A stretch of DNA of 64,000 bases from Aromatoleum anaerobium. Lineage in GTDB: Bacteria; Pseudomonadota; Gammaproteobacteria; Burkholderiales; Rhodocyclaceae. The position numbers and the translations under genes were made by a program. Positions 1 through 64,000 of this stretch are shown in pieces; position 1 is the first letter of the stretch, and each line of letters starts with the position of its first letter. The notes under the pieces are model-generated. The model was given only the letters and a program-made list of their open reading frames with translations, did not search any database and was not told the DNA's origin. The stretch is taken from assembly GCF_012910705.2 (NCBI RefSeq), contig NZ_WTVG02000036.1:248001-312000 (forward strand), written 5' to 3'.

Positions 1-150
1 TGCCGCGTCGATGACCTTGATCATCACCGGGGTGATGTCTACGCCGATGCCGTCACCTTCGATGAACGGGATGACCGGATTGTCGGGGATGGGCTGGCCG
101 GGAATGATTTTCTGGCCGCCGGCGGGAACTGTGATGTGAGATGTGCTCAT
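1..150 (-). CDS. icd: NADP-dependent isocitrate dehydrogenase, dimer type (N-terminal 50 residues only)
   Basis: Partial gene: the ATG is at 148-150 and the reading frame runs off the left edge. The visible residues include [19 protein letters not shown], the N-terminal signature of the homodimeric isocitrate dehydrogenase that oxidises isocitrate to 2-oxoglutarate in the TCA cycle. A GGGAG ribosome site lies 6-7 bases before the ATG. The gene is downstream of, and codirectional with, a non-homologous monomeric isocitrate dehydrogenase. AceK, encoded at 2945-4720, phosphorylates this dimeric enzyme type in other bacteria. Family assignment is firm; nothing can be said of the rest of the protein. 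Confidence 0.9.
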
Positions 151-378
151 GCCTACTCCCTCTATGTGGACGCGTTTCGATTGACTCAGCTTTGCACTGA
201 AAACCTTCGACTGGCAGCTTGGGGGATCACCTCGCAGGGCGCCCCCGGGGACGACGTATGCGGATGATGCTCCTCCCCCCCTCCGGATATCAACTGTGGC
301 GCAAAACCCCGGCACCTTCTTCCGGCGCCAGGATTTCCGCCTGCGCGCGCCCCTTCCGCGACGCGCGCTTCGCCACCC

Positions 379-2616
379 TCAGGCCGAGGCTTCCGCCAGG
401 ATCGCATTGAACGTGGCGCTCGGGCGCATCACCGCGCGGGTCTTCGCCGGATCAGGCAGGTAGTAGCCGCCGATATCGGCCGGACGCCCCTGCGCTGCGC
501 GCAGTTCCTCGACGATCCTCTGCTCGTTCTCGGCCAGCGCCTTCGCCACCGGTGCGAAACGGGCCTTCAGCTGCGCATCGTCGTCCTGCGCCGCCAGCGC
601 CTGCGCCCAGTACAGGGCGAGGTAGAAGTGGCTGCCGCGGTTGTCCAGCTCACCCGTCTTGCGCGACGGCGACTTGTCGTTGTCGAGCAGTTTTCCGGTC
701 GCCTCGTCGAGGGTCCGGGCAAGCAACTTGGCTTTGTCGTTGCCGGTCTTGATGCCCATGTCCTCGAGCGACACCGCCAGCGCGAGGAATTCTCCGAGCG
801 AATCCCAGCGCAGGTGATTTTCCTCGACCAACTGCTGCACGTGCTTCGGCGCCGAGCCGCCCGCACCGGTTTCGTACATGCCGCCACCGGCCATCAGCGG
901 CACGATCGACAGCATCTTCGCGCTGGTGCCCAGTTCCATGATCGGGAAGAGATCGGTCAGGTAGTCGCGCAGGATGTTGCCGGTCACCGAGATGGTGTCG
1001 AGGCCGCGGATGACGCGTTCGAGCGTGTAACGCATCGCGCGCACCTGCGACATGATCTGGATGTCGAGCCCGGTGGTGTCGTGATCCTTCAGATAGGTCT
1101 CGACCTTCTTGATCAGCTCCGCCTCGTGCGGGCGATAAGGGTCGAGCCAGAACAGCGCCGGCATGCCGGAGTTGCGGGCACGGTTGACGGCCAGCTTGAC
1201 CCAGTCGCGGATCGCAGCGTCCTTGACCTGGCACATGCGCCAGATGTCGCCTTCCTCGACATTCTGCGTCAGCAGCACTTCGCCGGTGGCGATATCGACG
1301 ATGCGCGCCTCGCCGGCCTCCGGAATCTCGAAAGTCTTGTCGTGCGAACCGTATTCCTCGGCCTGCTGCGCCATCAGGCCGACGTTCGGGACGGTCCCCA
1401 TCGTCGTCGGATCAAAGTTGCCGTTGGTCTTGCAGAAGTTGATCATCTCCTGGTAGATCCGGGCGAAGGTGCTCTCCGGCATCACCGCCTTGGTGTCCTT
1501 CGGCTTGCCGTCGGCGCCCCACATCTTGCCGCCGATGCGGATCATCGCCGGCATCGAGGCGTCGACGATCACGTCGTTCGGGGCGTGCAGGTTGGTGATG
1601 CCCTTGGCCGAGTCGACCATCGCCAGTTCGGGGCGATGCTCATGGCAGGCGTGCAGGTCGCGAACGATCTCGTCGCGCTTCGATTCCGGCAGCGTCGCGA
1701 TCTTCTCGTAGAGGTTCGACATGCCGTTGTTGACGTTGACGCCCAGTTCGTCGAAGAGCTTGCCGTGCTTCTCGAAGGCTTCCTTGTAGAAGATCTTGAC
1801 CGCGTGGCCGAACACGATCGGGTGCGAGACCTTCATCATCGTCGCCTTGACGTGCAGCGAGAACATCACGCCGGTCTTGCGCGCGTCTTCCATCTGCTCT
1901 TCGTAGAACGCACACAGCGCCTTCTTGCTCATGAACATCGAGTCGATGATCTCGCCGTCGAGCAGCGCGACCTTCGGCTTGAGCACGATGGTCTCACCAC
2001 GCCGGGTGACGAGATCCATCCTTACGTCGCGCGCGCGATCCAGCGTCATCGACTTCTCGCCATGGTAGAAGTCGCCGCTCTTCATGTGTGCCACATGGGT
2101 GCGCGACGCCATGCTCCACTCGCCCATCGAGTGCGGATGCTTGCGCGCATAGCGCTTGACCGCCGGCGGGGCGCGGCGGTCCGAGTTGCCTTCGCGCAGC
2201 ACCGGGTTGACCGCGCTGCCGAGTGCCTTGCCGTAGCGCTGCTTGATGATCTTTTCTTCGTCGCTCTTCGGCGCTTCCGGGTAATTCGGAATCGCATAAC
2301 CCTTCTGCTGCAGCTCGGCGATCGCGGTAGTGAGCTGCTGCACCGCGGCGCTGATGTTGGGAAGCTTGATGATGTTGGTGTCCGGATCCTGCGTGAGCCG
2401 GCCGAGTTCGGCCAGGTTGTCGGGCACCTTCTGCGCGTCGGTCAGGTAGTCCGAGAATTCGGCGAGGATACGAGCCGCCACCGAGATGTCGCTCTTCGCG
2501 ATATTGATGCCGGCCGGCGCGGCAAACGTCTCGATGATCGGCAGCAGCGAGTAGGTCGCCAGCAGCGGCGCCTCATCGGTGAGCGTGTAGATGATGGTCG
2601 GACTCTTCGTTGTCAT
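379..2616 (-). CDS. icd2: Isocitrate dehydrogenase, NADP-dependent, monomeric type
   Basis: 745 residues, the usual length of the monomeric family, which shares no clear sequence similarity with the dimeric enzyme. It performs the same cytosolic TCA reaction, isocitrate to 2-oxoglutarate with NADP. Family blocks are visible throughout, for example [20 protein letters not shown] in the middle and [18 protein letters not shown] towards the C-terminus. The start at 2616 has GGGAG about 7 bases upstream. It is divergent from aceK across a 328-bp promoter region and lies upstream of the dimer-type icd, so the organism appears to hold two unrelated enzymes for one step. Which one is used, and when, cannot be read from sequence. 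Confidence 0.95.
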
Positions 2617-2775
2617 GCATTTCTCCCTCGTTATTTTGCCTGCGCAAAGCCTGACGGACGCAAAAACGGGACGAGATACGGCCCCTGAAGGCTCGATCGC
2701 ATCCGCTCATTTTCTGACGGCGCATAATTATAGACCTGCGAGCGCGGCAGGTTGCCGCCAGCCGCACAATCTTAC

Positions 2776-2787
2776 TCTTATATAAGA
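2776..2787. promoter_or_regulatory. 12-bp perfect palindrome in the icd2/aceK divergent promoter region
   Basis: TCTTATATAAGA is a perfect palindrome, flanked by partial inverted arms (ATCTT at 2769, AAGAT at 2791). It lies in the 328-bp gene-free stretch 2617-2944 between the divergent icd2 and aceK starts. The region is AT-rich compared with its surroundings. It looks like a transcription-factor operator controlling central carbon flux. I cannot name the factor. No other gene is visible in the stretch. Confidence 0.45.
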
Positions 2788-2944
2788 CACAAGATATCCA
2801 CCATCGACCCACCGGTACGAGCGGTTCTGCGATCAGCTCGGGAGCGGTGCTCCAGTCAGCCCCTATCAGGTTTCGGGATAAAATGTGCGCCATCACGCCG
2901 CTGCGCGCGCCAACGTCGCACCTCATCACCGAGACGAGGAATCC

Positions 2945-4720
2945 ATGGACGCACCCGTCGGGGAAAACCCGGTCGCCCAATCGATCGCCCAGGCGATGAT
3001 CGAAGGCTTCAACAAGCACTACCGGATCTTCCGCGAGACCTCGCGCCGCGCGAAGGAAAGCTTCGAGGCCGCCGATTGGCAGGCGCAGATCGACGCGGTG
3101 CGCGAGCGGGTGCAGTTCTACGACGAGCGCGTCGATGAGGCGGTCCGGCGGCTGCACGAGGAGTTCGACGCCGATTCGCTCGACGACAGCACCTGGCAGC
3201 AGCTCAAGCTCCAGTACATCGGCATCCTGATGCGGCACAAGCAGCCGGAACTGGCGGAGACGTTCTTCAATTCGGTGTGCTGCAAGATCCTGCACCGCAC
3301 GTATTTCAACAACGACTACCTGTTCGCGCGCCCCGCCGTCTCGACCGAATACATCGAATCCTATCCGCCGGTCTACAGCAGCTATTACCCGCAGGACGAA
3401 GGCCTGCGCACCACCGTGCGGCGGATCATCGAGGATTTCGACTGGCAGCGGCCGTTCGCGGATCTGGACCGCGACATCGACAACATCCTGCGCGCCGTGC
3501 ACGACCACCTCGGCGAATGGCCCGACATGGAGGTCAATTGCCAGATCCAGGTGCTGTACTCGGCGTTCTACCGCAACAAGACCGCCTATATCATCGGCAA
3601 GGCGATCAACGGCTACCAGGAATATCCGTTCGCGCTGGCGGTCCGGCACAACCCGGCCGGCCGGCTCGAGATCGACACGATCCTGCTCGATCCGTGGCGC
3701 ATCTCGGTGCTGTTCTCGCTGTCGCGCGCGTATTTCCTCGTCGATATGGAAGTCCCGTCCGGCTACGTTCACTTCCTGCGCTCGATCATGCCGAACAAGC
3801 ACCGTTCCGAGCTCTACACGATGCTCGGGCTCGGCAAGCAGGGCAAGACGATGTTCTTCCGCGACCTCATCGCGCACCTGCGCCACTCGAACGACCAATT
3901 CATCATTGCGCCCGGCATCCGCGGCCTCGTGATGCTGGTGTTCACGCTGCCGTCCTACCCCTACGTGTTCAAGATCATCAAGGACGTGTTCGGCGCATCG
4001 AAAAACATGGACCGCGCGACCGTCAAGCGCAAGTACCTGATGGTGAAGCAGGTTGACCGCGTCGGCCGCATGGCGGACACGCTCGAATTCTCGTACGCCG
4101 CGCTGCCGCTGTCGCGCTTCCACCCCGAACTGCTCGACGAATTGCGCGCGCTGGCGCCATCGGCGTTCGAGATCGAAGGCGATTCGGTAATCATCAAGCA
4201 CCTGTACATCGAACGCCGCATGACGCCGCTGAACATCTACCTCGAGCGCGCCGACGACGCTCAGGTCGAATACGCGGTGCGGGAATACGGCAACGCGATC
4301 CGCGAGCTGGCGACGGCCAACATCTTCCCCGGCGACATGCTGTGGAAGAACTTCGGCGTGACGCGCTACGGCCGCGTGGTGTTCTACGACTACGACGAGA
4401 TCGAGTTCATGACCTCCATGAACTTCCGCAGGATCCCGCCGGCACCGTATCCGGAGATGGAGATGGCCGCCGAGCCGTGGTATTCGGCGGGTCCGATGGA
4501 CGTCTTTCCGGAAGAATTCGCGACCTTCCTGCTTGGCGCGCCGCGCGTGCGCAAGGCTTTCCTGAAGCACCACCGCGACCTGCTCGACGCCAAGTTCTGG
4601 CAGGACGTGCAGGCGTCGATCCGCAGGGGCTATCTCGAAGACTTCTTCCCGTACCCGACCGAGTTGCGCTTCTGCAACCTGTGGAGCAACGAGCGCGGAC
4701 GCGCAGACCAGGCGGCCTGA
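2945..4720 (+). CDS. aceK: Isocitrate dehydrogenase kinase/phosphatase
   Basis: 591 residues from the ATG at 2945, which has GACGAGGA directly upstream. An in-frame upstream ATG at 2885 would give 611 residues but has no ribosome site and exceeds the family's roughly 580 residues. AceK reversibly phosphorylates dimeric isocitrate dehydrogenase and so diverts isocitrate into the glyoxylate bypass. Visible signatures are the nucleotide-binding stretch APGIRGLVMLVFTLPSYPYV followed by FKIIKD, and the acidic catalytic segment GDMLWKNFGVT with YDYDEIEF. It stands alone, divergent from the monomeric icd2; aceBA is not beside it. Its expected target is the dimer-type Icd at 1-150. Confidence 0.97.
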   Translation: MDAPVGENPVAQSIAQAMIEGFNKHYRIFRETSRRAKESFEAADWQAQIDAVRERVQFYDERVDEAVRRLHEEFDADSLDDSTWQQLKLQYIGILMRHKQPELAETFFNSVCCKILHRTYFNNDYLFARPAVSTEYIESYPPVYSSYYPQDEGLRTTVRRIIEDFDWQRPFADLDRDIDNILRAVHDHLGEWPDMEVNCQIQVLYSAFYRNKTAYIIGKAINGYQEYPFALAVRHNPAGRLEIDTILLDPWRISVLFSLSRAYFLVDMEVPSGYVHFLRSIMPNKHRSELYTMLGLGKQGKTMFFRDLIAHLRHSNDQFIIAPGIRGLVMLVFTLPSYPYVFKIIKDVFGASKNMDRATVKRKYLMVKQVDRVGRMADTLEFSYAALPLSRFHPELLDELRALAPSAFEIEGDSVIIKHLYIERRMTPLNIYLERADDAQVEYAVREYGNAIRELATANIFPGDMLWKNFGVTRYGRVVFYDYDEIEFMTSMNFRRIPPAPYPEMEMAAEPWYSAGPMDVFPEEFATFLLGAPRVRKAFLKHHRDLLDAKFWQDVQASIRRGYLEDFFPYPTELRFCNLWSNERGRADQAA

Positions 4721-4732
4721 CGGGCGGCCGCC

Positions 4733-5167
4733 TCACGCATCGTCCTGCCACCCGAGCTCCAGCACCCACGGCGCCGGCCGCGCGTCCAGCCCAGCGCGGA
4801 TGTAAGGAACGGTCGCGGCAGGAAGACCGTCACGCCCGAACCAGCCGAGTCCGTCGCACTTGTCCGGTTCGCGAATCTGCGGCTCGCCCGTGAAACGCTT
4901 CGCGCGAACAAAGAAATCGACACGATTCGTGTCGGACCGGCGATGCACGACGCCGACGTATTCGAGCGCATCCGCGTGCAAGCACAGCCCGGTTTCCTCG
5001 CACATTTCCCGCACGGCCGCTTCGAGCAGCGATTCGCCGGGTTCCACGTGGCCGCCGGGAAGGCTGTACAGCCCGTCGAAGAATCCCGTCCCGGCGCGTC
5101 TGAGCAGCAGCACTTCGCCGTTCCGCTCGACGATGACGTGGACGCCGACCGGAATCCCGTCGCGCAT
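4733..5167 (-). CDS. NUDIX hydrolase
   Basis: 144 residues with a complete Nudix box at about residues 39-61: GGHVEPGESLLEAAVREMCE continuing ETGL, matching GX5EX7REUXEEXGU. Such proteins hydrolyse nucleoside diphosphates linked to another moiety with a divalent metal. The substrate cannot be told, but a MutT-like or nucleotide-sanitising role would suit its neighbour. Its ATG directly abuts the dut stop codon (no gap), so it is almost certainly cotranscribed with dut. It converges on aceK with a 12-bp gap. Confidence 0.85.
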   Translation of the reverse strand: MRDGIPVGVHVIVERNGEVLLLRRAGTGFFDGLYSLPGGHVEPGESLLEAAVREMCEETGLCLHADALEYVGVVHRRSDTNRVDFFVRAKRFTGEPQIREPDKCDGLGWFGRDGLPAATVPYIRAGLDARPAPWVLELGWQDDA

Positions 5168-5617
5168 TCAGTGCTTGCCGGTGCTGCCGAAACCGCCCGC
5201 ACCGCGATCGCTTTGCGGGAATTCATCGACGATGTTGAAGCCGACCTGCAGCACCGGCACGACCACCAGCTGGGCGATGCGCTCCATCGGCTGGACCGTG
5301 AAGGTTTCGCGCCCGCGATTCCATACCGACACGAAGATCTGCCCCTGGTAGTCCGAATCGATCAGGCCGACGAGGTTGCCGAGCACAATGCCATGTTTGT
5401 GACCGAGGCCCGAGCGCGGCAGCACCATCGCCGCGAGCCCCGGATCGGCGAGATGGATCGCGAGTCCGCTCGGAATCAGCGTGGTCTCGCCCGGATGGAG
5501 GCTCACCGGCGCGTTCAGGCAGGCGCGCAGATCGAGCCCTGCCGCACCCGGCGTCGCATACGCGGGCGCATGAGTGCGCAGGCGGTCGTCGAGAATCTTG
5601 ACGTCTATTCGGTGCAT
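5168..5617 (-). CDS. dut: Deoxyuridine 5'-triphosphate nucleotidohydrolase (dUTPase)
   Basis: 149 residues, the usual length of the trimeric enzyme. It converts dUTP to dUMP and pyrophosphate, keeping uracil out of DNA and feeding dTMP synthesis. The family motifs are visible in order: [31 protein letters not shown] and the C-terminal glycine-rich [11 protein letters not shown]. The ATG at 5615-5617 has GAGGGG upstream; a longer in-frame extension lacks similarity to the family. It lies 121 bp downstream of coaBC on the same strand and abuts the NUDIX gene; coaBC-dut is a common bacterial arrangement. Confidence 0.96.
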
Positions 5618-5738
5618 TTTCCCCTCGGAACTGAAAATCGTCGCCCGCGCAGCCGACAGACCGCCGCCGCAAACGGAAATGACTTTGTTGATTATCGCGC
5701 CCGTTGGTCCCGGGTCGTAACGCGGCGGCCGGTCGCGC

Positions 5739-6950
5739 TCAAGTCGCGAGCTGCCGGGCGGCCTGCCTCGCCAGCAGGCCCGCCAGATGCTCGACGATCT
5801 TCTGCGCGACAACGGTTTTGGGCGCGCGCGATTGAGGATGGCGCCCGGCGTCGTCATACAGGATCACCTGGTTGTCGTCGCCGCCGAGCCCGTCCTGCAC
5901 GAGGTTGCCGACCAGCATCGGCAGGTGCTTGGCGCGCCGCTTGCCTTCGGCGTACGCATCGAGCTCGCGGCTTTCGGCGGCGAAGCCGACGCAGAACGGC
6001 GCGTCCGGTCGTGCCGCGACTTCGGCGAGGATGTCCGGGTTGGGCGTCAGCGTCAAAGTGAGCTCGGCGGACGACTTCTTCACCTTGTGCTCGGCGGCCG
6101 ACACCGGCCGGTAATCCGCGACCGCGGCGACGCCGATGAAGACATCGGCACCCGGCAGCGCCGCGGTGACGGCATCGCGCATCTGCAGCGCGCTGCGCAC
6201 GTCGACGCGATCGACGCCGAGCGGCGCCGACAGTCCGGTCGGCCCGCTGACCAGCACGACTTCGGCGCCGGCGCGCCGGCAGGCCTGCGCGAGCGCGTAG
6301 CCCATCTTGCCGGAACTCGTGTTCGTGATGCCGCGCACCGGATCGATCGCCTCGAAGGTCGGCCCCGCGGTCATCACGACCTTGCGCCCGGCAAGCAGCT
6401 TCGGCTGGAAAAAGGCGATCAGGTGCTCGAGCAGTTCGTCGGGCTCGAGCATCCGACCCATGCCGGTCTCGCCGCAGGCCTGATCCCCGGCGCCCGGGCC
6501 GACCACCGCGACACCGTCGGCCGCGAGCTGCGCAACGTTGCGCCGTGTGGCCGGGTGCTCCCACATCTGACGGTTCATTGCCGGCGCGACGAGCAGCGGA
6601 CATTCGCGCGCGAGGCACAGCGTCGTCAGCAGGTCGTCGGCGATGCCGTGGACGAGCTTCGCGATGACGTCGGCCGTCGCCGGTGCGATCAGGATCGCGT
6701 CGGCGCCGCGCGTCAGATCGATATGCGCCATGTTGTTATCGATGCGCGCATCCCACAGATCCGACCACACCGGGTTGCCCGACAGCGCCTGGAAAGTCAC
6801 CGGCGTGACGAAACGCGCGCCGCCGGCGGTCAGCGCGACGTGCACGTCGGCGCCCGCTTTTCCCAGCAGCCGCACGAGTTCCGCAGCCTTGTACGCGGCA
6901 ACGCCGCCGGTGACGCCAAGCACGATCCGGCGCCCGTTCAATTCGCTCAT
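5739..6950 (-). CDS. coaBC: Bifunctional phosphopantothenoylcysteine decarboxylase/phosphopantothenate-cysteine ligase
   Basis: 403 residues, typical for the CoaBC fusion of coenzyme A biosynthesis. The N-terminal flavoprotein half (CoaC, about 1-190) shows [14 protein letters not shown], the active-site histidine region [14 protein letters not shown] and [10 protein letters not shown] with its conserved cysteine. The C-terminal half (CoaB) begins near [15 protein letters not shown] and carries [11 protein letters not shown] chose the ATG at 6948-6950 ([10 protein letters not shown]); a longer frame starting at 6977 would run through the promoter region. It is divergent from radC with only 47 bp between them and upstream of dut. 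Confidence 0.96.
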
Positions 6951-6961
6951 GGCATATTCCG

Positions 6962-6967
6962 TATAAT
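6962..6967 (+). promoter_or_regulatory. -10 element (TATAAT) before radC
   Basis: A perfect TATAAT lies 30 bp before the radC ATG in the 47-bp gap between the divergent coaBC and radC genes. The best -35 match, TTCAAT at 6937-6942, has a long 19-bp spacer, so only the -10 is convincing. Confidence 0.45.
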
Positions 6968-6997
6968 TAGCGAACACATCCTCACACCCACCCCATC

Positions 6998-7675
6998 ATG
7001 GCAATCACCGACTGGCCCGAAAACGAGCGTCCGCGCGAAAAACTCCTCACCCGCGGCACGTCCGCGCTGTCCGACGCCGAACTGCTCGCGCTGTTCCTGC
7101 GCGTCGGCATGCGCGGCAAAAGCGCCGTCGATCTCGCGCGCGAGCTGCTGCAACAGTTCGGCTCGCTGACCCGCCTGTGCGCCGCCTCCGCCGCGGAATT
7201 TTCCGCGATCCCGGGCATGGGCCTCGCAAAGTATGCCCAACTGCAGGCAGTCATGGAACTGGCGCGGCGCGCGCTCGCCGAGCAGATGAACGATGCCGAC
7301 GTGTTCGAGTCGCCGCTTGCCGTGCGCAACTGGCTGCGCCTGCGCATCGGCTCGCTGCCGCACGAGGTGTTCCACGTGCTGCTGCTCGATGCGCGCAATC
7401 GCCTGATCGAAGCGGTCGAACTGTTCCGCGGCACGCTGACGCAGACCAGCGTCTACCCGCGCGAAGTCGTCAAGCTCGCGCTGGCGCGCAACGCGGCCGC
7501 GGTGATTCTCGCCCACAACCACCCCTCGGGCGCCGCCGAGCCGAGCCCCGCGGACGAACTGCTGACGCGCAGCCTCAAGCAGGCGCTCGAACTCGTCGAT
7601 ATCCGTGTCCTCGATCACTTCATCGTCACCGCCCATGCGCAGCCTTTGTCGTTCGCCGAACGCGGACTGCTGTAG
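6998..7675 (+). CDS. radC: RadC/JAB-domain protein
   Basis: 225 residues. An N-terminal helix-hairpin-helix region (about 1-80, with [10 protein letters not shown]) is followed by a JAMM/MPN+ domain whose metal motif is visible as [14 protein letters not shown] near residue 173. The family was named for DNA repair but its biochemical role is unsettled, and the motif suggests metalloprotease or isopeptidase-like chemistry. It is monocistronic here, divergent from coaBC and followed by a hairpin at 7684-7702. Confidence 0.95.
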
Positions 7676-7683
7676 CGTGACGG

Positions 7684-7702
7684 CCGGGCGCACGCCGCCC
7701 GG
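7684..7702 (+). terminator. Hairpin after radC, possible terminator
   Basis: CCGGGCG-CACGC-CGCCCGG forms a 7-bp GC-only stem eight bases after the radC stop. There is no U-run, so intrinsic termination is doubtful. Confidence 0.3.
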
Positions 7703-7812
7703 ACCTGCCGAAATGGCAAGAGCACTCACCAGGCCTTCGCAGCGGTGGTCATGCCACGCTACCCCGCAAACTCTGCCGGCCTCTCCGCCACCGGCAGAAG
7801 GCCTTGAAATCC

Positions 7813-7841
7813 TTGACTATCATCGACTTCGCAATTAGAGT
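7813..7841 (+). promoter_or_regulatory. Sigma-70-type promoter of rplU-rpmA
   Basis: TTGACT (7813-7818), a 17-bp spacer, then TAGAGT (7836-7841), placed about 40 bp before the rplU start and in the right orientation. Five of six and four of six consensus bases match. Confidence 0.55.
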
Positions 7842-7880
7842 GCTCGATTCTTTTGCAAACCCATCAACTGGAGCAACACC

Positions 7881-8192
7881 ATGTACGCGGTGATAAAAAC
7901 CGGCGGCAAGCAGTATCGCGTCGCGGCCGGCGAAAAGATCAAGGTAGAACAGATACCGGCAGACGTGGGCTCCGAAATCACCATCGACCAGGTTTTCATG
8001 GTCGGCGAGGGCGAGTCGGTCAAGATCGGCACCCCGGTGGTTTCCGGCGCCGTCGTCACGGCGACCGTGGTGTCCCACGGCCGTCACGACAAGATCAAGA
8101 TTTTCAAGATGCGCCGCCGCAAGCACTACCAGAAGCACCAGGGGCATCGCCAGAACTACACCGAGCTTCGCATCGAAGCGATCTCGGCCTGA
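7881..8192 (+). CDS. rplU: 50S ribosomal protein L21
   Basis: 103 residues, full length. It begins [14 protein letters not shown], the L21 signature, and ends with the basic region [16 protein letters not shown] that contacts 23S rRNA. It is the first gene of rplU-rpmA-obgE, an arrangement conserved across proteobacteria, and is 18 bp before rpmA. Confidence 0.98.
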
Positions 8193-8210
8193 GTCCGGAG
8201 GTAATTCGAC

Positions 8211-9771
<1,561 letters not shown>

Positions 9772-9789
9772 GAACCTTCCCAACTCGTC

Positions 9790-10905
9790 ATGAGAGACAA
9801 GATCCGTAACGCGCGCCGCATCGTCGTCAAAGTCGGCAGCGCACTCGTCACGAACAACGGCGCCGGGCTCGATAAAGCGGCGATGGGCGACTGGGCGCGC
9901 CAGATCGCCGCGCTGCGCGTAACGGGCAAGCAGGTCGTACTGGTTTCGTCGGGCGCGATCGCCGCGGGAATGCAGCGCCTCGGATGGCAAAAGCGCCCGC
10001 ACGAAATGCACAAGCTGCAGGCCGCTGCGGCGGTCGGGCAGATGGGCCTCGTCGAAGCCTACGAAGATGCCTTTTCGCGTCACGGTCTGCACACCGCCCA
10101 GATCCTGCTGACCCACGACGACCTCGCCGATCGCAAGCGCTACCTCAATGCACGTTCGACGCTGACGACGCTGCTCGAACTGGGCGTCGTGCCGATCATC
10201 AACGAGAACGACACGATCGTCACCGACGAGATCAAGTTCGGTGACAACGACACGCTCGGCGCACTGGTCGCGAACCTCATCGAAGCCCATGTGCTGGTGA
10301 TCCTCACCGACCAGCAGGGCCTGTATACCGCCGACCCGCGCCGCGACCCCAATGCAACACTCGTCTCCGAAGGCCGTGCCGAGGACAGGTCGTACGAGGC
10401 GATGGCGGGCGGCGCCGGCACCGGCATCAGCAGGGGCGGCATGATCACGAAGATCCGCGCCGCCCAGCGTGCGGCGCGCAGCGGCGCCCACACGTGCATC
10501 GCCAGCGGCAACGAAGCCGACGCGCTGATCCGCCTCGCGCAGGCCGAACCGCTCGGCACCCTGCTCTACGCGACCAGCTCGCCGCTGCAGGCGCGCAAGC
10601 AGTGGCTCGCCGACCACCTGCAGCTCGCCGGCGACCTGATCCTCGACGAGGGCGCGGTGTGCGCGTTGCGCAGCGGGCGCAGCCTGCTGCCCGTGGGGGT
10701 CGTCGAGGTCGGGGGCGAATTCGAGCGCGGTGCAGCGGTCGCATGCCGCAGCGCCGCCGGCGAGGAGATTGCGCGCGGTCTCGTCAACTACAGCAGTAGC
10801 GAATGCCGCCGGATCGCGCGCAAATCCAGCATACAGATCGAAAAGCTGCTCGGCTACATCGACGAACCCGAACTGGTCCACCGCGACAACATGGTGCTGC
10901 GATAA
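9790..10905 (+). CDS. proB: Glutamate 5-kinase
   Basis: 371 residues, long form with the amino acid kinase domain (about 1-260: [33 protein letters not shown]) and a C-terminal PUA domain (about 280-365). It phosphorylates glutamate, the first and feedback-inhibited step of proline synthesis. It follows obgE closely, an order common in betaproteobacteria; proA is not in the window. Confidence 0.97.
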
Positions 10906-10941
10906 GCCGCGCGGCTTCGTGACAGCCTGCATTCATCGACG

Positions 10942-11778
10942 ATGGCGAACGACGTTTCCGCACAGCGCTTCCTGATCCAGATCGCGGACGACCTCTCGTC
11001 CGGCGACGTGAGTTTCCCGACCTTTCTGGACGCCGCGATGAAGATCAGGATGGCGCTGGACAACCCGGACCTGACCGTCGACGCCCTCGCCAAGGTGATC
11101 GGAACCGAGCCGCTGGTGTCGGCGAAGGTCATCCGGCTCGCCAACTCGGCCGCGCTGAACTTTTCGGGAAACGACGTCCGCGATGTCAAAAGCGCGGTGA
11201 TGCGCGTTGGCTTCTCGGCGATTCGCACTCTTGCCATTTCCGTCGCGATCGAACAACTGATGCTCGACAGGGAGATGGCCCCGTATGCCGGCAAAGCACG
11301 CCAACTATGGGAACACAGCCTCGACGTCGCCGCCCTGTCGTTCGTCATCGCGCGCAAGCTGACCCGCATCAACCCGCACGAGGCGATGTTCGCCGGCCTC
11401 GTGCACGACGTCGGTTACTTCTATCTGCTGTCGCGCGTTGCCCGCCATCCCGGAATCGCCCACGACGATGACGACCTGTGCCGCATTCTTTCGCAATGGC
11501 ACGCGACTGTCGGCACCGCCGTGCTCGGGGCACTGGATGCGCCAGATGCCATTCTCGACGCGATCTCCGGGTGCGAGACGGCGTACGAGGGCGACTCTCC
11601 GGCCACCCTGGCAAACATTCTCCACCTGGCGAACCGGTTGACCACCCGTCCCCATCCGTTTTCGCAGCCCGGAGAAACGCCCGCCACGCCGTCAGCGGCG
11701 GTGTCCCCTGCGGTTGCGGAAATCCTTGCCGAATCGCGCGCTGAACTGAACTCGATCAGGTCCGCACTGGGACAGTAG
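10942..11778 (+). CDS. HDOD-domain signalling protein
   Basis: 278 residues, almost entirely an HDOD domain, an HD-like fold that has usually lost phosphohydrolase residues and is used in signalling and stress responses. Visible family features are the AKVIGTEPLVSAKVIRLANS helix region and the LVHDVGYFYLL segment in the HD-like core. There is no receiver, GGDEF or EAL domain, so it is a stand-alone protein. It lies 36 bp after proB and converges on the acyltransferase gene. Its partner and output are unknown. Confidence 0.85.
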   Translation: MANDVSAQRFLIQIADDLSSGDVSFPTFLDAAMKIRMALDNPDLTVDALAKVIGTEPLVSAKVIRLANSAALNFSGNDVRDVKSAVMRVGFSAIRTLAISVAIEQLMLDREMAPYAGKARQLWEHSLDVAALSFVIARKLTRINPHEAMFAGLVHDVGYFYLLSRVARHPGIAHDDDDLCRILSQWHATVGTAVLGALDAPDAILDAISGCETAYEGDSPATLANILHLANRLTTRPHPFSQPGETPATPSAAVSPAVAEILAESRAELNSIRSALGQ

Positions 11779-11844
11779 TTCGCCGGCCGCTGTGTTGCCG
11801 GTGAGCTCAGGGCACGAGATCGGCCACGAGGTCCGGTCCGTTCG

Positions 11845-12618
11845 TCAGGTAGCGACCATCGCCGCCCGTCTCCCCTCGTAGCCGGCCATGACGCCGCCGC
11901 GGATCAGCTCCCACATCGGGCGAATCAGCGAACGCAGGCCTTCCTTGCTCTGCTCCACGTCCATCATCGACGGCACCCGGGTGCCGCGATGTTCGATCGG
12001 CGGCCCGACCTGCACGATACTGAACCCCAGCCGGGACAGATGCGCGGCCAGGCGCGGCTCCGTGATGACGAACACCTTTTCGATGCCGCATTGCTCGGCC
12101 AATGCCATCGTGCCCAGATACAAACCAACCGGGATGAATGGAAAACGCGGGCTGGCGCTCGAGCCGAAGTCGCGGTTTCGCAGCATCATCTCGGTATGCT
12201 TTTCACCGCGCCGGCGACGGTACATCTGCCTGACCGCGAGCCGGGAGACCTCCGCGATCTTGTGTCGCGGCAGAGCGCGCGAATCGATCGTATGCTGATC
12301 CAGGTTCGCCCGGCAAGCGCTCTCGAACGGGAAAGGATGAGCGGGGTCCTCCGGGCGTGCGAGCACCAACCGGGTGCAGCCGACTAGCGTATGCGATTCG
12401 TCTGCCGTACGGAGCAGGCAATGCACGCTGTGGCGATCGTATTCGTCGGTTTCATGCCGGTCCTCGCGCAGCGGCTCGAAGCCGAGGTCTTCGCAGTACA
12501 CCTCATGCCGAATCGTGAAGACCTGGTCGCGCGTGGATTGATCCAGCGCGGGCAAAATCTCGAAGCGGCTCCCGAATCCCTTACCGAGGTCGGAATCACA
12601 AGAAAACGGTGTGCGCAT
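11845..12618 (-). CDS. PEP-CTERM/exosortase-associated acyltransferase (LuxI-like GNAT fold)
   Basis: 257 residues. The sequence follows the pattern of the PEP-CTERM/exosortase-linked acyltransferases, distant relatives of LuxI autoinducer synthases: FTIRHEVYCEDLGFEP near residue 36, then DEYDRHSVHCLLR, GCTRLVL, and EVSRLAVRQMYRRRR. Relatives cloned from environmental DNA make long-chain N-acyl amino acids, taking the acyl chain from a carrier protein. GGGGA precedes the ATG. It is divergent from a gene encoding its own acyl carrier and acyl-AMP ligase domains (13005-15797), suggesting a two-gene acyl-transfer module. No exosortase or PEP-CTERM substrate is in the window. Family is well supported; product is inferred. 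Confidence 0.8.
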   Translation of the reverse strand: MRTPFSCDSDLGKGFGSRFEILPALDQSTRDQVFTIRHEVYCEDLGFEPLREDRHETDEYDRHSVHCLLRTADESHTLVGCTRLVLARPEDPAHPFPFESACRANLDQHTIDSRALPRHKIAEVSRLAVRQMYRRRRGEKHTEMMLRNRDFGSSASPRFPFIPVGLYLGTMALAEQCGIEKVFVITEPRLAAHLSRLGFSIVQVGPPIEHRGTRVPSMMDVEQSKEGLRSLIRPMWELIRGGVMAGYEGRRAAMVAT

Positions 12619-13004
12619 AATTTTCCCCAGTGCGCTCGAATTCGCTGAACCGGCCGATTTTATGATCCGTGCCGCCCTATCCGCAGCGCAGAAAAGGAGT
12701 GGGCTCCTTTCACAATCTTGCAGCCGCGCTTGACGCGATGTACCGTCTGAATCCGCATCATTCAGCGCTCATCGTATCCAGTCGATGAGAAATCGGAAAG
12801 CCGTCGAACTGAGGGCGATTGATTTTTAGTAACCGGCCTGTCCGCAGCGGGAACCGGCAGCCGTTCATGGTATCGACAACCTCTTTGTAGTCAAGTCTCA
12901 ATGCGGATTCAACGGCGCGACACGCCGGTGCTGCCGACGCCCGCCAGGGGTCGGCAGGCGCTCGGTAACGAACGGCGGCAGACCAACACACGCAGGACTT
13001 CAGC
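12619..13004. promoter_or_regulatory. Divergent intergenic region between the acyltransferase and ligase fusion genes
   Basis: A 386-bp gene-free stretch. It contains two small hairpins (AAAGGAG/CTCCTTT at 12693-12710; CTGCCGAC/GTCGGCAG at 12931-12957) but no promoter I can call with confidence. I looked for a sigma-54 -24/-12 pair and found only TTTCAC-N4-TTGC near 12708, whose spacing is one base short. Confidence 0.35.
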
Positions 13005-15797
<2,793 letters not shown>

Positions 15798-15820
15798 AAG
15801 CCCGACACAGGCGGGAAAAC

Positions 15821-15872
<52 letters not shown>

Positions 15873-15972
15873 TGCTCTTCGCCGGCGCGAGATTCGCGAG
15901 GCCGAACGCGGCGGGGATGAAGTTCGCCACTGTCTTGATGCATGACGGCCGCACGCGCCCCGGCCGTCGTGA

Positions 15973-16908
15973 TCAGGCCTCGGGCGTGTAAGGGTGTTGC
16001 TCGATCCAGTGGCGGGCGATGTCGGCGCGACGGCACACCCACACCCGGTCGTGCTTCTCGATGTGGTCGAGGAAGCGCTGCAGCGCGCGGAAGCGCCCCG
16101 GGCGGCCGAGCAGCCGGCAATGCATGCCGACGCTCATCATCGCCGGCCGTTCGTCGCCCTCGGCGTACATCACGTCGAAGGCGTCACGCAGGTATTCGAA
16201 GAACTCGTCGCCGTGCGAAAAACCCTGCGGCAGCGCAAAGCGCATGTCGTTGGTATCCAGCGTGTAGGGCACGACCAGATGCGGCACGGTCTCGCCGTCG
16301 CTCTTCTGCACTTCGGTCCAGAACGGCAAGTCGTCGCCGTAGTAGTCCGAGTCGTACAGAAAGCCGCCGTAGTCGGCGACGAGGCGCCGGGTGTTCGGCG
16401 AGTCGCGCCCGGTGTACCAGCCGAGCGCGCGCTCGCCGGTGAGCCGCTCGATGATCTCCATGCCGACGCGCATGTGCTCGCGCTCGGTCGCTTCATCGAC
16501 GTGCTGGTAGTGGATCCAGCGCCAGCCGTGGCACGCGATCTCGTGGCGCAGCTCGCGAAACGCGGCCGTCACCTCCGGATGGCGCTCGAGCGCCATCGAC
16601 ACGCCGAAGATCGTCATCGGCAGGCCGCGTCGCTCGAACTCGCGCAGGAAGCGCCAAACACCGACGCGCGAACCGTACTCGTACACGCCTTCCATCGACA
16701 GGTGACGGTCGGGGATTGCCGGCGGATTGAACAGCTCCGACAGGAACTGCTCGCTGCCGGCATCGCCATGCAGCACGCAGTTCTCGCCGCCCTCCTCGTA
16801 GTTCAGCACGAACTGCACCGCGACACGCGCGCGGCCGGGCCAGTTCGCATACGGGGGGTTGCGACCGTAGCCGACCAGGTCGCGCGGGTAATTGGCATCC
16901 ATCTTCAT
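15973..16908 (-). CDS. puuE: Allantoinase, polysaccharide-deacetylase type (PuuE)
   Basis: 311 residues from the start chosen here. PuuE hydrolyses allantoin to allantoate and is unrelated to the amidohydrolase-type allantoinase. Signatures include YPRDLVGYGRNPP, FVLNYEEGGENCVLHGD, SMEGVYEYGSR, ALGWYTGRDSPNTRRL and HCRLLGRPGR near the end. ATG codons at 16911, 16908 and 16902 are all possible; a longer frame to 16962 has no family similarity. It is the last gene of the minus-strand regulator-racemase-permease-puuE unit. No urate oxidase is present, so allantoin, not urate, is the apparent entry point. Confidence 0.93.
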   Translation of the reverse strand: MKMDANYPRDLVGYGRNPPYANWPGRARVAVQFVLNYEEGGENCVLHGDAGSEQFLSELFNPPAIPDRHLSMEGVYEYGSRVGVWRFLREFERRGLPMTIFGVSMALERHPEVTAAFRELRHEIACHGWRWIHYQHVDEATEREHMRVGMEIIERLTGERALGWYTGRDSPNTRRLVADYGGFLYDSDYYGDDLPFWTEVQKSDGETVPHLVVPYTLDTNDMRFALPQGFSHGDEFFEYLRDAFDVMYAEGDERPAMMSVGMHCRLLGRPGRFRALQRFLDHIEKHDRVWVCRRADIARHWIEQHPYTPEA

Positions 16909-16989
16909 CATCTCTACCCAGTGCATTTGTCGCGCCTCCGGGGCATGGCCCCAACGGCGCATCCGCCCAACTTCATCGATGAGGGAAAA

Positions 16990-18393
16990 TCAGTTCTCGC
17001 AGAAGCGCCGGCAGGCGCCCCAGTGCTTCATCAGCAGGTAATAGGTGAGGCCCGCCGGAATCAGGCTGGCGTACCACGACACCGTCGAGAACGTGAGCGC
17101 GACGGCCGCGCCGACCAGCGAGGCGATGATGCCGGCGTAGTTCACGCCGCGATACGGCCCCTCTTCGTCGTACAGCTTGGCGAGGTTCAGCGTGCGGCGA
17201 CGCACGATGTAGTAGTCGACCACCAGCACCGCGAAGATCGGGCCGAGGAAGGCCGAGTAGGTCTGCACGAAGACCTGCAGGCCGGCGGCCGACTCGTCCT
17301 TGACGAGTTCCCACGGAAAAGTGCCGAAGGCGAGCAGACCGACGATGATCGCCGCAGTGCGGAAGGAGATCTTGAAGACATCCATCAGCACATAGGTCGG
17401 CGGCACGACGTTATTGAGCACGTTGGTCGTGACCTGGGCGAAGGTGATGAAGAGCAGCGTCGCGATCAGCAGCGGCTTGTTGTCGACGGCACTCGAGAAA
17501 ACCTGGATCGGGTCGGCCACGCCGGTCGCGCCCGACACCATCAGGCCGATGAGCCCCATGAACAGCGTGCAAGGCAGGATCGACATCGCGTAGATCGTGG
17601 TCAGCGGACCGCGCTTGACGCCCTTCTCCAGTTCGCGTGCGTAATCGCTGACGTTGAGCATCATCGTGCTGTAGATGCCGAGGAACAGCATCGTCGCGCC
17701 CCAGAACGGCAGGCCCCAGGTGCCCTCGATGTTCACCAGGCGCTCGGTGATCACGTCGCCGTACTTGTTGATGACGCTGATGAACATGTAGGTGAGCGAG
17801 ACGAGGATGAAGCCGCTGCCGATGTTCTCCAGCCACTTGATGCCCTGGAAGCCCAGCACCGACAGCGCAATCTGCAGCAGCTGGAACACCACGAACCAGA
17901 CCACCAGGTTGTCGAAGCCGAACATCGACACCGACACCGCGTTCAGCGCACCTGCGCCGACCCAGCTCTGGAAGCCGTACCACACGATCGCCGGCACCGC
18001 GCGCACGAGCCCGGGAAACTTCGTGCCGGCAAAACCGAAGGCGCTGCGCGCCTGCACCACGAAGGGGATGCCGTACTTGTAGCCGGCCGCGCCGTTCACC
18101 GTAAGCGCGATGCCGATAATGAAGCAGCCGATCGCGATCGCGAGGGTTGCCTGCAGCAGGTTCAGCGTGCCGACCACGCTGGAGCCCATCGCAAAGGTGC
18201 CGATCGACACGCAGCCGCCGAACCATGCCAGCAGATACGACCACTTGCCCATGATGCGGATCTGCTGCGGCGCCAGCGACTCCTCGCCGAGCGCCTTGTG
18301 CTGTCCCGCATGCTCCACGCCTTTCGCCGTCACTGCCGCGACCGCGTCCGGCTGCCAGCCGGCCAGGCCGACATCCTGATTCACTGTTGCCAT
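16990..18393 (-). CDS. NCS1-family allantoin/hydantoin permease
   Basis: 467 residues with about 12 hydrophobic segments, an inner-membrane symporter of the nucleobase:cation symporter-1 family. The N-terminal stretch QIRIMGKWSYLLAWFGGCVS and later FPGLVRAVPAIVWYGFQSW are characteristic. AGGAG stands 7 bases before the ATG at 18391-18393; a longer frame upstream is arginine/serine-rich and unlike the family. Placement between the racemase and PuuE makes allantoin the likely substrate, though NCS1 proteins also carry uracil, hydantoin or purines. Confidence 0.9.
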   Translation of the reverse strand: MATVNQDVGLAGWQPDAVAAVTAKGVEHAGQHKALGEESLAPQQIRIMGKWSYLLAWFGGCVSIGTFAMGSSVVGTLNLLQATLAIAIGCFIIGIALTVNGAAGYKYGIPFVVQARSAFGFAGTKFPGLVRAVPAIVWYGFQSWVGAGALNAVSVSMFGFDNLVVWFVVFQLLQIALSVLGFQGIKWLENIGSGFILVSLTYMFISVINKYGDVITERLVNIEGTWGLPFWGATMLFLGIYSTMMLNVSDYARELEKGVKRGPLTTIYAMSILPCTLFMGLIGLMVSGATGVADPIQVFSSAVDNKPLLIATLLFITFAQVTTNVLNNVVPPTYVLMDVFKISFRTAAIIVGLLAFGTFPWELVKDESAAGLQVFVQTYSAFLGPIFAVLVVDYYIVRRRTLNLAKLYDEEGPYRGVNYAGIIASLVGAAVALTFSTVSWYASLIPAGLTYYLLMKHWGACRRFCEN

Positions 18394-18499
18394 TGTCTCG
18401 CTCCTAGTTATACGGGCGCAGCTGTCGTGCCGCGCTCCGTGCTGCCTTGGTGTCGTTGTTCGGCCCCTTTCTCGGGTGGAGGCCTTCGATGCTGGGCGC

Positions 18500-19231
18500 T
18501 CAGGCGCTGAGGTATTCGAACTGTCCGGTGAAGCGCTTGGCGCGCGGGAAGGCGAGGTCGCCATGCTTGCTGGTGCCGAGCTTCAGGCTCGCGAGGGCCT
18601 CGACAAGCTTCACCGCAGCGGTAACGCCCTCGACGATCGGCAGCCCCACCGCCTGGCCGATCTCCTCGGTCAGGTCGGCCATGCCGCCGCAGCCCAGCAC
18701 GATCGCACCGATGCCGTCCTCGTCCCGCGCACGGCGGCATTCATCAATGATCCGCGACACCGCGCAGGCGCCGTCGTCCTCGAGGTCGAGCACCGGGATC
18801 TCGGCCGCACGCACGCGCCGGCAGTGGTGCGCGAAGCCGTAGGACTGCAGCAGGTGCTCGGCGATGATGCAGGTACGCCCGAGCGTCGTGACCACCGAGA
18901 AGCGCGTGCTGATCATCGTTGCGAGATGAAAGGCGGCCTCGGCGATCCCTACCACCGGCCTGGCCGTCAGTTCGCGCGCCGCGAGCAGGCCCGGATCGCC
19001 GAAGCAGGCGATGATGTAACCGTCTGCGGCCTCGCGCTCGCCCTTGCGGATTTCCTCGGTCACGCCGAGCGCGCTGATCGCCTCGTCGAAGTGACTTTCG
19101 ATCGACACCGGCCCGCTCGTCGGATTGGTGGCGGTGATGATCGTGCCGGGCGCCGCGACACGACGCGCGGCCTCGCCGATCTTCGCGGTCATGCTCGCGG
19201 TGGTGTTGGGGTTGATGACTCGAATCTGCAT
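18500..19231 (-). CDS. hpxA: Allantoin/hydantoin racemase (Asp/Glu racemase superfamily)
   Basis: 243 residues. It begins MQIRVINPNTTASMT, typical of hydantoin/allantoin racemases, and shows the two catalytic cysteines in ACFGDPGL and VLGCGGM. It interconverts allantoin enantiomers so that stereospecific allantoinase can consume both. GAGGAG is 7 bases before the ATG at 19229-19231. It lies between the regulator gene and the permease gene. Assignment to allantoin rather than another hydantoin rests on context; the symbol follows the Klebsiella allantoin racemase. Confidence 0.85.
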   Translation of the reverse strand: MQIRVINPNTTASMTAKIGEAARRVAAPGTIITATNPTSGPVSIESHFDEAISALGVTEEIRKGEREAADGYIIACFGDPGLLAARELTARPVVGIAEAAFHLATMISTRFSVVTTLGRTCIIAEHLLQSYGFAHHCRRVRAAEIPVLDLEDDGACAVSRIIDECRRARDEDGIGAIVLGCGGMADLTEEIGQAVGLPIVEGVTAAVKLVEALASLKLGTSKHGDLAFPRAKRFTGQFEYLSA

Positions 19232-19274
19232 CGCGTGCTCCTCGCTGCTGGTGTGGGGACTGCCCCGCCGGGGC

Positions 19275-20030
19275 TTATCGTTCGCGCCGCTGGCGTTGCG
19301 CCACGGCGTCCAGAATCTTGCGCAGGTCCGGCTCCTCGGGCGCCTCCTCGACCAGGACGACGGTGCGCTCGACGTCGCGCAGGTGCCGGTCCATCCATTG
19401 CTGTGCGGCCGGCGCATCGCCCGCTGCGATCAACTCCAGCACGTCGTCGTGCTCGGAGTGGCGGCAGCTGCCAGCCATCGGTGCACCGTAGGTCGCGATC
19501 ACCAGCGAGGAACGGGACACCAGCCGCGCGAGGAAATCCGCGATCGCCTCGTTCTCGGCAACCTTCGCCAGTTCGACGTGGAATTCGCCGGACAGGAAAA
19601 TCGCCTCGCGCCGGTCGCCTCGCGCCTCGGCTGCGTGCTCGCGCTGGACGATCGCGCCCAGCCCCTCGATGCGCTCGGGCGTGGCCTTCGCGACGACTTG
19701 GGGCATCACGCCGCATTCGACAATGCGCCGCGCCGCGAACACGTCGCGCGCCTCCTTGACGGTTGGCTGGGCTACGGTCGCGCCGCGGTTGAGCCGAATA
19801 TCCACCAGCCGCTCGTACGAGAGGCGCTGCAGCACCTTGCGGATGCTCGTACGACTGACGCCGAAGGCCTCGGCCAACGTGTCCTCCGGCAGCTTGGTGC
19901 CGGGTGCGAGATGATTCTCGACAATCGCCGCGTACAGGTTGCGATAGATGGCTTCGTCGCGACCATTGCCCGAGCCCCCCTCCTCGCCATGTGCTGTTCC
20001 CAGATCGATCGCCGACCGTTTCTTGCTCAT
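19275..20030 (-). CDS. GntR-family transcriptional regulator, FadR (FCD) subgroup
   Basis: 251 residues from ATG 20028-20030. The winged-helix DNA-binding domain covers about 30-100 (AIYRNLYAAIVENHLAPGTK, AFGVSRTSIRKVLQRLSYE). The C-terminal FCD ligand domain has the FHVELAK and HLRDVERTV helices with metal-binding histidines. It heads the minus-strand racemase-permease-puuE unit and is divergent from allantoicase. It probably regulates both directions from the 433-bp intergenic region, with an allantoin pathway intermediate as effector. The effector is inference. Confidence 0.88.
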   Translation of the reverse strand: MSKKRSAIDLGTAHGEEGGSGNGRDEAIYRNLYAAIVENHLAPGTKLPEDTLAEAFGVSRTSIRKVLQRLSYERLVDIRLNRGATVAQPTVKEARDVFAARRIVECGVMPQVVAKATPERIEGLGAIVQREHAAEARGDRREAIFLSGEFHVELAKVAENEAIADFLARLVSRSSLVIATYGAPMAGSCRHSEHDDVLELIAAGDAPAAQQWMDRHLRDVERTVVLVEEAPEEPDLRKILDAVAQRQRRER

Positions 20031-20046
20031 CTGCTGCGCTCCATAG

Positions 20047-20100
20047 CCAAATGCGAGAACGCAATCCCGAACATTTGGCGACATTTGTCGGTGCGAGTGT
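20047..20100. promoter_or_regulatory. CATTTGG inverted/direct repeats before the regulator gene
   Basis: CCAAATG (20047-20053) is inverted against CATTTGG (20082-20088). A direct repeat ACATTTGGCG/ACATTTGTCG occupies 20081-20100. All lie within 70 bp upstream of the gntR start, as expected for an autoregulatory operator. The binding protein is unproven. Confidence 0.4.
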
Positions 20101-20283
20101 AGAAGTTGTTTGTATCCGATTCAAGATCTTTTTGTGTTCATTTATATTTTTTCTGGCGCCCGTCACTCCACTACTCTCCGCATTGAGTTCGATCCTATAC
20201 AGACTGAGCAATGCCAGGCATCTCGTGCAACCCTGGTCCTACCTCCCGCTCGCCCGAGTTCGTGCTGCATTGCAGCGTCCAGC

Positions 20284-20325
20284 CGAACGCCGAACGCCGA
20301 ACGCCGAACGCCGAACGCCGAACAG
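20284..20325. repeat. Tandem heptamer repeat, 5 perfect copies of CGAACGC plus one degenerate
   Basis: Five consecutive CGAACGC units followed by CGAACAG. The array ends 12 bp upstream of the TTGACT hexamer of the putative allantoicase promoter, within the 433-bp non-coding region 20031-20463. No protein-coding sense is evident. Confidence 0.9.
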
Positions 20326-20337
20326 CCAAAGGAAAAC

Positions 20338-20382
20338 TTGACTTTTGTTTTTGTGTACACTTTTATAGCATTATGCGTACAC
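20338..20382 (+). promoter_or_regulatory. Putative allantoicase promoter with two GTAC-centred operators
   Basis: TTGACT (20338-20343) and TTTTAT (20361-20366) are separated by 17 bp. The palindrome GTGTACAC (20353-20360) fills the end of the spacer, and a second copy GCGTACAC lies at 20375-20382. The centres are 22 bp apart, about two helical turns. A T-x-GTAC-x-A core fits the general form of FadR-family operators, so the divergent GntR regulator is the natural candidate repressor. Confidence 0.5.
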
Positions 20383-20463
20383 ATAATCGCCTTGCACCAA
20401 AAACGCAGTCCCGAAACGCAGGGATCGAACCCGACCCGCACAAAAATTCAGAGGAGAAGTTTC

Positions 20464-21501
20464 ATGAGCAGTCATAACACCGGCAGCATCCGGATCGCCG
20501 AGCCCCCCGTCCTGCCCGACTGGGCGGCCCGCTCGGTCGACCTCGCCAACCCGAGGATCGGTGCCGCCGCGCTGTATGCCTCCGACGACTTCTTCGCCGA
20601 CGTCTCGCGCATGCTCAACCCCGACCCCGCCCAGTTCATCCCGGGCAAGTTCGACGACAACGGCAAGTGGATGGACGGCTGGGAGACGCGCCGCAAGCGC
20701 ACTACCGGTCACGACTGGTGCTTTGTCAAATTGGGCCGCAAGGGCACGATCCGCGGCTTCGACGTCGACACCAGCCACTTCACCGGAAACTACGCCCCCG
20801 CCGTTTCGATCGAGGCGACGGTCTCGGATACCGACGACGTCGCCGCGCTGAAGGACGCGAAGTGGGTCGAGATCCTGCCCTCGACCTCGCTGTCCGGAAA
20901 CAGCCATCACTTGCTGCGTGCGAACGCGGACGAAGCCTTCACTCATCTGCGCGTCAACATCTACCCCGACGGCGGCATCGCGCGACTGCGTGTCTATGGC
21001 CAGCCGGTCGGCGTGTTCGAGGGGCGCGGCGATGAGCTCGTCGACCTCGTCGCGCTGGAAAACGGCGGCCGCCCGGTCGCATGGAACGACGCGCACTTCG
21101 GCTCGGCCGCGAACCTCATCCTGCCCGGGCGCGGCATCAACATGGGTGACGGCTGGGAAACCCGCCGCCGCCGCGAGCCGGGCAACGACTGGTGCATCCT
21201 GCAGCTCGGCGGCGCCGGCACGATCGAGAAGATCGAAGTCGACACTGCCCACTTCAAAGGCAACTACCCCGACCGCTGCTCGATCCAGGCTGCGTTCGTC
21301 GAGGGCGGCACCGACCAGTCGGTGATCACACAGAGCATGTTCTGGCCGGTGCTGCTGCCCGAGCAAAAGCTCTCCATGGACGCGATCCACACTTTCACTG
21401 AACAGATCGAGAAAATGGGCCCCGTCACCCACGTGCGCCTCAACATCTTCCCGGACGGCGGCGTCTCCCGCCTGCGCTTGTGGGGCAAAGTGCAGCGATG
21501 A
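20464..21501 (+). CDS. alc: Allantoicase
   Basis: 345 residues from ATG 20464 with AGGAG 7 bases upstream. A longer in-frame extension back to 20110 reads through the repeat array and promoter and is rejected. It hydrolyses allantoate to ureidoglycolate and urea. Two tandem allantoicase domains are visible as an internal repeat: [20 protein letters not shown] and [20 protein letters not shown], each followed by a VDT.HF.GNY block. The stop overlaps the allA start (ATGA), so the two are translationally coupled. Confidence 0.95.
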
Positions 21502-22034
21502 ACACGAAGCCCGCACCGGCACCGACCGCGCCCTCACCGAGAACGATCGTCGCCGAACCCCTGACGCGGGAAGCGTTTGCGCCTTTCGGCGATGTCATCG
21601 AAGCCGACGATGCGGTACGCCACTTCCCGATCAACGGCGGCAACACCGTGCGCTATCACGACCTCGCGAACATCGATCCGGGACCGGACGGGCACGCGAT
21701 CCTGTCGATTTTCCGCGGCGAACCGCGCGCGCTGCCGTTCGCAGTGGAGATGATGGAGCGGCACCCGCTCGGCAGTCAGGCTTTCGTGCCGGTATCGGGA
21801 CGTCCATACCTCGTCGTCGTCGCCGCCGCCGGCGAGGCGCCGGGCGTCGAATCCCTGCGCGTCTTCAGGGCGCGCGGCGACCAGGGCGTCAATTACGCGC
21901 GCGGCGTCTGGCACCACCCGCTGCTTGCGCTCGGCGCGGTCTCCGACTTCATCGTCATCGACCGCGCCGGGCCCGGCCACAACTGCGACGAGGTAACGGT
22001 CGCCGACACCGTCCTGATCGACATCCCCCGCTGA
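21498..22034 (+). CDS. allA: Ureidoglycolate lyase
   Basis: 178 residues. It splits ureidoglycolate to glyoxylate and urea, the last step of this pathway. Family blocks include [33 protein letters not shown] and [16 protein letters not shown]. The ATG overlaps the allantoicase stop by four bases. Immediately downstream is a scar of broken genes whose intact relatives handle urea and glyoxylate, the two products of this reaction. Confidence 0.93.
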
Positions 22035-22094
22035 ACAGCCCACGTCCGGCCCCGCGGCCGGACGTCGCCGGCGCAACCGGACACTCACGCCTCC

Positions 22095-22186
22095 ATGCTT
22101 ACCGGCCTCGCCCTGTTCTACGTCGCGCCGTCCTCATCCTCAACGGGCTGTGGATGCTCGGACGGATCAGCGACCGCGAAATCGCG
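22095..22186 (+). pseudogene. Fragment of AmiS/UreI-type urea/amide channel gene (first ~30 codons, frameshifted)
   Basis: MLTGLALFYV reads from ATG 22095. One base appears to be missing at about 22125, after which the +1 frame continues AVLILNGLWMLGRISDREIA. Together these match the first transmembrane segment of AmiS/UreI channels (compare MLGLVLLYVGAVLFLNAVW in AmiS). The remaining membrane segments are absent: the frame passes directly into a reductase fragment. Urea is released twice upstream in the pathway, so a urea channel would fit the operon. Confidence 0.7.
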
Positions 22187-22375
22187 GGCTTCCGCATCGA
22201 ACTGCACCAGAAGGACCTGAACCTCGGGTTGACCGTTGCGCGCCAGATCGGCATGTCGCTGCCCAACACCGCGACCGCACAGGAACTGTTCAACGCCTGC
22301 GCCGCGCACGGCGGTGCCAGCCGTGACCACTCGGCAACGGTGCAGGCGCTGGAGAAGATGGCCAACGTCGAAGTG
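22187..22375 (+). pseudogene. glxR: C-terminal fragment of tartronate semialdehyde reductase
   Basis: About 63 residues beginning GFRIELHQKDLNLGLTVARQ, then LPNTATAQELFNACAAHGG and DHSATVQALEKMAN. This is the C-terminal end of GlxR (E. coli: HQKDLNLALQSAK, LPNTATCQELFNTCAANGG, DHSALVQALELMAN). The Rossmann domain and about 230 N-terminal residues are missing, and the fragment is fused in frame to the channel fragment. GlxR reduces tartronate semialdehyde made from glyoxylate by Gcl. Confidence 0.85.
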
Positions 22376-22376
22376 T

Positions 22377-22562
22377 GGGGCGGGCGTGCACCCGGTACCC
22401 TTCGAGAATGCGCAGGGCGTGACCGGGATGGTCGAGCACGCATGCACGGCTGTCGTCATCCACGGCTTCGCCGAGCCCGGCGACGACATCGTCGTGGTCG
22501 CCGGTTTGCCCTTCGGCCTTAGCGGCAGCACCAACCTGCTGCACATCGCGCACATCAGCTGA
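22377..22562 (+). pseudogene. pyk: C-terminal fragment of pyruvate kinase
   Basis: In a different frame from the reductase fragment: GVHPVPFENAQGVTGMVEHA, then GFAEPGDDIVVVAGLPFGLS and GSTNLLHIAHIS before a TGA at 22560-22562. This matches the regulatory C-terminal domain of pyruvate kinase. In many proteobacteria (for example P. aeruginosa) gcl-hyi-glxR-ttuD-pyk forms one glyoxylate-assimilation operon. The order glxR then pyk is therefore preserved with ttuD deleted between them. Confidence 0.75.
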
Positions 22563-22597
22563 GGCCCCCCGGCGCCCAGCCGCCCGTGAGGGCTGTA

Positions 22598-22635
22598 AAG
22601 CAAAATGGCCAGTCTTTTGACTGGCCATTTTGCTT
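22598..22635. terminator. Strong bidirectional terminator
   Basis: AAGCAAAATGGCCAGTC pairs perfectly over 17 bp with GACTGGCCATTTTGCTT across a TTTT loop. It separates the plus-strand allantoin genes from the minus-strand tRNA-Pro and merR-ihfA region. Confidence 0.85.
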
Positions 22636-22643
22636 GATTCCAT

Positions 22644-22721
<78 letters not shown>

Positions 22722-22768
22722 CACAAGCGAGCATTATAGCGATATTCTCGACATTTGCCAGTACTGCC

Positions 22769-23152
22769 TCAGGCCTTGAGGTGCTCCAGCGTGGTGACGA
22801 TTTCCGACCGCACGTGCGCGATCAAGGATCGCAGACGCGAGACTTCCTCGGCCTCTTCATGCTGGTGGATCGCCGTCTCCCCGAGCTTGTTGCGGGCGCC
22901 CGAAATGGTGAAGCCCTCCTCGTAGAGCAGTTCCCGGATCCGGCGGACGAGCAGTACTTCATGATGTTGATAGTAGCGTCGGTTACCCCGCCGCTTCACC
23001 GGCTTGAGCTGGGTGAATTCCTGTTCCCAGTATCGGAGCACGTGTGGTTTGACAGCGCACAGTTCGCTGACCTCGCCGATCGTGAAATACCGCTTTGCCG
23101 GGATCGGCGGCAGTTGAGTGGCCGGAGTCTCGTTATGGCTGCTTGCTTGCAT
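22769..23152 (-). CDS. MerR-family transcriptional regulator
   Basis: 127 residues. A MerR helix-turn-helix occupies about 20-90 ([45 protein letters not shown]), followed by a short coiled-coil tail. There are no metal-binding cysteine motifs. Its start overlaps the ihfA end by 20 bp, a gene order conserved in beta- and gammaproteobacteria. Target unknown. Confidence 0.93.
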
Positions 23153-23444
23153 CGCTCAGCTGCTCCACGGCGGCCTTGAGTTTCTGACTGGCGTGAAAGG
23201 TCACGACCCGGCGCGCAGTGATCGGAATTTCCTCGCCGGTCTTCGGATTGCGACCCGGCCGCTGGGGCTTGTCGCGGAGCTGGAAGTTGCCGAAGCCCGA
23301 AAGCTTCACGCACTCCCCGCGCTCCAGCGCTTGGCGGATCTCCTCGAAAAAGCCTTCCACCATGTCCTTGGCTTCGCGCTTGTTGAGACCGACCCGCTCG
23401 AACAGCAGGTCAGCCAGTTCCGCTTTGGTCAGGGTCACGTTCAT
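23133..23444 (-). CDS. ihfA: Integration host factor, alpha subunit
   Basis: 103 residues from ATG 23442-23444. [20 protein letters not shown] and the DNA-minor-groove arm region [20 protein letters not shown] identify IHF-alpha. It bends DNA as a heterodimer with IhfB (53055-53339 here). It follows pheT by 4 bp, the classic pheST-ihfA order, and overlaps merR. Confidence 0.97.
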
Positions 23445-23448
23445 TACA

Positions 23449-25827
23449 CTATCCACGCAGCCGCGCACCCAAAGAAATTTCCGCATGGCGGACGATTGCT
23501 CCGACCGCCGCATCCACCTCGGCATCTTCGAGCGTTCGCTGAGTATCTTGCATCAACACCCTGAACGCAAGGCTCTTTTTCTCTGGGTCGATGCCTTTGC
23601 CATAGTAGACATCGAACAACTCTATCCCCATGACAATCGCCGGCGCCGCCTCGCGCATGACCTCGATCACCCGCGCAGCGGTCAGCGCCTGCTCGACGAC
23701 CAGGGCGACATCGCGCGTGACTGCAGGCTGGCGGGAAATCTCGCGGTAGGCGGGAAGATCCGCCAGGAGCGCGGCGTCCAGTTCGATCTCGAACACGACT
23801 GGCGCCGTTCCCATTTCATAGCGCTGCACCCATACCGGGTGGATCTCGCCGAGGAGTCCGATACGCCGGCCGTCGAGCAGGATGCTGGCCGCGCGTCCGG
23901 GGTGCAGCGCGGGATCGGACAGGCGTTCGAATCCGAGCACGCGCGGCGCGAAAAGTGCTTCCACGTCGCTCTTCACGTCATAGAAATCGACCTGGCGGCT
24001 CGCAACGCCCCACTGTTCAGGCAACGCAAGACCGGCCGCCAGCCCCGCGACGCGCAGCGGCTGATGAAAGCCGGCGACCGGCTCGCCGTCCGCCTTGCGT
24101 TCGAAGCAGCGCCCGATTTCGAACACGCGCACCCTGGCCTGCTGGCGCTTGCGGTTTGCGACGAGGTTCGCGGCAAGCCCCGGGACCAGGCTGGAGCGCA
24201 TCACGCTCATCTGGCTTGCGATCGGATTCGCCAGGCGGATCGGTTCGGCGTTCGCGCAGAAATCCCGCTCCCAGGCTTCCTCGACGAACGCGTAGTTGAC
24301 GACCTCCTGGAAGTCACGCGCTGCCAGAAGATGGCGGACATCCCACACGGAGCGGCTCGACTCGGAACGGTCGAGCATCATCAGGGAACCCTGCGGCGCG
24401 CAGGCCGGAATGGCATCGTAGCCGTGCAGGCGCGCGATCTCCTCGATCAGGTCTTCCTCGATCTCGATGTCGAAGCGGAACGACGGCGGCGTGACGAGCA
24501 GCGCCTCGCCCTCGCGTTCGACCGACAGATGCACGCCCTCCAGCAGCCTCACGATCGCATCGTCGCCGAGATTGATACCAAGCAGGCGGCGGGCCCGCGC
24601 AGGACGCAACCGGACTGCCGGACGCGCCGGCAGGTGGTCCTTGGCGACCGCTTCATCGACCGGCCCCGCGGCGCCGCCGCAGATGTCGAGAATGAGCCGG
24701 GTTGCACGCTCTATCGCCCATCCCGCGAGTTCGAAATCGACACCGCGCTCGAAACGATGGGACGCGTCCGAGATGAAGCCGTAGCTGCGCGCGCGCCCGG
24801 CGATGGCCGCCGGCGCGAAGAATGCGCTCTCGAGGAACACGTCGACAGTGTCGAGCGTGATGCCGCTGTCTTCGCCGCCCATGATCCCGGCGAGCGCCAG
24901 CGCACGCGCCTCGTCGGCGATCAGCAGCGTGTCGGCGGCCGGGACGACGGTCTGCTCGTTGAGCAGCAGCACTTTTTCGCCTTCGCGCGGATAGCGGACG
25001 TGGATCGCGCCGACGAGTTTTGCATTGTCGAATGCGTGCAGCGGCTGTCCCAGTTCGAGCATCACGTAGTTGGTCACGTCGACCAGGGCGCTGATCGAGC
25101 GCACGCCGCTGCGCTGCAAGCGTTGCTTCATCCAGTCCGGCGTCGGCGCCTTCGCATCGACGCCCCGCACGATGCGCCCGCAATAGCGCGGACAACCGTC
25201 GGGGGCGTCGAGGACGATCGCTCGCCGATCATCGATGGCCGGCGCAACCGCCTCGATCTGCGGCAGCGCGAGCGGCCGGCCGGTCAACGCCGCGACTTCG
25301 CGCGCGACTCCGACAAGGCTGAGACAGTCCGAGCGGTTCGGGGTGAGCTTGATCGTGAAGAGCGTATCGTCGAGCGCGAGGAATTTCCGGATGTCCTGGC
25401 CGATTGGCGCATTGTCCGGCAACTCCAGCAAACCCGCGTGATCATCGGACAATCCGAGTTCGCGCGACGAGCAAAGCATACCGAAGGACTCGACGCCGCG
25501 CAGCTTTGCCGCCTTGATATCGAAGCCCGGCAGTTTTGCGCCCACCATCGCGCAGGGAACGCGCAAACCTGCTGCCGCGTTCGGGGCGCCGCAGACGATC
25601 TGTAATAACTCGTCCTGTCCCACGTCCACCTTGCAGAGCTTCAGCTTGTCGGCGTTCGGATGCTTTTCCGCCTCGATGATGCGACCGACGACGACGCCTG
25701 AAAATACAGCGGCGGCGGGCACGGCCTCCTCGACTTCGAGACCCGCCATCGTCAGCAGGTGGCCGAGCGATTCGCTGTCGAGCGGCGGATTGACGAGACT
25801 CCGCAACCAGTGTTCCGAAAATTGCAT
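23449..25827 (-). CDS. pheT: Phenylalanyl-tRNA synthetase, beta subunit
   Basis: 792 residues, full length. The order is: N-terminal EMAP/tRNA-binding region (about 40-150, [17 protein letters not shown]), B3/B4 editing domain, B5 domain, pseudo-synthetase core and C-terminal ferredoxin-like anticodon-binding domain ([15 protein letters not shown], then [17 protein letters not shown]). It forms an alpha2-beta2 enzyme with PheS, 7 bp upstream. Confidence 0.98.
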
Positions 25828-25834
25828 GGTTCGA

Positions 25835-26884
<1,050 letters not shown>

Positions 26885-26890
26885 TCAGGA

Positions 26891-26917
26891 AAAAAAAGGA
26901 GGCTAGGCCTCCTTTTT
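26891..26917 (-). terminator. Terminator/attenuator between rplT and pheS
   Basis: On the minus strand AAAAAGGAGGC-CTA-GCCTCCTTTTT makes an 11-bp stem ending in seven Ts. It would end the infC-rpmI-rplT message or act as an attenuator for pheST. A 13-codon frame ending Phe-Phe-Ser (26886-26927) overlaps it. Confidence 0.75.
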
Positions 26918-26931
26918 CATGCCGCATGCTC

Positions 26932-27291
26932 TTACGCAGCGAGTTTGGCCCGGGCTTGGTCGGCGAGCGCCGCGAAGGCGGGTTTGTCGAATACCGCCAG
27001 ATCGGCCAGGACTTTGCGATCCACTTCGATCGCCGCCTTCTTCAGGCCGTTCATGAAAGTGCTGTACGTCAGCCCGACTTCACGCGCAGCGGCGTTGATA
27101 CGCGCAATCCACAGCGCGCGGAACTGGCGCTTGCGCTGACGGCGGTCGCGGTAGGCGTATTGCCCCGCCTTCATCACCGCCTGCTTGGCGATACGGTAGA
27201 CGTTCTTGCGGCGGCCGCGGTAACCCTTGGCTTGATCGAGAACTTTCTTGTGACGCGCGCGGGCCGTTACACCACGTTTAACTCTGGACAT
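26932..27291 (-). CDS. rplT: 50S ribosomal protein L20
   Basis: 119 residues, full length, with the basic start [18 protein letters not shown] and the globular RNA-binding C-terminus ([20 protein letters not shown]). L20 is needed early in 50S assembly and represses its own operon translationally in E. coli. It is 12 bp after rpmI. Confidence 0.98.
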
Positions 27292-27303
27292 GGCGGTCTC
27301 CTA

Positions 27304-27501
27304 TCAAGCGTAAGGCAGCATTGCGCGGATCAGCTTTTCGTCGGCGGCGTGAACTCCCGTCATGCCGCGCAGCTGACGCTTGCTCTTGGTGGTTTTCTTG
27401 GTAAGGATGTGGCGCTTGAACGCTTGTGACCGCTTGATCCCGCCACTAGCGCGAACCTTGAACCGCTTCGCGGCTCCGCTCTTGGTCTTCATCTTGGGCA
27501 T
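27304..27501 (-). CDS. rpmI: 50S ribosomal protein L35
   Basis: 65 residues, beginning [20 protein letters not shown] with the [16 protein letters not shown] core. Standard member of infC-rpmI-rplT. Confidence 0.98.
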
Positions 27502-27577
27502 TGCTGACTCCAGGTTTATGAATGCCGTCAGGTAGCGTCGCCGCGCGGCGCGTTTTCAACCTGACACCACTTGTATT

Positions 27578-27596
27578 CCGGCAGATCCTCTGCCGG
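27578..27596 (-). promoter_or_regulatory. Hairpin in the infC-rpmI gap, possible L20 autoregulatory leader
   Basis: CCGGCAG-ATCCT-CTGCCGG is a 7-bp stem inside the 141-bp infC-rpmI spacer. In E. coli the L20 translational operator lies in this region, so a leader function is plausible, but the sequence alone does not establish it. Confidence 0.3.
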
Positions 27597-27642
27597 CAGT
27601 TGCCTCCCGCCGGAGAGCAGGAGACAAATTCTGTATCGCGGA

Positions 27643-28164
27643 TCAGCGGTTCTTCTTCGGTGAGATCACCATGATCATCTGACGCCCTTCCATCTTGGGC
27701 ATCTGCTCGACCTGTCCGATCTCTTCAAGATCCGCCTTCACACGCTCAAGCTGTCGCAGCCCGAATTCCTGGTGGGCCATCTCGCGTCCGCGAAAGCGCA
27801 AGGTGACCTTGCACTTGTCACCTTCTTCGAGAAAACGCTTCAAGTTCCGCAGCTTGATCTGGTAGTCGTTCTCATCCGTCGCCGGACGGAGTTTGACTTC
27901 CTTGATCTGTACCTGCTTTTGCTTGAGCCGGGCTTCATGCGCCTTTTTTTGCTCCTGGTATTTGAACTTGCCGAAATCCATCACCCGGCACACCGGGGGT
28001 TGCGCCATCGGCGCAATCTCGACCAGATCCAGACCAGCCTCTTCGGCCGCATTCAGGGCTGCATTCAGCGAAACAATGCCGAGCGGCTCGCCGTCCTCGC
28101 CGACCAGACGGACTTCAGGCGCGCTGATCTCTTCATTGACGCGCTGCTTTTTTTCTTGAGCGAT
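27643..28164 (-). CDS. infC: Translation initiation factor IF-3 (ATC start)
   Basis: 173 residues starting at an ATC codon (28162-28164): (I)[20 protein letters not shown]. An in-frame TGA two codons upstream rules out any earlier start, and GGAGA precedes the ATC. Starting at the first internal ATG would remove most of the N-terminal domain. Rare AUU/AUC starts let IF-3 repress its own synthesis. Body motifs include [28 protein letters not shown]-like [14 protein letters not shown] and [12 protein letters not shown]. It lies 29 bp after thrS, as in other proteobacteria. Confidence 0.95.
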
Positions 28165-28193
28165 GGTTCAATTCTCCACGAATGCCAAAAAAA

Positions 28194-30110
28194 TCAGATC
28201 GAGCCCGACCGCGCCTCAATTTCGCGCTGCCAACGCTCGATCAGTGTATCGAGGGGCATCTGGCCAAGATCCTGACCTCCCCGCACGCGCACTGCGACGA
28301 CTCCTGCTGCCTTTTCCTTTTCGCCGATGACAATCTGGTAAGGCAGCTTGTGCACGCTATGTTCGCGGATTTTATAGTTAATCTTTTCGTTACGCAAATC
28401 CGCCTCGACCCGGAAACCCGCCTGCTTCAGCCGCTTGGCGACTTCAGTTGCGTAGTCCGCCTGCCCTTCGGAAATGTTCAGCACGACCGCGTGGACCGGA
28501 GCCAGCCATAACGGCAGGGCCCCGGCGTAGTGTTCGATCAGGATGCCGATGAAACGCTCGAGCGAGCCGAGGATCGCGCGATGCAGCATTACCGGATAGT
28601 GCTTGGCGTTGTCCTCGGCGACGTACTCGGCTCCCAGCCGCACCGGAAGGTTGAAGTCGAGCTGCAGGGTTCCGCACTGCCACACGCGGTTGAGACAGTC
28701 TTTCAGCGAGAACTCGATCTTTGGCCCGTAGAAAGCGCCCTCGCCCGGCTGCAGGTCGTACGCCAGCCCCTGGACATCGAGCGCGGCAGCGAGCGCGGCT
28801 TCGGCGGCGTCCCATTGGTCATCGGTGCCGACGCGCTTGTCAGGACGCGTCGACAGCTTGATCAGGATCTCGGTAAAGCCGAAGTCGGCATAGACTTTCT
28901 GCAGCAGCGCGATGAAGGCCGCCGATTCGGCCTGCACCTGATCGTCAGCGCAGAAGATGTGCGCGTCGTCCTGGACGAAGTTGCGGACGCGCATGATGCC
29001 GTGCAGCGCGCCCGACGGCTCGTTGCGGTGGCAGGAGCCGAACTCGGCCATGCGCAGCGGCAGGTCGCGGTAGCTCTTCAGCCCCTGGTTGAAGATCTGG
29101 ATGTGGCACGGGCAGTTCATCGGCTTGACCGCGTAGTCGCGCTTCTCCGACTGCGTCGTGAACATCAGCTCAGAGTACATGTCCCAGTGGCCGGACTTTT
29201 CCCACAGCGAGCGGTCGACAATCTGCGGCGTTTTGACTTCCTGGTAGCCATTGTCGAGAATCGTGTGGCGCATGTACTGCTCGACCTGCTGCCACAGGGT
29301 CCAGCCCTTCGCGTGCCAGAACACCATGCCCGGCGCCTCTTCCTGGATGTGGAAGAGATCGAGCAGCCGGCCGAGCTTGCGGTGATCGCGCTTTTCGGCC
29401 TCCTCGAGCATGTGCAGGTAGCTGTCGAGATCCTCCTTCTTCGCCCACGCGGTGCCGTAGATCCGCTGCAACATCTCGTTTTTCGAGTCGCCGCGCCAAT
29501 AGGCGCCCGCGACCTTCGTCAGCTTGAAGACCTTGAGCTTGCCGGTCGATGGAACGTGCGGCCCGCGACACAGATCGATGAAATCCCCCTGGCGATACAG
29601 CGACACGTCCTCGGCCTGCGGGATCGAGGCGATGATTTCGGCTTTGTAGTGCTCGCCCTGGGCCTTGAAGAACTCGACCGCCTTGTCGCGCGGCCAGACC
29701 TCGCGCGAGACCGGAATCTCGCGCCGGGCAAGCTCGGCCATGCGCTTTTCGATCTTCTCGAGGTCCTCCGGCGTGAACGGACGCTTGTAGGCGAAATCGT
29801 AATAGAAGCCGTTCTCGATCACCGGGCCGATTGTCACCTGAGCTTCGGGAAACAGTTCCTTGACCGCATGCGCAAGCAGGTGCGCGGTCGAATGACGGAT
29901 CACATCGAGACCTTCGTCGCCTTTTTCGGTGACGATCGCGAGCGGCGTGTCGGTCTCGATGCGATACGAGAGGTCGACGAGCCGTCCATCCACTTTGCCG
30001 GCGAGCGCCGCTTTCGCCAGACCTGCACCGATCGATGAGGCGACTTCGGATACCGTGACGGGATGATCGAAGCTGCGTACAGAACCGTCGGGAAGCGTGA
30101 TATTCGGCAT
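28194..30110 (-). CDS. thrS: Threonyl-tRNA synthetase
   Basis: 638 residues from ATG 30108-30110. Domains: TGS (about 1-61, [20 protein letters not shown]), the editing domain with HXXXH in [11 protein letters not shown], the class II catalytic core with zinc ligands in [11 protein letters not shown] and [19 protein letters not shown], and the anticodon-binding C-terminus. The frame continues upstream to 30260 but that would cross a terminator hairpin. It is followed by infC and preceded by tRNA-Val. Confidence 0.98.
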
Positions 30111-30154
30111 GATCTCGAGGCCTCGGACAAATGTTTCGGCGAATTGTGGACGAA

Positions 30155-30183
30155 AAAAAAGTGCGGGCGAACCGCACTTTTTT
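30155..30183 (-). terminator. Terminator between tRNA-Val and thrS
   Basis: AAAAAAGTGCGG-GCGAA-CCGCACTTTTTT, a perfect 12-bp stem with a T-run in both directions. It lies 45 bp before thrS on the same strand as the upstream tRNA gene. It may end the tRNA transcript or attenuate thrS. Confidence 0.8.
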
Positions 30184-30264
30184 CCTGGAGCACTACAGCG
30201 GAGCCCGATCTTCAGTTTCCGGCTTCGGTAGTAGTTCGGAACATTACTGCCCAACTCCATATGT

Positions 30265-30340
30265 TGGTAGGCGCGATTGGACTCGAACCAACGACCCCCA
30301 CCATGTCAAGGTGGTGCTCTAACCAGCTGAGCTACGCGCC
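30265..30340 (-). tRNA. tRNA-Val (anticodon GAC)
   Basis: 76 nt with encoded CCA. Acceptor GGCGCGT, D-arm GCTCAGCTGGTTAGAGC, anticodon stem CCACC-TTGACAT-GGTGG with GAC at 34-36, T-arm GTTCGAGTC. Confidence 0.97.
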
Positions 30341-30563
30341 TGCTAAGAGCTGCGCATTATAGGTACGCCCGCTATGCAACGCAACAGTCCGCGCAAAACT
30401 TTTTTCAACATGGGCTCTTTCGCAAGGATTTCGTCCAACCCCTCACTGCCCGATGTACCCGGTTTCGTGCGGCACGGGCCGGAGCGGGAACGAGAAGCCG
30501 CATCGACGTGGAAATGAAACGCGCACTTGTCGGTCCAATTGCGGTGAAACAGGAGGTCCCTCG

Positions 30564-31223
30564 ATGACGACGCAAGACGGTGGTTTCGTTTCACGATTGT
30601 CAGGCAGGTTGGCGTGCCTGCTAGGGCTTGCCCTGATAGTGGCCGGGGCCGGCGCGGGACATGCGGCTCCGGCGTCATCGCCCGCCACGGCGATCTTCGC
30701 TGGTGGGTGCTTCTGGTGCATGGAACCGCCGTTCGACCGGCTCGACGGCGTCGTGTCGACAACCTCCGGCTACACGGGCGGGCACGTGCCGAATCCCGGC
30801 TACGAGGCGGTCTCGTCGGGACGCACGGGGCATGCCGAGGCGGTGCAGATCGAGTACGACCCGACGAAAGTCAGCTATGAACAGCTGCTTGACGTGTTCT
30901 GGCGCAATATCGACCCCACCGATCCCGGCGGACAGTTCTGCGATCGGGGCAGCCAGTACCGGGCGCAGATTTTCTATCAGGGCGATGAGCAACGAGCCGC
31001 CGCAGAGCGCTCGCGCGCAGCGCTCATTGCGAACAAACCGTTCGCCCAGCAGGTTGTCACTGAAATCGTTCCGGCGATGAAGTTCTATCCAGCCGAGGAA
31101 TACCACCAGGACTACTACCAGAAAAATCCGCTGCGCTACAAGTTCTACCGCCATGGCTGCGGGCGCGACCAGCGCCTCGAAGCGCTGTGGGGCGCGGCGG
31201 GCAACAAGGAGACGAAGGAATGA
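30564..31223 (+). CDS. msrA: Peptide methionine sulfoxide reductase A, exported form
   Basis: 219 residues. AGGAGG lies 7 bases before ATG 30564; a longer frame upstream has no signal. A basic/hydrophobic leader (RLACLLGLALIVAGAGAGHA) predicts secretion to the periplasm. The catalytic motif GGCFWCMEPPF follows, then GYTGGHVPNPGYEAVSSG and the EYHQDYYQKNP region. It reduces S-epimers of methionine sulfoxide in damaged proteins. Four-base overlap with msrB couples the two. Confidence 0.95.
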   Translation: MTTQDGGFVSRLSGRLACLLGLALIVAGAGAGHAAPASSPATAIFAGGCFWCMEPPFDRLDGVVSTTSGYTGGHVPNPGYEAVSSGRTGHAEAVQIEYDPTKVSYEQLLDVFWRNIDPTDPGGQFCDRGSQYRAQIFYQGDEQRAAAERSRAALIANKPFAQQVVTEIVPAMKFYPAEEYHQDYYQKNPLRYKFYRHGCGRDQRLEALWGAAGNKETKE

Positions 31224-31711
31224 ATCGGCGACTATTTCTGGGCGGGCTGCTGGGCGTGGCGGCCACGCCCCTCGTTCGTGGCACGGGACCGGCGAGTCCT
31301 GTGCGGAATGCGGGCATCGGCAGAATCGAACGTTCCGCTGCCGAGTGGCGCAAGCTGCTGACACCTGAGCAGTTCGAGGTGTTGCGTCGCGACGGCACCG
31401 AGCCCGCCGGCAGCAGTCCGCTGAACGATGAGAAGCGCGCGGGTGAGTACGTATGCGCCGGCTGCGAGCTCGCGCTCTTCACGTCGGACATGAAATATGA
31501 CAGCGGCACTGGCTGGCCGAGTTTCTTCACGACGATTCCCGGCCATGTCGAGACCAAGCGGGACTTCAAGCTGATCCTGCCGCGCACCGAATATCACTGC
31601 GCGCGCTGCGGGGGGCACCAGGGCCATGTGTTCGACGACGGGCCGCCGCCGACCGGCAAGCGCTGGTGCAACAACGGGGTCGCCCTGAAATTCGTGCCGG
31701 CGGCCGGCTAG
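31220..31711 (+). CDS. msrB: Peptide methionine-R-sulfoxide reductase B, Tat-type signal
   Basis: 163 residues. The N-terminus MNRRLFLGGLLGVAATPLV has a twin arginine followed by a hydrophobic stretch, suggesting Tat export. The mature domain shows zinc-binding CAGC and CARC pairs, SGTGWPSFF and the catalytic cysteine in RWCNNGVALKF. It repairs R-epimers, complementing MsrA. It sits next to the denitrification genes, where nitrogen oxides would oxidise periplasmic methionines; that link is inference. Confidence 0.95.
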   Translation: MNRRLFLGGLLGVAATPLVRGTGPASPVRNAGIGRIERSAAEWRKLLTPEQFEVLRRDGTEPAGSSPLNDEKRAGEYVCAGCELALFTSDMKYDSGTGWPSFFTTIPGHVETKRDFKLILPRTEYHCARCGGHQGHVFDDGPPPTGKRWCNNGVALKFVPAAG

Positions 31712-31719
31712 CGACTGCG

Positions 31720-31740
31720 GCGCGCGGGAACCCCGCGCGC
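31720..31740. terminator. Hairpin between convergent msrB and nirN
   Basis: GCGCGCGGG-AAC-CCCGCGCGC, a 9-bp GC stem lying in the 32 bp between the two stop codons. No U-run follows, so it may be a weak bidirectional terminator. Confidence 0.4.
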
Positions 31741-31743
31741 GCT

Positions 31744-33348
31744 TCAGTGACTCGTGCCTTCCTCGCGCATGGTCTTGTTCCAGACGTTGTATTTGCCGAC
31801 CGGCTTCTTCATCGGGAGGCGCTTCACCTCTTCGAGCGTCTGCGCATCATAGACAACCAGCGCTCCGTCCATTTCCCACAGGCTCGCGAGCGCGTAACGG
31901 CCATCGCGCGTGAACTCGACGTGCGCGAGCGTCTGGCCGGGAGCGGCTTTGAGTTCCCTGACGATCTCGAGCGTCTGCTTGTCGATGACCTGGAGGATGT
32001 TCTTCGCATCGCGGCTCATCATCGAATCGACAAAAGCGTAGCGACTGTTCTCGTGACTGCGCAAGAAGAACCCCGGACCGCGCGTCGGGATGCGCTTAAC
32101 GACACTCCAGTCCTGGAGATCGATCACCGTGACTTCGGCCGCCTTGAGGTTCGTGCTCGCCATCACCCGTCGCCCCTGCCACTCCCAAGTGATGCCGGAA
32201 CCGAGATGCGGCATGCCGTCGAGCGGCAGATCGGCGATCTTGCGGCGAACGTCGAGATTGACGACCTGGCCGACGCCCTCGCGCGATGCGCCGAGCACCG
32301 TCGAGTAGTCCTGGGTGAAGAAGAAGTCGTCGAGCACCTGCGCGAGCTCGGTACGGCGCGGGTTCAGGTAGCCGCGAACGAACGCCCCTTCGCGCAGCTT
32401 GTAGTCGTGGACGTGGCCGATCGGAATTTCCTCCGCCGCCGGGTCGTAGCTGATCTCCCACACCTCGGGCACGTCCTTCAGCGCGGCGACGAAGGCATTG
32501 CGCGGCGTCGCTTCATAAACCGCGGAGACGCGCGAGCTGCGCTTGCCTTCGCGGTCGGTGACGTCGATCGATTTCAGCAGATTGAGATCACCGTCGAGCA
32601 GCACCAGCGTATGCGGCAGATAGTTCGCGACCGCGACGTGCCGGCCGTCCGGCGATACGGCGACGTTGCGGGTATTGATGCCGGCCCGGACTTCGGCGAC
32701 GACCTTGAGATTCCACAGGTCGTACTTCGTCACCCAGCCGTCGCGCGAGCCGAAAAACACGAACCGGCCGTCCTTCGTGAACTTCGGCCCGCCATGCAGC
32801 GCAAGCCGCGACGCAAAACGGTGAATCGGTTCGAGCTTGTCGCCGTCGAGCACCGACACGTGGTGGTCGCCCCCTTCAACGACGACGAAGAGGTTCATCG
32901 GGTCGGCATCGAACACCGGCTTTGCCGCCAGCGTCGTCGGGTCGACGTGCTGGATGCGCGACGCGCGGATGTCGGCTTCGCTCCATTTCGGCGCCGGGAC
33001 GACCGGCGTGTAGATCAACGCCCCGAGCGCCGCGATCTCGTCCGCTTTCAGCGTGGCGCCGAACGCCGCCATCTGGGTCGCGGCGCGGCCATCGCGGATG
33101 ACCTCCAAGGCCTCTTCCTTGCGCAGGCGCACGAGATTCTCCGGCAACAGCGCCGGCCCGCTACCGCCGAGGCGGTCGGCGCCATGACAGGAGGCGCAGT
33201 ATTGCTGGTAATGACGGCTCGGCGCGTCGCTGTCGGCAGCGCGCGCCGACGGGTTGAAAGTGACGAAGGCCGCCGCAAGCAGCAAGGGGGCAGCGAAAAG
33301 ACGGGCTGATGGTCGGAGCGCCGCCAGCCGGGGGCGAAGAAAGTTCAT
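31744..33348 (-). CDS. nirN: NirN, c-type cytochrome with d1-type propeller (dihydro-haem d1 dehydrogenase)
   Basis: 534 residues from ATG 33346-33348 with a signal peptide ending near ARAADSDAPS. A c-haem motif CASCHG is at about residue 57. The eight-bladed propeller is related to NirS but lacks the NirS catalytic histidine pair (no VASH or LHDGGWD). Instead it has MPHLGSG, shared with NirF (MPHLRGW). NirN performs the last oxidation in haem d1 synthesis in P. aeruginosa. It ends the nirJ-nirN unit. An alternative reading as a third NirS is disfavoured by these missing residues. Confidence 0.88.
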   Translation of the reverse strand: MNFLRPRLAALRPSARLFAAPLLLAAAFVTFNPSARAADSDAPSRHYQQYCASCHGADRLGGSGPALLPENLVRLRKEEALEVIRDGRAATQMAAFGATLKADEIAALGALIYTPVVPAPKWSEADIRASRIQHVDPTTLAAKPVFDADPMNLFVVVEGGDHHVSVLDGDKLEPIHRFASRLALHGGPKFTKDGRFVFFGSRDGWVTKYDLWNLKVVAEVRAGINTRNVAVSPDGRHVAVANYLPHTLVLLDGDLNLLKSIDVTDREGKRSSRVSAVYEATPRNAFVAALKDVPEVWEISYDPAAEEIPIGHVHDYKLREGAFVRGYLNPRRTELAQVLDDFFFTQDYSTVLGASREGVGQVVNLDVRRKIADLPLDGMPHLGSGITWEWQGRRVMASTNLKAAEVTVIDLQDWSVVKRIPTRGPGFFLRSHENSRYAFVDSMMSRDAKNILQVIDKQTLEIVRELKAAPGQTLAHVEFTRDGRYALASLWEMDGALVVYDAQTLEEVKRLPMKKPVGKYNVWNKTMREEGTSH

Positions 33349-33365
33349 TGCGTGTCTCGGTGGGG

Positions 33366-34571
33366 TCAGGCAGGACGGCGGCGGGGCACGAAAGGAGTGG
33401 TCTTGACCCGCTCGCTGCCGTAGTCGGCCGCCGTCACGCCGATCTCCTCGTCGCTGAGGTAACAGGCCGGGTCCTCGACCCACGGGTCGCCTGTGATCTG
33501 CTGCGCGCGCACGCGCGAGCTGCCGTTGCACACCGCGAGGAACCTGCATTTGCCGCAGCGCCCGCCGAGGAGCCGGGGATGGCGCTTGAGGCCCGCCATC
33601 AGCGGATTCGACAGGTCGCTCCAGATCTCGGAGAACGGCCGCTCGCGCACATTGCCGAGAGGCACATGCCACCACATCGTGTCGGGATGCACGACACCAA
33701 GGTTGTCGATGTTCGCGACGTTGACGCCGCTCGCATTGCCGCCCCACTGCAGCAGCTTTGCACGGATATGCTCGGCCCGCTCGGGGAACCGGCGCGCCAC
33801 CCAGTGGTACATGTAAACGCCGTCGGCATCGTTGTTGCCGGTGACGAATTCCTTGTCGATGCCGCGCCGATGCAGATCCAGGCAGGTATCGAACAGCAGG
33901 TCCATTGCCTCGCGCGTCGTGCGGTGGTGCGCATCGTCGCCGCGGTGCTTGTTGCCGCGGCCGGCGTAGTTCAGGTGCGAGAAGTAGAACTTGTCGATGC
34001 CCTCGTCCTCGACGAGGCGCAGCAGTGCGGGCAGATCGGCGGCGTTGTCCTCGGTCATCGTGTAGCGCACGCCGACCTTGATGCCGCGGGCCGCACACAG
34101 CCGGATGCCGCGCATCGAGGCATCGAAGGCACCCTCGAGACGGCGGAACCTGTCGTGCGTGCCGCCGATGCCGTCAAGGCTCACGCCAACGTAATCGAAG
34201 CCGATCTCGTCGATCCGGTCGATGTTGGATTCGTCGATCAGCGTGCCGTTGCTCGACAGGCCGACATAGAAGCCCATTTTTTTCGCGTGGCGGCCGATCT
34301 CGAAGATGTCCGGGCGCAGCAGCGGCTCCCCGCCCGAGAGGATCAGAACCGGCACGCGGAATGCCTTGAGATCGTCCATCACCCGGAACACTTCCCCGGT
34401 CGACAACTCGCCGGGAAAGTCGGTGTCGGCCGAGATCGAGTAGCAATGCTTGCAGGTGAGGTTGCAGCGCCGGATCAGGTTCCAGATCACCACTGGTCCG
34501 GGGGGGTTGCGGTGCGGCCCGGCAGGCGTGGGATGATCGAGTTCGCGGATGAAGTTCGAGATACGAAACAT
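33366..34571 (-). CDS. nirJ: NirJ, radical SAM enzyme of haem d1 synthesis
   Basis: 401 residues. The radical SAM cluster motif CNLTCKHC is at residues 36-43, followed by SGGEPLLRPD. A C-terminal cysteine-rich region (CGKCRFLAVCNGSSR) probably binds an auxiliary Fe-S cluster. NirJ replaces two propionate side chains of didecarboxysirohaem with oxo groups. It is preceded by an FNR/Dnr-like box and overlaps no neighbour; nirN follows after 17 bp. Confidence 0.95.
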   Translation of the reverse strand: MFRISNFIRELDHPTPAGPHRNPPGPVVIWNLIRRCNLTCKHCYSISADTDFPGELSTGEVFRVMDDLKAFRVPVLILSGGEPLLRPDIFEIGRHAKKMGFYVGLSSNGTLIDESNIDRIDEIGFDYVGVSLDGIGGTHDRFRRLEGAFDASMRGIRLCAARGIKVGVRYTMTEDNAADLPALLRLVEDEGIDKFYFSHLNYAGRGNKHRGDDAHHRTTREAMDLLFDTCLDLHRRGIDKEFVTGNNDADGVYMYHWVARRFPERAEHIRAKLLQWGGNASGVNVANIDNLGVVHPDTMWWHVPLGNVRERPFSEIWSDLSNPLMAGLKRHPRLLGGRCGKCRFLAVCNGSSRVRAQQITGDPWVEDPACYLSDEEIGVTAADYGSERVKTTPFVPRRRPA

Positions 34572-34594
34572 GACGGGCTCTCCTGAGTCCAGCC

Positions 34595-34636
34595 ATTACA
34601 GCGGACTGCAACATACAGGGAAATGACCGCGGTCAA
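34595..34636 (-). promoter_or_regulatory. FNR/Dnr-dependent promoter of nirJ-nirN
   Basis: On the minus strand TTGACCGCGGTCAT (34623-34636) gives TTGA-N6-TCA, followed by TTTCCC, and TGTAAT (34595-34600) comes exactly 22 bp later. That is the class II geometry of CRP/FNR-family activation at -41.5. Confidence 0.6.
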
Positions 34637-34752
34637 GGGCATAGCGGACCGGAACGCAGTCGCGCGGGCGAGGAGGACAGCAATATGCGAAAACTGCTTC
34701 GGCCGCAATGGCCACCCCGCACGTCGTCACGTGGCGGAGCAGATTCCCCGGA

Positions 34753-35079
34753 TCAATCCCCGACGATGACGACGCCCTTCATTTCGGGATGGGGACCGCA
34801 GTGATACTCGAAACGTCCTGCCTGCGGAAAGGCGCGCGACCATTTCTCGTCCGGGAAGAACCGCTCGGACTCTTCGCCCGTCCCCTCCAGCAGCACCGAA
34901 TGGCTGGTCCGCTTCTCGCGGTTCAGCCAAGTGACCGTGTCACCCGGCCTGATTCGCACTTCGGCCGGCTTGAAGCGGTAGTCCGAGATTTCCACGATCA
35001 CGTCGGCTGCCTGCAGGGGCGCGGAAAGACCCAGTACCAAGAGGCCACCCGCGAGGGTGGCCTGGAACATCGCACGCAC
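34753..35079 (-). CDS. Cupredoxin (type 1 copper protein), periplasmic
   Basis: 108 residues from a GTG at 35077-35079, which has GGAG 8 bases upstream; the in-frame ATG at 35070 has none. A signal peptide ends at APLQAAD. The mature domain is a small plastocyanin/amicyanin-like fold with all four copper ligands visible: His in TSHSVLL, then Cys, His and Met in YHCGPHPEMKG. It lies 37 bp after nirB in the nirS-nirT-nirB unit. It is a plausible soluble electron donor to cytochrome cd1, since no nirM (cytochrome c551) is seen. Confidence 0.88.
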   Translation of the reverse strand: MRAMFQATLAGGLLVLGLSAPLQAADVIVEISDYRFKPAEVRIRPGDTVTWLNREKRTSHSVLLEGTGEESERFFPDEKWSRAFPQAGRFEYHCGPHPEMKGVVIVGD

Positions 35080-35116
35080 GATTGTCACTCCTGCGGCAGA
35101 TGGAGGGGTAGCGAAG

Positions 35117-35995
35117 TTACTGCTTGGCAGCGGTAATGTCGGCCTTCGCATCGATACCGAGCTTGTGGCCGAGCGATACGTGGTGGAAGCGTCCGGCCGC
35201 GTTGTCGTCGTGGATCGCGAAACCGAAGTTATAGACCTTGCCGGGCTCGAGGTTTACGTCACCCTCGCCCCCGCCTGACAGCTTGCGCGTAAACACGACG
35301 GACCAGTTATTGCCCTCGAGCTTGCCATCGGCTTTGACGAGCCCTTTGCCGCCTTCCATCACGCGCTTGTCAGCAACGTGCCCGTCGAAGCCCTTCTTCT
35401 CCCCACTGCGCCACTGGATCAGATCGTAGAACTTGCCTTCGGCCAGCGAGCCGCCCTTGACGTACTTCGTCTTGGTATCGGCTGCGCCCGGCATCGTGCG
35501 CGAATCCGCGTGACAGGTTGCCCAGCAACCGGCTTGGTCCGCGAGTTCGACCTTGCCGCCGGATTCGAGCATGAACGCAACCTTCACCGGGTTCTTGTCG
35601 TCCATCTTCGGCGCGCCCGATGCCTTCGGTTGCGCCCACGTGAAGCGCAAATAAAGGTTCTCGCCGTCGTGTGCCGCCTGCACCTTGACGGGGATCGCCG
35701 GCGCCTTGCCGGCGATCGGACTGGGTTCGATCTTCTGCCCGCTCACGATCTTCGCGCCCATGTCCTTGGCTTCTTCATCGTGGCAGTCGGCGCAGCGCTC
35801 GCCCTTCTTGAGCGCCCGCGCGCCGCCGTGCTCGGTTCCCTTCGTGATCCATTCGACCGGCGACACGCCGGGATAGAGCAGTGTGATGTCCTTCGCGGGA
35901 ATCTTGCTCCAGTCGGCCGGTGCCGCAGCAAGTGCGCTCCCCGCGCCCAGCGTCAGGAGAGCGGTCATCGCACTCGCGATCAACGTCTTTCTCAT
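35117..35995 (-). CDS. nirB: NirB-like dihaem cytochrome c (EB-dehydrogenase-like haem domain)
   Basis: 292 residues from ATG 35993-35995, with a signal peptide cleaved near ALAAAPADW. A standard CADCH motif is at about residue 82. A second motif, GCWATCHADSRTMPG, has three residues between the cysteines (CXXXCH). Position after nirS and nirT matches P. stutzeri nirSTB, where nirB encodes dihaem cytochrome c552. The C-terminal half resembles the haem-binding gamma subunit of ethylbenzene-dehydrogenase-type enzymes. Likely an electron carrier in nitrite respiration; the exact role is unproven. Confidence 0.75.
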   Translation of the reverse strand: MRKTLIASAMTALLTLGAGSALAAAPADWSKIPAKDITLLYPGVSPVEWITKGTEHGGARALKKGERCADCHDEEAKDMGAKIVSGQKIEPSPIAGKAPAIPVKVQAAHDGENLYLRFTWAQPKASGAPKMDDKNPVKVAFMLESGGKVELADQAGCWATCHADSRTMPGAADTKTKYVKGGSLAEGKFYDLIQWRSGEKKGFDGHVADKRVMEGGKGLVKADGKLEGNNWSVVFTRKLSGGGEGDVNLEPGKVYNFGFAIHDDNAAGRFHHVSLGHKLGIDAKADITAAKQ

Positions 35996-36041
35996 TTTCG
36001 GTTCCTCTCGGTGGATGCTCGAAATTCGCGGCTGCCTGCCC

Positions 36042-36653
36042 TCACAGGTCATCTTCCTCGGTCATGCCTTCGGGTTTGTGATGCGCGATGCCCTTGTGGC
36101 AGTCGATGCAGGTCATGCTGTCTTCGCGTGCCATCTCGTGCTGCTTGCGCGCACGCTGTTTCTGGAACTCGGTATTCATGCTGTCGAGGCTGTGGCAGTT
36201 GCGGCATTCGCGGGAATCGGACGCCTTCATCCTCTTCCACTCGTTCCTCGCCAGCTCCAGACGCTTCGCCTGGAACTTCTCGCGCGTATCGATGCTCCCC
36301 GTAAGCTTGCCCCACACCTCCTTGGACGCCTGCACCTTGCGGATCATCTTGTGCGTCCAGTCCTTCGGCACGTGGCAATCCGGGCACGTCGCGCGCACGC
36401 CCGTACGGTTCGTGTAGTGGATCGTTTCCTTGTATTCCACGTACACGTTGTCATTCATCTCGTGGCACGAGATGCAGAACTTTTCGGTGTTGGTCGCTTC
36501 GAGCACAGTATTGAAACCGCCCCAGAAGAATATGCCGACGAAAAATCCCACGACCAACAGGCCGCCGAGCGAGTACTTCACGCTCGGGCGGCGAAGACGG
36601 GCCATGAAGCCGCTGGAAGTATCTTGTTTGGAGTTGCTGTCTCGATCTGTCAT
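36042..36653 (-). CDS. nirT: NirT, NapC-family tetrahaem cytochrome c
   Basis: 203 residues. I chose ATG 36651-36653, with GAGGG upstream, over an in-frame GTG three codons earlier. One N-terminal membrane anchor ([20 protein letters not shown]) precedes four CXXCH motifs: CISCH, CPDCH, CRNCH and CIDCH. The family oxidises membrane quinol and passes electrons to periplasmic reductases. It follows nirS by 65 bp and precedes nirB by 46 bp. Confidence 0.93.
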
Positions 36654-36718
36654 GGAAATCACCCTCGTCCCCCCCGCGCCGCGGCCCGGGGGGTGTCAGC
36701 TCACGATCGACGAGGCGA

Positions 36719-38401
36719 TCAATAAACGTCGTGCATCGTATTGAAGACGTTGAACTTCCCGGTCGGCGTGACGATCGACGGATCGGTGATGACTTTCTTC
36801 AGCTTGAGCGTCTTGTCGTCATAGACGACGATGGCCGACTGATTCGTCTTGCCGCCCCACAGCGAGATCCACACTTCGTTGCCCGCTTCGTTGTACTCCG
36901 GATGGGTCGCGCGGCGAATCGCCTTGCTTTCGGGCAATCCGGAATCCTTCGCGACGTCCAGGCGCGTTGGCGCCTTCGACAGATCGCCCATGTCAAAGAC
37001 ATAAACCGACTCGGCGACCTCGCGTTCCGGGTTCATCGGCGCATCGGCCCACAGGTGCGTCGACTTCGGATGCGTCTTGACAAACAGGTTGCCTGCGCCC
37101 GGCATCTTCAGTTCCTGCACGACCTTCCAGTTCTGGCCCTTGTGCTTGGCATACTTGGCTTCGTCGGACGCGGTCGAAATCACCGAAATCACGTCGGCCC
37201 CGAGGTGGCCGGTCGTCCATACCGGACCGAACTGCGGATGCACGAAGTTCGCGCCACGACCCGGGTGCGGAATCTTCGCCGTGTCGATGAGCGCTGCGAG
37301 CTTGCCGGTCTTCGTATCGACCGCGGCGACCTTGTTCGACGCGTTCGCCGCGACCATGAAGTAGCGCTTGGACGCATCCCAGCCCCCGTCGTGCAGGAAC
37401 TTCGCGGACTCGATCGTCGTGGTCTTCAGGTTCTTGATGTCGGTGTAGTCGACGAGCATGATCTGGCCCGTTTCCTTGACGTTCACCACCCACTCCGGCT
37501 TGATGTGCGAGGCGACGATCGACGCGACGCGCGGCTCCGGGTGGTACTCGCCGTCGACCGTCTGGCCACGTGTCGAGACGACCTTGATCGGCTCGAGCGT
37601 CTCGCCGTCCATGATCGAGTACTGGGGCGGCCAGTACGTACCGCCGATCAGGTACTTGTCCTCATAGCCCTTGAACTTCGACGTATCGACCGAACGCGCA
37701 TCGGAGCCGAGGCGCACCGTGGCAACCGTCTTCGGCTCCTCGTACCACATGTCGATGATCGTCGTCAGGCCGTCGCGACCGACCGTATAGACGTAGCGCC
37801 CGGATGCCGACAGCCTCGAGATATGCACCGCATAGCCGGTATCGAGCACCTTCCAGATCTTGTGCGTGTCGCCGTCGATGAGGGCGAGTTTGCCGGCATC
37901 GCGCAGCGTAACCGCGAAGACGTTCTTCAGATTGATGTTGTTCATCTGCTTCTTCGGACGCTCGGCAACCGGAACGATCAGCTTCCAGCTGTCCTTCATG
38001 TCCTTCAGCGAGAACTCGGGCGGCACATCCGGCGTGTTCTGGATGTAGCGCGCCATCAGGTTGATCTCTTCCTTCGTCAGGATGTCGTCGTAGTTCACCA
38101 TCCCGCCTTCAGTGCCGTAGGCGATGATCTTCTCCAGACGCTCCGTGCCGAGCCTGAGCGTGCCGCCTTCGGTCTTCGTGCCGTCGGCCGCGGTCTTCGC
38201 CCAGTGCGGCTCGAGGTTCTTGCCGGTCGCGCCCTTGCGCAGCACGCCGTGGCAGCCGGCGCAGCGCTCGAAGTAGATCTGCTTCGCCTTGTCCTTTTCC
38301 TCCTGGGTCAATTCGGGGGCGGATTGCGCCCAAACCGTGCTTACTGCCAGCGGCAGCAGCGCCAGTGCGAACGCCTTGCCCATCCAACTCTTGTTTTGCA
38401 C
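36719..38401 (-). CDS. nirS: Cytochrome cd1 nitrite reductase, P. stutzeri type
   Basis: 560 residues with a signal peptide (cleavage near VWAQSAPE). The c-haem motif CAGCH is at residues 47-51, then the insert NLEPHWAKTAADGTKTEGG that marks the P. stutzeri form. In the d1 propeller, GYAVHIS carries the axial histidine and VASHIKPE and FLHDGGWD carry the catalytic pair. It reduces nitrite to nitric oxide in the periplasm. It lacks the N-terminal arm seen in the second copy (43523-45256). It heads nirS-nirT-nirB, with an FNR/Dnr box upstream. Confidence 0.97.
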   Translation of the reverse strand: MQNKSWMGKAFALALLPLAVSTVWAQSAPELTQEEKDKAKQIYFERCAGCHGVLRKGATGKNLEPHWAKTAADGTKTEGGTLRLGTERLEKIIAYGTEGGMVNYDDILTKEEINLMARYIQNTPDVPPEFSLKDMKDSWKLIVPVAERPKKQMNNINLKNVFAVTLRDAGKLALIDGDTHKIWKVLDTGYAVHISRLSASGRYVYTVGRDGLTTIIDMWYEEPKTVATVRLGSDARSVDTSKFKGYEDKYLIGGTYWPPQYSIMDGETLEPIKVVSTRGQTVDGEYHPEPRVASIVASHIKPEWVVNVKETGQIMLVDYTDIKNLKTTTIESAKFLHDGGWDASKRYFMVAANASNKVAAVDTKTGKLAALIDTAKIPHPGRGANFVHPQFGPVWTTGHLGADVISVISTASDEAKYAKHKGQNWKVVQELKMPGAGNLFVKTHPKSTHLWADAPMNPEREVAESVYVFDMGDLSKAPTRLDVAKDSGLPESKAIRRATHPEYNEAGNEVWISLWGGKTNQSAIVVYDDKTLKLKKVITDPSIVTPTGKFNVFNTMHDVY

Positions 38402-38446
38402 GTCTTTCTCCTTAAGCAGCTCGGGATGTGAAACAACAATGCAGCC

Positions 38447-38489
38447 AGTATCGATCTGATAACCGCGGGCGATCCTTGATATGCGTTAA
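38447..38489 (-). promoter_or_regulatory. FNR/Dnr-dependent promoter of nirS-nirT-nirB
   Basis: The box TTGATATGCGTTAA (plus-strand reading, 38476-38489) lies 23 bp from GATACT (minus strand, 38447-38452), directed to nirS. The same box is also 22 bp from TAAAAT (38512-38517) on the plus strand, pointing into nirH. No other gene is seen in the 248-bp gap 38402-38649. Confidence 0.6.
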
Positions 38490-38649
38490 ATTTCCCTATC
38501 CCCTCTGTGGATAAAATTGCTTGACATAACAATTTCTTATCACAACGTAAAACGCATAAGCAATTTGCAATATTCGGAGCCGCCCTCCGAGGCGAAACAT
38601 CACGGTTTTTCCCGGGCCGCGCAGGAAGCTCCTGCCCGCAAGGGGAAAC

Positions 38650-39234
38650 TCACTCGCGCTGCTGTACATTTCCGGCTGCGCCACCGATCCGCAGTCCCGT
38701 TTTCTTCAGGATTGCCGACGAGAACAACACCTCGCGGCTGCGGCAGGCGCCGGGAAAGCGAGCCGCGATGCGGTCTGCGATGTCGCTGATTTGCTGCCGC
38801 ACCTCGTCATGACTGCGCCCATGAACCATTGCGAACAGGTTGTACGGCCAGTCCGGCAGACGGCGCGGACGTCGATAGCAGTGGGTGACGGCATCGAGGG
38901 CGCCGATGAACTCGCCGACAGCATCGACACACTCGTCCGCGACATCCCACACGCTCATGCCGTTCGCGGTGTAGCCGATCGCATAATGGTTCGGCACCAC
39001 ACCGATGCGACGGATGACGCCGCGCTCGAGCATGACGCGGATGCGGCAAAACAGTTCATCGACCGGGAGGCCGACTTCCCGGGCCACTTCGTCCCACGGC
39101 TCGGGGACCAGCGGCAGCCCGCCCTGGGTCGCGACGATGATGCGTCGCTCGATCGCCTCATCGCAGCTGACGCCGGGCGTGGCACTAACGTTGCTCGCGT
39201 CCTGCGAGGCCGGATTTTCCCGGTGCGCTGCCAT
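38650..39234 (-). CDS. nirH: NirH, sirohaem decarboxylase subunit
   Basis: 194 residues from ATG 39232-39234, which overlaps the nirG stop (TGATG). An Lrp/AsnC-like helix-turn-helix half (about 30-80) and an AsnC ligand-type half are seen, with RRIGVVPNHYAIGYTANGMS and HCYRRPRRLPDWPYNLFAMV. With NirD, NirL and NirG it decarboxylates sirohaem to didecarboxysirohaem on the way to haem d1. The fold is regulatory but the family function is enzymatic. Confidence 0.9.
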   Translation of the reverse strand: MAAHRENPASQDASNVSATPGVSCDEAIERRIIVATQGGLPLVPEPWDEVAREVGLPVDELFCRIRVMLERGVIRRIGVVPNHYAIGYTANGMSVWDVADECVDAVGEFIGALDAVTHCYRRPRRLPDWPYNLFAMVHGRSHDEVRQQISDIADRIAARFPGACRSREVLFSSAILKKTGLRIGGAAGNVQQRE

Positions 39235-39713
39235 CACGCCTCCAGTTTCATTTCGACGAAGTACTCCCGTTCCTTCGGAAACAGGAATACCGGCAGCCCG
39301 GTCGCGATTTCGATCTGTCTTGCCGTCGCGGCGATGCCCTGCGGGGCTTCGGTCGCCAGAACGAACCACATGTTGAGGGCGTGGTCGCGACGGTAGTTGT
39401 GCGCCACTTCGGCAAAGGCATTCACTTCGGCCGCGACGCGCTCGAAATCGGCTTCAGGCACGCCGATCGCCGCGAGGCAGAACGCGCCGCCGATCCGTTC
39501 GATCTGGAACATCGGACCGAACCGGGTCAGTACACGCTGATCGAGCAGGCGCTGCAGCCGGTCGATGACCTCCTCCTGCTCGATTCCGAGCCGGACGGCG
39601 ACGTCGGCAAACGGGTTGCGTAGCAGCGGAAAATCCCCTTGCAGCATGTTGATCAGCGCCCGGTCGGTCTCGTCGAGCACCGGCGCCCGCCCCTTCGCTG
39701 TCGCCCGGTTCAT
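39234..39713 (-). CDS. nirG: NirG, sirohaem decarboxylase subunit
   Basis: 159 residues of the same AsnC-like family. DETDRALINMLQGDFPLLRN starts the helix-turn-helix part; AHNYRRDHALNMWFVLAT carries the conserved family motif. It overlaps nirDL by four bases and nirH by one, indicating coupled translation and a multi-subunit complex. Confidence 0.9.
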   Translation of the reverse strand: MNRATAKGRAPVLDETDRALINMLQGDFPLLRNPFADVAVRLGIEQEEVIDRLQRLLDQRVLTRFGPMFQIERIGGAFCLAAIGVPEADFERVAAEVNAFAEVAHNYRRDHALNMWFVLATEAPQGIAATARQIEIATGLPVFLFPKEREYFVEMKLEA

Positions 39714-40771
39714 GCGTCACCGTCCGCCAGATAACGCGCGCCCTGCTGCTTGAAGCGCCGGGTGCTGAACAGCACTGCGCCGGGCCAGTGATTCATGTGG
39801 TGGCGCGCAGCGATGGCTTCGCGCACCTCGAGCACCGCTTGGCGCGATTTGCCATGGATCATGCAGAACAGGTTGTACGGCCAGTCCGGCAGGACGCGGC
39901 TGCGCCGGTAGCAAAGCGTCACCGCAGGCTCGGCTGCGAGACCGCGACCCAGTTCGCTCACCTGGTCGTCGGGGACATCCCACACGCACATCGCGTTCGC
40001 GCAAAAGCCGAGCTCATGGTGGCGCACGACGATCCCGAAACGCTTGATCAGGCCGTTTTCGAGCCAGGAAGCGATCAGCTCGATGACCATCGCTTCGCTG
40101 AGCCCGACGCTGCGCCCGAGCGCGTCGAACGGCCGCGGCAGCAACGGCAGTCCGGACTGCAAAGCGACCATCAACCGGCGCTCGATGCCGGGCAGCGCAC
40201 AGGCCGTCTCGCCGAGGGCCGGCAAATCGCCCGTCGCAACGTTGGCAGCGCCGCGCACGGCACCGCCGAGATCGAAGCCGAGATCGATGTGGAATTCCTC
40301 CTCGAGGGGCAGCACGACGACCCTGCAGCCGGTGTCCCGCTCGATTCCCGCGACGATCTGCCGCAATCGCTCCCCCGACGCAGCCGTGATGACGAACCAC
40401 AGGTTGAGCGAATGTTCGCGCTGGTAGTTGTGATTCACTTCCGGCACCGCGCTGACGCGGGCAGCGATCGACTCGAGCCGGGATGCAGGTGCTGCAAGCG
40501 CCGCCAACGCGCTGGCGCCGACGCGCCGCGGCGCGAATACCGCTCCCACCCGGCTGACGACGCCGCAGCCCAGCCAGTCCTGCAGCGCGGCGAGAACAGT
40601 CGGCTCGCTCAATCCGCATTCCGCCCCGATCGTGGCGAACGGTTCGGAAACAAGCGGAAACCCGCGCTGGTAGTCGTTCAGCAGGCGAAACGTGGCCGCC
40701 TCGGGCTGATGAACCGCTTCGCGCCCGACCCTTGTCGTGGTGCACATCTGCGTGGCGCTCGTGCAGGCCAT
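39710..40771 (-). CDS. nirDL: NirD-NirL fusion, sirohaem decarboxylase
   Basis: 353 residues made of two successive AsnC-like modules. The first (about 25-170) has NHNYQREHSLNLWFVITA, a NirG/NirD-type motif. The second (about 190-345) has HELGFCANAMCVWDVPDD and CYRRSRVLPDWPYNLFCMIH, a NirH/NirL-type motif. They are separate genes in P. aeruginosa but fused in Paracoccus. It follows nirF after 3 bp. Which module is catalytic cannot be told from sequence. Confidence 0.92.
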   Translation of the reverse strand: MACTSATQMCTTTRVGREAVHQPEAATFRLLNDYQRGFPLVSEPFATIGAECGLSEPTVLAALQDWLGCGVVSRVGAVFAPRRVGASALAALAAPASRLESIAARVSAVPEVNHNYQREHSLNLWFVITAASGERLRQIVAGIERDTGCRVVVLPLEEEFHIDLGFDLGGAVRGAANVATGDLPALGETACALPGIERRLMVALQSGLPLLPRPFDALGRSVGLSEAMVIELIASWLENGLIKRFGIVVRHHELGFCANAMCVWDVPDDQVSELGRGLAAEPAVTLCYRRSRVLPDWPYNLFCMIHGKSRQAVLEVREAIAARHHMNHWPGAVLFSTRRFKQQGARYLADGDA

Positions 40772-40774
40772 GTC

Positions 40775-41968
40775 CTAGAACCCTGTCCGGAAGGCGCGGC
40801 TGGTGAAGAAAATGCCGCTCGGGCTGGCGGCGGGAAGCTCGGCGCGCTTGTCGCGCTTCGCGGTGCCGTAGATCACAACCTTGTTGTCGTCGCGCGCAGA
40901 CACCCAAACCTCCTCGCCTTTCGGCGCGAATTCCATGTGGAGAATCGCGCGGCCGGGCTGCAGCGTATCGACGATTGCGTTTCCGACCGTATCGATCACC
41001 TGGACCCAGCCGTTGTCGGGGAAGGCAAAATTGACCCACACTTCGCGGCCGTCGGGCCTCGCCATCACGAACACCGGCTGGCTCTTGACCGGAATCCGCG
41101 CGATCTCCTTCCAACTGCCGAGCTCGACGACCAGGACTTCGTGACGGCCGATCGTCGGCAGATATGCGCGTCCCGCGGCAACGGCCCAGCCGCGCAGGTG
41201 CGGCATCTTGTACACCGGCAACGCCTGCTCGCCCCGGCCGTAGCCCGGCAGGATCGTGCGCACGCCCAATTCGGGATGCCACAGGTCGAGCATCGACAGA
41301 CCGTCCTCGCCGAACAGCCCGGCGATGTAGTAGCGCCCGTCGGGCGTCACCAGCGCATCGTACGGTTGCTTGCCGGACGGGTAACGTTCGGTCTTCGGAT
41401 GCCGCGGATCGGACAGGTCGGTGACGCGGATTTCGTTGGCGTCGAACAGCGAATAGACGAAACGGTTGCCCGGCAGATCGGCCAGCCCGACGACTTTCGA
41501 GCGCTTGCCATCCGGGCCGTAAGTGGCCGGCACATCGGCGAGCAGTTCGAGCGTGTCGGCGTCGAAGGCCTTGATTCCGCCCGGTTCGTAGTTCTGTGCG
41601 ACGAGGATGCGGCCGTCCTGGGAAATCCCGCCGCCGATCGCGTTGCCAGCCTGTACCACTCGGTTCGCGATCGTCGCGGTGAGGAGATCGACCTTCGTCA
41701 GCCCGCCGTCGCGACCGAACACGTAGGCGTAACGACTGTCGCGCGAAAACACGACCGACGCGTGGGACAGATCGCCGAGGCCGGAAACCTGCGCCAGCGC
41801 CCGACGATGCGTGGTTTCAATGACCTGCAACTGTCCGGTCGCGCGCTCGACGACGACGCCGAGGTCGCCGGTGCCACGCAAGGCAACCGGCTGTTGGGAC
41901 GCGCACGCCGACAGCAGGAGCATCGAGACTGTCAATACTGCACGCTTCACTTTGCTTCCGGGAATCAT
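40775..41968 (-). CDS. nirF: NirF, haem d1 biosynthesis propeller lipoprotein
   Basis: 397 residues from ATG 41966-41968 with GAGAG upstream. The N-terminus MLLLSACAS has a lipobox with Cys22, so it is probably anchored to a membrane facing the periplasm. An eight-bladed propeller like the d1 domain of NirS follows, with no c-haem motif and with YKMPHLRGW shared with NirN. It is required for haem d1 maturation. It is 47 bp after nirC and 3 bp before nirDL. Confidence 0.93.
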   Translation of the reverse strand: MIPGSKVKRAVLTVSMLLLSACASQQPVALRGTGDLGVVVERATGQLQVIETTHRRALAQVSGLGDLSHASVVFSRDSRYAYVFGRDGGLTKVDLLTATIANRVVQAGNAIGGGISQDGRILVAQNYEPGGIKAFDADTLELLADVPATYGPDGKRSKVVGLADLPGNRFVYSLFDANEIRVTDLSDPRHPKTERYPSGKQPYDALVTPDGRYYIAGLFGEDGLSMLDLWHPELGVRTILPGYGRGEQALPVYKMPHLRGWAVAAGRAYLPTIGRHEVLVVELGSWKEIARIPVKSQPVFVMARPDGREVWVNFAFPDNGWVQVIDTVGNAIVDTLQPGRAILHMEFAPKGEEVWVSARDDNKVVIYGTAKRDKRAELPAASPSGIFFTSRAFRTGF

Positions 41969-42015
41969 GCGTCTCTCTTTTTCGGGTGCCGATGTGCAAG
42001 CCGGCGAAGATGTCA

Positions 42016-42387
42016 TCACCGCACGCCCGCCGTCTGTTGGGCGGACGCCGGGCCGCCATCCGCAGGGAAGCCTTCGACGAGCCGTTCCACGACCCATGCA
42101 GCCTCCGATTCATCGAGGAGGCCGCGAAACGGCGGCATCGGCGTGCCGGGCCGACCATGGACAATCGTCGCCACCAGCCCCTCCGGAGGCTTGCCGCGCA
42201 GCGCCGCCGGGGTGAGGGCCGGGCCGAGGCCGCCCTGCAAGGTCAGGCCGTGACACGATCCGCAGTCCTGGCGAACCATATGCACCAGCTCGCGCTGCCG
42301 CGTGTCGTCGGGCGCAGTGTTCTGGGCGTGAACCGGGAAAACCAGCGCCGGAAGGAAAGCCGCGATCAGGATGCTTCGACAGAACAC
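42016..42387 (-). CDS. nirC: NirC, small monohaem cytochrome c
   Basis: 123 residues from a GTG at 42385-42387 preceded by GAGGA with 7-base spacing; an earlier in-frame GTG at 42411 lacks one. A signal peptide (LIAAFLPALVFPVHAQ) and one CGSCHG motif define a periplasmic cytochrome of about 10 kDa. NirC is implicated in haem d1 formation and as an electron donor to NirS. It is the first gene of nirC-F-DL-G-H. Confidence 0.82.
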   Translation of the reverse strand: MFCRSILIAAFLPALVFPVHAQNTAPDDTRQRELVHMVRQDCGSCHGLTLQGGLGPALTPAALRGKPPEGLVATIVHGRPGTPMPPFRGLLDESEAAWVVERLVEGFPADGGPASAQQTAGVR

Positions 42388-42476
42388 GCTCGGGTCCTCG
42401 TCAGTCCGCACTGGAAAGATTGGCCATCACGGACGGGAGGCGGGACGCCGACCTGGATCCGCTCAGCTACGGCCCG

Positions 42477-42547
42477 AGTATCGTACCGACATAGCCCGGG
42501 CCTCCTTGATATCGGTTAATTTCCCGGACGGCAAGTAGGGATAAAGT
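42477..42547. promoter_or_regulatory. Bidirectional FNR/Dnr promoter between nirC and nirE
   Basis: The box TTGATATCGGTTAA (42506-42519) serves both directions. TAAAGT (42542-42547) lies 22 bp downstream towards nirE-nirS. GATACT on the minus strand (42477-42482) lies 23 bp away towards nirC-nirF. Both spacings fit class II FNR-type activation. The remaining sequence of the 238-bp gap shows no gene. Confidence 0.65.
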
Positions 42548-42625
42548 GGCGGCGCCCGAACCTCCTGTTCGCGCCATTCGAACCGCCGCGAAGCACAGAT
42601 TCGCGGCACACGCGGAGAGCCATTC

Positions 42626-43456
42626 ATGAGCAAGCATATCGGCGGCTTCGATCCTTCGGGAGACAGTCCCGATGCCCCTGCAGCAGGCAGACGGCCCGGC
42701 AAGGTGTACCTGGTCGGGGCGGGCCCCGGCGATGCAGAGCTTCTCACGCTGAAAGCGGCACGCCTGCTGTCGAAGGCGCAGGCGGTCGTCTATGATCACC
42801 TTGTCGGCGAGGGAATCCTCAACTTGGCCAATCCGGCGGCAAGGATGATCTATGCAGGCAAAGAGGCGGGATACCATTCATTGCCGCAGGACCGAATCAA
42901 CGGCCTCCTGGTCGATCTCGCCCGCAGCGGGCTGGAAGTCGTGCGGTTGAAAGGGGGCGATCCGTTCATGTTCGGCCGCGGCGGCGAAGAGATGGAAGAG
43001 CTGCTCGAATCCGGAATCGAATGCGAAGTCGTACCCGGGATCACCGCGGCATGCGGCGTATCCGCTTGTACGGGCATACCCCTGACGCATCGCGACCACG
43101 CCCGCTCGGTGATCTTCACGACCGGGCATCTCAAGGACGACACAGTCAATCTCGACTGGCCCGCGCTGGTCCGGCCGCACCAGACAGTCGTCATCTACAT
43201 GGGGCTTGGGGCGCTCGACATCATCTGCCGCCAGCTGGTGGTGCACGGGCTTCCGGGCGACACGCCGGCGGCGGTTGTCCATGCAGGCACCACAAACAGG
43301 CAAGTCACCGTGACCGACCGGCTCGACCAGCTCTCGGCGACCGTGAAACGGGCACAGCTCAAGTCTCCGGCGTTGATCGTGATCGGGTCGGTGGTGTCGC
43401 TGCATGCCCTGCTTGGGAATGGAACGTCAGTCGAAGAGCTCGCGCTGACGGGTTGA
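42626..43456 (+). CDS. nirE: NirE, uroporphyrinogen-III C-methyltransferase
   Basis: 276 residues. SUMT motifs are clear: KVYLVGAGPGDAELLTLKA, YDHLVGEGIL, RLKGGDPFMFGRGGEE, PGITAACGVSACTGIPLTHR and a final SPALIVIGSVV. It methylates uroporphyrinogen III twice with SAM to precorrin-2, the first committed step towards sirohaem and haem d1. It is a stand-alone SUMT, without CysG dehydrogenase/chelatase domains. Next to nirS, it is the denitrification-dedicated copy. Confidence 0.93.
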   Translation: MSKHIGGFDPSGDSPDAPAAGRRPGKVYLVGAGPGDAELLTLKAARLLSKAQAVVYDHLVGEGILNLANPAARMIYAGKEAGYHSLPQDRINGLLVDLARSGLEVVRLKGGDPFMFGRGGEEMEELLESGIECEVVPGITAACGVSACTGIPLTHRDHARSVIFTTGHLKDDTVNLDWPALVRPHQTVVIYMGLGALDIICRQLVVHGLPGDTPAAVVHAGTTNRQVTVTDRLDQLSATVKRAQLKSPALIVIGSVVSLHALLGNGTSVEELALTG

Positions 43457-43510
43457 GTTCCTCGACAACCAGTACCCGGCAGAGTCGTTGCGCCACCAGT
43501 TCATCCCTGA

Positions 43511-45256
<1,746 letters not shown>

Positions 45257-45291
45257 TTGCGCGGCAGCGGGCGCCACCGAGCGTGAAACAC

Positions 45292-45320
45292 AAACGGCCA
45301 GCTTCACGCTGGCCGTTTTT
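45292..45320 (+). terminator. Intrinsic terminator after nirE-nirS
   Basis: AAACGGCCAGC-TTCAC-GCTGGCCGTTT, an 11-bp stem followed by Ts, 36 bp after the nirS stop. Confidence 0.88.
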
Positions 45321-45336
45321 CAGCTCTCCGCGCCGA

Positions 45337-45579
45337 TCATTTGCGCAGGCGCCTGACGATGAACAGAATGATGATTGCGCCGACGACCGCGCCGATGAAA
45401 CCGGCGGGCTCCCCCGGCCGGTACAGGCCGAAGAACTGCCCGCCGTACGTCGCAAGCATCGCCCCCGCGACGCCAAGCAGCGTCGTCATGATGATCCCGA
45501 GGCCATCCTTGCCAGGATGCAGCAGGCGTGCAAGGAGTCCGACGATGAAGCCGATGATGATGGTCCCGATGATCGACAT
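45337..45579 (-). CDS. GlsB/YeaQ/YmgE-family small membrane protein
   Basis: 80 residues with three hydrophobic segments: IIGTIIIGFIVGLLARLL, GIIMTTLLGVAGAMLATYGG and FIGAVVGAIIILFIVRRL. This is the glycine-rich pattern of the transglycosylase-associated/YeaQ family, often stress-induced. ATG 45577-45579 begins MSIIGTIIIG. It is 19 bp downstream of the exonuclease gene on the same strand. Function unknown. Confidence 0.85.
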   Translation of the reverse strand: MSIIGTIIIGFIVGLLARLLHPGKDGLGIIMTTLLGVAGAMLATYGGQFFGLYRPGEPAGFIGAVVGAIIILFIVRRLRK

Positions 45580-45598
45580 TAGCGTATTTCCGTGATGT

Positions 45599-46387
45599 TC
45601 AGACTTCGGGCCAGGCGGCAAGGAACTGCTTCCAGTGCGGCGCGTCGATGCGCGCAAGCGCTTCGCGCACGACTGCGAGTTCGGCGGCGTGCGACGCCGC
45701 ATCGAGCTGACCGCGCATGCGCTGAAAACCCAGGTACACCAGGTAAGTGTTGACGACATCGGTTTCGCAGTAATCGCGGATTTCCGCGGCGCGCCCGTCC
45801 TGCCACGCGGACCACACCGCGGAACCGTCCATGCCGAGCTTGCCGGGAAAACCCATCAGCTTCGCCATCTCGTCGAGCGGTGCGTTCGCGCGCGGCTGGT
45901 ACAGCGCGAGCAGGTCCATCAGGTCGAGGTGCCGGCTGTGATAGCGGCCGATGTAATTGTTCCACTTGAAATCGCGCGAATCCTGGTAATCCCCTTCGCC
46001 CTGGTCCCAGTACCGCGGCGCCGACACGCCGTGTTTCAGGCCGCGGTAATGCAGCACCGGCAGATCGAAACCGCCGCCGTTCCACGACACGATCTGCGGC
46101 GTGAAGCGTTCGATGCCGTCGTAGAAGCGCTGGATGATCTCGCCTTCCGTGCACTCCGGTGCGGACAGCGAGAACACCCGGAACTGGGAGGCGTCCCGCA
46201 GCACGCACGAAATCGTCACGACGCGCTGCAGGTGATGCTGCAGGAAGTCGCTGCCATTGGCCGCGCGCCGCTGCTGGAAAGCAAACTCGGCGACTTCGTA
46301 GTCGTCGAGATCGTCGGGCAGATCGTTGAGCACGCGGATGCCTTCGACATCCGGGATGGTCTCGATATCGAAGACGAGGACCGGCAT
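45599..46387 (-). CDS. DnaQ-like 3'-5' exonuclease, PolB-exonuclease-related
   Basis: 262 residues. The three exonuclease motifs are visible: FDIETIPD near the start (Exo I), SWNGGGFDLPVL (Exo II) and YCETDVVNTYLVYL (Exo III). This is the family of stand-alone proteins related to the proofreading domain of B-family polymerases. The ATG overlaps the ydbL stop by one base, so it is read from the same message as the envelope genes. No obvious shared function. Confidence 0.9.
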   Translation of the reverse strand: MPVLVFDIETIPDVEGIRVLNDLPDDLDDYEVAEFAFQQRRAANGSDFLQHHLQRVVTISCVLRDASQFRVFSLSAPECTEGEIIQRFYDGIERFTPQIVSWNGGGFDLPVLHYRGLKHGVSAPRYWDQGEGDYQDSRDFKWNNYIGRYHSRHLDLMDLLALYQPRANAPLDEMAKLMGFPGKLGMDGSAVWSAWQDGRAAEIRDYCETDVVNTYLVYLGFQRMRGQLDAASHAAELAVVREALARIDAPHWKQFLAAWPEV

Positions 46388-46845
46388 CACTTGCGCACCC
46401 AGTTGCCATCGCGCTGGATCCACCAGCCCGGCTGGGCGCGGTCGATCCAGCGCCGCGCGAACGTGGCGCGCACATCCGCCTCCCATTCGGGATGACCATT
46501 GGCGCGCGCAATCTCGCGGTAGAGAGCCGCGCGATCGGCGTTTTCAGCGGCGACCAGTGCATTCGCCTGGCCCCGCTGCGCCAACGGGACGCCGGAGGCA
46601 TCGCGCAGGGCGACATTGCCGTCGGCCGCCAGCCCGACGGCGCCCGACGCATACAACGGCGCGAGCTTCGCATGACGCTGCTGCATCGACTGCTTGAGCG
46701 CCGCGATCGCCGGCGTGTCGATTTCGATGTTCCCCTGCGCGAGCACCAGTCCGGCAAAGCCGAGCAGCAACACGGCGATCCAGCCGCGAAATTTGGTCAT
46801 CGCATTCGTCATCGCATTCGTCATCGCATTCGTCATCGCATTCAT
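46387..46845 (-). CDS. ydbL: YdbL-like DUF1318 protein with repeated N-terminus
   Basis: 152 residues as read from ATG 46845. The N-terminus is MNAMTNAMTNAMTNAMTK, produced by a 12-bp tandem repeat, followed by a signal sequence (WIAVLLLGFAGLVLAQG). The mature part has the YdbL pattern: ALKQSMQQRHAKLAPLYASG and GYVAL-like VGLAADGNVALRDASG. In E. coli YdbL acts with YdbH and YnbE, which bridge the two membranes for phospholipid transport. It overlaps ynbE by four bases. Confidence 0.85.
   Translation of the reverse strand: MNAMTNAMTNAMTNAMTKFRGWIAVLLLGFAGLVLAQGNIEIDTPAIAALKQSMQQRHAKLAPLYASGAVGLAADGNVALRDASGVPLAQRGQANALVAAENADRAALYREIARANGHPEWEADVRATFARRWIDRAQPGWWIQRDGNWVRK
46801..46845. repeat. 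12-bp tandem repeat containing start codons (3 full copies plus a part)
   Basis: The unit CGCATTCGTCAT occurs at 46801-46812, 46813-46824 and 46825-46836 with a truncated fourth copy to 46845. On the minus strand each unit is an in-frame ATG-ACG-AAT-GCG, giving five possible ATG starts for ydbL. Copy number changes would keep the frame. Confidence 0.95.
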
Positions 46846-47033
46846 TTCGCCTCACCGTCCGGCTGCGGCCGGATCGTCGGCGTCTCGCCTTCGCCCAGCT
46901 GCCAGACGTCCTCGATGATGCGATCGGCGGCTTTTTCCGCGGCCGCAGCGGGAAAATAGATATTGATCGTCACGCAGGCGCTGGCGGTCGCCATCACGGC
47001 ACCGAGCACAGCGACTCTGGGGAATGCGGACAT
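46842..47033 (-). CDS. ynbE: YnbE-family lipoprotein
   Basis: 63 residues. Lipobox TASAC with Cys20, then VTINIYFPAAAAEKAADRII, the YnbE signature. In E. coli YnbE is an outer-membrane lipoprotein that completes a beta-strand bridge with YdbH. It lies 45 bp after ydbH and overlaps ydbL (ATGA). Confidence 0.9.
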   Translation of the reverse strand: MSAFPRVAVLGAVMATASACVTINIYFPAAAAEKAADRIIEDVWQLGEGETPTIRPQPDGEAK

Positions 47034-47078
47034 CCGGCCTCCTGTTCCTGCCCGCGGCGAAGCCGCGAATTCCGACTG

Positions 47079-49055
47079 CTACTGGATGACGAGAGGCGCG
47101 TTCGACGCGATCACCCGCTGCAGACGGTCGATCAGCTCGTTCCAATCGACGCGCCGATTGTAGCCGATGACATTCAACGCGGGGATGCCGCCGCCACGCA
47201 CGATGTAGTAGCCGTCACCGGGCGCGATGCGGTCATCCAGACCGTCCATGCGACATACGCCGTCGCGCAGGACACATGAGATGCCGATCTCGCGATAGCC
47301 GAATGTCTCGAACAGGCCGAGCAGCCCGCGCTGCAGCGCGGCCACCGCACCTGGCCCGCCGAGCGCGCTGATGTTCTGCACCGCACGCTGGCTGATCCGC
47401 CGCGGATAGTTTCCGGGGCTGCTGATGACACGCGCATCGAAGCGCACCGGCCGCCAGCGCGCAAGTTCCAGCCCGAGCACGTCGGCATCGACAAAGCCGG
47501 ACACGCTGCCGAACGAGAAGGCTTCGGTCAGTTGCGCGAGGTCGAGGTGGCGCGCCTGGACGTCGGCGTAGAGATGCGACGCGACGCCGAACGGTTCGAA
47601 CAGTTGCAGCCGCGTCGCCTGCAGGTAGCCGTCGAACACCGAAATCACCAGAGCGCCGTCGAGCGAGACTTCACCGGGCGCGACGCGCAGCCCCGGCAAC
47701 GACGCGGTCAGCACGCCGGACATCGCAGGCAGGCCGACCGCCTCGGCGAGCAGCGCCATCGATATCGGCTCGACGACCGCGGCGCCGCTGCCATGCCAGC
47801 CCGCCGCATCGCGCGCGAGCGCCAGCCGCTCGAGCACCAGCGCTCCGTCGAGCACCGGGATCGCGACGTGGTCGACGTCGACGCCTTGCCCGTCGAGCCG
47901 TGCGACAAGTTCGAAGGCACCCAGCGCGAGCTTCTGCCAGCGGCCGCCGCCGACCGCCAGTCGCGCTTCGGTGCGAGCCTTGGCGCGCCAGGGCATCACG
48001 CCGGTCAGCGGACCGAAACTCAGTTCCTTGTTACTCAGGCTGAAGCCGGCCTCGTCGAATGCAAGGTCCACCGCGGTCGGCACCCCCTCTTCGAGTGTCG
48101 CCGCGGCGCTAACGTGACCCGAGAACCGTAGCTGGTCCGTTACGGCCGGCGCAAACGCCGGTGCGAGATAGCGCGGACCGACCACCGCGAGATCGGCGTC
48201 GGCGACCGAAAACGCCAGGCTTCTCACCACCAGGGGTTGCAGACCAATTTCGGCGTTCGCGGCGATCGTGCGCACGCCTTCGAGTTCGAGCCGCGCGCGC
48301 GCCACCGTGAGCACCTCCGCTTCGAGCCGCCCCGCCGCCTCGACAGCCGGACCGGCCACGAGGTACAGCGGATGCAGATATGCCTCGCCTGCGTTCCACG
48401 CCACGCGCCCCTGCCAATCCCATCCGGTGGGCCCGCGCCGCGCCCCCAGATCGATATCCAGGCCCAGTCCTTCCGCCGCCCGCAGCCCATCCGCCTGCGT
48501 AAATCCGCCGCCTTCGAGCTTGCCCGACACACGGATGCGGGCGCCGTCGCGCGTCGGGGAATATTCGATGCGACCGACGAGCCGCCCCGCCGCATTCCAG
48601 CTTGCCAGATCGAGAAGCTCCCCCAGCCGCGCGACGGCAAACCCTGCAAGCGATGCGACGATTCGGCCATCCGGGCGCATCACGATGTTGATCGCTTCGC
48701 GGCCGGGCATGCGGAGATTGAGTTCGCCGCTCTTGTTCCGCGTGTCGAAGTGCAGGTCGATGGTCGCACGCTCGAACAGGCCCGGCACGGTCAACATGCC
48801 TCTCCGGCAGCGGACCACGGCACGTTCGAAGCGAAAGGCGGGGCAACGGATCGTGACGTTCTGCCAGTCGCGCTTGCCGATCGCGAAGCGTTCGATTGCC
48901 AGTTCGGCCGCCTCGCCTTCGTCACCGAGACGGACGCGCAGGCCATCGATGACGAAAACAGGATGCGTGAGGCGGCCCAGGTCGAGTTGCAGGGCCCGCG
49001 CTCCGGCAAACCCTGACCACGCCAGGATCAAAAGAAGAAAAGCCAGCCGCGCCAT
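47079..49055 (-). CDS. ydbH: YdbH-like AsmA/TamB-related lipid-transport protein
   Basis: 658 residues from ATG 49053-49055. One N-terminal membrane anchor (ARLAFLLLILAWSGFAGA) is followed by a long beta-rich periplasmic region and, near the C-terminus, the conserved block VDADVLGLELARWRPVRFDA and QRAVQNISALGG. YdbH belongs with TamB and YhdP as bridges carrying phospholipid between inner and outer membrane. The ydbH-ynbE-ydbL operon order supports the call; the protein is shorter than E. coli YdbH (about 880). Confidence 0.85.
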   Translation of the reverse strand: MARLAFLLLILAWSGFAGARALQLDLGRLTHPVFVIDGLRVRLGDEGEAAELAIERFAIGKRDWQNVTIRCPAFRFERAVVRCRRGMLTVPGLFERATIDLHFDTRNKSGELNLRMPGREAINIVMRPDGRIVASLAGFAVARLGELLDLASWNAAGRLVGRIEYSPTRDGARIRVSGKLEGGGFTQADGLRAAEGLGLDIDLGARRGPTGWDWQGRVAWNAGEAYLHPLYLVAGPAVEAAGRLEAEVLTVARARLELEGVRTIAANAEIGLQPLVVRSLAFSVADADLAVVGPRYLAPAFAPAVTDQLRFSGHVSAAATLEEGVPTAVDLAFDEAGFSLSNKELSFGPLTGVMPWRAKARTEARLAVGGGRWQKLALGAFELVARLDGQGVDVDHVAIPVLDGALVLERLALARDAAGWHGSGAAVVEPISMALLAEAVGLPAMSGVLTASLPGLRVAPGEVSLDGALVISVFDGYLQATRLQLFEPFGVASHLYADVQARHLDLAQLTEAFSFGSVSGFVDADVLGLELARWRPVRFDARVISSPGNYPRRISQRAVQNISALGGPGAVAALQRGLLGLFETFGYREIGISCVLRDGVCRMDGLDDRIAPGDGYYIVRGGGIPALNVIGYNRRVDWNELIDRLQRVIASNAPLVIQ

Positions 49056-49074
49056 GCCCCGGCCGGAACGGAGT

Positions 49075-49965
49075 TCAGCCCGGAAACACGCCGGTCGACA
49101 GGTACCGGTCGCCACGATCACAGATGATGGACACGATCACCGCATTTTCCAATTCGGCAGCAATGCGGACCGCGACGTGCATCGCGCCACCAGAGGAGAT
49201 CCCGGCAAAAATACCTTCCTCGCGCGCCAGACGCCGCGTCATTTCCTCGGCATCGGCCTGGCTCACGTTTTCGAGCGCATCGACCCGCGGTTTTTCGTAG
49301 ATTTTCGGCAGATAGGCCTCGGGCCACTTGCGGATGCCCGGGATCTGCGAGCCCTCGTCGGGCTGGCAGCCGATGATCCGGACCGCCGGATTCCTTTCCT
49401 TCAGAAAGCGGGAGCAGCCCATGATCGTCCCGGTCGTGCCCATGCTGCTGACGAAATGCGTGATCCGGCCGCCCGTCTGCTCCCAGATTTCGGGACCGGT
49501 CGCTTCGTAATGAGAGAGCGGATTGTCGGGATTCGCGAACTGGTCGAGAATGATCCCCCTGCCTTCGTCGCGCATCCGCTCGGCGACGTCCCGGGCCATT
49601 TCCATGCCGCCGTCGCGTGGTGTCAGCACGAGCTCGGCGCCGAACGCCCGCATTGTCTGACGCCGCTCGACGCTCTGGTTTTCCGGCATCACGAGAATCA
49701 TCCGGTAGCCGCGCATCGCTGCCGCCATCGCCAGCGCGATCCCGGTGTTGCCACTGGTCGCCTCGATCAGCGTGTCGCCGGGGCGAATGTCGCCGCGCGC
49801 TTCCGCATGCACGATCATCGACAGCGCCGGCCGGTCCTTTACCGACCCGGCGGGGTTGTTGCCTTCGAGCTTCGCCAGAATGACGTTGTTGCGGCCCGCG
49901 CCGATGCGCTTGAGGCGCACCAGCGGCGTGTGGCCCACATAGTCTTCAAGCGTTTTGTAGTCCAT
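49075..49965 (-). CDS. cysM: Cysteine synthase B
   Basis: 296 residues. PLP lysine in NNPAGSVKDRPA, phosphate loop TSGNTGIA, and the MPENQSVERRQTMRAFGAEL block that favours CysM over CysK. It makes cysteine from O-acetylserine and sulfide or thiosulfate. It precedes ydbH by 19 bp and follows ugd by 111 bp. Confidence 0.95.
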   Translation of the reverse strand: MDYKTLEDYVGHTPLVRLKRIGAGRNNVILAKLEGNNPAGSVKDRPALSMIVHAEARGDIRPGDTLIEATSGNTGIALAMAAAMRGYRMILVMPENQSVERRQTMRAFGAELVLTPRDGGMEMARDVAERMRDEGRGIILDQFANPDNPLSHYEATGPEIWEQTGGRITHFVSSMGTTGTIMGCSRFLKERNPAVRIIGCQPDEGSQIPGIRKWPEAYLPKIYEKPRVDALENVSQADAEEMTRRLAREEGIFAGISSGGAMHVAVRIAAELENAVIVSIICDRGDRYLSTGVFPG

Positions 49966-50076
49966 ATCCCTGTGGTCCGGTCTGATTTCGATGGGCCGAT
50001 AGTAAGCGTGGAGCCCGTCCGCGCAAACCCGCGGGGCGGCATAAGCTTATATCGGCAATCGTTCTGGAACGGGGAC

Positions 50077-51399
50077 TTAGCGCCGTCCGATGCCGTAGTA
50101 TTCGAGGCCGACCCGTGCCATGACCGACGGCTCGTACATGTTGCGCCCGTCGAAGACCACCGCGTGCCGCAGCATCTGCTTGATCCGGATGAAATCGGGG
50201 CTGCGGAACTCCTTCCATTCGGTGACGATGATCAGCGCATCAGCACCTTCGAGGACCTCCATCGGCCGCTCGGCATACGCCAGCCGCGGTTCGTCGCCGA
50301 AGATGCGCCGCGCCTCGTCCATCGCGACCGGATCGTAGGCAACGACCGTAGCGCCACGGCGCAGCAACTCGGCGACGATTATCCGGCTCGGGGCGTCCCG
50401 CATGTCATCGGTGTTGGGCTTGAAGGCGAGTCCCCACAGTCCGAAATGGCGACCTGACAGGTCCTCGCCGAACCGGGCGACGACCTTGTCGACGAGACGC
50501 AGCTTCTGCGCCTCGTTGGCCGCCTCGACGGCGTTCAGGATCAGCAGATCATGTCCGCGCTCGTTGCCGGTGTTGATCAGCGCCTTCACATCCTTCGGGA
50601 AGCACGAACCGCCGTAGCCGCATCCGGCGTAGAGAAAGTGCCAGCCAATGCGCGGGTCCGAGCCGATGCCCTGGCGCACCAGTTCAATGTCCGCACCGAG
50701 CGTCTCGGCGAGATTCGCCAGTTCGTTCATGAAGCTGATGCGGGTCGCAAGCATCGCGTTGGCGGCATATTTCGTCAACTCGGCGCTCCTGACATCCATC
50801 ACCAGCATCTTTTCGCGATTGCGCTGAAACGGGCCGTACAGTTCGCGCATCAGATCGATCGCGCGCTCGTCGCCCGCACCGACGATGATCCGGTCCGGGC
50901 GCATGAAGTCATCGACCGCCGCGCCTTCCTTCAGGAACTCCGGGTTCGACACGACACTGAACGGGAAACCGGCTTCGCGCGCCGCCAATTCCGCGACGAT
51001 CGCCTCGCGAACGCGGTCACCTGTACCGACCGGGACCGTCGACTTGTTGACGACGACGCGATAGTCGTCCATGTGCTTGCCGATGTTTCGCGCCGCCGCA
51101 AGCACGTACTTCAGATCCGCCGACCCATCCTCGTCCGGCGGCGTCCCGACCGCGATGAACTGCACCGTTCCGTGGCGCGCCGCATATTCGGCGTCGGTGG
51201 TAAAAAACAGCCGTCCGGCATCGACATTGCGGCGCACGATCTCCAGCAGCCCCGGTTCGTGGATCGGGATTCCGCCGTCCTCGAGTATGCGGATCTTGGC
51301 CGGATCTACATCCAGACACAGCACATCGTTGCCGACGTCCGCGAGGCAGGCGCCACTGACGAGTCCGACATACCCGGTACCCACGACGGTGATTTTCAT
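50077..51399 (-). CDS. ugd: UDP-glucose 6-dehydrogenase
   Basis: 440 residues. N-terminal Rossmann motif [20 protein letters not shown], the [12 protein letters not shown] segment, catalytic cysteine in [16 protein letters not shown] and a C-terminal NAD/substrate domain. It oxidises UDP-glucose to UDP-glucuronate for surface polysaccharide or lipid A modification. No glycosyltransferase neighbours are present. It is 75 bp after lapB on the same strand. Confidence 0.95.
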
Positions 51400-51474
51400 G
51401 AATCGTCCTCAATCGGAAGAAACAACAAACCGGCGGGCGATCCGCGCGCGACCGGCGACACATGTCATCGGCGC

Positions 51475-52650
51475 TTACGGCGCGAGATCGTATTCTTCCG
51501 TGCGGCGCGGAGGATACGTTTCCCAGCCGCCGCACGCCGGGCAACGCCACTGGAACTGGCGCGCCTTGAACCCGCATTCGGCGCAACGATAACGCGCGAC
51601 CCGGCGGGTGTGGCCATGGATTAACTGTTTTACAAGTTCGATGTCGCTGCGCTGCTCGGCCGGGGCATTCAGCAATGCGGCTTCGAGCAACTTGTCGAGC
51701 CCGAGCAGGGTCGGATTGCGGCGCAGCTCTTCCCTGACGAGGTCATAGGCCGCGCGCGACCCCTCCTTTTCGAGCTCCCAGTGGAACACCTCGTCGAGGA
51801 GATCGAGCGAGGAATGACGCTCGAGCCACGAGCGCAGCAACGTCTGCCCCTGCTCGACCCGGTCGAGCCGCCGGTGGGCGTCCATGATGCGTTCGGCGAC
51901 CAGCGCCAGGTAGACCGGGTCCTGGCTCTCGACGCGCTTCCACACTTCGATGGCCTCGTCGTAGCGCTTCTCCGCCACCATCAGATCGCCGAGGACGATA
52001 CTCGCGCGGACACACCGCCGGTTGATCGCGAACGCCTGGTCGAGATGGCGCCGCGCTTCGTCGTTCCGCGAGCTTGCAAGGGCGAGGGTCGCCAGCTCGC
52101 AATAAAAATTCGCGACCTCCTTGCGCCACAGGACGCTCTCGTGATCCGGCAAGGCCTTTGCCGCCTCGATCGCCTTTGCCCAGTCCTTTTCCTGCTGGTA
52201 GATCTCGAGCAGAAAACGCACCGCAGTGTCATTGAGGCGAGTGTCCCGAAGCTTCAGGAACACCGCCTCGGCGCGGTCCAGCAACCCGGCCTTCAGATGA
52301 TCCTGGCCTAACTCGGCGAGCGCCTGAAGGCGTTGCTCATCGGAGAGGTCCTCACGGTCGACGAGGCTCTGGTGCATGCGAATGGCGCGATCAGTCTCGC
52401 CGCGGCGTCGAAACAGGCTTCCCAGCGCGAAATGCAGCTCGATCGTTTGCGGATCGATCTTCACCGCTTCGATGAATGCATCGATCGCCTTGTCCTGCTG
52501 TTCATTGAGCAGAAAGTTCAGGCCCGACAGGTACGAACGCGGCAGCGCGCGCGATTCATGCACCACCTGACGTATGTCGATGCGGGCTGCCAGCCAGCCC
52601 AGCGCAAAAAAAAGCGGTAGCGCCAGAAACCACCAGAATTCGATTTCCAT
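51475..52650 (-). CDS. lapB: LapB, lipopolysaccharide assembly TPR protein
   Basis: 391 residues. N-terminal membrane helix (FWWFLALPLFFALGWLAARI), many TPR motifs (for example AIDAFIEAVKIDPQTIELHF) and a C-terminal rubredoxin-like zinc knot with CAEC and CPAC. LapB (YciM) recruits LpxC to FtsH and so limits lipid A synthesis. It is 3 bp after lapA. Confidence 0.94.
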   Translation of the reverse strand: MEIEFWWFLALPLFFALGWLAARIDIRQVVHESRALPRSYLSGLNFLLNEQQDKAIDAFIEAVKIDPQTIELHFALGSLFRRRGETDRAIRMHQSLVDREDLSDEQRLQALAELGQDHLKAGLLDRAEAVFLKLRDTRLNDTAVRFLLEIYQQEKDWAKAIEAAKALPDHESVLWRKEVANFYCELATLALASSRNDEARRHLDQAFAINRRCVRASIVLGDLMVAEKRYDEAIEVWKRVESQDPVYLALVAERIMDAHRRLDRVEQGQTLLRSWLERHSSLDLLDEVFHWELEKEGSRAAYDLVREELRRNPTLLGLDKLLEAALLNAPAEQRSDIELVKQLIHGHTRRVARYRCAECGFKARQFQWRCPACGGWETYPPRRTEEYDLAP

Positions 52651-52653
52651 CGC

Positions 52654-52962
52654 TCAAAAAGTCTCGGGCGCCTGCACTTCGGCGGCGCTCGGAACCGGGG
52701 TGGCCGGACGATCGCGCGTGGCGCGATCGAGCTGGCGCCGCAAACGGCCGATCTCGCGGCGCTGACGCAGCAGCGAGCCGAAAGTCGCGGTCACGCCGAG
52801 CAGGGCACCCGCGGTGAATGCGACGAGAATGACGAACACCAGCGGCGTTTGCCAGCTGCTGCCGAAAAAGAAATGCAGGCTCACGAGGTGGTCGTTCTTG
52901 ACTGCGAAACCGAACAGCAGGAAGAACAGCAGGAGCCGGATGATCCACATTACGACGCGCAT
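52654..52962 (-). CDS. lapA: LapA-domain membrane protein
   Basis: 102 residues with two hydrophobic helices (IIRLLLFFLLFGFAVKN; TPLVFVILVAFTAGALLGV) and a basic coiled C-terminus. The ATG at 52960-52962 gives MRVVMWIIRL; an earlier in-frame start would lie within the ihfB terminator. LapA (YciS) accompanies LapB. Confidence 0.9.
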   Translation of the reverse strand: MRVVMWIIRLLLFFLLFGFAVKNDHLVSLHFFFGSSWQTPLVFVILVAFTAGALLGVTATFGSLLRQRREIGRLRRQLDRATRDRPATPVPSAAEVQAPETF

Positions 52963-52989
52963 GGGATGAATTATCTCCGAGCGAAGGGC

Positions 52990-53017
52990 AAAAAAGAAGG
53001 CGGCTCGCGCCGCCTTC
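52990..53017 (-). terminator. Terminator after ihfB
   Basis: Minus-strand GAAGGCGGC-GCGA-GCCGCCTTC followed by TTTTTT, a 9-bp GC-rich stem 38 bp after the ihfB stop. lapA starts 28 bp further on and needs read-through or its own promoter. Confidence 0.85.
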
Positions 53018-53054
53018 CCGGACATTCATGATGCAGACCCGATCGCCGCGCAGC

Positions 53055-53339
53055 TCATCCGGCGATATCGACGCGCTCGCGTAGCTCTTTGCCGGCCTTG
53101 AAGTGGGGCACGTACTTTTCCGGAACCAGAACCTTGTCCCCGGATTTCGGATTACGCCCCACCCTCGGCGGTCGATAGTTCAATGCAAAGCTGCCAAATC
53201 CCCGGATCTCGATGCGGTCCCCGCGCGCAAGCGCTTCGGACATCGCATCGATCACCATCTTGACCGCGTAATCGGCGTCTTTTGCGACCAGCTGTGGAAA
53301 ACGCGCAGCCAGCCTCGCAATCAGCTCCGATTTGGTCAT
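53055..53339 (-). CDS. ihfB: Integration host factor, beta subunit
   Basis: 94 residues from ATG 53337-53339 ([18 protein letters not shown]). [20 protein letters not shown] and [19 protein letters not shown] carry the DNA-binding arm. A TTG two codons earlier is possible but less likely. It partners IhfA (23133-23444) and follows rpsA by 12 bp, the standard order. Confidence 0.96.
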
Positions 53340-53351
53340 ATCCAACCGGAT

Positions 53352-55061
53352 TTACTGCTTCTGCTCGTTGAGCTTGGCCTTCAGCAGCGCACCAAGGTTC
53401 GTGGTACCGCTGGCTGCGGAACTGTCCGATGCGAACTTCTGCATCGCGTCGCTCTGCTCGGCCTGGTCCTTGGCACGGATCGACAGGTTGATCGAACGCG
53501 TCTTGCGATCGACGTTGATGATCATGACCTCGACTTCCTGGCCTTCCTTCAGCACGGTCGTCAAGTCATCTACACGATGCGCAGCCGCTTCCGAAGCCCG
53601 CAGGTAGCCTTCGACATCCTCGTTCAGCGCGATCACCGCACCGCGCGCGTCGACCGATTTCACGGTGCCGCCGACGATGCTGTTTTTCTCGTGCGTCGCG
53701 ATGAAGTTCGTGAACGGGTCGCCTTCGAGTTGCTTCACGCCGAGCGAGATGCGCTCGCGCTCGACGTCGATCGCCAAGACGACAGCCTCGACTTCGTCGC
53801 CCTTCTTGAAGCGGCGCACAGCCTCTTCGCCAGTGTCGCTCCATGACAGGTCGGACAGGTGCACCAGGCCGTCGATGCCGCCGTCCAGACCGATGAACAC
53901 ACCGAAATCGGTGATCGACTTGATCTGGCCGCGGACCTTGTCGCCCTTCTTGTGATTGATCGCGAAATCATCCCACGGGTTGGACATGCACTGCTTCATG
54001 CCGAGCGAGATGCGGCGGCGGTCCTCGTCAATCTCGAGAATCATCACTTCGACTTCGTCGCCCAGCTGGACAACCTTCGTCGGATGGATGTTCTTGTTGG
54101 TCCAGTCCATCTCGGAGACGTGCACCAGGCCCTCGATGCCCTGCTCGACTTCGACGAACGCGCCGTAGTCGGTGATGTTCGTAACCTTGCCGAACAGGCG
54201 GGTGCCCTGCGGGTAGCGGCGAGCGATGCCGACCCACGGATCTTCGCCCAGTTGCTTGAGGCCCAGCGAGACGCGGTTCTTTTCCTGGTCGAACTTCAGC
54301 ACCTTGGCGTCGATCTCGTCGCCGACGTTGAGCACTTCGGACGGATGACGCACGCGGCGCCACGCCAGATCGGTGATGTGCAGCAGGCCGTCGATGCCGC
54401 CGAGGTCCACGAACGCACCGTAGTCGGTGATGTTCTTGACGATACCCTTGACGACCGTGCCTTCCTTGAGGTTCGCCAGCAGCTTTTCACGCTCTTCGCC
54501 CATTGTCTCTTCGAGCACCGCGCGGCGGGACACGACGACGTTGTTGCGCTTGCGGTCGAGCTTGATGACCTTGAACTCGAATTCCTTGCCTTCGTACGGC
54601 GACGTGTCCTTGACCGGACGCATGTCGACCAGCGAGCCCGGCAGGAACGCACGGATGCTGTTGGTCATGACCGTCAGGCCACCCTTGACGCGACCCGAAA
54701 TCAGGCCCTTCACCAGGGAGCCTTCGTTGAGCGCCTTTTCCAGATCGTTCCAGGCTGCGATCCGCTTCGCCTTCTCGCGCGACAGACGGGTTTCACCATA
54801 GCCGTCTTCCAACGCGTCGATGGCGACGTGGACGAAGTCACCGACCTTGACTTCGAGTTCGCCGCGGTCATCACGGAACTCTTCGATCGGCACATAGCTC
54901 TCGGACTTCAGGCCGGCATTCACGACGACAAAGTTGTGGTCGATGCTCACGACCTCGGCGGTGATTACCTCGCCGGAGCGCATCTCCTGACGCGCAAGAC
55001 TTTCTTCGAACAGGTCGGCAAAACTTTCCTGGAAATCGGAAACGGGGGTGGCAGTGGTCAT
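53352..55061 (-). CDS. rpsA: 30S ribosomal protein S1
   Basis: 569 residues with six S1 RNA-binding repeats, including the paired blocks [40 protein letters not shown] and [20 protein letters not shown]. It holds mRNA on the 30S subunit during initiation. ATG 55059-55061 ([10 protein letters not shown]) gives the usual length. It is 102 bp downstream of aroA-cmk. Confidence 0.98.
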
Positions 55062-55163
55062 AAAGAGTGAAGGTCCAAAAACCGCCCGAAAGCGGCTACC
55101 AGTAGAGGATTGAAAATCAGAAAACAAACTCTTGCGAGTCTGTTTCCCGCCTGCGGGAACGAT

Positions 55164-57104
55164 CTAAGAGCGGACCCGGTCGAGCACGAAACCGACCGCC
55201 TGCTCCACATTGACTTCCGTCGTATCCAGGAGCACCGCATCCGGCAATTTCTTCAAAGGAGCGACAGTGCGGGCGGCATCGCGCGCATCCCGTTCGTGAA
55301 GATCCTTTAAAAGACTTTCCATGCTAGCACCCATTCCTTTCTCCATCAACTGCTTATAGCGCCGCTGCGCGCGTGCCTCGACAGTCGCGGTGAGGAATAT
55401 CTTGACTGTCGCGTCCGGGAAAACGACCGAACCCATGTCGCGCCCTTCCGCAACGAGTCCGGGCGCACGACGGTAATCGCGCTGGCGATCGAGCAGGGCA
55501 GCACGCACCGCAGGCAATGCCGCCACCTGCGAGGCGCCGACCGAACATCTTTCGGTGCGGATAGCGTCGGTGACGTCCTCGTCGTCGAGCATCACTTGCG
55601 CTGCGCTGAAGCGGGCCGGCAACCGGGCAGCGAGCGCCGCGAGCGCCGGTTCATCGTCTAATGAAAGCTCCGAACGCATTGCCGCGAGCGCGACCAGGCG
55701 GTACAGCGAACCGCTGTCGAGGTAGTGGTAGCCCAGCGCGGCGGCGACGCGCGCTGCGACCGTGCCCTTGCCGGAGGCCGACGGTCCATCGATCGCGACG
55801 ACCGGGACAGGCCGGGTGATGCTGGCGAAACACTCGAAATAGGTCGGGAAAGTCTTATTCACGCATTTCGGATCATTGATGCGTACGCGGCAGCCGCCCA
55901 GGCTCACCAGCGAGAAGCACATCGCCATGCGGTGGTCATCGTAGGTGTCGATCGCGGCCGGCACGAGCTTCGCAGGCGGCGTGACGCGCAGGAAATCCGC
56001 GCCCTCCTCCACTATGGCGCCGACTTTGCGCAATTCTTTCGCCATCGCGGCGATGCGGTCAGTTTCCTTGACCCGCCAGCTTGCAATATTGCGCAGCGTG
56101 CACGAACCGTCGGCAAACAGCGCCGCGACGGCGAGCGTCATCGCAGCGTCGGGAATATGGTTCAGGTCGAGGTCGAACGCCTTCAGCCGCCCGCTCTCCG
56201 GCGCGCGCGCTTCGATCCAGTTATCGCCGATGTCGACCCGCGCGCCGAGTTCGGCGAGCGCCTCAGCGAAGCGCACGTCGCCTTGGATGCTGCTGCGGCC
56301 CACGCCTTCGACGCGAACCGGCCCGCCCCCGATCGCACCCGCGGCAAGAAAGTACGAAGCCGACGAGGCGTCCCCTTCGACGAACACCCTGCCGGGGCTG
56401 CGGTAGCGGGCACCGCTGGGAACGATAAAACGTGTCCACCCCTCACGCTGCACCTCGACGCCGAAGCGGGCCATCAGATCGAGCGTGATCGAGATGTACG
56501 GCTTCGAGATCAGTTCGCCGACGACTTCGATCGTGGTCCGGGTTCCGGTGAGCGGCAAGGCCATCAGCAGCGCGGTGAGGAACTGGCTCGAAACGTCGCC
56601 GCGCACGCGCAGCACACCGCCAGGACGAATCGTGGCGGGCAGGATATGCAGCGGCGGGAAGCCTTCGATACCGAGATAGCGCACATCCGCACCGATCTGC
56701 CGCAGGCCGTCGACGAGATCGCCGATCGGCCGCTCATGCATCCGCGGCACCCCCGTCAGGCGGTATTCGCCGCCCGACAGCGCGAGCGCGGCAGTCAGAG
56801 GACGGAACGCCGTGCCGGCATTGCCCAGGAACAGGTCCGCGGCCTTGACCGGAAAGGGCCCGGCGACGCCGTCGACCCGATAGTGGTCGCTGTCGCCCTC
56901 GCGTGCCCACGAGACGCCCAGCGTGCGCAGCGCGTCGAGCATCCGCTCGACGTCGTCGGAGGCGAGCAGGTCGCGGATTTCCGTGCGTCCCTCGGCCAGG
57001 GCGGCAAGCAGCAAAGTGCGGTTCGAGATGCTCTTCGAGCCCGGCAGACGCACCCGCCCCGTGGCATCGAGCATCGGCGGAAGGTCGAGAAAGTCTATGG
57101 TCAT
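55164..57104 (-). CDS. aroA-cmk: Fused EPSP synthase (AroA) and cytidylate kinase (Cmk)
   Basis: 646 residues. Residues about 1-425 are 5-enolpyruvylshikimate-3-phosphate synthase ([57 protein letters not shown]). Residues about 430-646 are cytidylate kinase with P-loop [13 protein letters not shown]. The two act in unrelated pathways (aromatic amino acids; CMP/dCMP phosphorylation) but adjacent genes are fused in many betaproteobacteria. There is no stop or frameshift at the joint ([13 protein letters not shown]). It overlaps tyrA by four bases. Confidence 0.96.
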
Positions 57105-58003
57105 TCAGGCGTCGGAACAGCGTTGGGGGCGGTGGAGAATTGCTCGGCCCACGCGTTGCGGGCGTGGCGCGCCTCGGCGAACAGTTGCTCGAGCCGGTCG
57201 CCGTCAGCGGACAAGAGCAGCGCCCGAAGGTATGCTAGCTCGGCAAGATACTGGTCCAGTTCGCCCAGCAGCGCCTGCCTGTTTGCGATGCAGATATCCC
57301 GCCACATCTCCGGATGGCTGCCCGCAATGCGCGTGAAGTCGCGGAAGCCGCTCGCGGCGTACCCGAACAGCTGTTCGGCGTTCGGCCGTCCGGCAAGGTC
57401 GTGCACCAGCCCGAACGCCAGCAGATGTGGCAGGTGACTGACCGCGGCGAACACCCGATCGTGCTCTTGCGGTGGCATCTCGTACATCAGCGCCCCGCAC
57501 GCCTCCCACGCCTCGCGCACGCGCAGCACCGCGCCCGGCTCGTTTTCCGGCAGCGGCGTGACGACGACTTTCCTGCCGTCGTACAGGCCGGCGAATGCCG
57601 CCTCGACACCACTGCACTCGGCGCCGGCGATCGGGTGCGCCGGGACAACGTACGGCAGATGGCCGGGAAGATGGCGGTAGATCGCCTCGATGACATCGCG
57701 CTTGGTACTGCCCGCGTCCGTGACTACCGTTCCCGGCACCAGATGTGGCGCCATCGCCGCCATCACCGCATCCATCTGCCCGACCGGGGTGGCCAGCAGG
57801 ACGAAATCGGCGCCGTCCAGCGCGTCGGCCCAGCCGGCGGCCGCCTTGTCGACGACTCCCAACGCCACTGCGCGGGCAAGCGATGCCGGCCTGCGGCCGA
57901 TCCCGACGATACGCCTGACAAGTCCGGCCCGGCGCAGCGCCAGCGCGAACGAACCGCCAATCAGGCCGACGCCGCAGACGACCAGCTTGTCGATCATGAC
58001 CAT
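57101..58003 (-). CDS. tyrA: Prephenate dehydrogenase
   Basis: 300 residues. Rossmann motif [29 protein letters not shown] and the substrate region [14 protein letters not shown]. It converts prephenate to 4-hydroxyphenylpyruvate for tyrosine. No chorismate mutase or ACT domain is attached. ATG 58001-58003 (MVMIDKLV) is preferred; MIDKLV two codons later is also possible. Confidence 0.94.
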
Positions 58004-58022
58004 TGCCTGCACCTTGCCTGTT

Positions 58023-59120
58023 TCATGCGAGCGCCTGCCGGAGGGCGGTGATGAAGCGGGCGTTTTCTTCGGGCAGGCCGATCGAAACACGCAGCCATTC
58101 GGGCATGCCGTAGCCGCCGATCGGCCGCACGATGACGCCTTGTTTCAGCAGCGCCAGATTCACCGCCGCTGCATTGCCGACCCTGAACGTGACGAAATTG
58201 CCCGCCGACGGAATCCATTCCAGCGCGAGTTCGGCCAGCGCCTCGATAATCTGCGCCATGCCGCGCCGATTGACGTCGGCACTGCGGGCGAGAAATTCCT
58301 CGTCGGCGAGCGCAGCCGTCGCCGCCGCGAGCGCCACGCTGTTGACGTTGAACGGCTGGCGGACGCGGTTCATCAGGTCGACGACATCGGGGTGCCCGAT
58401 GCCGTAGCCGACGCGCAGGCCCGCCATGCCGTATGCTTTCGACATGGTTCGGGAAACGAGCAGGTTCGGAAAGCGCGGCAACCACGAGAGACTGTCGTAA
58501 CGCTGCTGTTCGGACAGGTATTCGGTGTAGGCCTCGTCCAGCACGACGAGCACATCGGACGGCACCCGGGCGAGGAAAGCCTCGAGCTCGCTGCCGTCGA
58601 CGAAGGTGCCGGTCGGATTGTTCGGATTCGCAATGAACACGATCCGCGTGTCGGTCGCGACCGCGGCTGCCATTGCGGCCAGATCGTGTCCGTAAGCCCG
58701 CGCCGGCACCTCGATGCCACGCGCGCCCATTGCGTTGGTCGCGAGCGGATAGACGGCGAATGCGTGCTGCGAGAACACTGCAGAACTGCCGGGGGCGAGG
58801 TACGCATGCGCGGCGAGCTCGAGGACGTCGTTCGAACCGTTGCCGAGCACGATCTGGTCGGGCTGCACGCCGAAGCGCGCACACAGCGCCGCCTTCAGTT
58901 CGAAACCATTGCCGTCCGGGTAACGCTCGATGTCGACGAGCGCCGCCACCGCGGCTTCCTTGGCCCGCACGCTCATGCCGAGCGGATTCTCGTTGGACGC
59001 CAGCTTGACGATGCTGGCCTCGGGAATCCCCATTTCCCGCGCCAGTTCCCCGATCGGCTTGCCGGGCGGATAGGGCGTGATTGCATGGATGTAATCGGGG
59101 GCCTTGCTGGCTACGCTCAT
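58023..59120 (-). CDS. hisC: Histidinol-phosphate/aromatic aminotransferase
   Basis: 365 residues, fold-type I aminotransferase. KLASNENPLGMS, ANPNNPTGTF, DEAYTEYL and the PLP lysine in SRTMSKAYGMAGLRVGYG are visible. Its position between tyrA and pheA suggests it transaminates prephenate-derived keto acids as well as, or instead of, imidazoleacetol phosphate. Confidence 0.92.
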   Translation of the reverse strand: MSVASKAPDYIHAITPYPPGKPIGELAREMGIPEASIVKLASNENPLGMSVRAKEAAVAALVDIERYPDGNGFELKAALCARFGVQPDQIVLGNGSNDVLELAAHAYLAPGSSAVFSQHAFAVYPLATNAMGARGIEVPARAYGHDLAAMAAAVATDTRIVFIANPNNPTGTFVDGSELEAFLARVPSDVLVVLDEAYTEYLSEQQRYDSLSWLPRFPNLLVSRTMSKAYGMAGLRVGYGIGHPDVVDLMNRVRQPFNVNSVALAAATAALADEEFLARSADVNRRGMAQIIEALAELALEWIPSAGNFVTFRVGNAAAVNLALLKQGVIVRPIGGYGMPEWLRVSIGLPEENARFITALRQALA

Positions 59121-59151
59121 TGCGATCTCCTGATTGTCGTTGCCGCGCCGG

Positions 59152-60216
59152 TCAGATCACCGCCACCGGATAGGATCCCAACACCTTGACGAACCCTGCA
59201 CGTTCGTTGAGTTCCTTCAAGGCCGCGGCCACCTCCGGGTCTTCGCGGTGCCCTTCGATGTCCATGTAGAACACGTACTCCCACAATCCGCCGCGCGCCG
59301 GACGGGATTGCAGCTTGCTCATGCTGACACCGTGCTTCGCCAGCGGTTCGAGCAATGCATGCATCGCGCCCGGCCGGTTCGGCGCCGAGCACACCAGCGA
59401 GGTCTTGTCCTGGCCGGAGCGGTCCGCGTCGTGGTGCGCGATAACGAGAAAGCACGTGGTGTTGTTCGGATCGTCCTCGATGTTCGCGGCCAGCACGTCG
59501 AGGCCGTACAGTTCGGCGGCCGCCTCGCCTGCGATCGCGCACGATTCGGCATCTTCAGATGCCAAGCGCGCCGCCTCGGCGTTGCTCGCGACCGGTACGC
59601 GCGAAAGCGACGGCAAATTGCGGTTCAGCCACTCGTGGCACTGGGCGAGCGATTGGGCGTGTGAATACAGCCGCTTGGCCGCGCCGATGCCGGCGGCTTT
59701 CGACAGCAGGTGTTGATGGATCCGCAGTTTGACTTCACCGCAGATCTGCAACGGATTCTCGAGCAGCAGGTCGAGCGTGCCGCCGACCACCCCTTCGGTC
59801 GAGTTCTCGACCGGCACGACGCCGTAGTCCACATTGCCGGCTTCGACCGCGCGAAAGACCTCATCAATCGTAGACGTCGGCACGAAGTTTGGCGCCGAGC
59901 CGAAATGCTTGCGCGACGCGCTCTCCGAAAAGGTCCCCGCCGGCCCGAGGTAGGCGACCCTGAGCGGCCGTTCGAGCGCGAGGCACGCCGACATGATTTC
60001 GCGGAAGATCCGCTGCACCGCCAGATCCGGCAACGGCCCGGGATTGGCAGCGCCGAGGCGGCGCAGCACCTGCGCCTCGCGCTCGGGGCGATATACGTTG
60101 CCCTGCTTGATCTCGCCGACGCGCTGCGCGTTGCGGGCGCGTTCTGCAAGGCGGACGAGGATTTCCTCGTCGAGGCGGTCGATGTTCTTCCTGAGGTTCA
60201 GCAGTTCGTCACTCAT
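59152..60216 (-). CDS. pheA: Bifunctional chorismate mutase/prephenate dehydratase
   Basis: 354 residues. AroQ chorismate mutase helix bundle at about 1-85 (LRKNIDRLDEEILVRLAERA), prephenate dehydratase at about 95-270 (YLGPAGTFSESASRKHFG, VVPVENSTEGVVGGTLDLL) and a C-terminal ACT domain (LQSRPARGGLWEYVFYMDI) for phenylalanine feedback. It lies between serC and hisC. Confidence 0.96.
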   Translation of the reverse strand: MSDELLNLRKNIDRLDEEILVRLAERARNAQRVGEIKQGNVYRPEREAQVLRRLGAANPGPLPDLAVQRIFREIMSACLALERPLRVAYLGPAGTFSESASRKHFGSAPNFVPTSTIDEVFRAVEAGNVDYGVVPVENSTEGVVGGTLDLLLENPLQICGEVKLRIHQHLLSKAAGIGAAKRLYSHAQSLAQCHEWLNRNLPSLSRVPVASNAEAARLASEDAESCAIAGEAAAELYGLDVLAANIEDDPNNTTCFLVIAHHDADRSGQDKTSLVCSAPNRPGAMHALLEPLAKHGVSMSKLQSRPARGGLWEYVFYMDIEGHREDPEVAAALKELNERAGFVKVLGSYPVAVI

Positions 60217-60240
60217 GCTCGCCCTTTCAGCCGTCCGTGT

Positions 60241-61341
60241 TCAACCGTTTCGCGCGGAAAAATCCCGCATGTAATCAACCAGCGCCTGCACTCCGGCGAA
60301 CGGCATCGCGTTATAGATCGATGCGCGCATCCCGCCGACCGACTTGTGCCCCTTGAGCTGGGTCAGTCCAGCGGCCTTCGCCCCGGCGAGGAAAGGGTCG
60401 TTGAGCGCGTCGTCGCGCAGCAGGAACGGGATGTTCATCCGCGAGCGGCTGTCGTGCTCGACGCGGTTCTCGTAAAAGTCGCTGGCGTCGAGAAAATCGT
60501 AGAGCAGGTCCGACTTCGCGATGTTGTTCGCCTCGACCGCCGCGAGGCCGCCCTGCGCCTTGAGCCAGCGGAATACAAGTCCGGCGATGTAGATCGCGTA
60601 GGTCGGCGGAGTGTTGAGCATCGATCCGTTCTCCGCCATCACGCGATAATCCATGATCGTCGGTGTCACCGGCGAAGCATGGCCGAGCAGGTCCTCGCGC
60701 ACGATGACGACGACCAGCCCGGAAGGACCGATGTTTTTTTGTGCCCCGGCATAGATCAGGCCGTAGCGGCCGATGTCGAGCGGGCGCGACAGAATATGCG
60801 ACGACATGTCGGCGACCAGCGGCACGCCGGTGTCCGGCAACCGGCTGACTTCGCGCAGCTCAACGCCGTGGATCGTCTCGTTGGTGCATAGATGCAGATA
60901 GCGCGCCCGCGGGTCGAGGTCGAGTTCTTCCGTGCGCAGCAGGCGCGTGAATCCGGCAGTCTCCGTGGAGCCGGCGAGCCGGACTGCGCCGCCGAGCGCG
61001 CCGACCAGATGCTTCGCTTCGCCGTAAGCCTTCTTCGACCAGGTCCCAGTCACGAGATAGTCGGCCGACCCTCCGGCGAGCAGATTCATGGGGATCTGCG
61101 CGAACTGCTGCGTCGCACCACCCTGCAGGAACAGCACGCGGTAGTTGTCCGGAATCGCCAGCAGCTCGCGCAAATCCGCTTCGGCCTGTGCGACGATCGA
61201 CGTGAACTCCTTGCCGCGATGGCTCATTTCCATCACGCCGCAACCCACGCCATGCCAGTCGAGCATCTCTTCGGCGGCCTGGCGCAGCACCGGCTCGGGC
61301 AGCGCCGCGGGTCCGGCGCTGAAGTTGTATATACGTGTCAT
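60241..61341 (-). CDS. serC: Phosphoserine aminotransferase
   Basis: 366 residues from ATG 61339-61341 ([19 protein letters not shown]). [17 protein letters not shown] and the PLP lysine region [19 protein letters not shown] are visible. It acts in serine and pyridoxal phosphate synthesis. It is 25 bp after gyrA and 24 bp before pheA. Confidence 0.97.
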
Positions 61342-61366
61342 CGTCTGGAACTCCCCCTTCGCGGTC

Positions 61367-63997
<2,631 letters not shown>

Positions 63998-64000
63998 TTA

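Follow-up and report, generated by a model that had tools for sequence, protein, structure and literature searches.

The segment at positions 22095-22562 is very probably a non-functional deletion scar of a glyoxylate operon, and represents gene loss and not the gain of a new function. The window, a 64,000-nucleotide stretch, corresponds to positions 248001-312000 of contig C37 in the genome of Aromatoleum anaerobium (G000; 4.56 Mb in 40 contigs). Six-frame translation of 22035-22620, Pfam searches, and a DNA comparison that took in 60 relatives identified three gene pieces in order within this segment, all on the + strand. Because the sister genome G008 retains the older gene order, the scar can be interpreted with nearly base-level precision. 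The original prediction placed pieces of amiS, glxR and pyk within about 470 bp, and this was confirmed by translation, by Pfam (for glxR and pyk), and by the DNA match to G008. The features of the scar and its surroundings are as follows:

15973..16962, - strand: puuE, allantoinase, intact (TIGR03212, 500.7 bits; cut-off 424.6)
16990..18564, - strand: NCS1-family transporter, probably allantoin permease, start codon uncertain (TIGR00800, 192.7 bits, below the cut-off of 353.1)
18500..19417, - strand: Asp/Glu/hydantoin racemase family gene (PF01177, E 8.1e-55)
20473..21501, + strand: alc, allantoicase, intact, start codon uncertain (TIGR02961, 471 bits; cut-off 277.9)
21480..22034, + strand: allA, ureidoglycolate lyase, intact (PF04115, E 1.9e-61; NF009932 over cut-off)
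22095..22186, + strand: amiS remnant (AmiS/UreI urea channel), codons 1-31, one base missing near codon 11
22185..22187, + strand: junction 1, amiS to glxR, 2-base overlap (CG)
22187..22374 (or 22375), + strand: glxR remnant, residues 237-299 of 301, 62-63 codons (PF14833, E 1.4e-14)
22373..22375, + strand: junction 2, glxR to pyk, 2-base overlap (GT)
about 22375..22562, + strand: pyk remnant, about the last 60 codons (PF02887, E 1.1e-11)
22580..22590, no strand: junction 3 (approximate), where the window lacks the lysR that G008 has between pyk and tRNA-Pro
22644..22720, - strand: tRNA-Pro(ggg), the right-hand landmark, found also in G007 and G008

The scar is interpreted as the product of deletions because all three pieces have DNA matches in G008, where each lies in its expected position within a more complete operon. 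In G008, the order is alc-allA-amiS-gcl-hyi-glxR-ttuD-glcG-pyk-lysR-tRNA-Pro(ggg)-merR-pheT, with lysR on the other strand and a glcG/HbpS-like gene between ttuD and pyk. Both genomes share the left flank (puuE, the NCS1 permease, the racemase, alc and allA) and the right flank (tRNA-Pro-merR-pheT). The predicted loss by deletion from an amiS-gcl-hyi-glxR-ttuD-pyk run was borne out, as was the position of the scar directly after intact alc and allA genes. The NCS1 transporter is 97% identical to that of G008 over residues 31-524, and the racemase family gene is, judging by its position, possibly an allantoin racemase. The likely start of allA is the ATG at 21498, which overlaps the alc stop. 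Among NCBIfam models, the G008 LysR scores best with TtdR, at 184 bits and below the cut-off of 398.

The window matches G008 in three blocks that lie kilobases apart in the latter. The first, from allA through 22186, is an 89% DNA match; it carries the identity of the amiS piece, which falls under the family cut-off in Pfam (PF02293, E 0.092). Compared to G008 amiS, this piece has three silent differences, no amino-acid differences, and the single missing base near codon 11, which agrees with the frameshift that had been predicted. The glxR piece is 95% identical to G008 at the DNA level, and the pyk piece, which contains a 4-base GGGC tandem duplication near 22377-22385, is 88% identical. 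The glxR piece had been described as the last ~63 codons of the gene; it does consist of 62-63 codons from the GlxR end, but it stops at residue 299 and is without the final two codons and the stop. Horizontal transfer of the fragments was rejected, as each piece is 88-95% identical to the matching gene at the same locus of the sister genome.

At junction 1, amiS codon 31 is joined to glxR residue 237, and 6.48 kb of G008 DNA (L027 2112-8587) is absent, of which about 2.5 kb is the element that interrupts gcl in G008. At junction 2, glxR residue 299 is joined to pyk, and 5.70 kb (L027 8776-14475) is absent, of which about 2.7 kb is the element that interrupts pyk. These elements, an IS91-type/integrase element and an IS21-type element, respectively, each fall inside a stretch that is deleted in G000. 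The overlap at junction 2 holds if a position that is A in G008 is taken as G. By our own arithmetic, a random break would give an overlap of at least 2 bases with a probability of about 0.16, and the 2-base overlaps therefore say little. Neither long repeats nor a mobile element were found at the two inner junctions. Long microhomology was rejected given the 2-base overlaps, and deletion driven by an insertion element is unproven, as no element or element end remains in the scar.

The original prediction invoked two deletions; a third was found just past 22562, where the window soon reaches the tRNA terminator 3′ of the pyk stop and G008 has a lysR of ~1.1 kb. The related genome G007 retains a short 5′ stretch of lysR, and a deletion is therefore likelier than an insertion at this site. 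Several losses terminate right beside the tRNA-Pro terminator. Phage or island attachment at tRNA-Pro was considered and rejected, since the tRNA and the pheT beyond it would be protected by selection. No match listed for the 60 relatives spans either inner junction. The promoter and terminator scan found no promoter-like site on the + strand of 21950-22800.

The ancestor would have carried alc-allA-amiS-gcl-hyi-glxR-ttuD-glcG-pyk, followed by a TtdR-like lysR and tRNA-Pro. Three deletions by illegitimate joining would then have occurred in this lineage, in an order and from a cause that we can only infer. The first would have removed amiS codon 32 through glxR codon 236; the second, the end of glxR together with ttuD, glcG and the greater part of pyk; and the third, the TtdR-like lysR. 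The 1-base loss in amiS and the 4-base duplication in pyk may have accompanied the deletions or come after them. With these deletions gcl, which encodes the entry enzyme of the glycerate pathway, is gone.

The interpretation as a deletion scar is also based on the absence of gcl from G000 and on the differing states of the locus in related genomes. No gcl was found in the G000 assembly over the TIGR01504 cut-off of 711 bits (best match, 335 bits), in keeping with the original prediction. The genus sample consisted of 17 genomes including G000, the genus being assigned as Aromatoleum from the named relatives of AllA. In a tree of the merR-pheT stretch with 18 rows, G000, G005, G007, G008 and G011 form one clade with support of 100/100, within which G000 groups with G011 (92/93) and G007 with G008 (97/99). 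A gcl over the family cut-off is present in none of the five clade genomes and in 11 of the 12 remaining genomes, the exception being G002 (Fisher p 0.001, with kinship ignored).

The operon is decayed differently in each of the four sister genomes. The G008 operon is itself broken by a frameshift near amiS codon 50 and by two mobile-element insertions: an element with an IS91-type transposase and an integrase interrupts gcl, and an IS21-type element interrupts pyk. Its hyi, glxR and ttuD are whole. The element in gcl (L027 3373-5906) encodes an IS91-type transposase and a tyrosine integrase, and the string GGTTTAG occurs at both of its edges. G007 has undergone at least four deletions, carries frameshifts in glxR and ttuD, and has no alc or allA. 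Neither G011 nor G005 has the operon: the left and right flanks nearly touch in G011, about 7.6 kb of other DNA lies between them in G005, and the left breakpoints of the two genomes are different. The G005 stretch (L147 8502-16079) was unmatched in the fetched G008 stretches; it encodes a GGDEF/PAS protein and a DUF4112 protein beside tRNA-Pro, and none of the four open reading frames tested in it is an integrase. Outside the clade, G002 has its own deletion of gcl, hyi and most of glxR (L033 7672-7673), which leaves the last 42 glxR codons preceding an intact ttuD-glcG-pyk.

The losses of gcl in the clade were probably separate events. This is favoured over one ancestral loss because trimming of the element boundaries leaves the two halves of the G008 gcl free of internal stops (the family search gave one TAG per hit), and the gene looks recently interrupted. 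The halves gave dN/dS values of 0.10-0.16 against 11 intact relatives, compared to 0.07 and 0.08 for two intact control pairs. Given the state of these halves, and since hyi, glxR and ttuD are whole, the ancestor of G008 probably had a working operon. A single loss at the base of the clade, after which erosion produced the differing remains of the present genomes, is unlikely in our estimation. It does account for the lack of an intact gcl in all five clade genomes and requires the fewest changes on the tree, namely two (one at the base of the clade and one in G002). In addition, the G008 lesions fall in DNA that is deleted in G000, so that any sharing of lesions cannot show, and the dN/dS of the G008 gcl exceeds that of the controls, which would permit some relaxation. 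The condition of the G008 genes argues against such an early loss, however, as does the finding that the frameshifts in glxR and ttuD of the sister genome G007 are absent from G008.

Another possibility considered was a chimeric gene, in which the two inner deletions brought AmiS(1-31), GlxR(237-299) and the end of Pyk into one frame, with translation, now or in the past, beginning at the amiS start that follows allA. Coordinate arithmetic showed that one frame is indeed common to amiS downstream of the missing base, glxR, and pyk upstream of the GGGC duplication, and the amiS piece differs from G008 by silent changes only. However, agreement in frame is expected by chance in 1 of 9 cases, the two indels break the frame as assembled, and the fusion is absent from relatives among the matches listed. 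Those two indels, one base lost in amiS and four bases duplicated in pyk, are all that breaks the would-be AmiS-GlxR-Pyk fusion.

The glxR and pyk pieces also have more amino-acid than silent changes, which argues against a translated fusion. On the G000 branch, these pieces accumulated 5 silent and 9 amino-acid changes, whereas the intact Alc accumulated 18 silent and 5 amino-acid changes on the same branch (Fisher p 0.015, from small counts). The same pieces on the G008 branch showed 5 silent and 2 amino-acid changes, with 7 sites unpolarised, and the difference between the two branches was not significant (p 0.18, again from small counts). The substitution counts thus lean toward relaxed selection on the pieces and are not decisive. 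A chimeric gene is considered very improbable. That the operon is intact and was collapsed by the assembler is scarcely credible, even with a genome in 40 contigs, as the site is internal to contig C37, neither gcl nor the hyi and ttuD belonging to the operon turned up elsewhere in the assembly, the scar has its own small indels and point changes, and the sister genomes are independently broken at this locus.

In terms of glyoxylate, the strain was originally proposed to have lost this compound as a carbon source. With gcl missing, the gene content indicates that glyoxylate has likely been lost as a sole carbon source, and loss of allantoin as a sole carbon source can fairly be inferred. "Lost glyoxylate" is nevertheless overstated, because malate synthase G is present, as are further copies of a GlxR/GarR-type reductase, Hyi, TtuD and pyruvate kinase; the step that is missing is the entry step, gcl. 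Malate synthase G (G000:C37:237358-239517), to which glyoxylate would pass, is found in all 17 genomes of the genus. The search for glxR elsewhere in G000 gave a GlxR/GarR-type reductase over the cut-off, and there are two whole pyruvate kinases, one with ttuD beside it; the reductase and pyruvate kinase searches covered 16 of the 17 genus genomes. A second hyi-ttuD-glcG locus occurs in G000 (L169 7494-9104, contig C2). In a search of 13 of the 17 genomes, this locus was whole in G011 and G005, and only hyi was left in G007 and G008. Its role as a replacement for the operon was rejected, as its ttuD is internally deleted in G000.

Allantoicase and AllA release nitrogen as urea. It had been predicted that the strain kept allantoin as a nitrogen source, and this part of the prediction is not supported, as G000 has no urease and no urea carboxylase over the cut-off. 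The search for the urease alpha subunit (ureC, TIGR01792) gave 0 matches in G000. Among the matches listed, none of 28 genomes has a urea carboxylase over the TIGR02712 cut-off, and those listed for G000 extend over no more than the biotin-carboxylase part, some of them over less. Of the 17 genus genomes, 8 have urease alpha; it is absent from the five clade genomes and from G002, G003, G006 and G009. Allantoicase is present in 12 of 17, and an intact AmiS in 6 of 17; AmiS is broken in G008, and the G000 piece is below detection. Of the 12 genomes with alc, all 5 without urease and 3 of the 7 with urease also have AmiS or a remnant of it (p 0.08). G003, G006 and G009 combine allantoicase with an intact AmiS, and G000 and G008 combine it with a broken one; in all five, neither urease nor an above-cut-off urea carboxylase was found. 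In these genomes, urea may be a waste product that leaves by AmiS.

The dN/dS values between G000 and G008 were 0.08 for Alc and 0.27 for AllA, within the ranges of nine other pairs (0.07-0.20 and 0.17-0.39, respectively), and both proteins still look constrained, as in relatives. Because urease, urea carboxylase and gcl are all lacking, yet Alc and AllA are constrained, the branch may serve neither textbook purpose in this clade; it would yield urea of no use to the cell, and glyoxylate open only to malate synthase or a side route. We tentatively suggest, as a possibility that is far from established, that it is kept for the supply of glyoxylate alongside acetyl-CoA, for allantoin removal, or for another purpose, with urea as waste and AmiS (a remnant in G000, intact in three urease-less relatives) as the urea exit. 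The puzzle is what purpose the allantoicase branch serves when urea and glyoxylate are both without their usual use. A literature search on Aromatoleum and allantoin found nothing relevant, and that on Aromatoleum and glyoxylate met only the glyoxylate shunt in the partial texts available.

The lost genes resemble the Pseudomonas aeruginosa cluster gcl-hyi-glxR-glxK/ttuD-pykF (PA1498-PA1502), which is described in the available excerpt of PMC12694930 as allantoin-induced, has the same enzymes, and likewise couples the breakdown of allantoin to the use of glyoxylate. According to this excerpt, gcl, hyi and glxR mutants do not grow on allantoin as the sole carbon source and grow on glucose with allantoin. 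Unlike in P. aeruginosa, the cluster is deleted in G000, related genomes have the glcG/HbpS-like gene between ttuD and pyk, and G008 has amiS between allA and gcl. The Pseudomonas umsongensis GO16 locus is similar in that the LysR regulator TtdR lies beside gcl (excerpt of PMC13357446), TtdR being also the best model for the G008 LysR; in G008, however, lysR lies beyond pyk and scores below the TtdR cut-off, and in the window it is gone. Cupriavidus necator has a malate cycle by which glyoxylate can be routed through malate synthase when gcl-hyi-tsr is deleted, and the growth of that organism on glycolate via malate synthase needs Calvin cycle carbon fixation (excerpt of PMC7486775). G000 likewise has malate synthase G.

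The scar is real and well explained, and is a new example of ordinary operon decay: as in such decay, neighbouring species show genes that are truncated, frameshifted, interrupted by mobile elements or missing altogether. The only unusual aspect is that the five sister genomes together preserve, at a single locus, almost every stage of the process, with recent insertions in G008, deletions and frameshifts in G007 and G000, and complete absence in G005 and G011. The further separate gcl-hyi-glxR deletion in G002 adds to this natural record of one pathway repeatedly lost, the value of which is moderate and comparative. Elsewhere in the genus, G009 has a second allantoicase copy in two frames (G009:C1:1373495-1374450), and another copy in that genome is whole.
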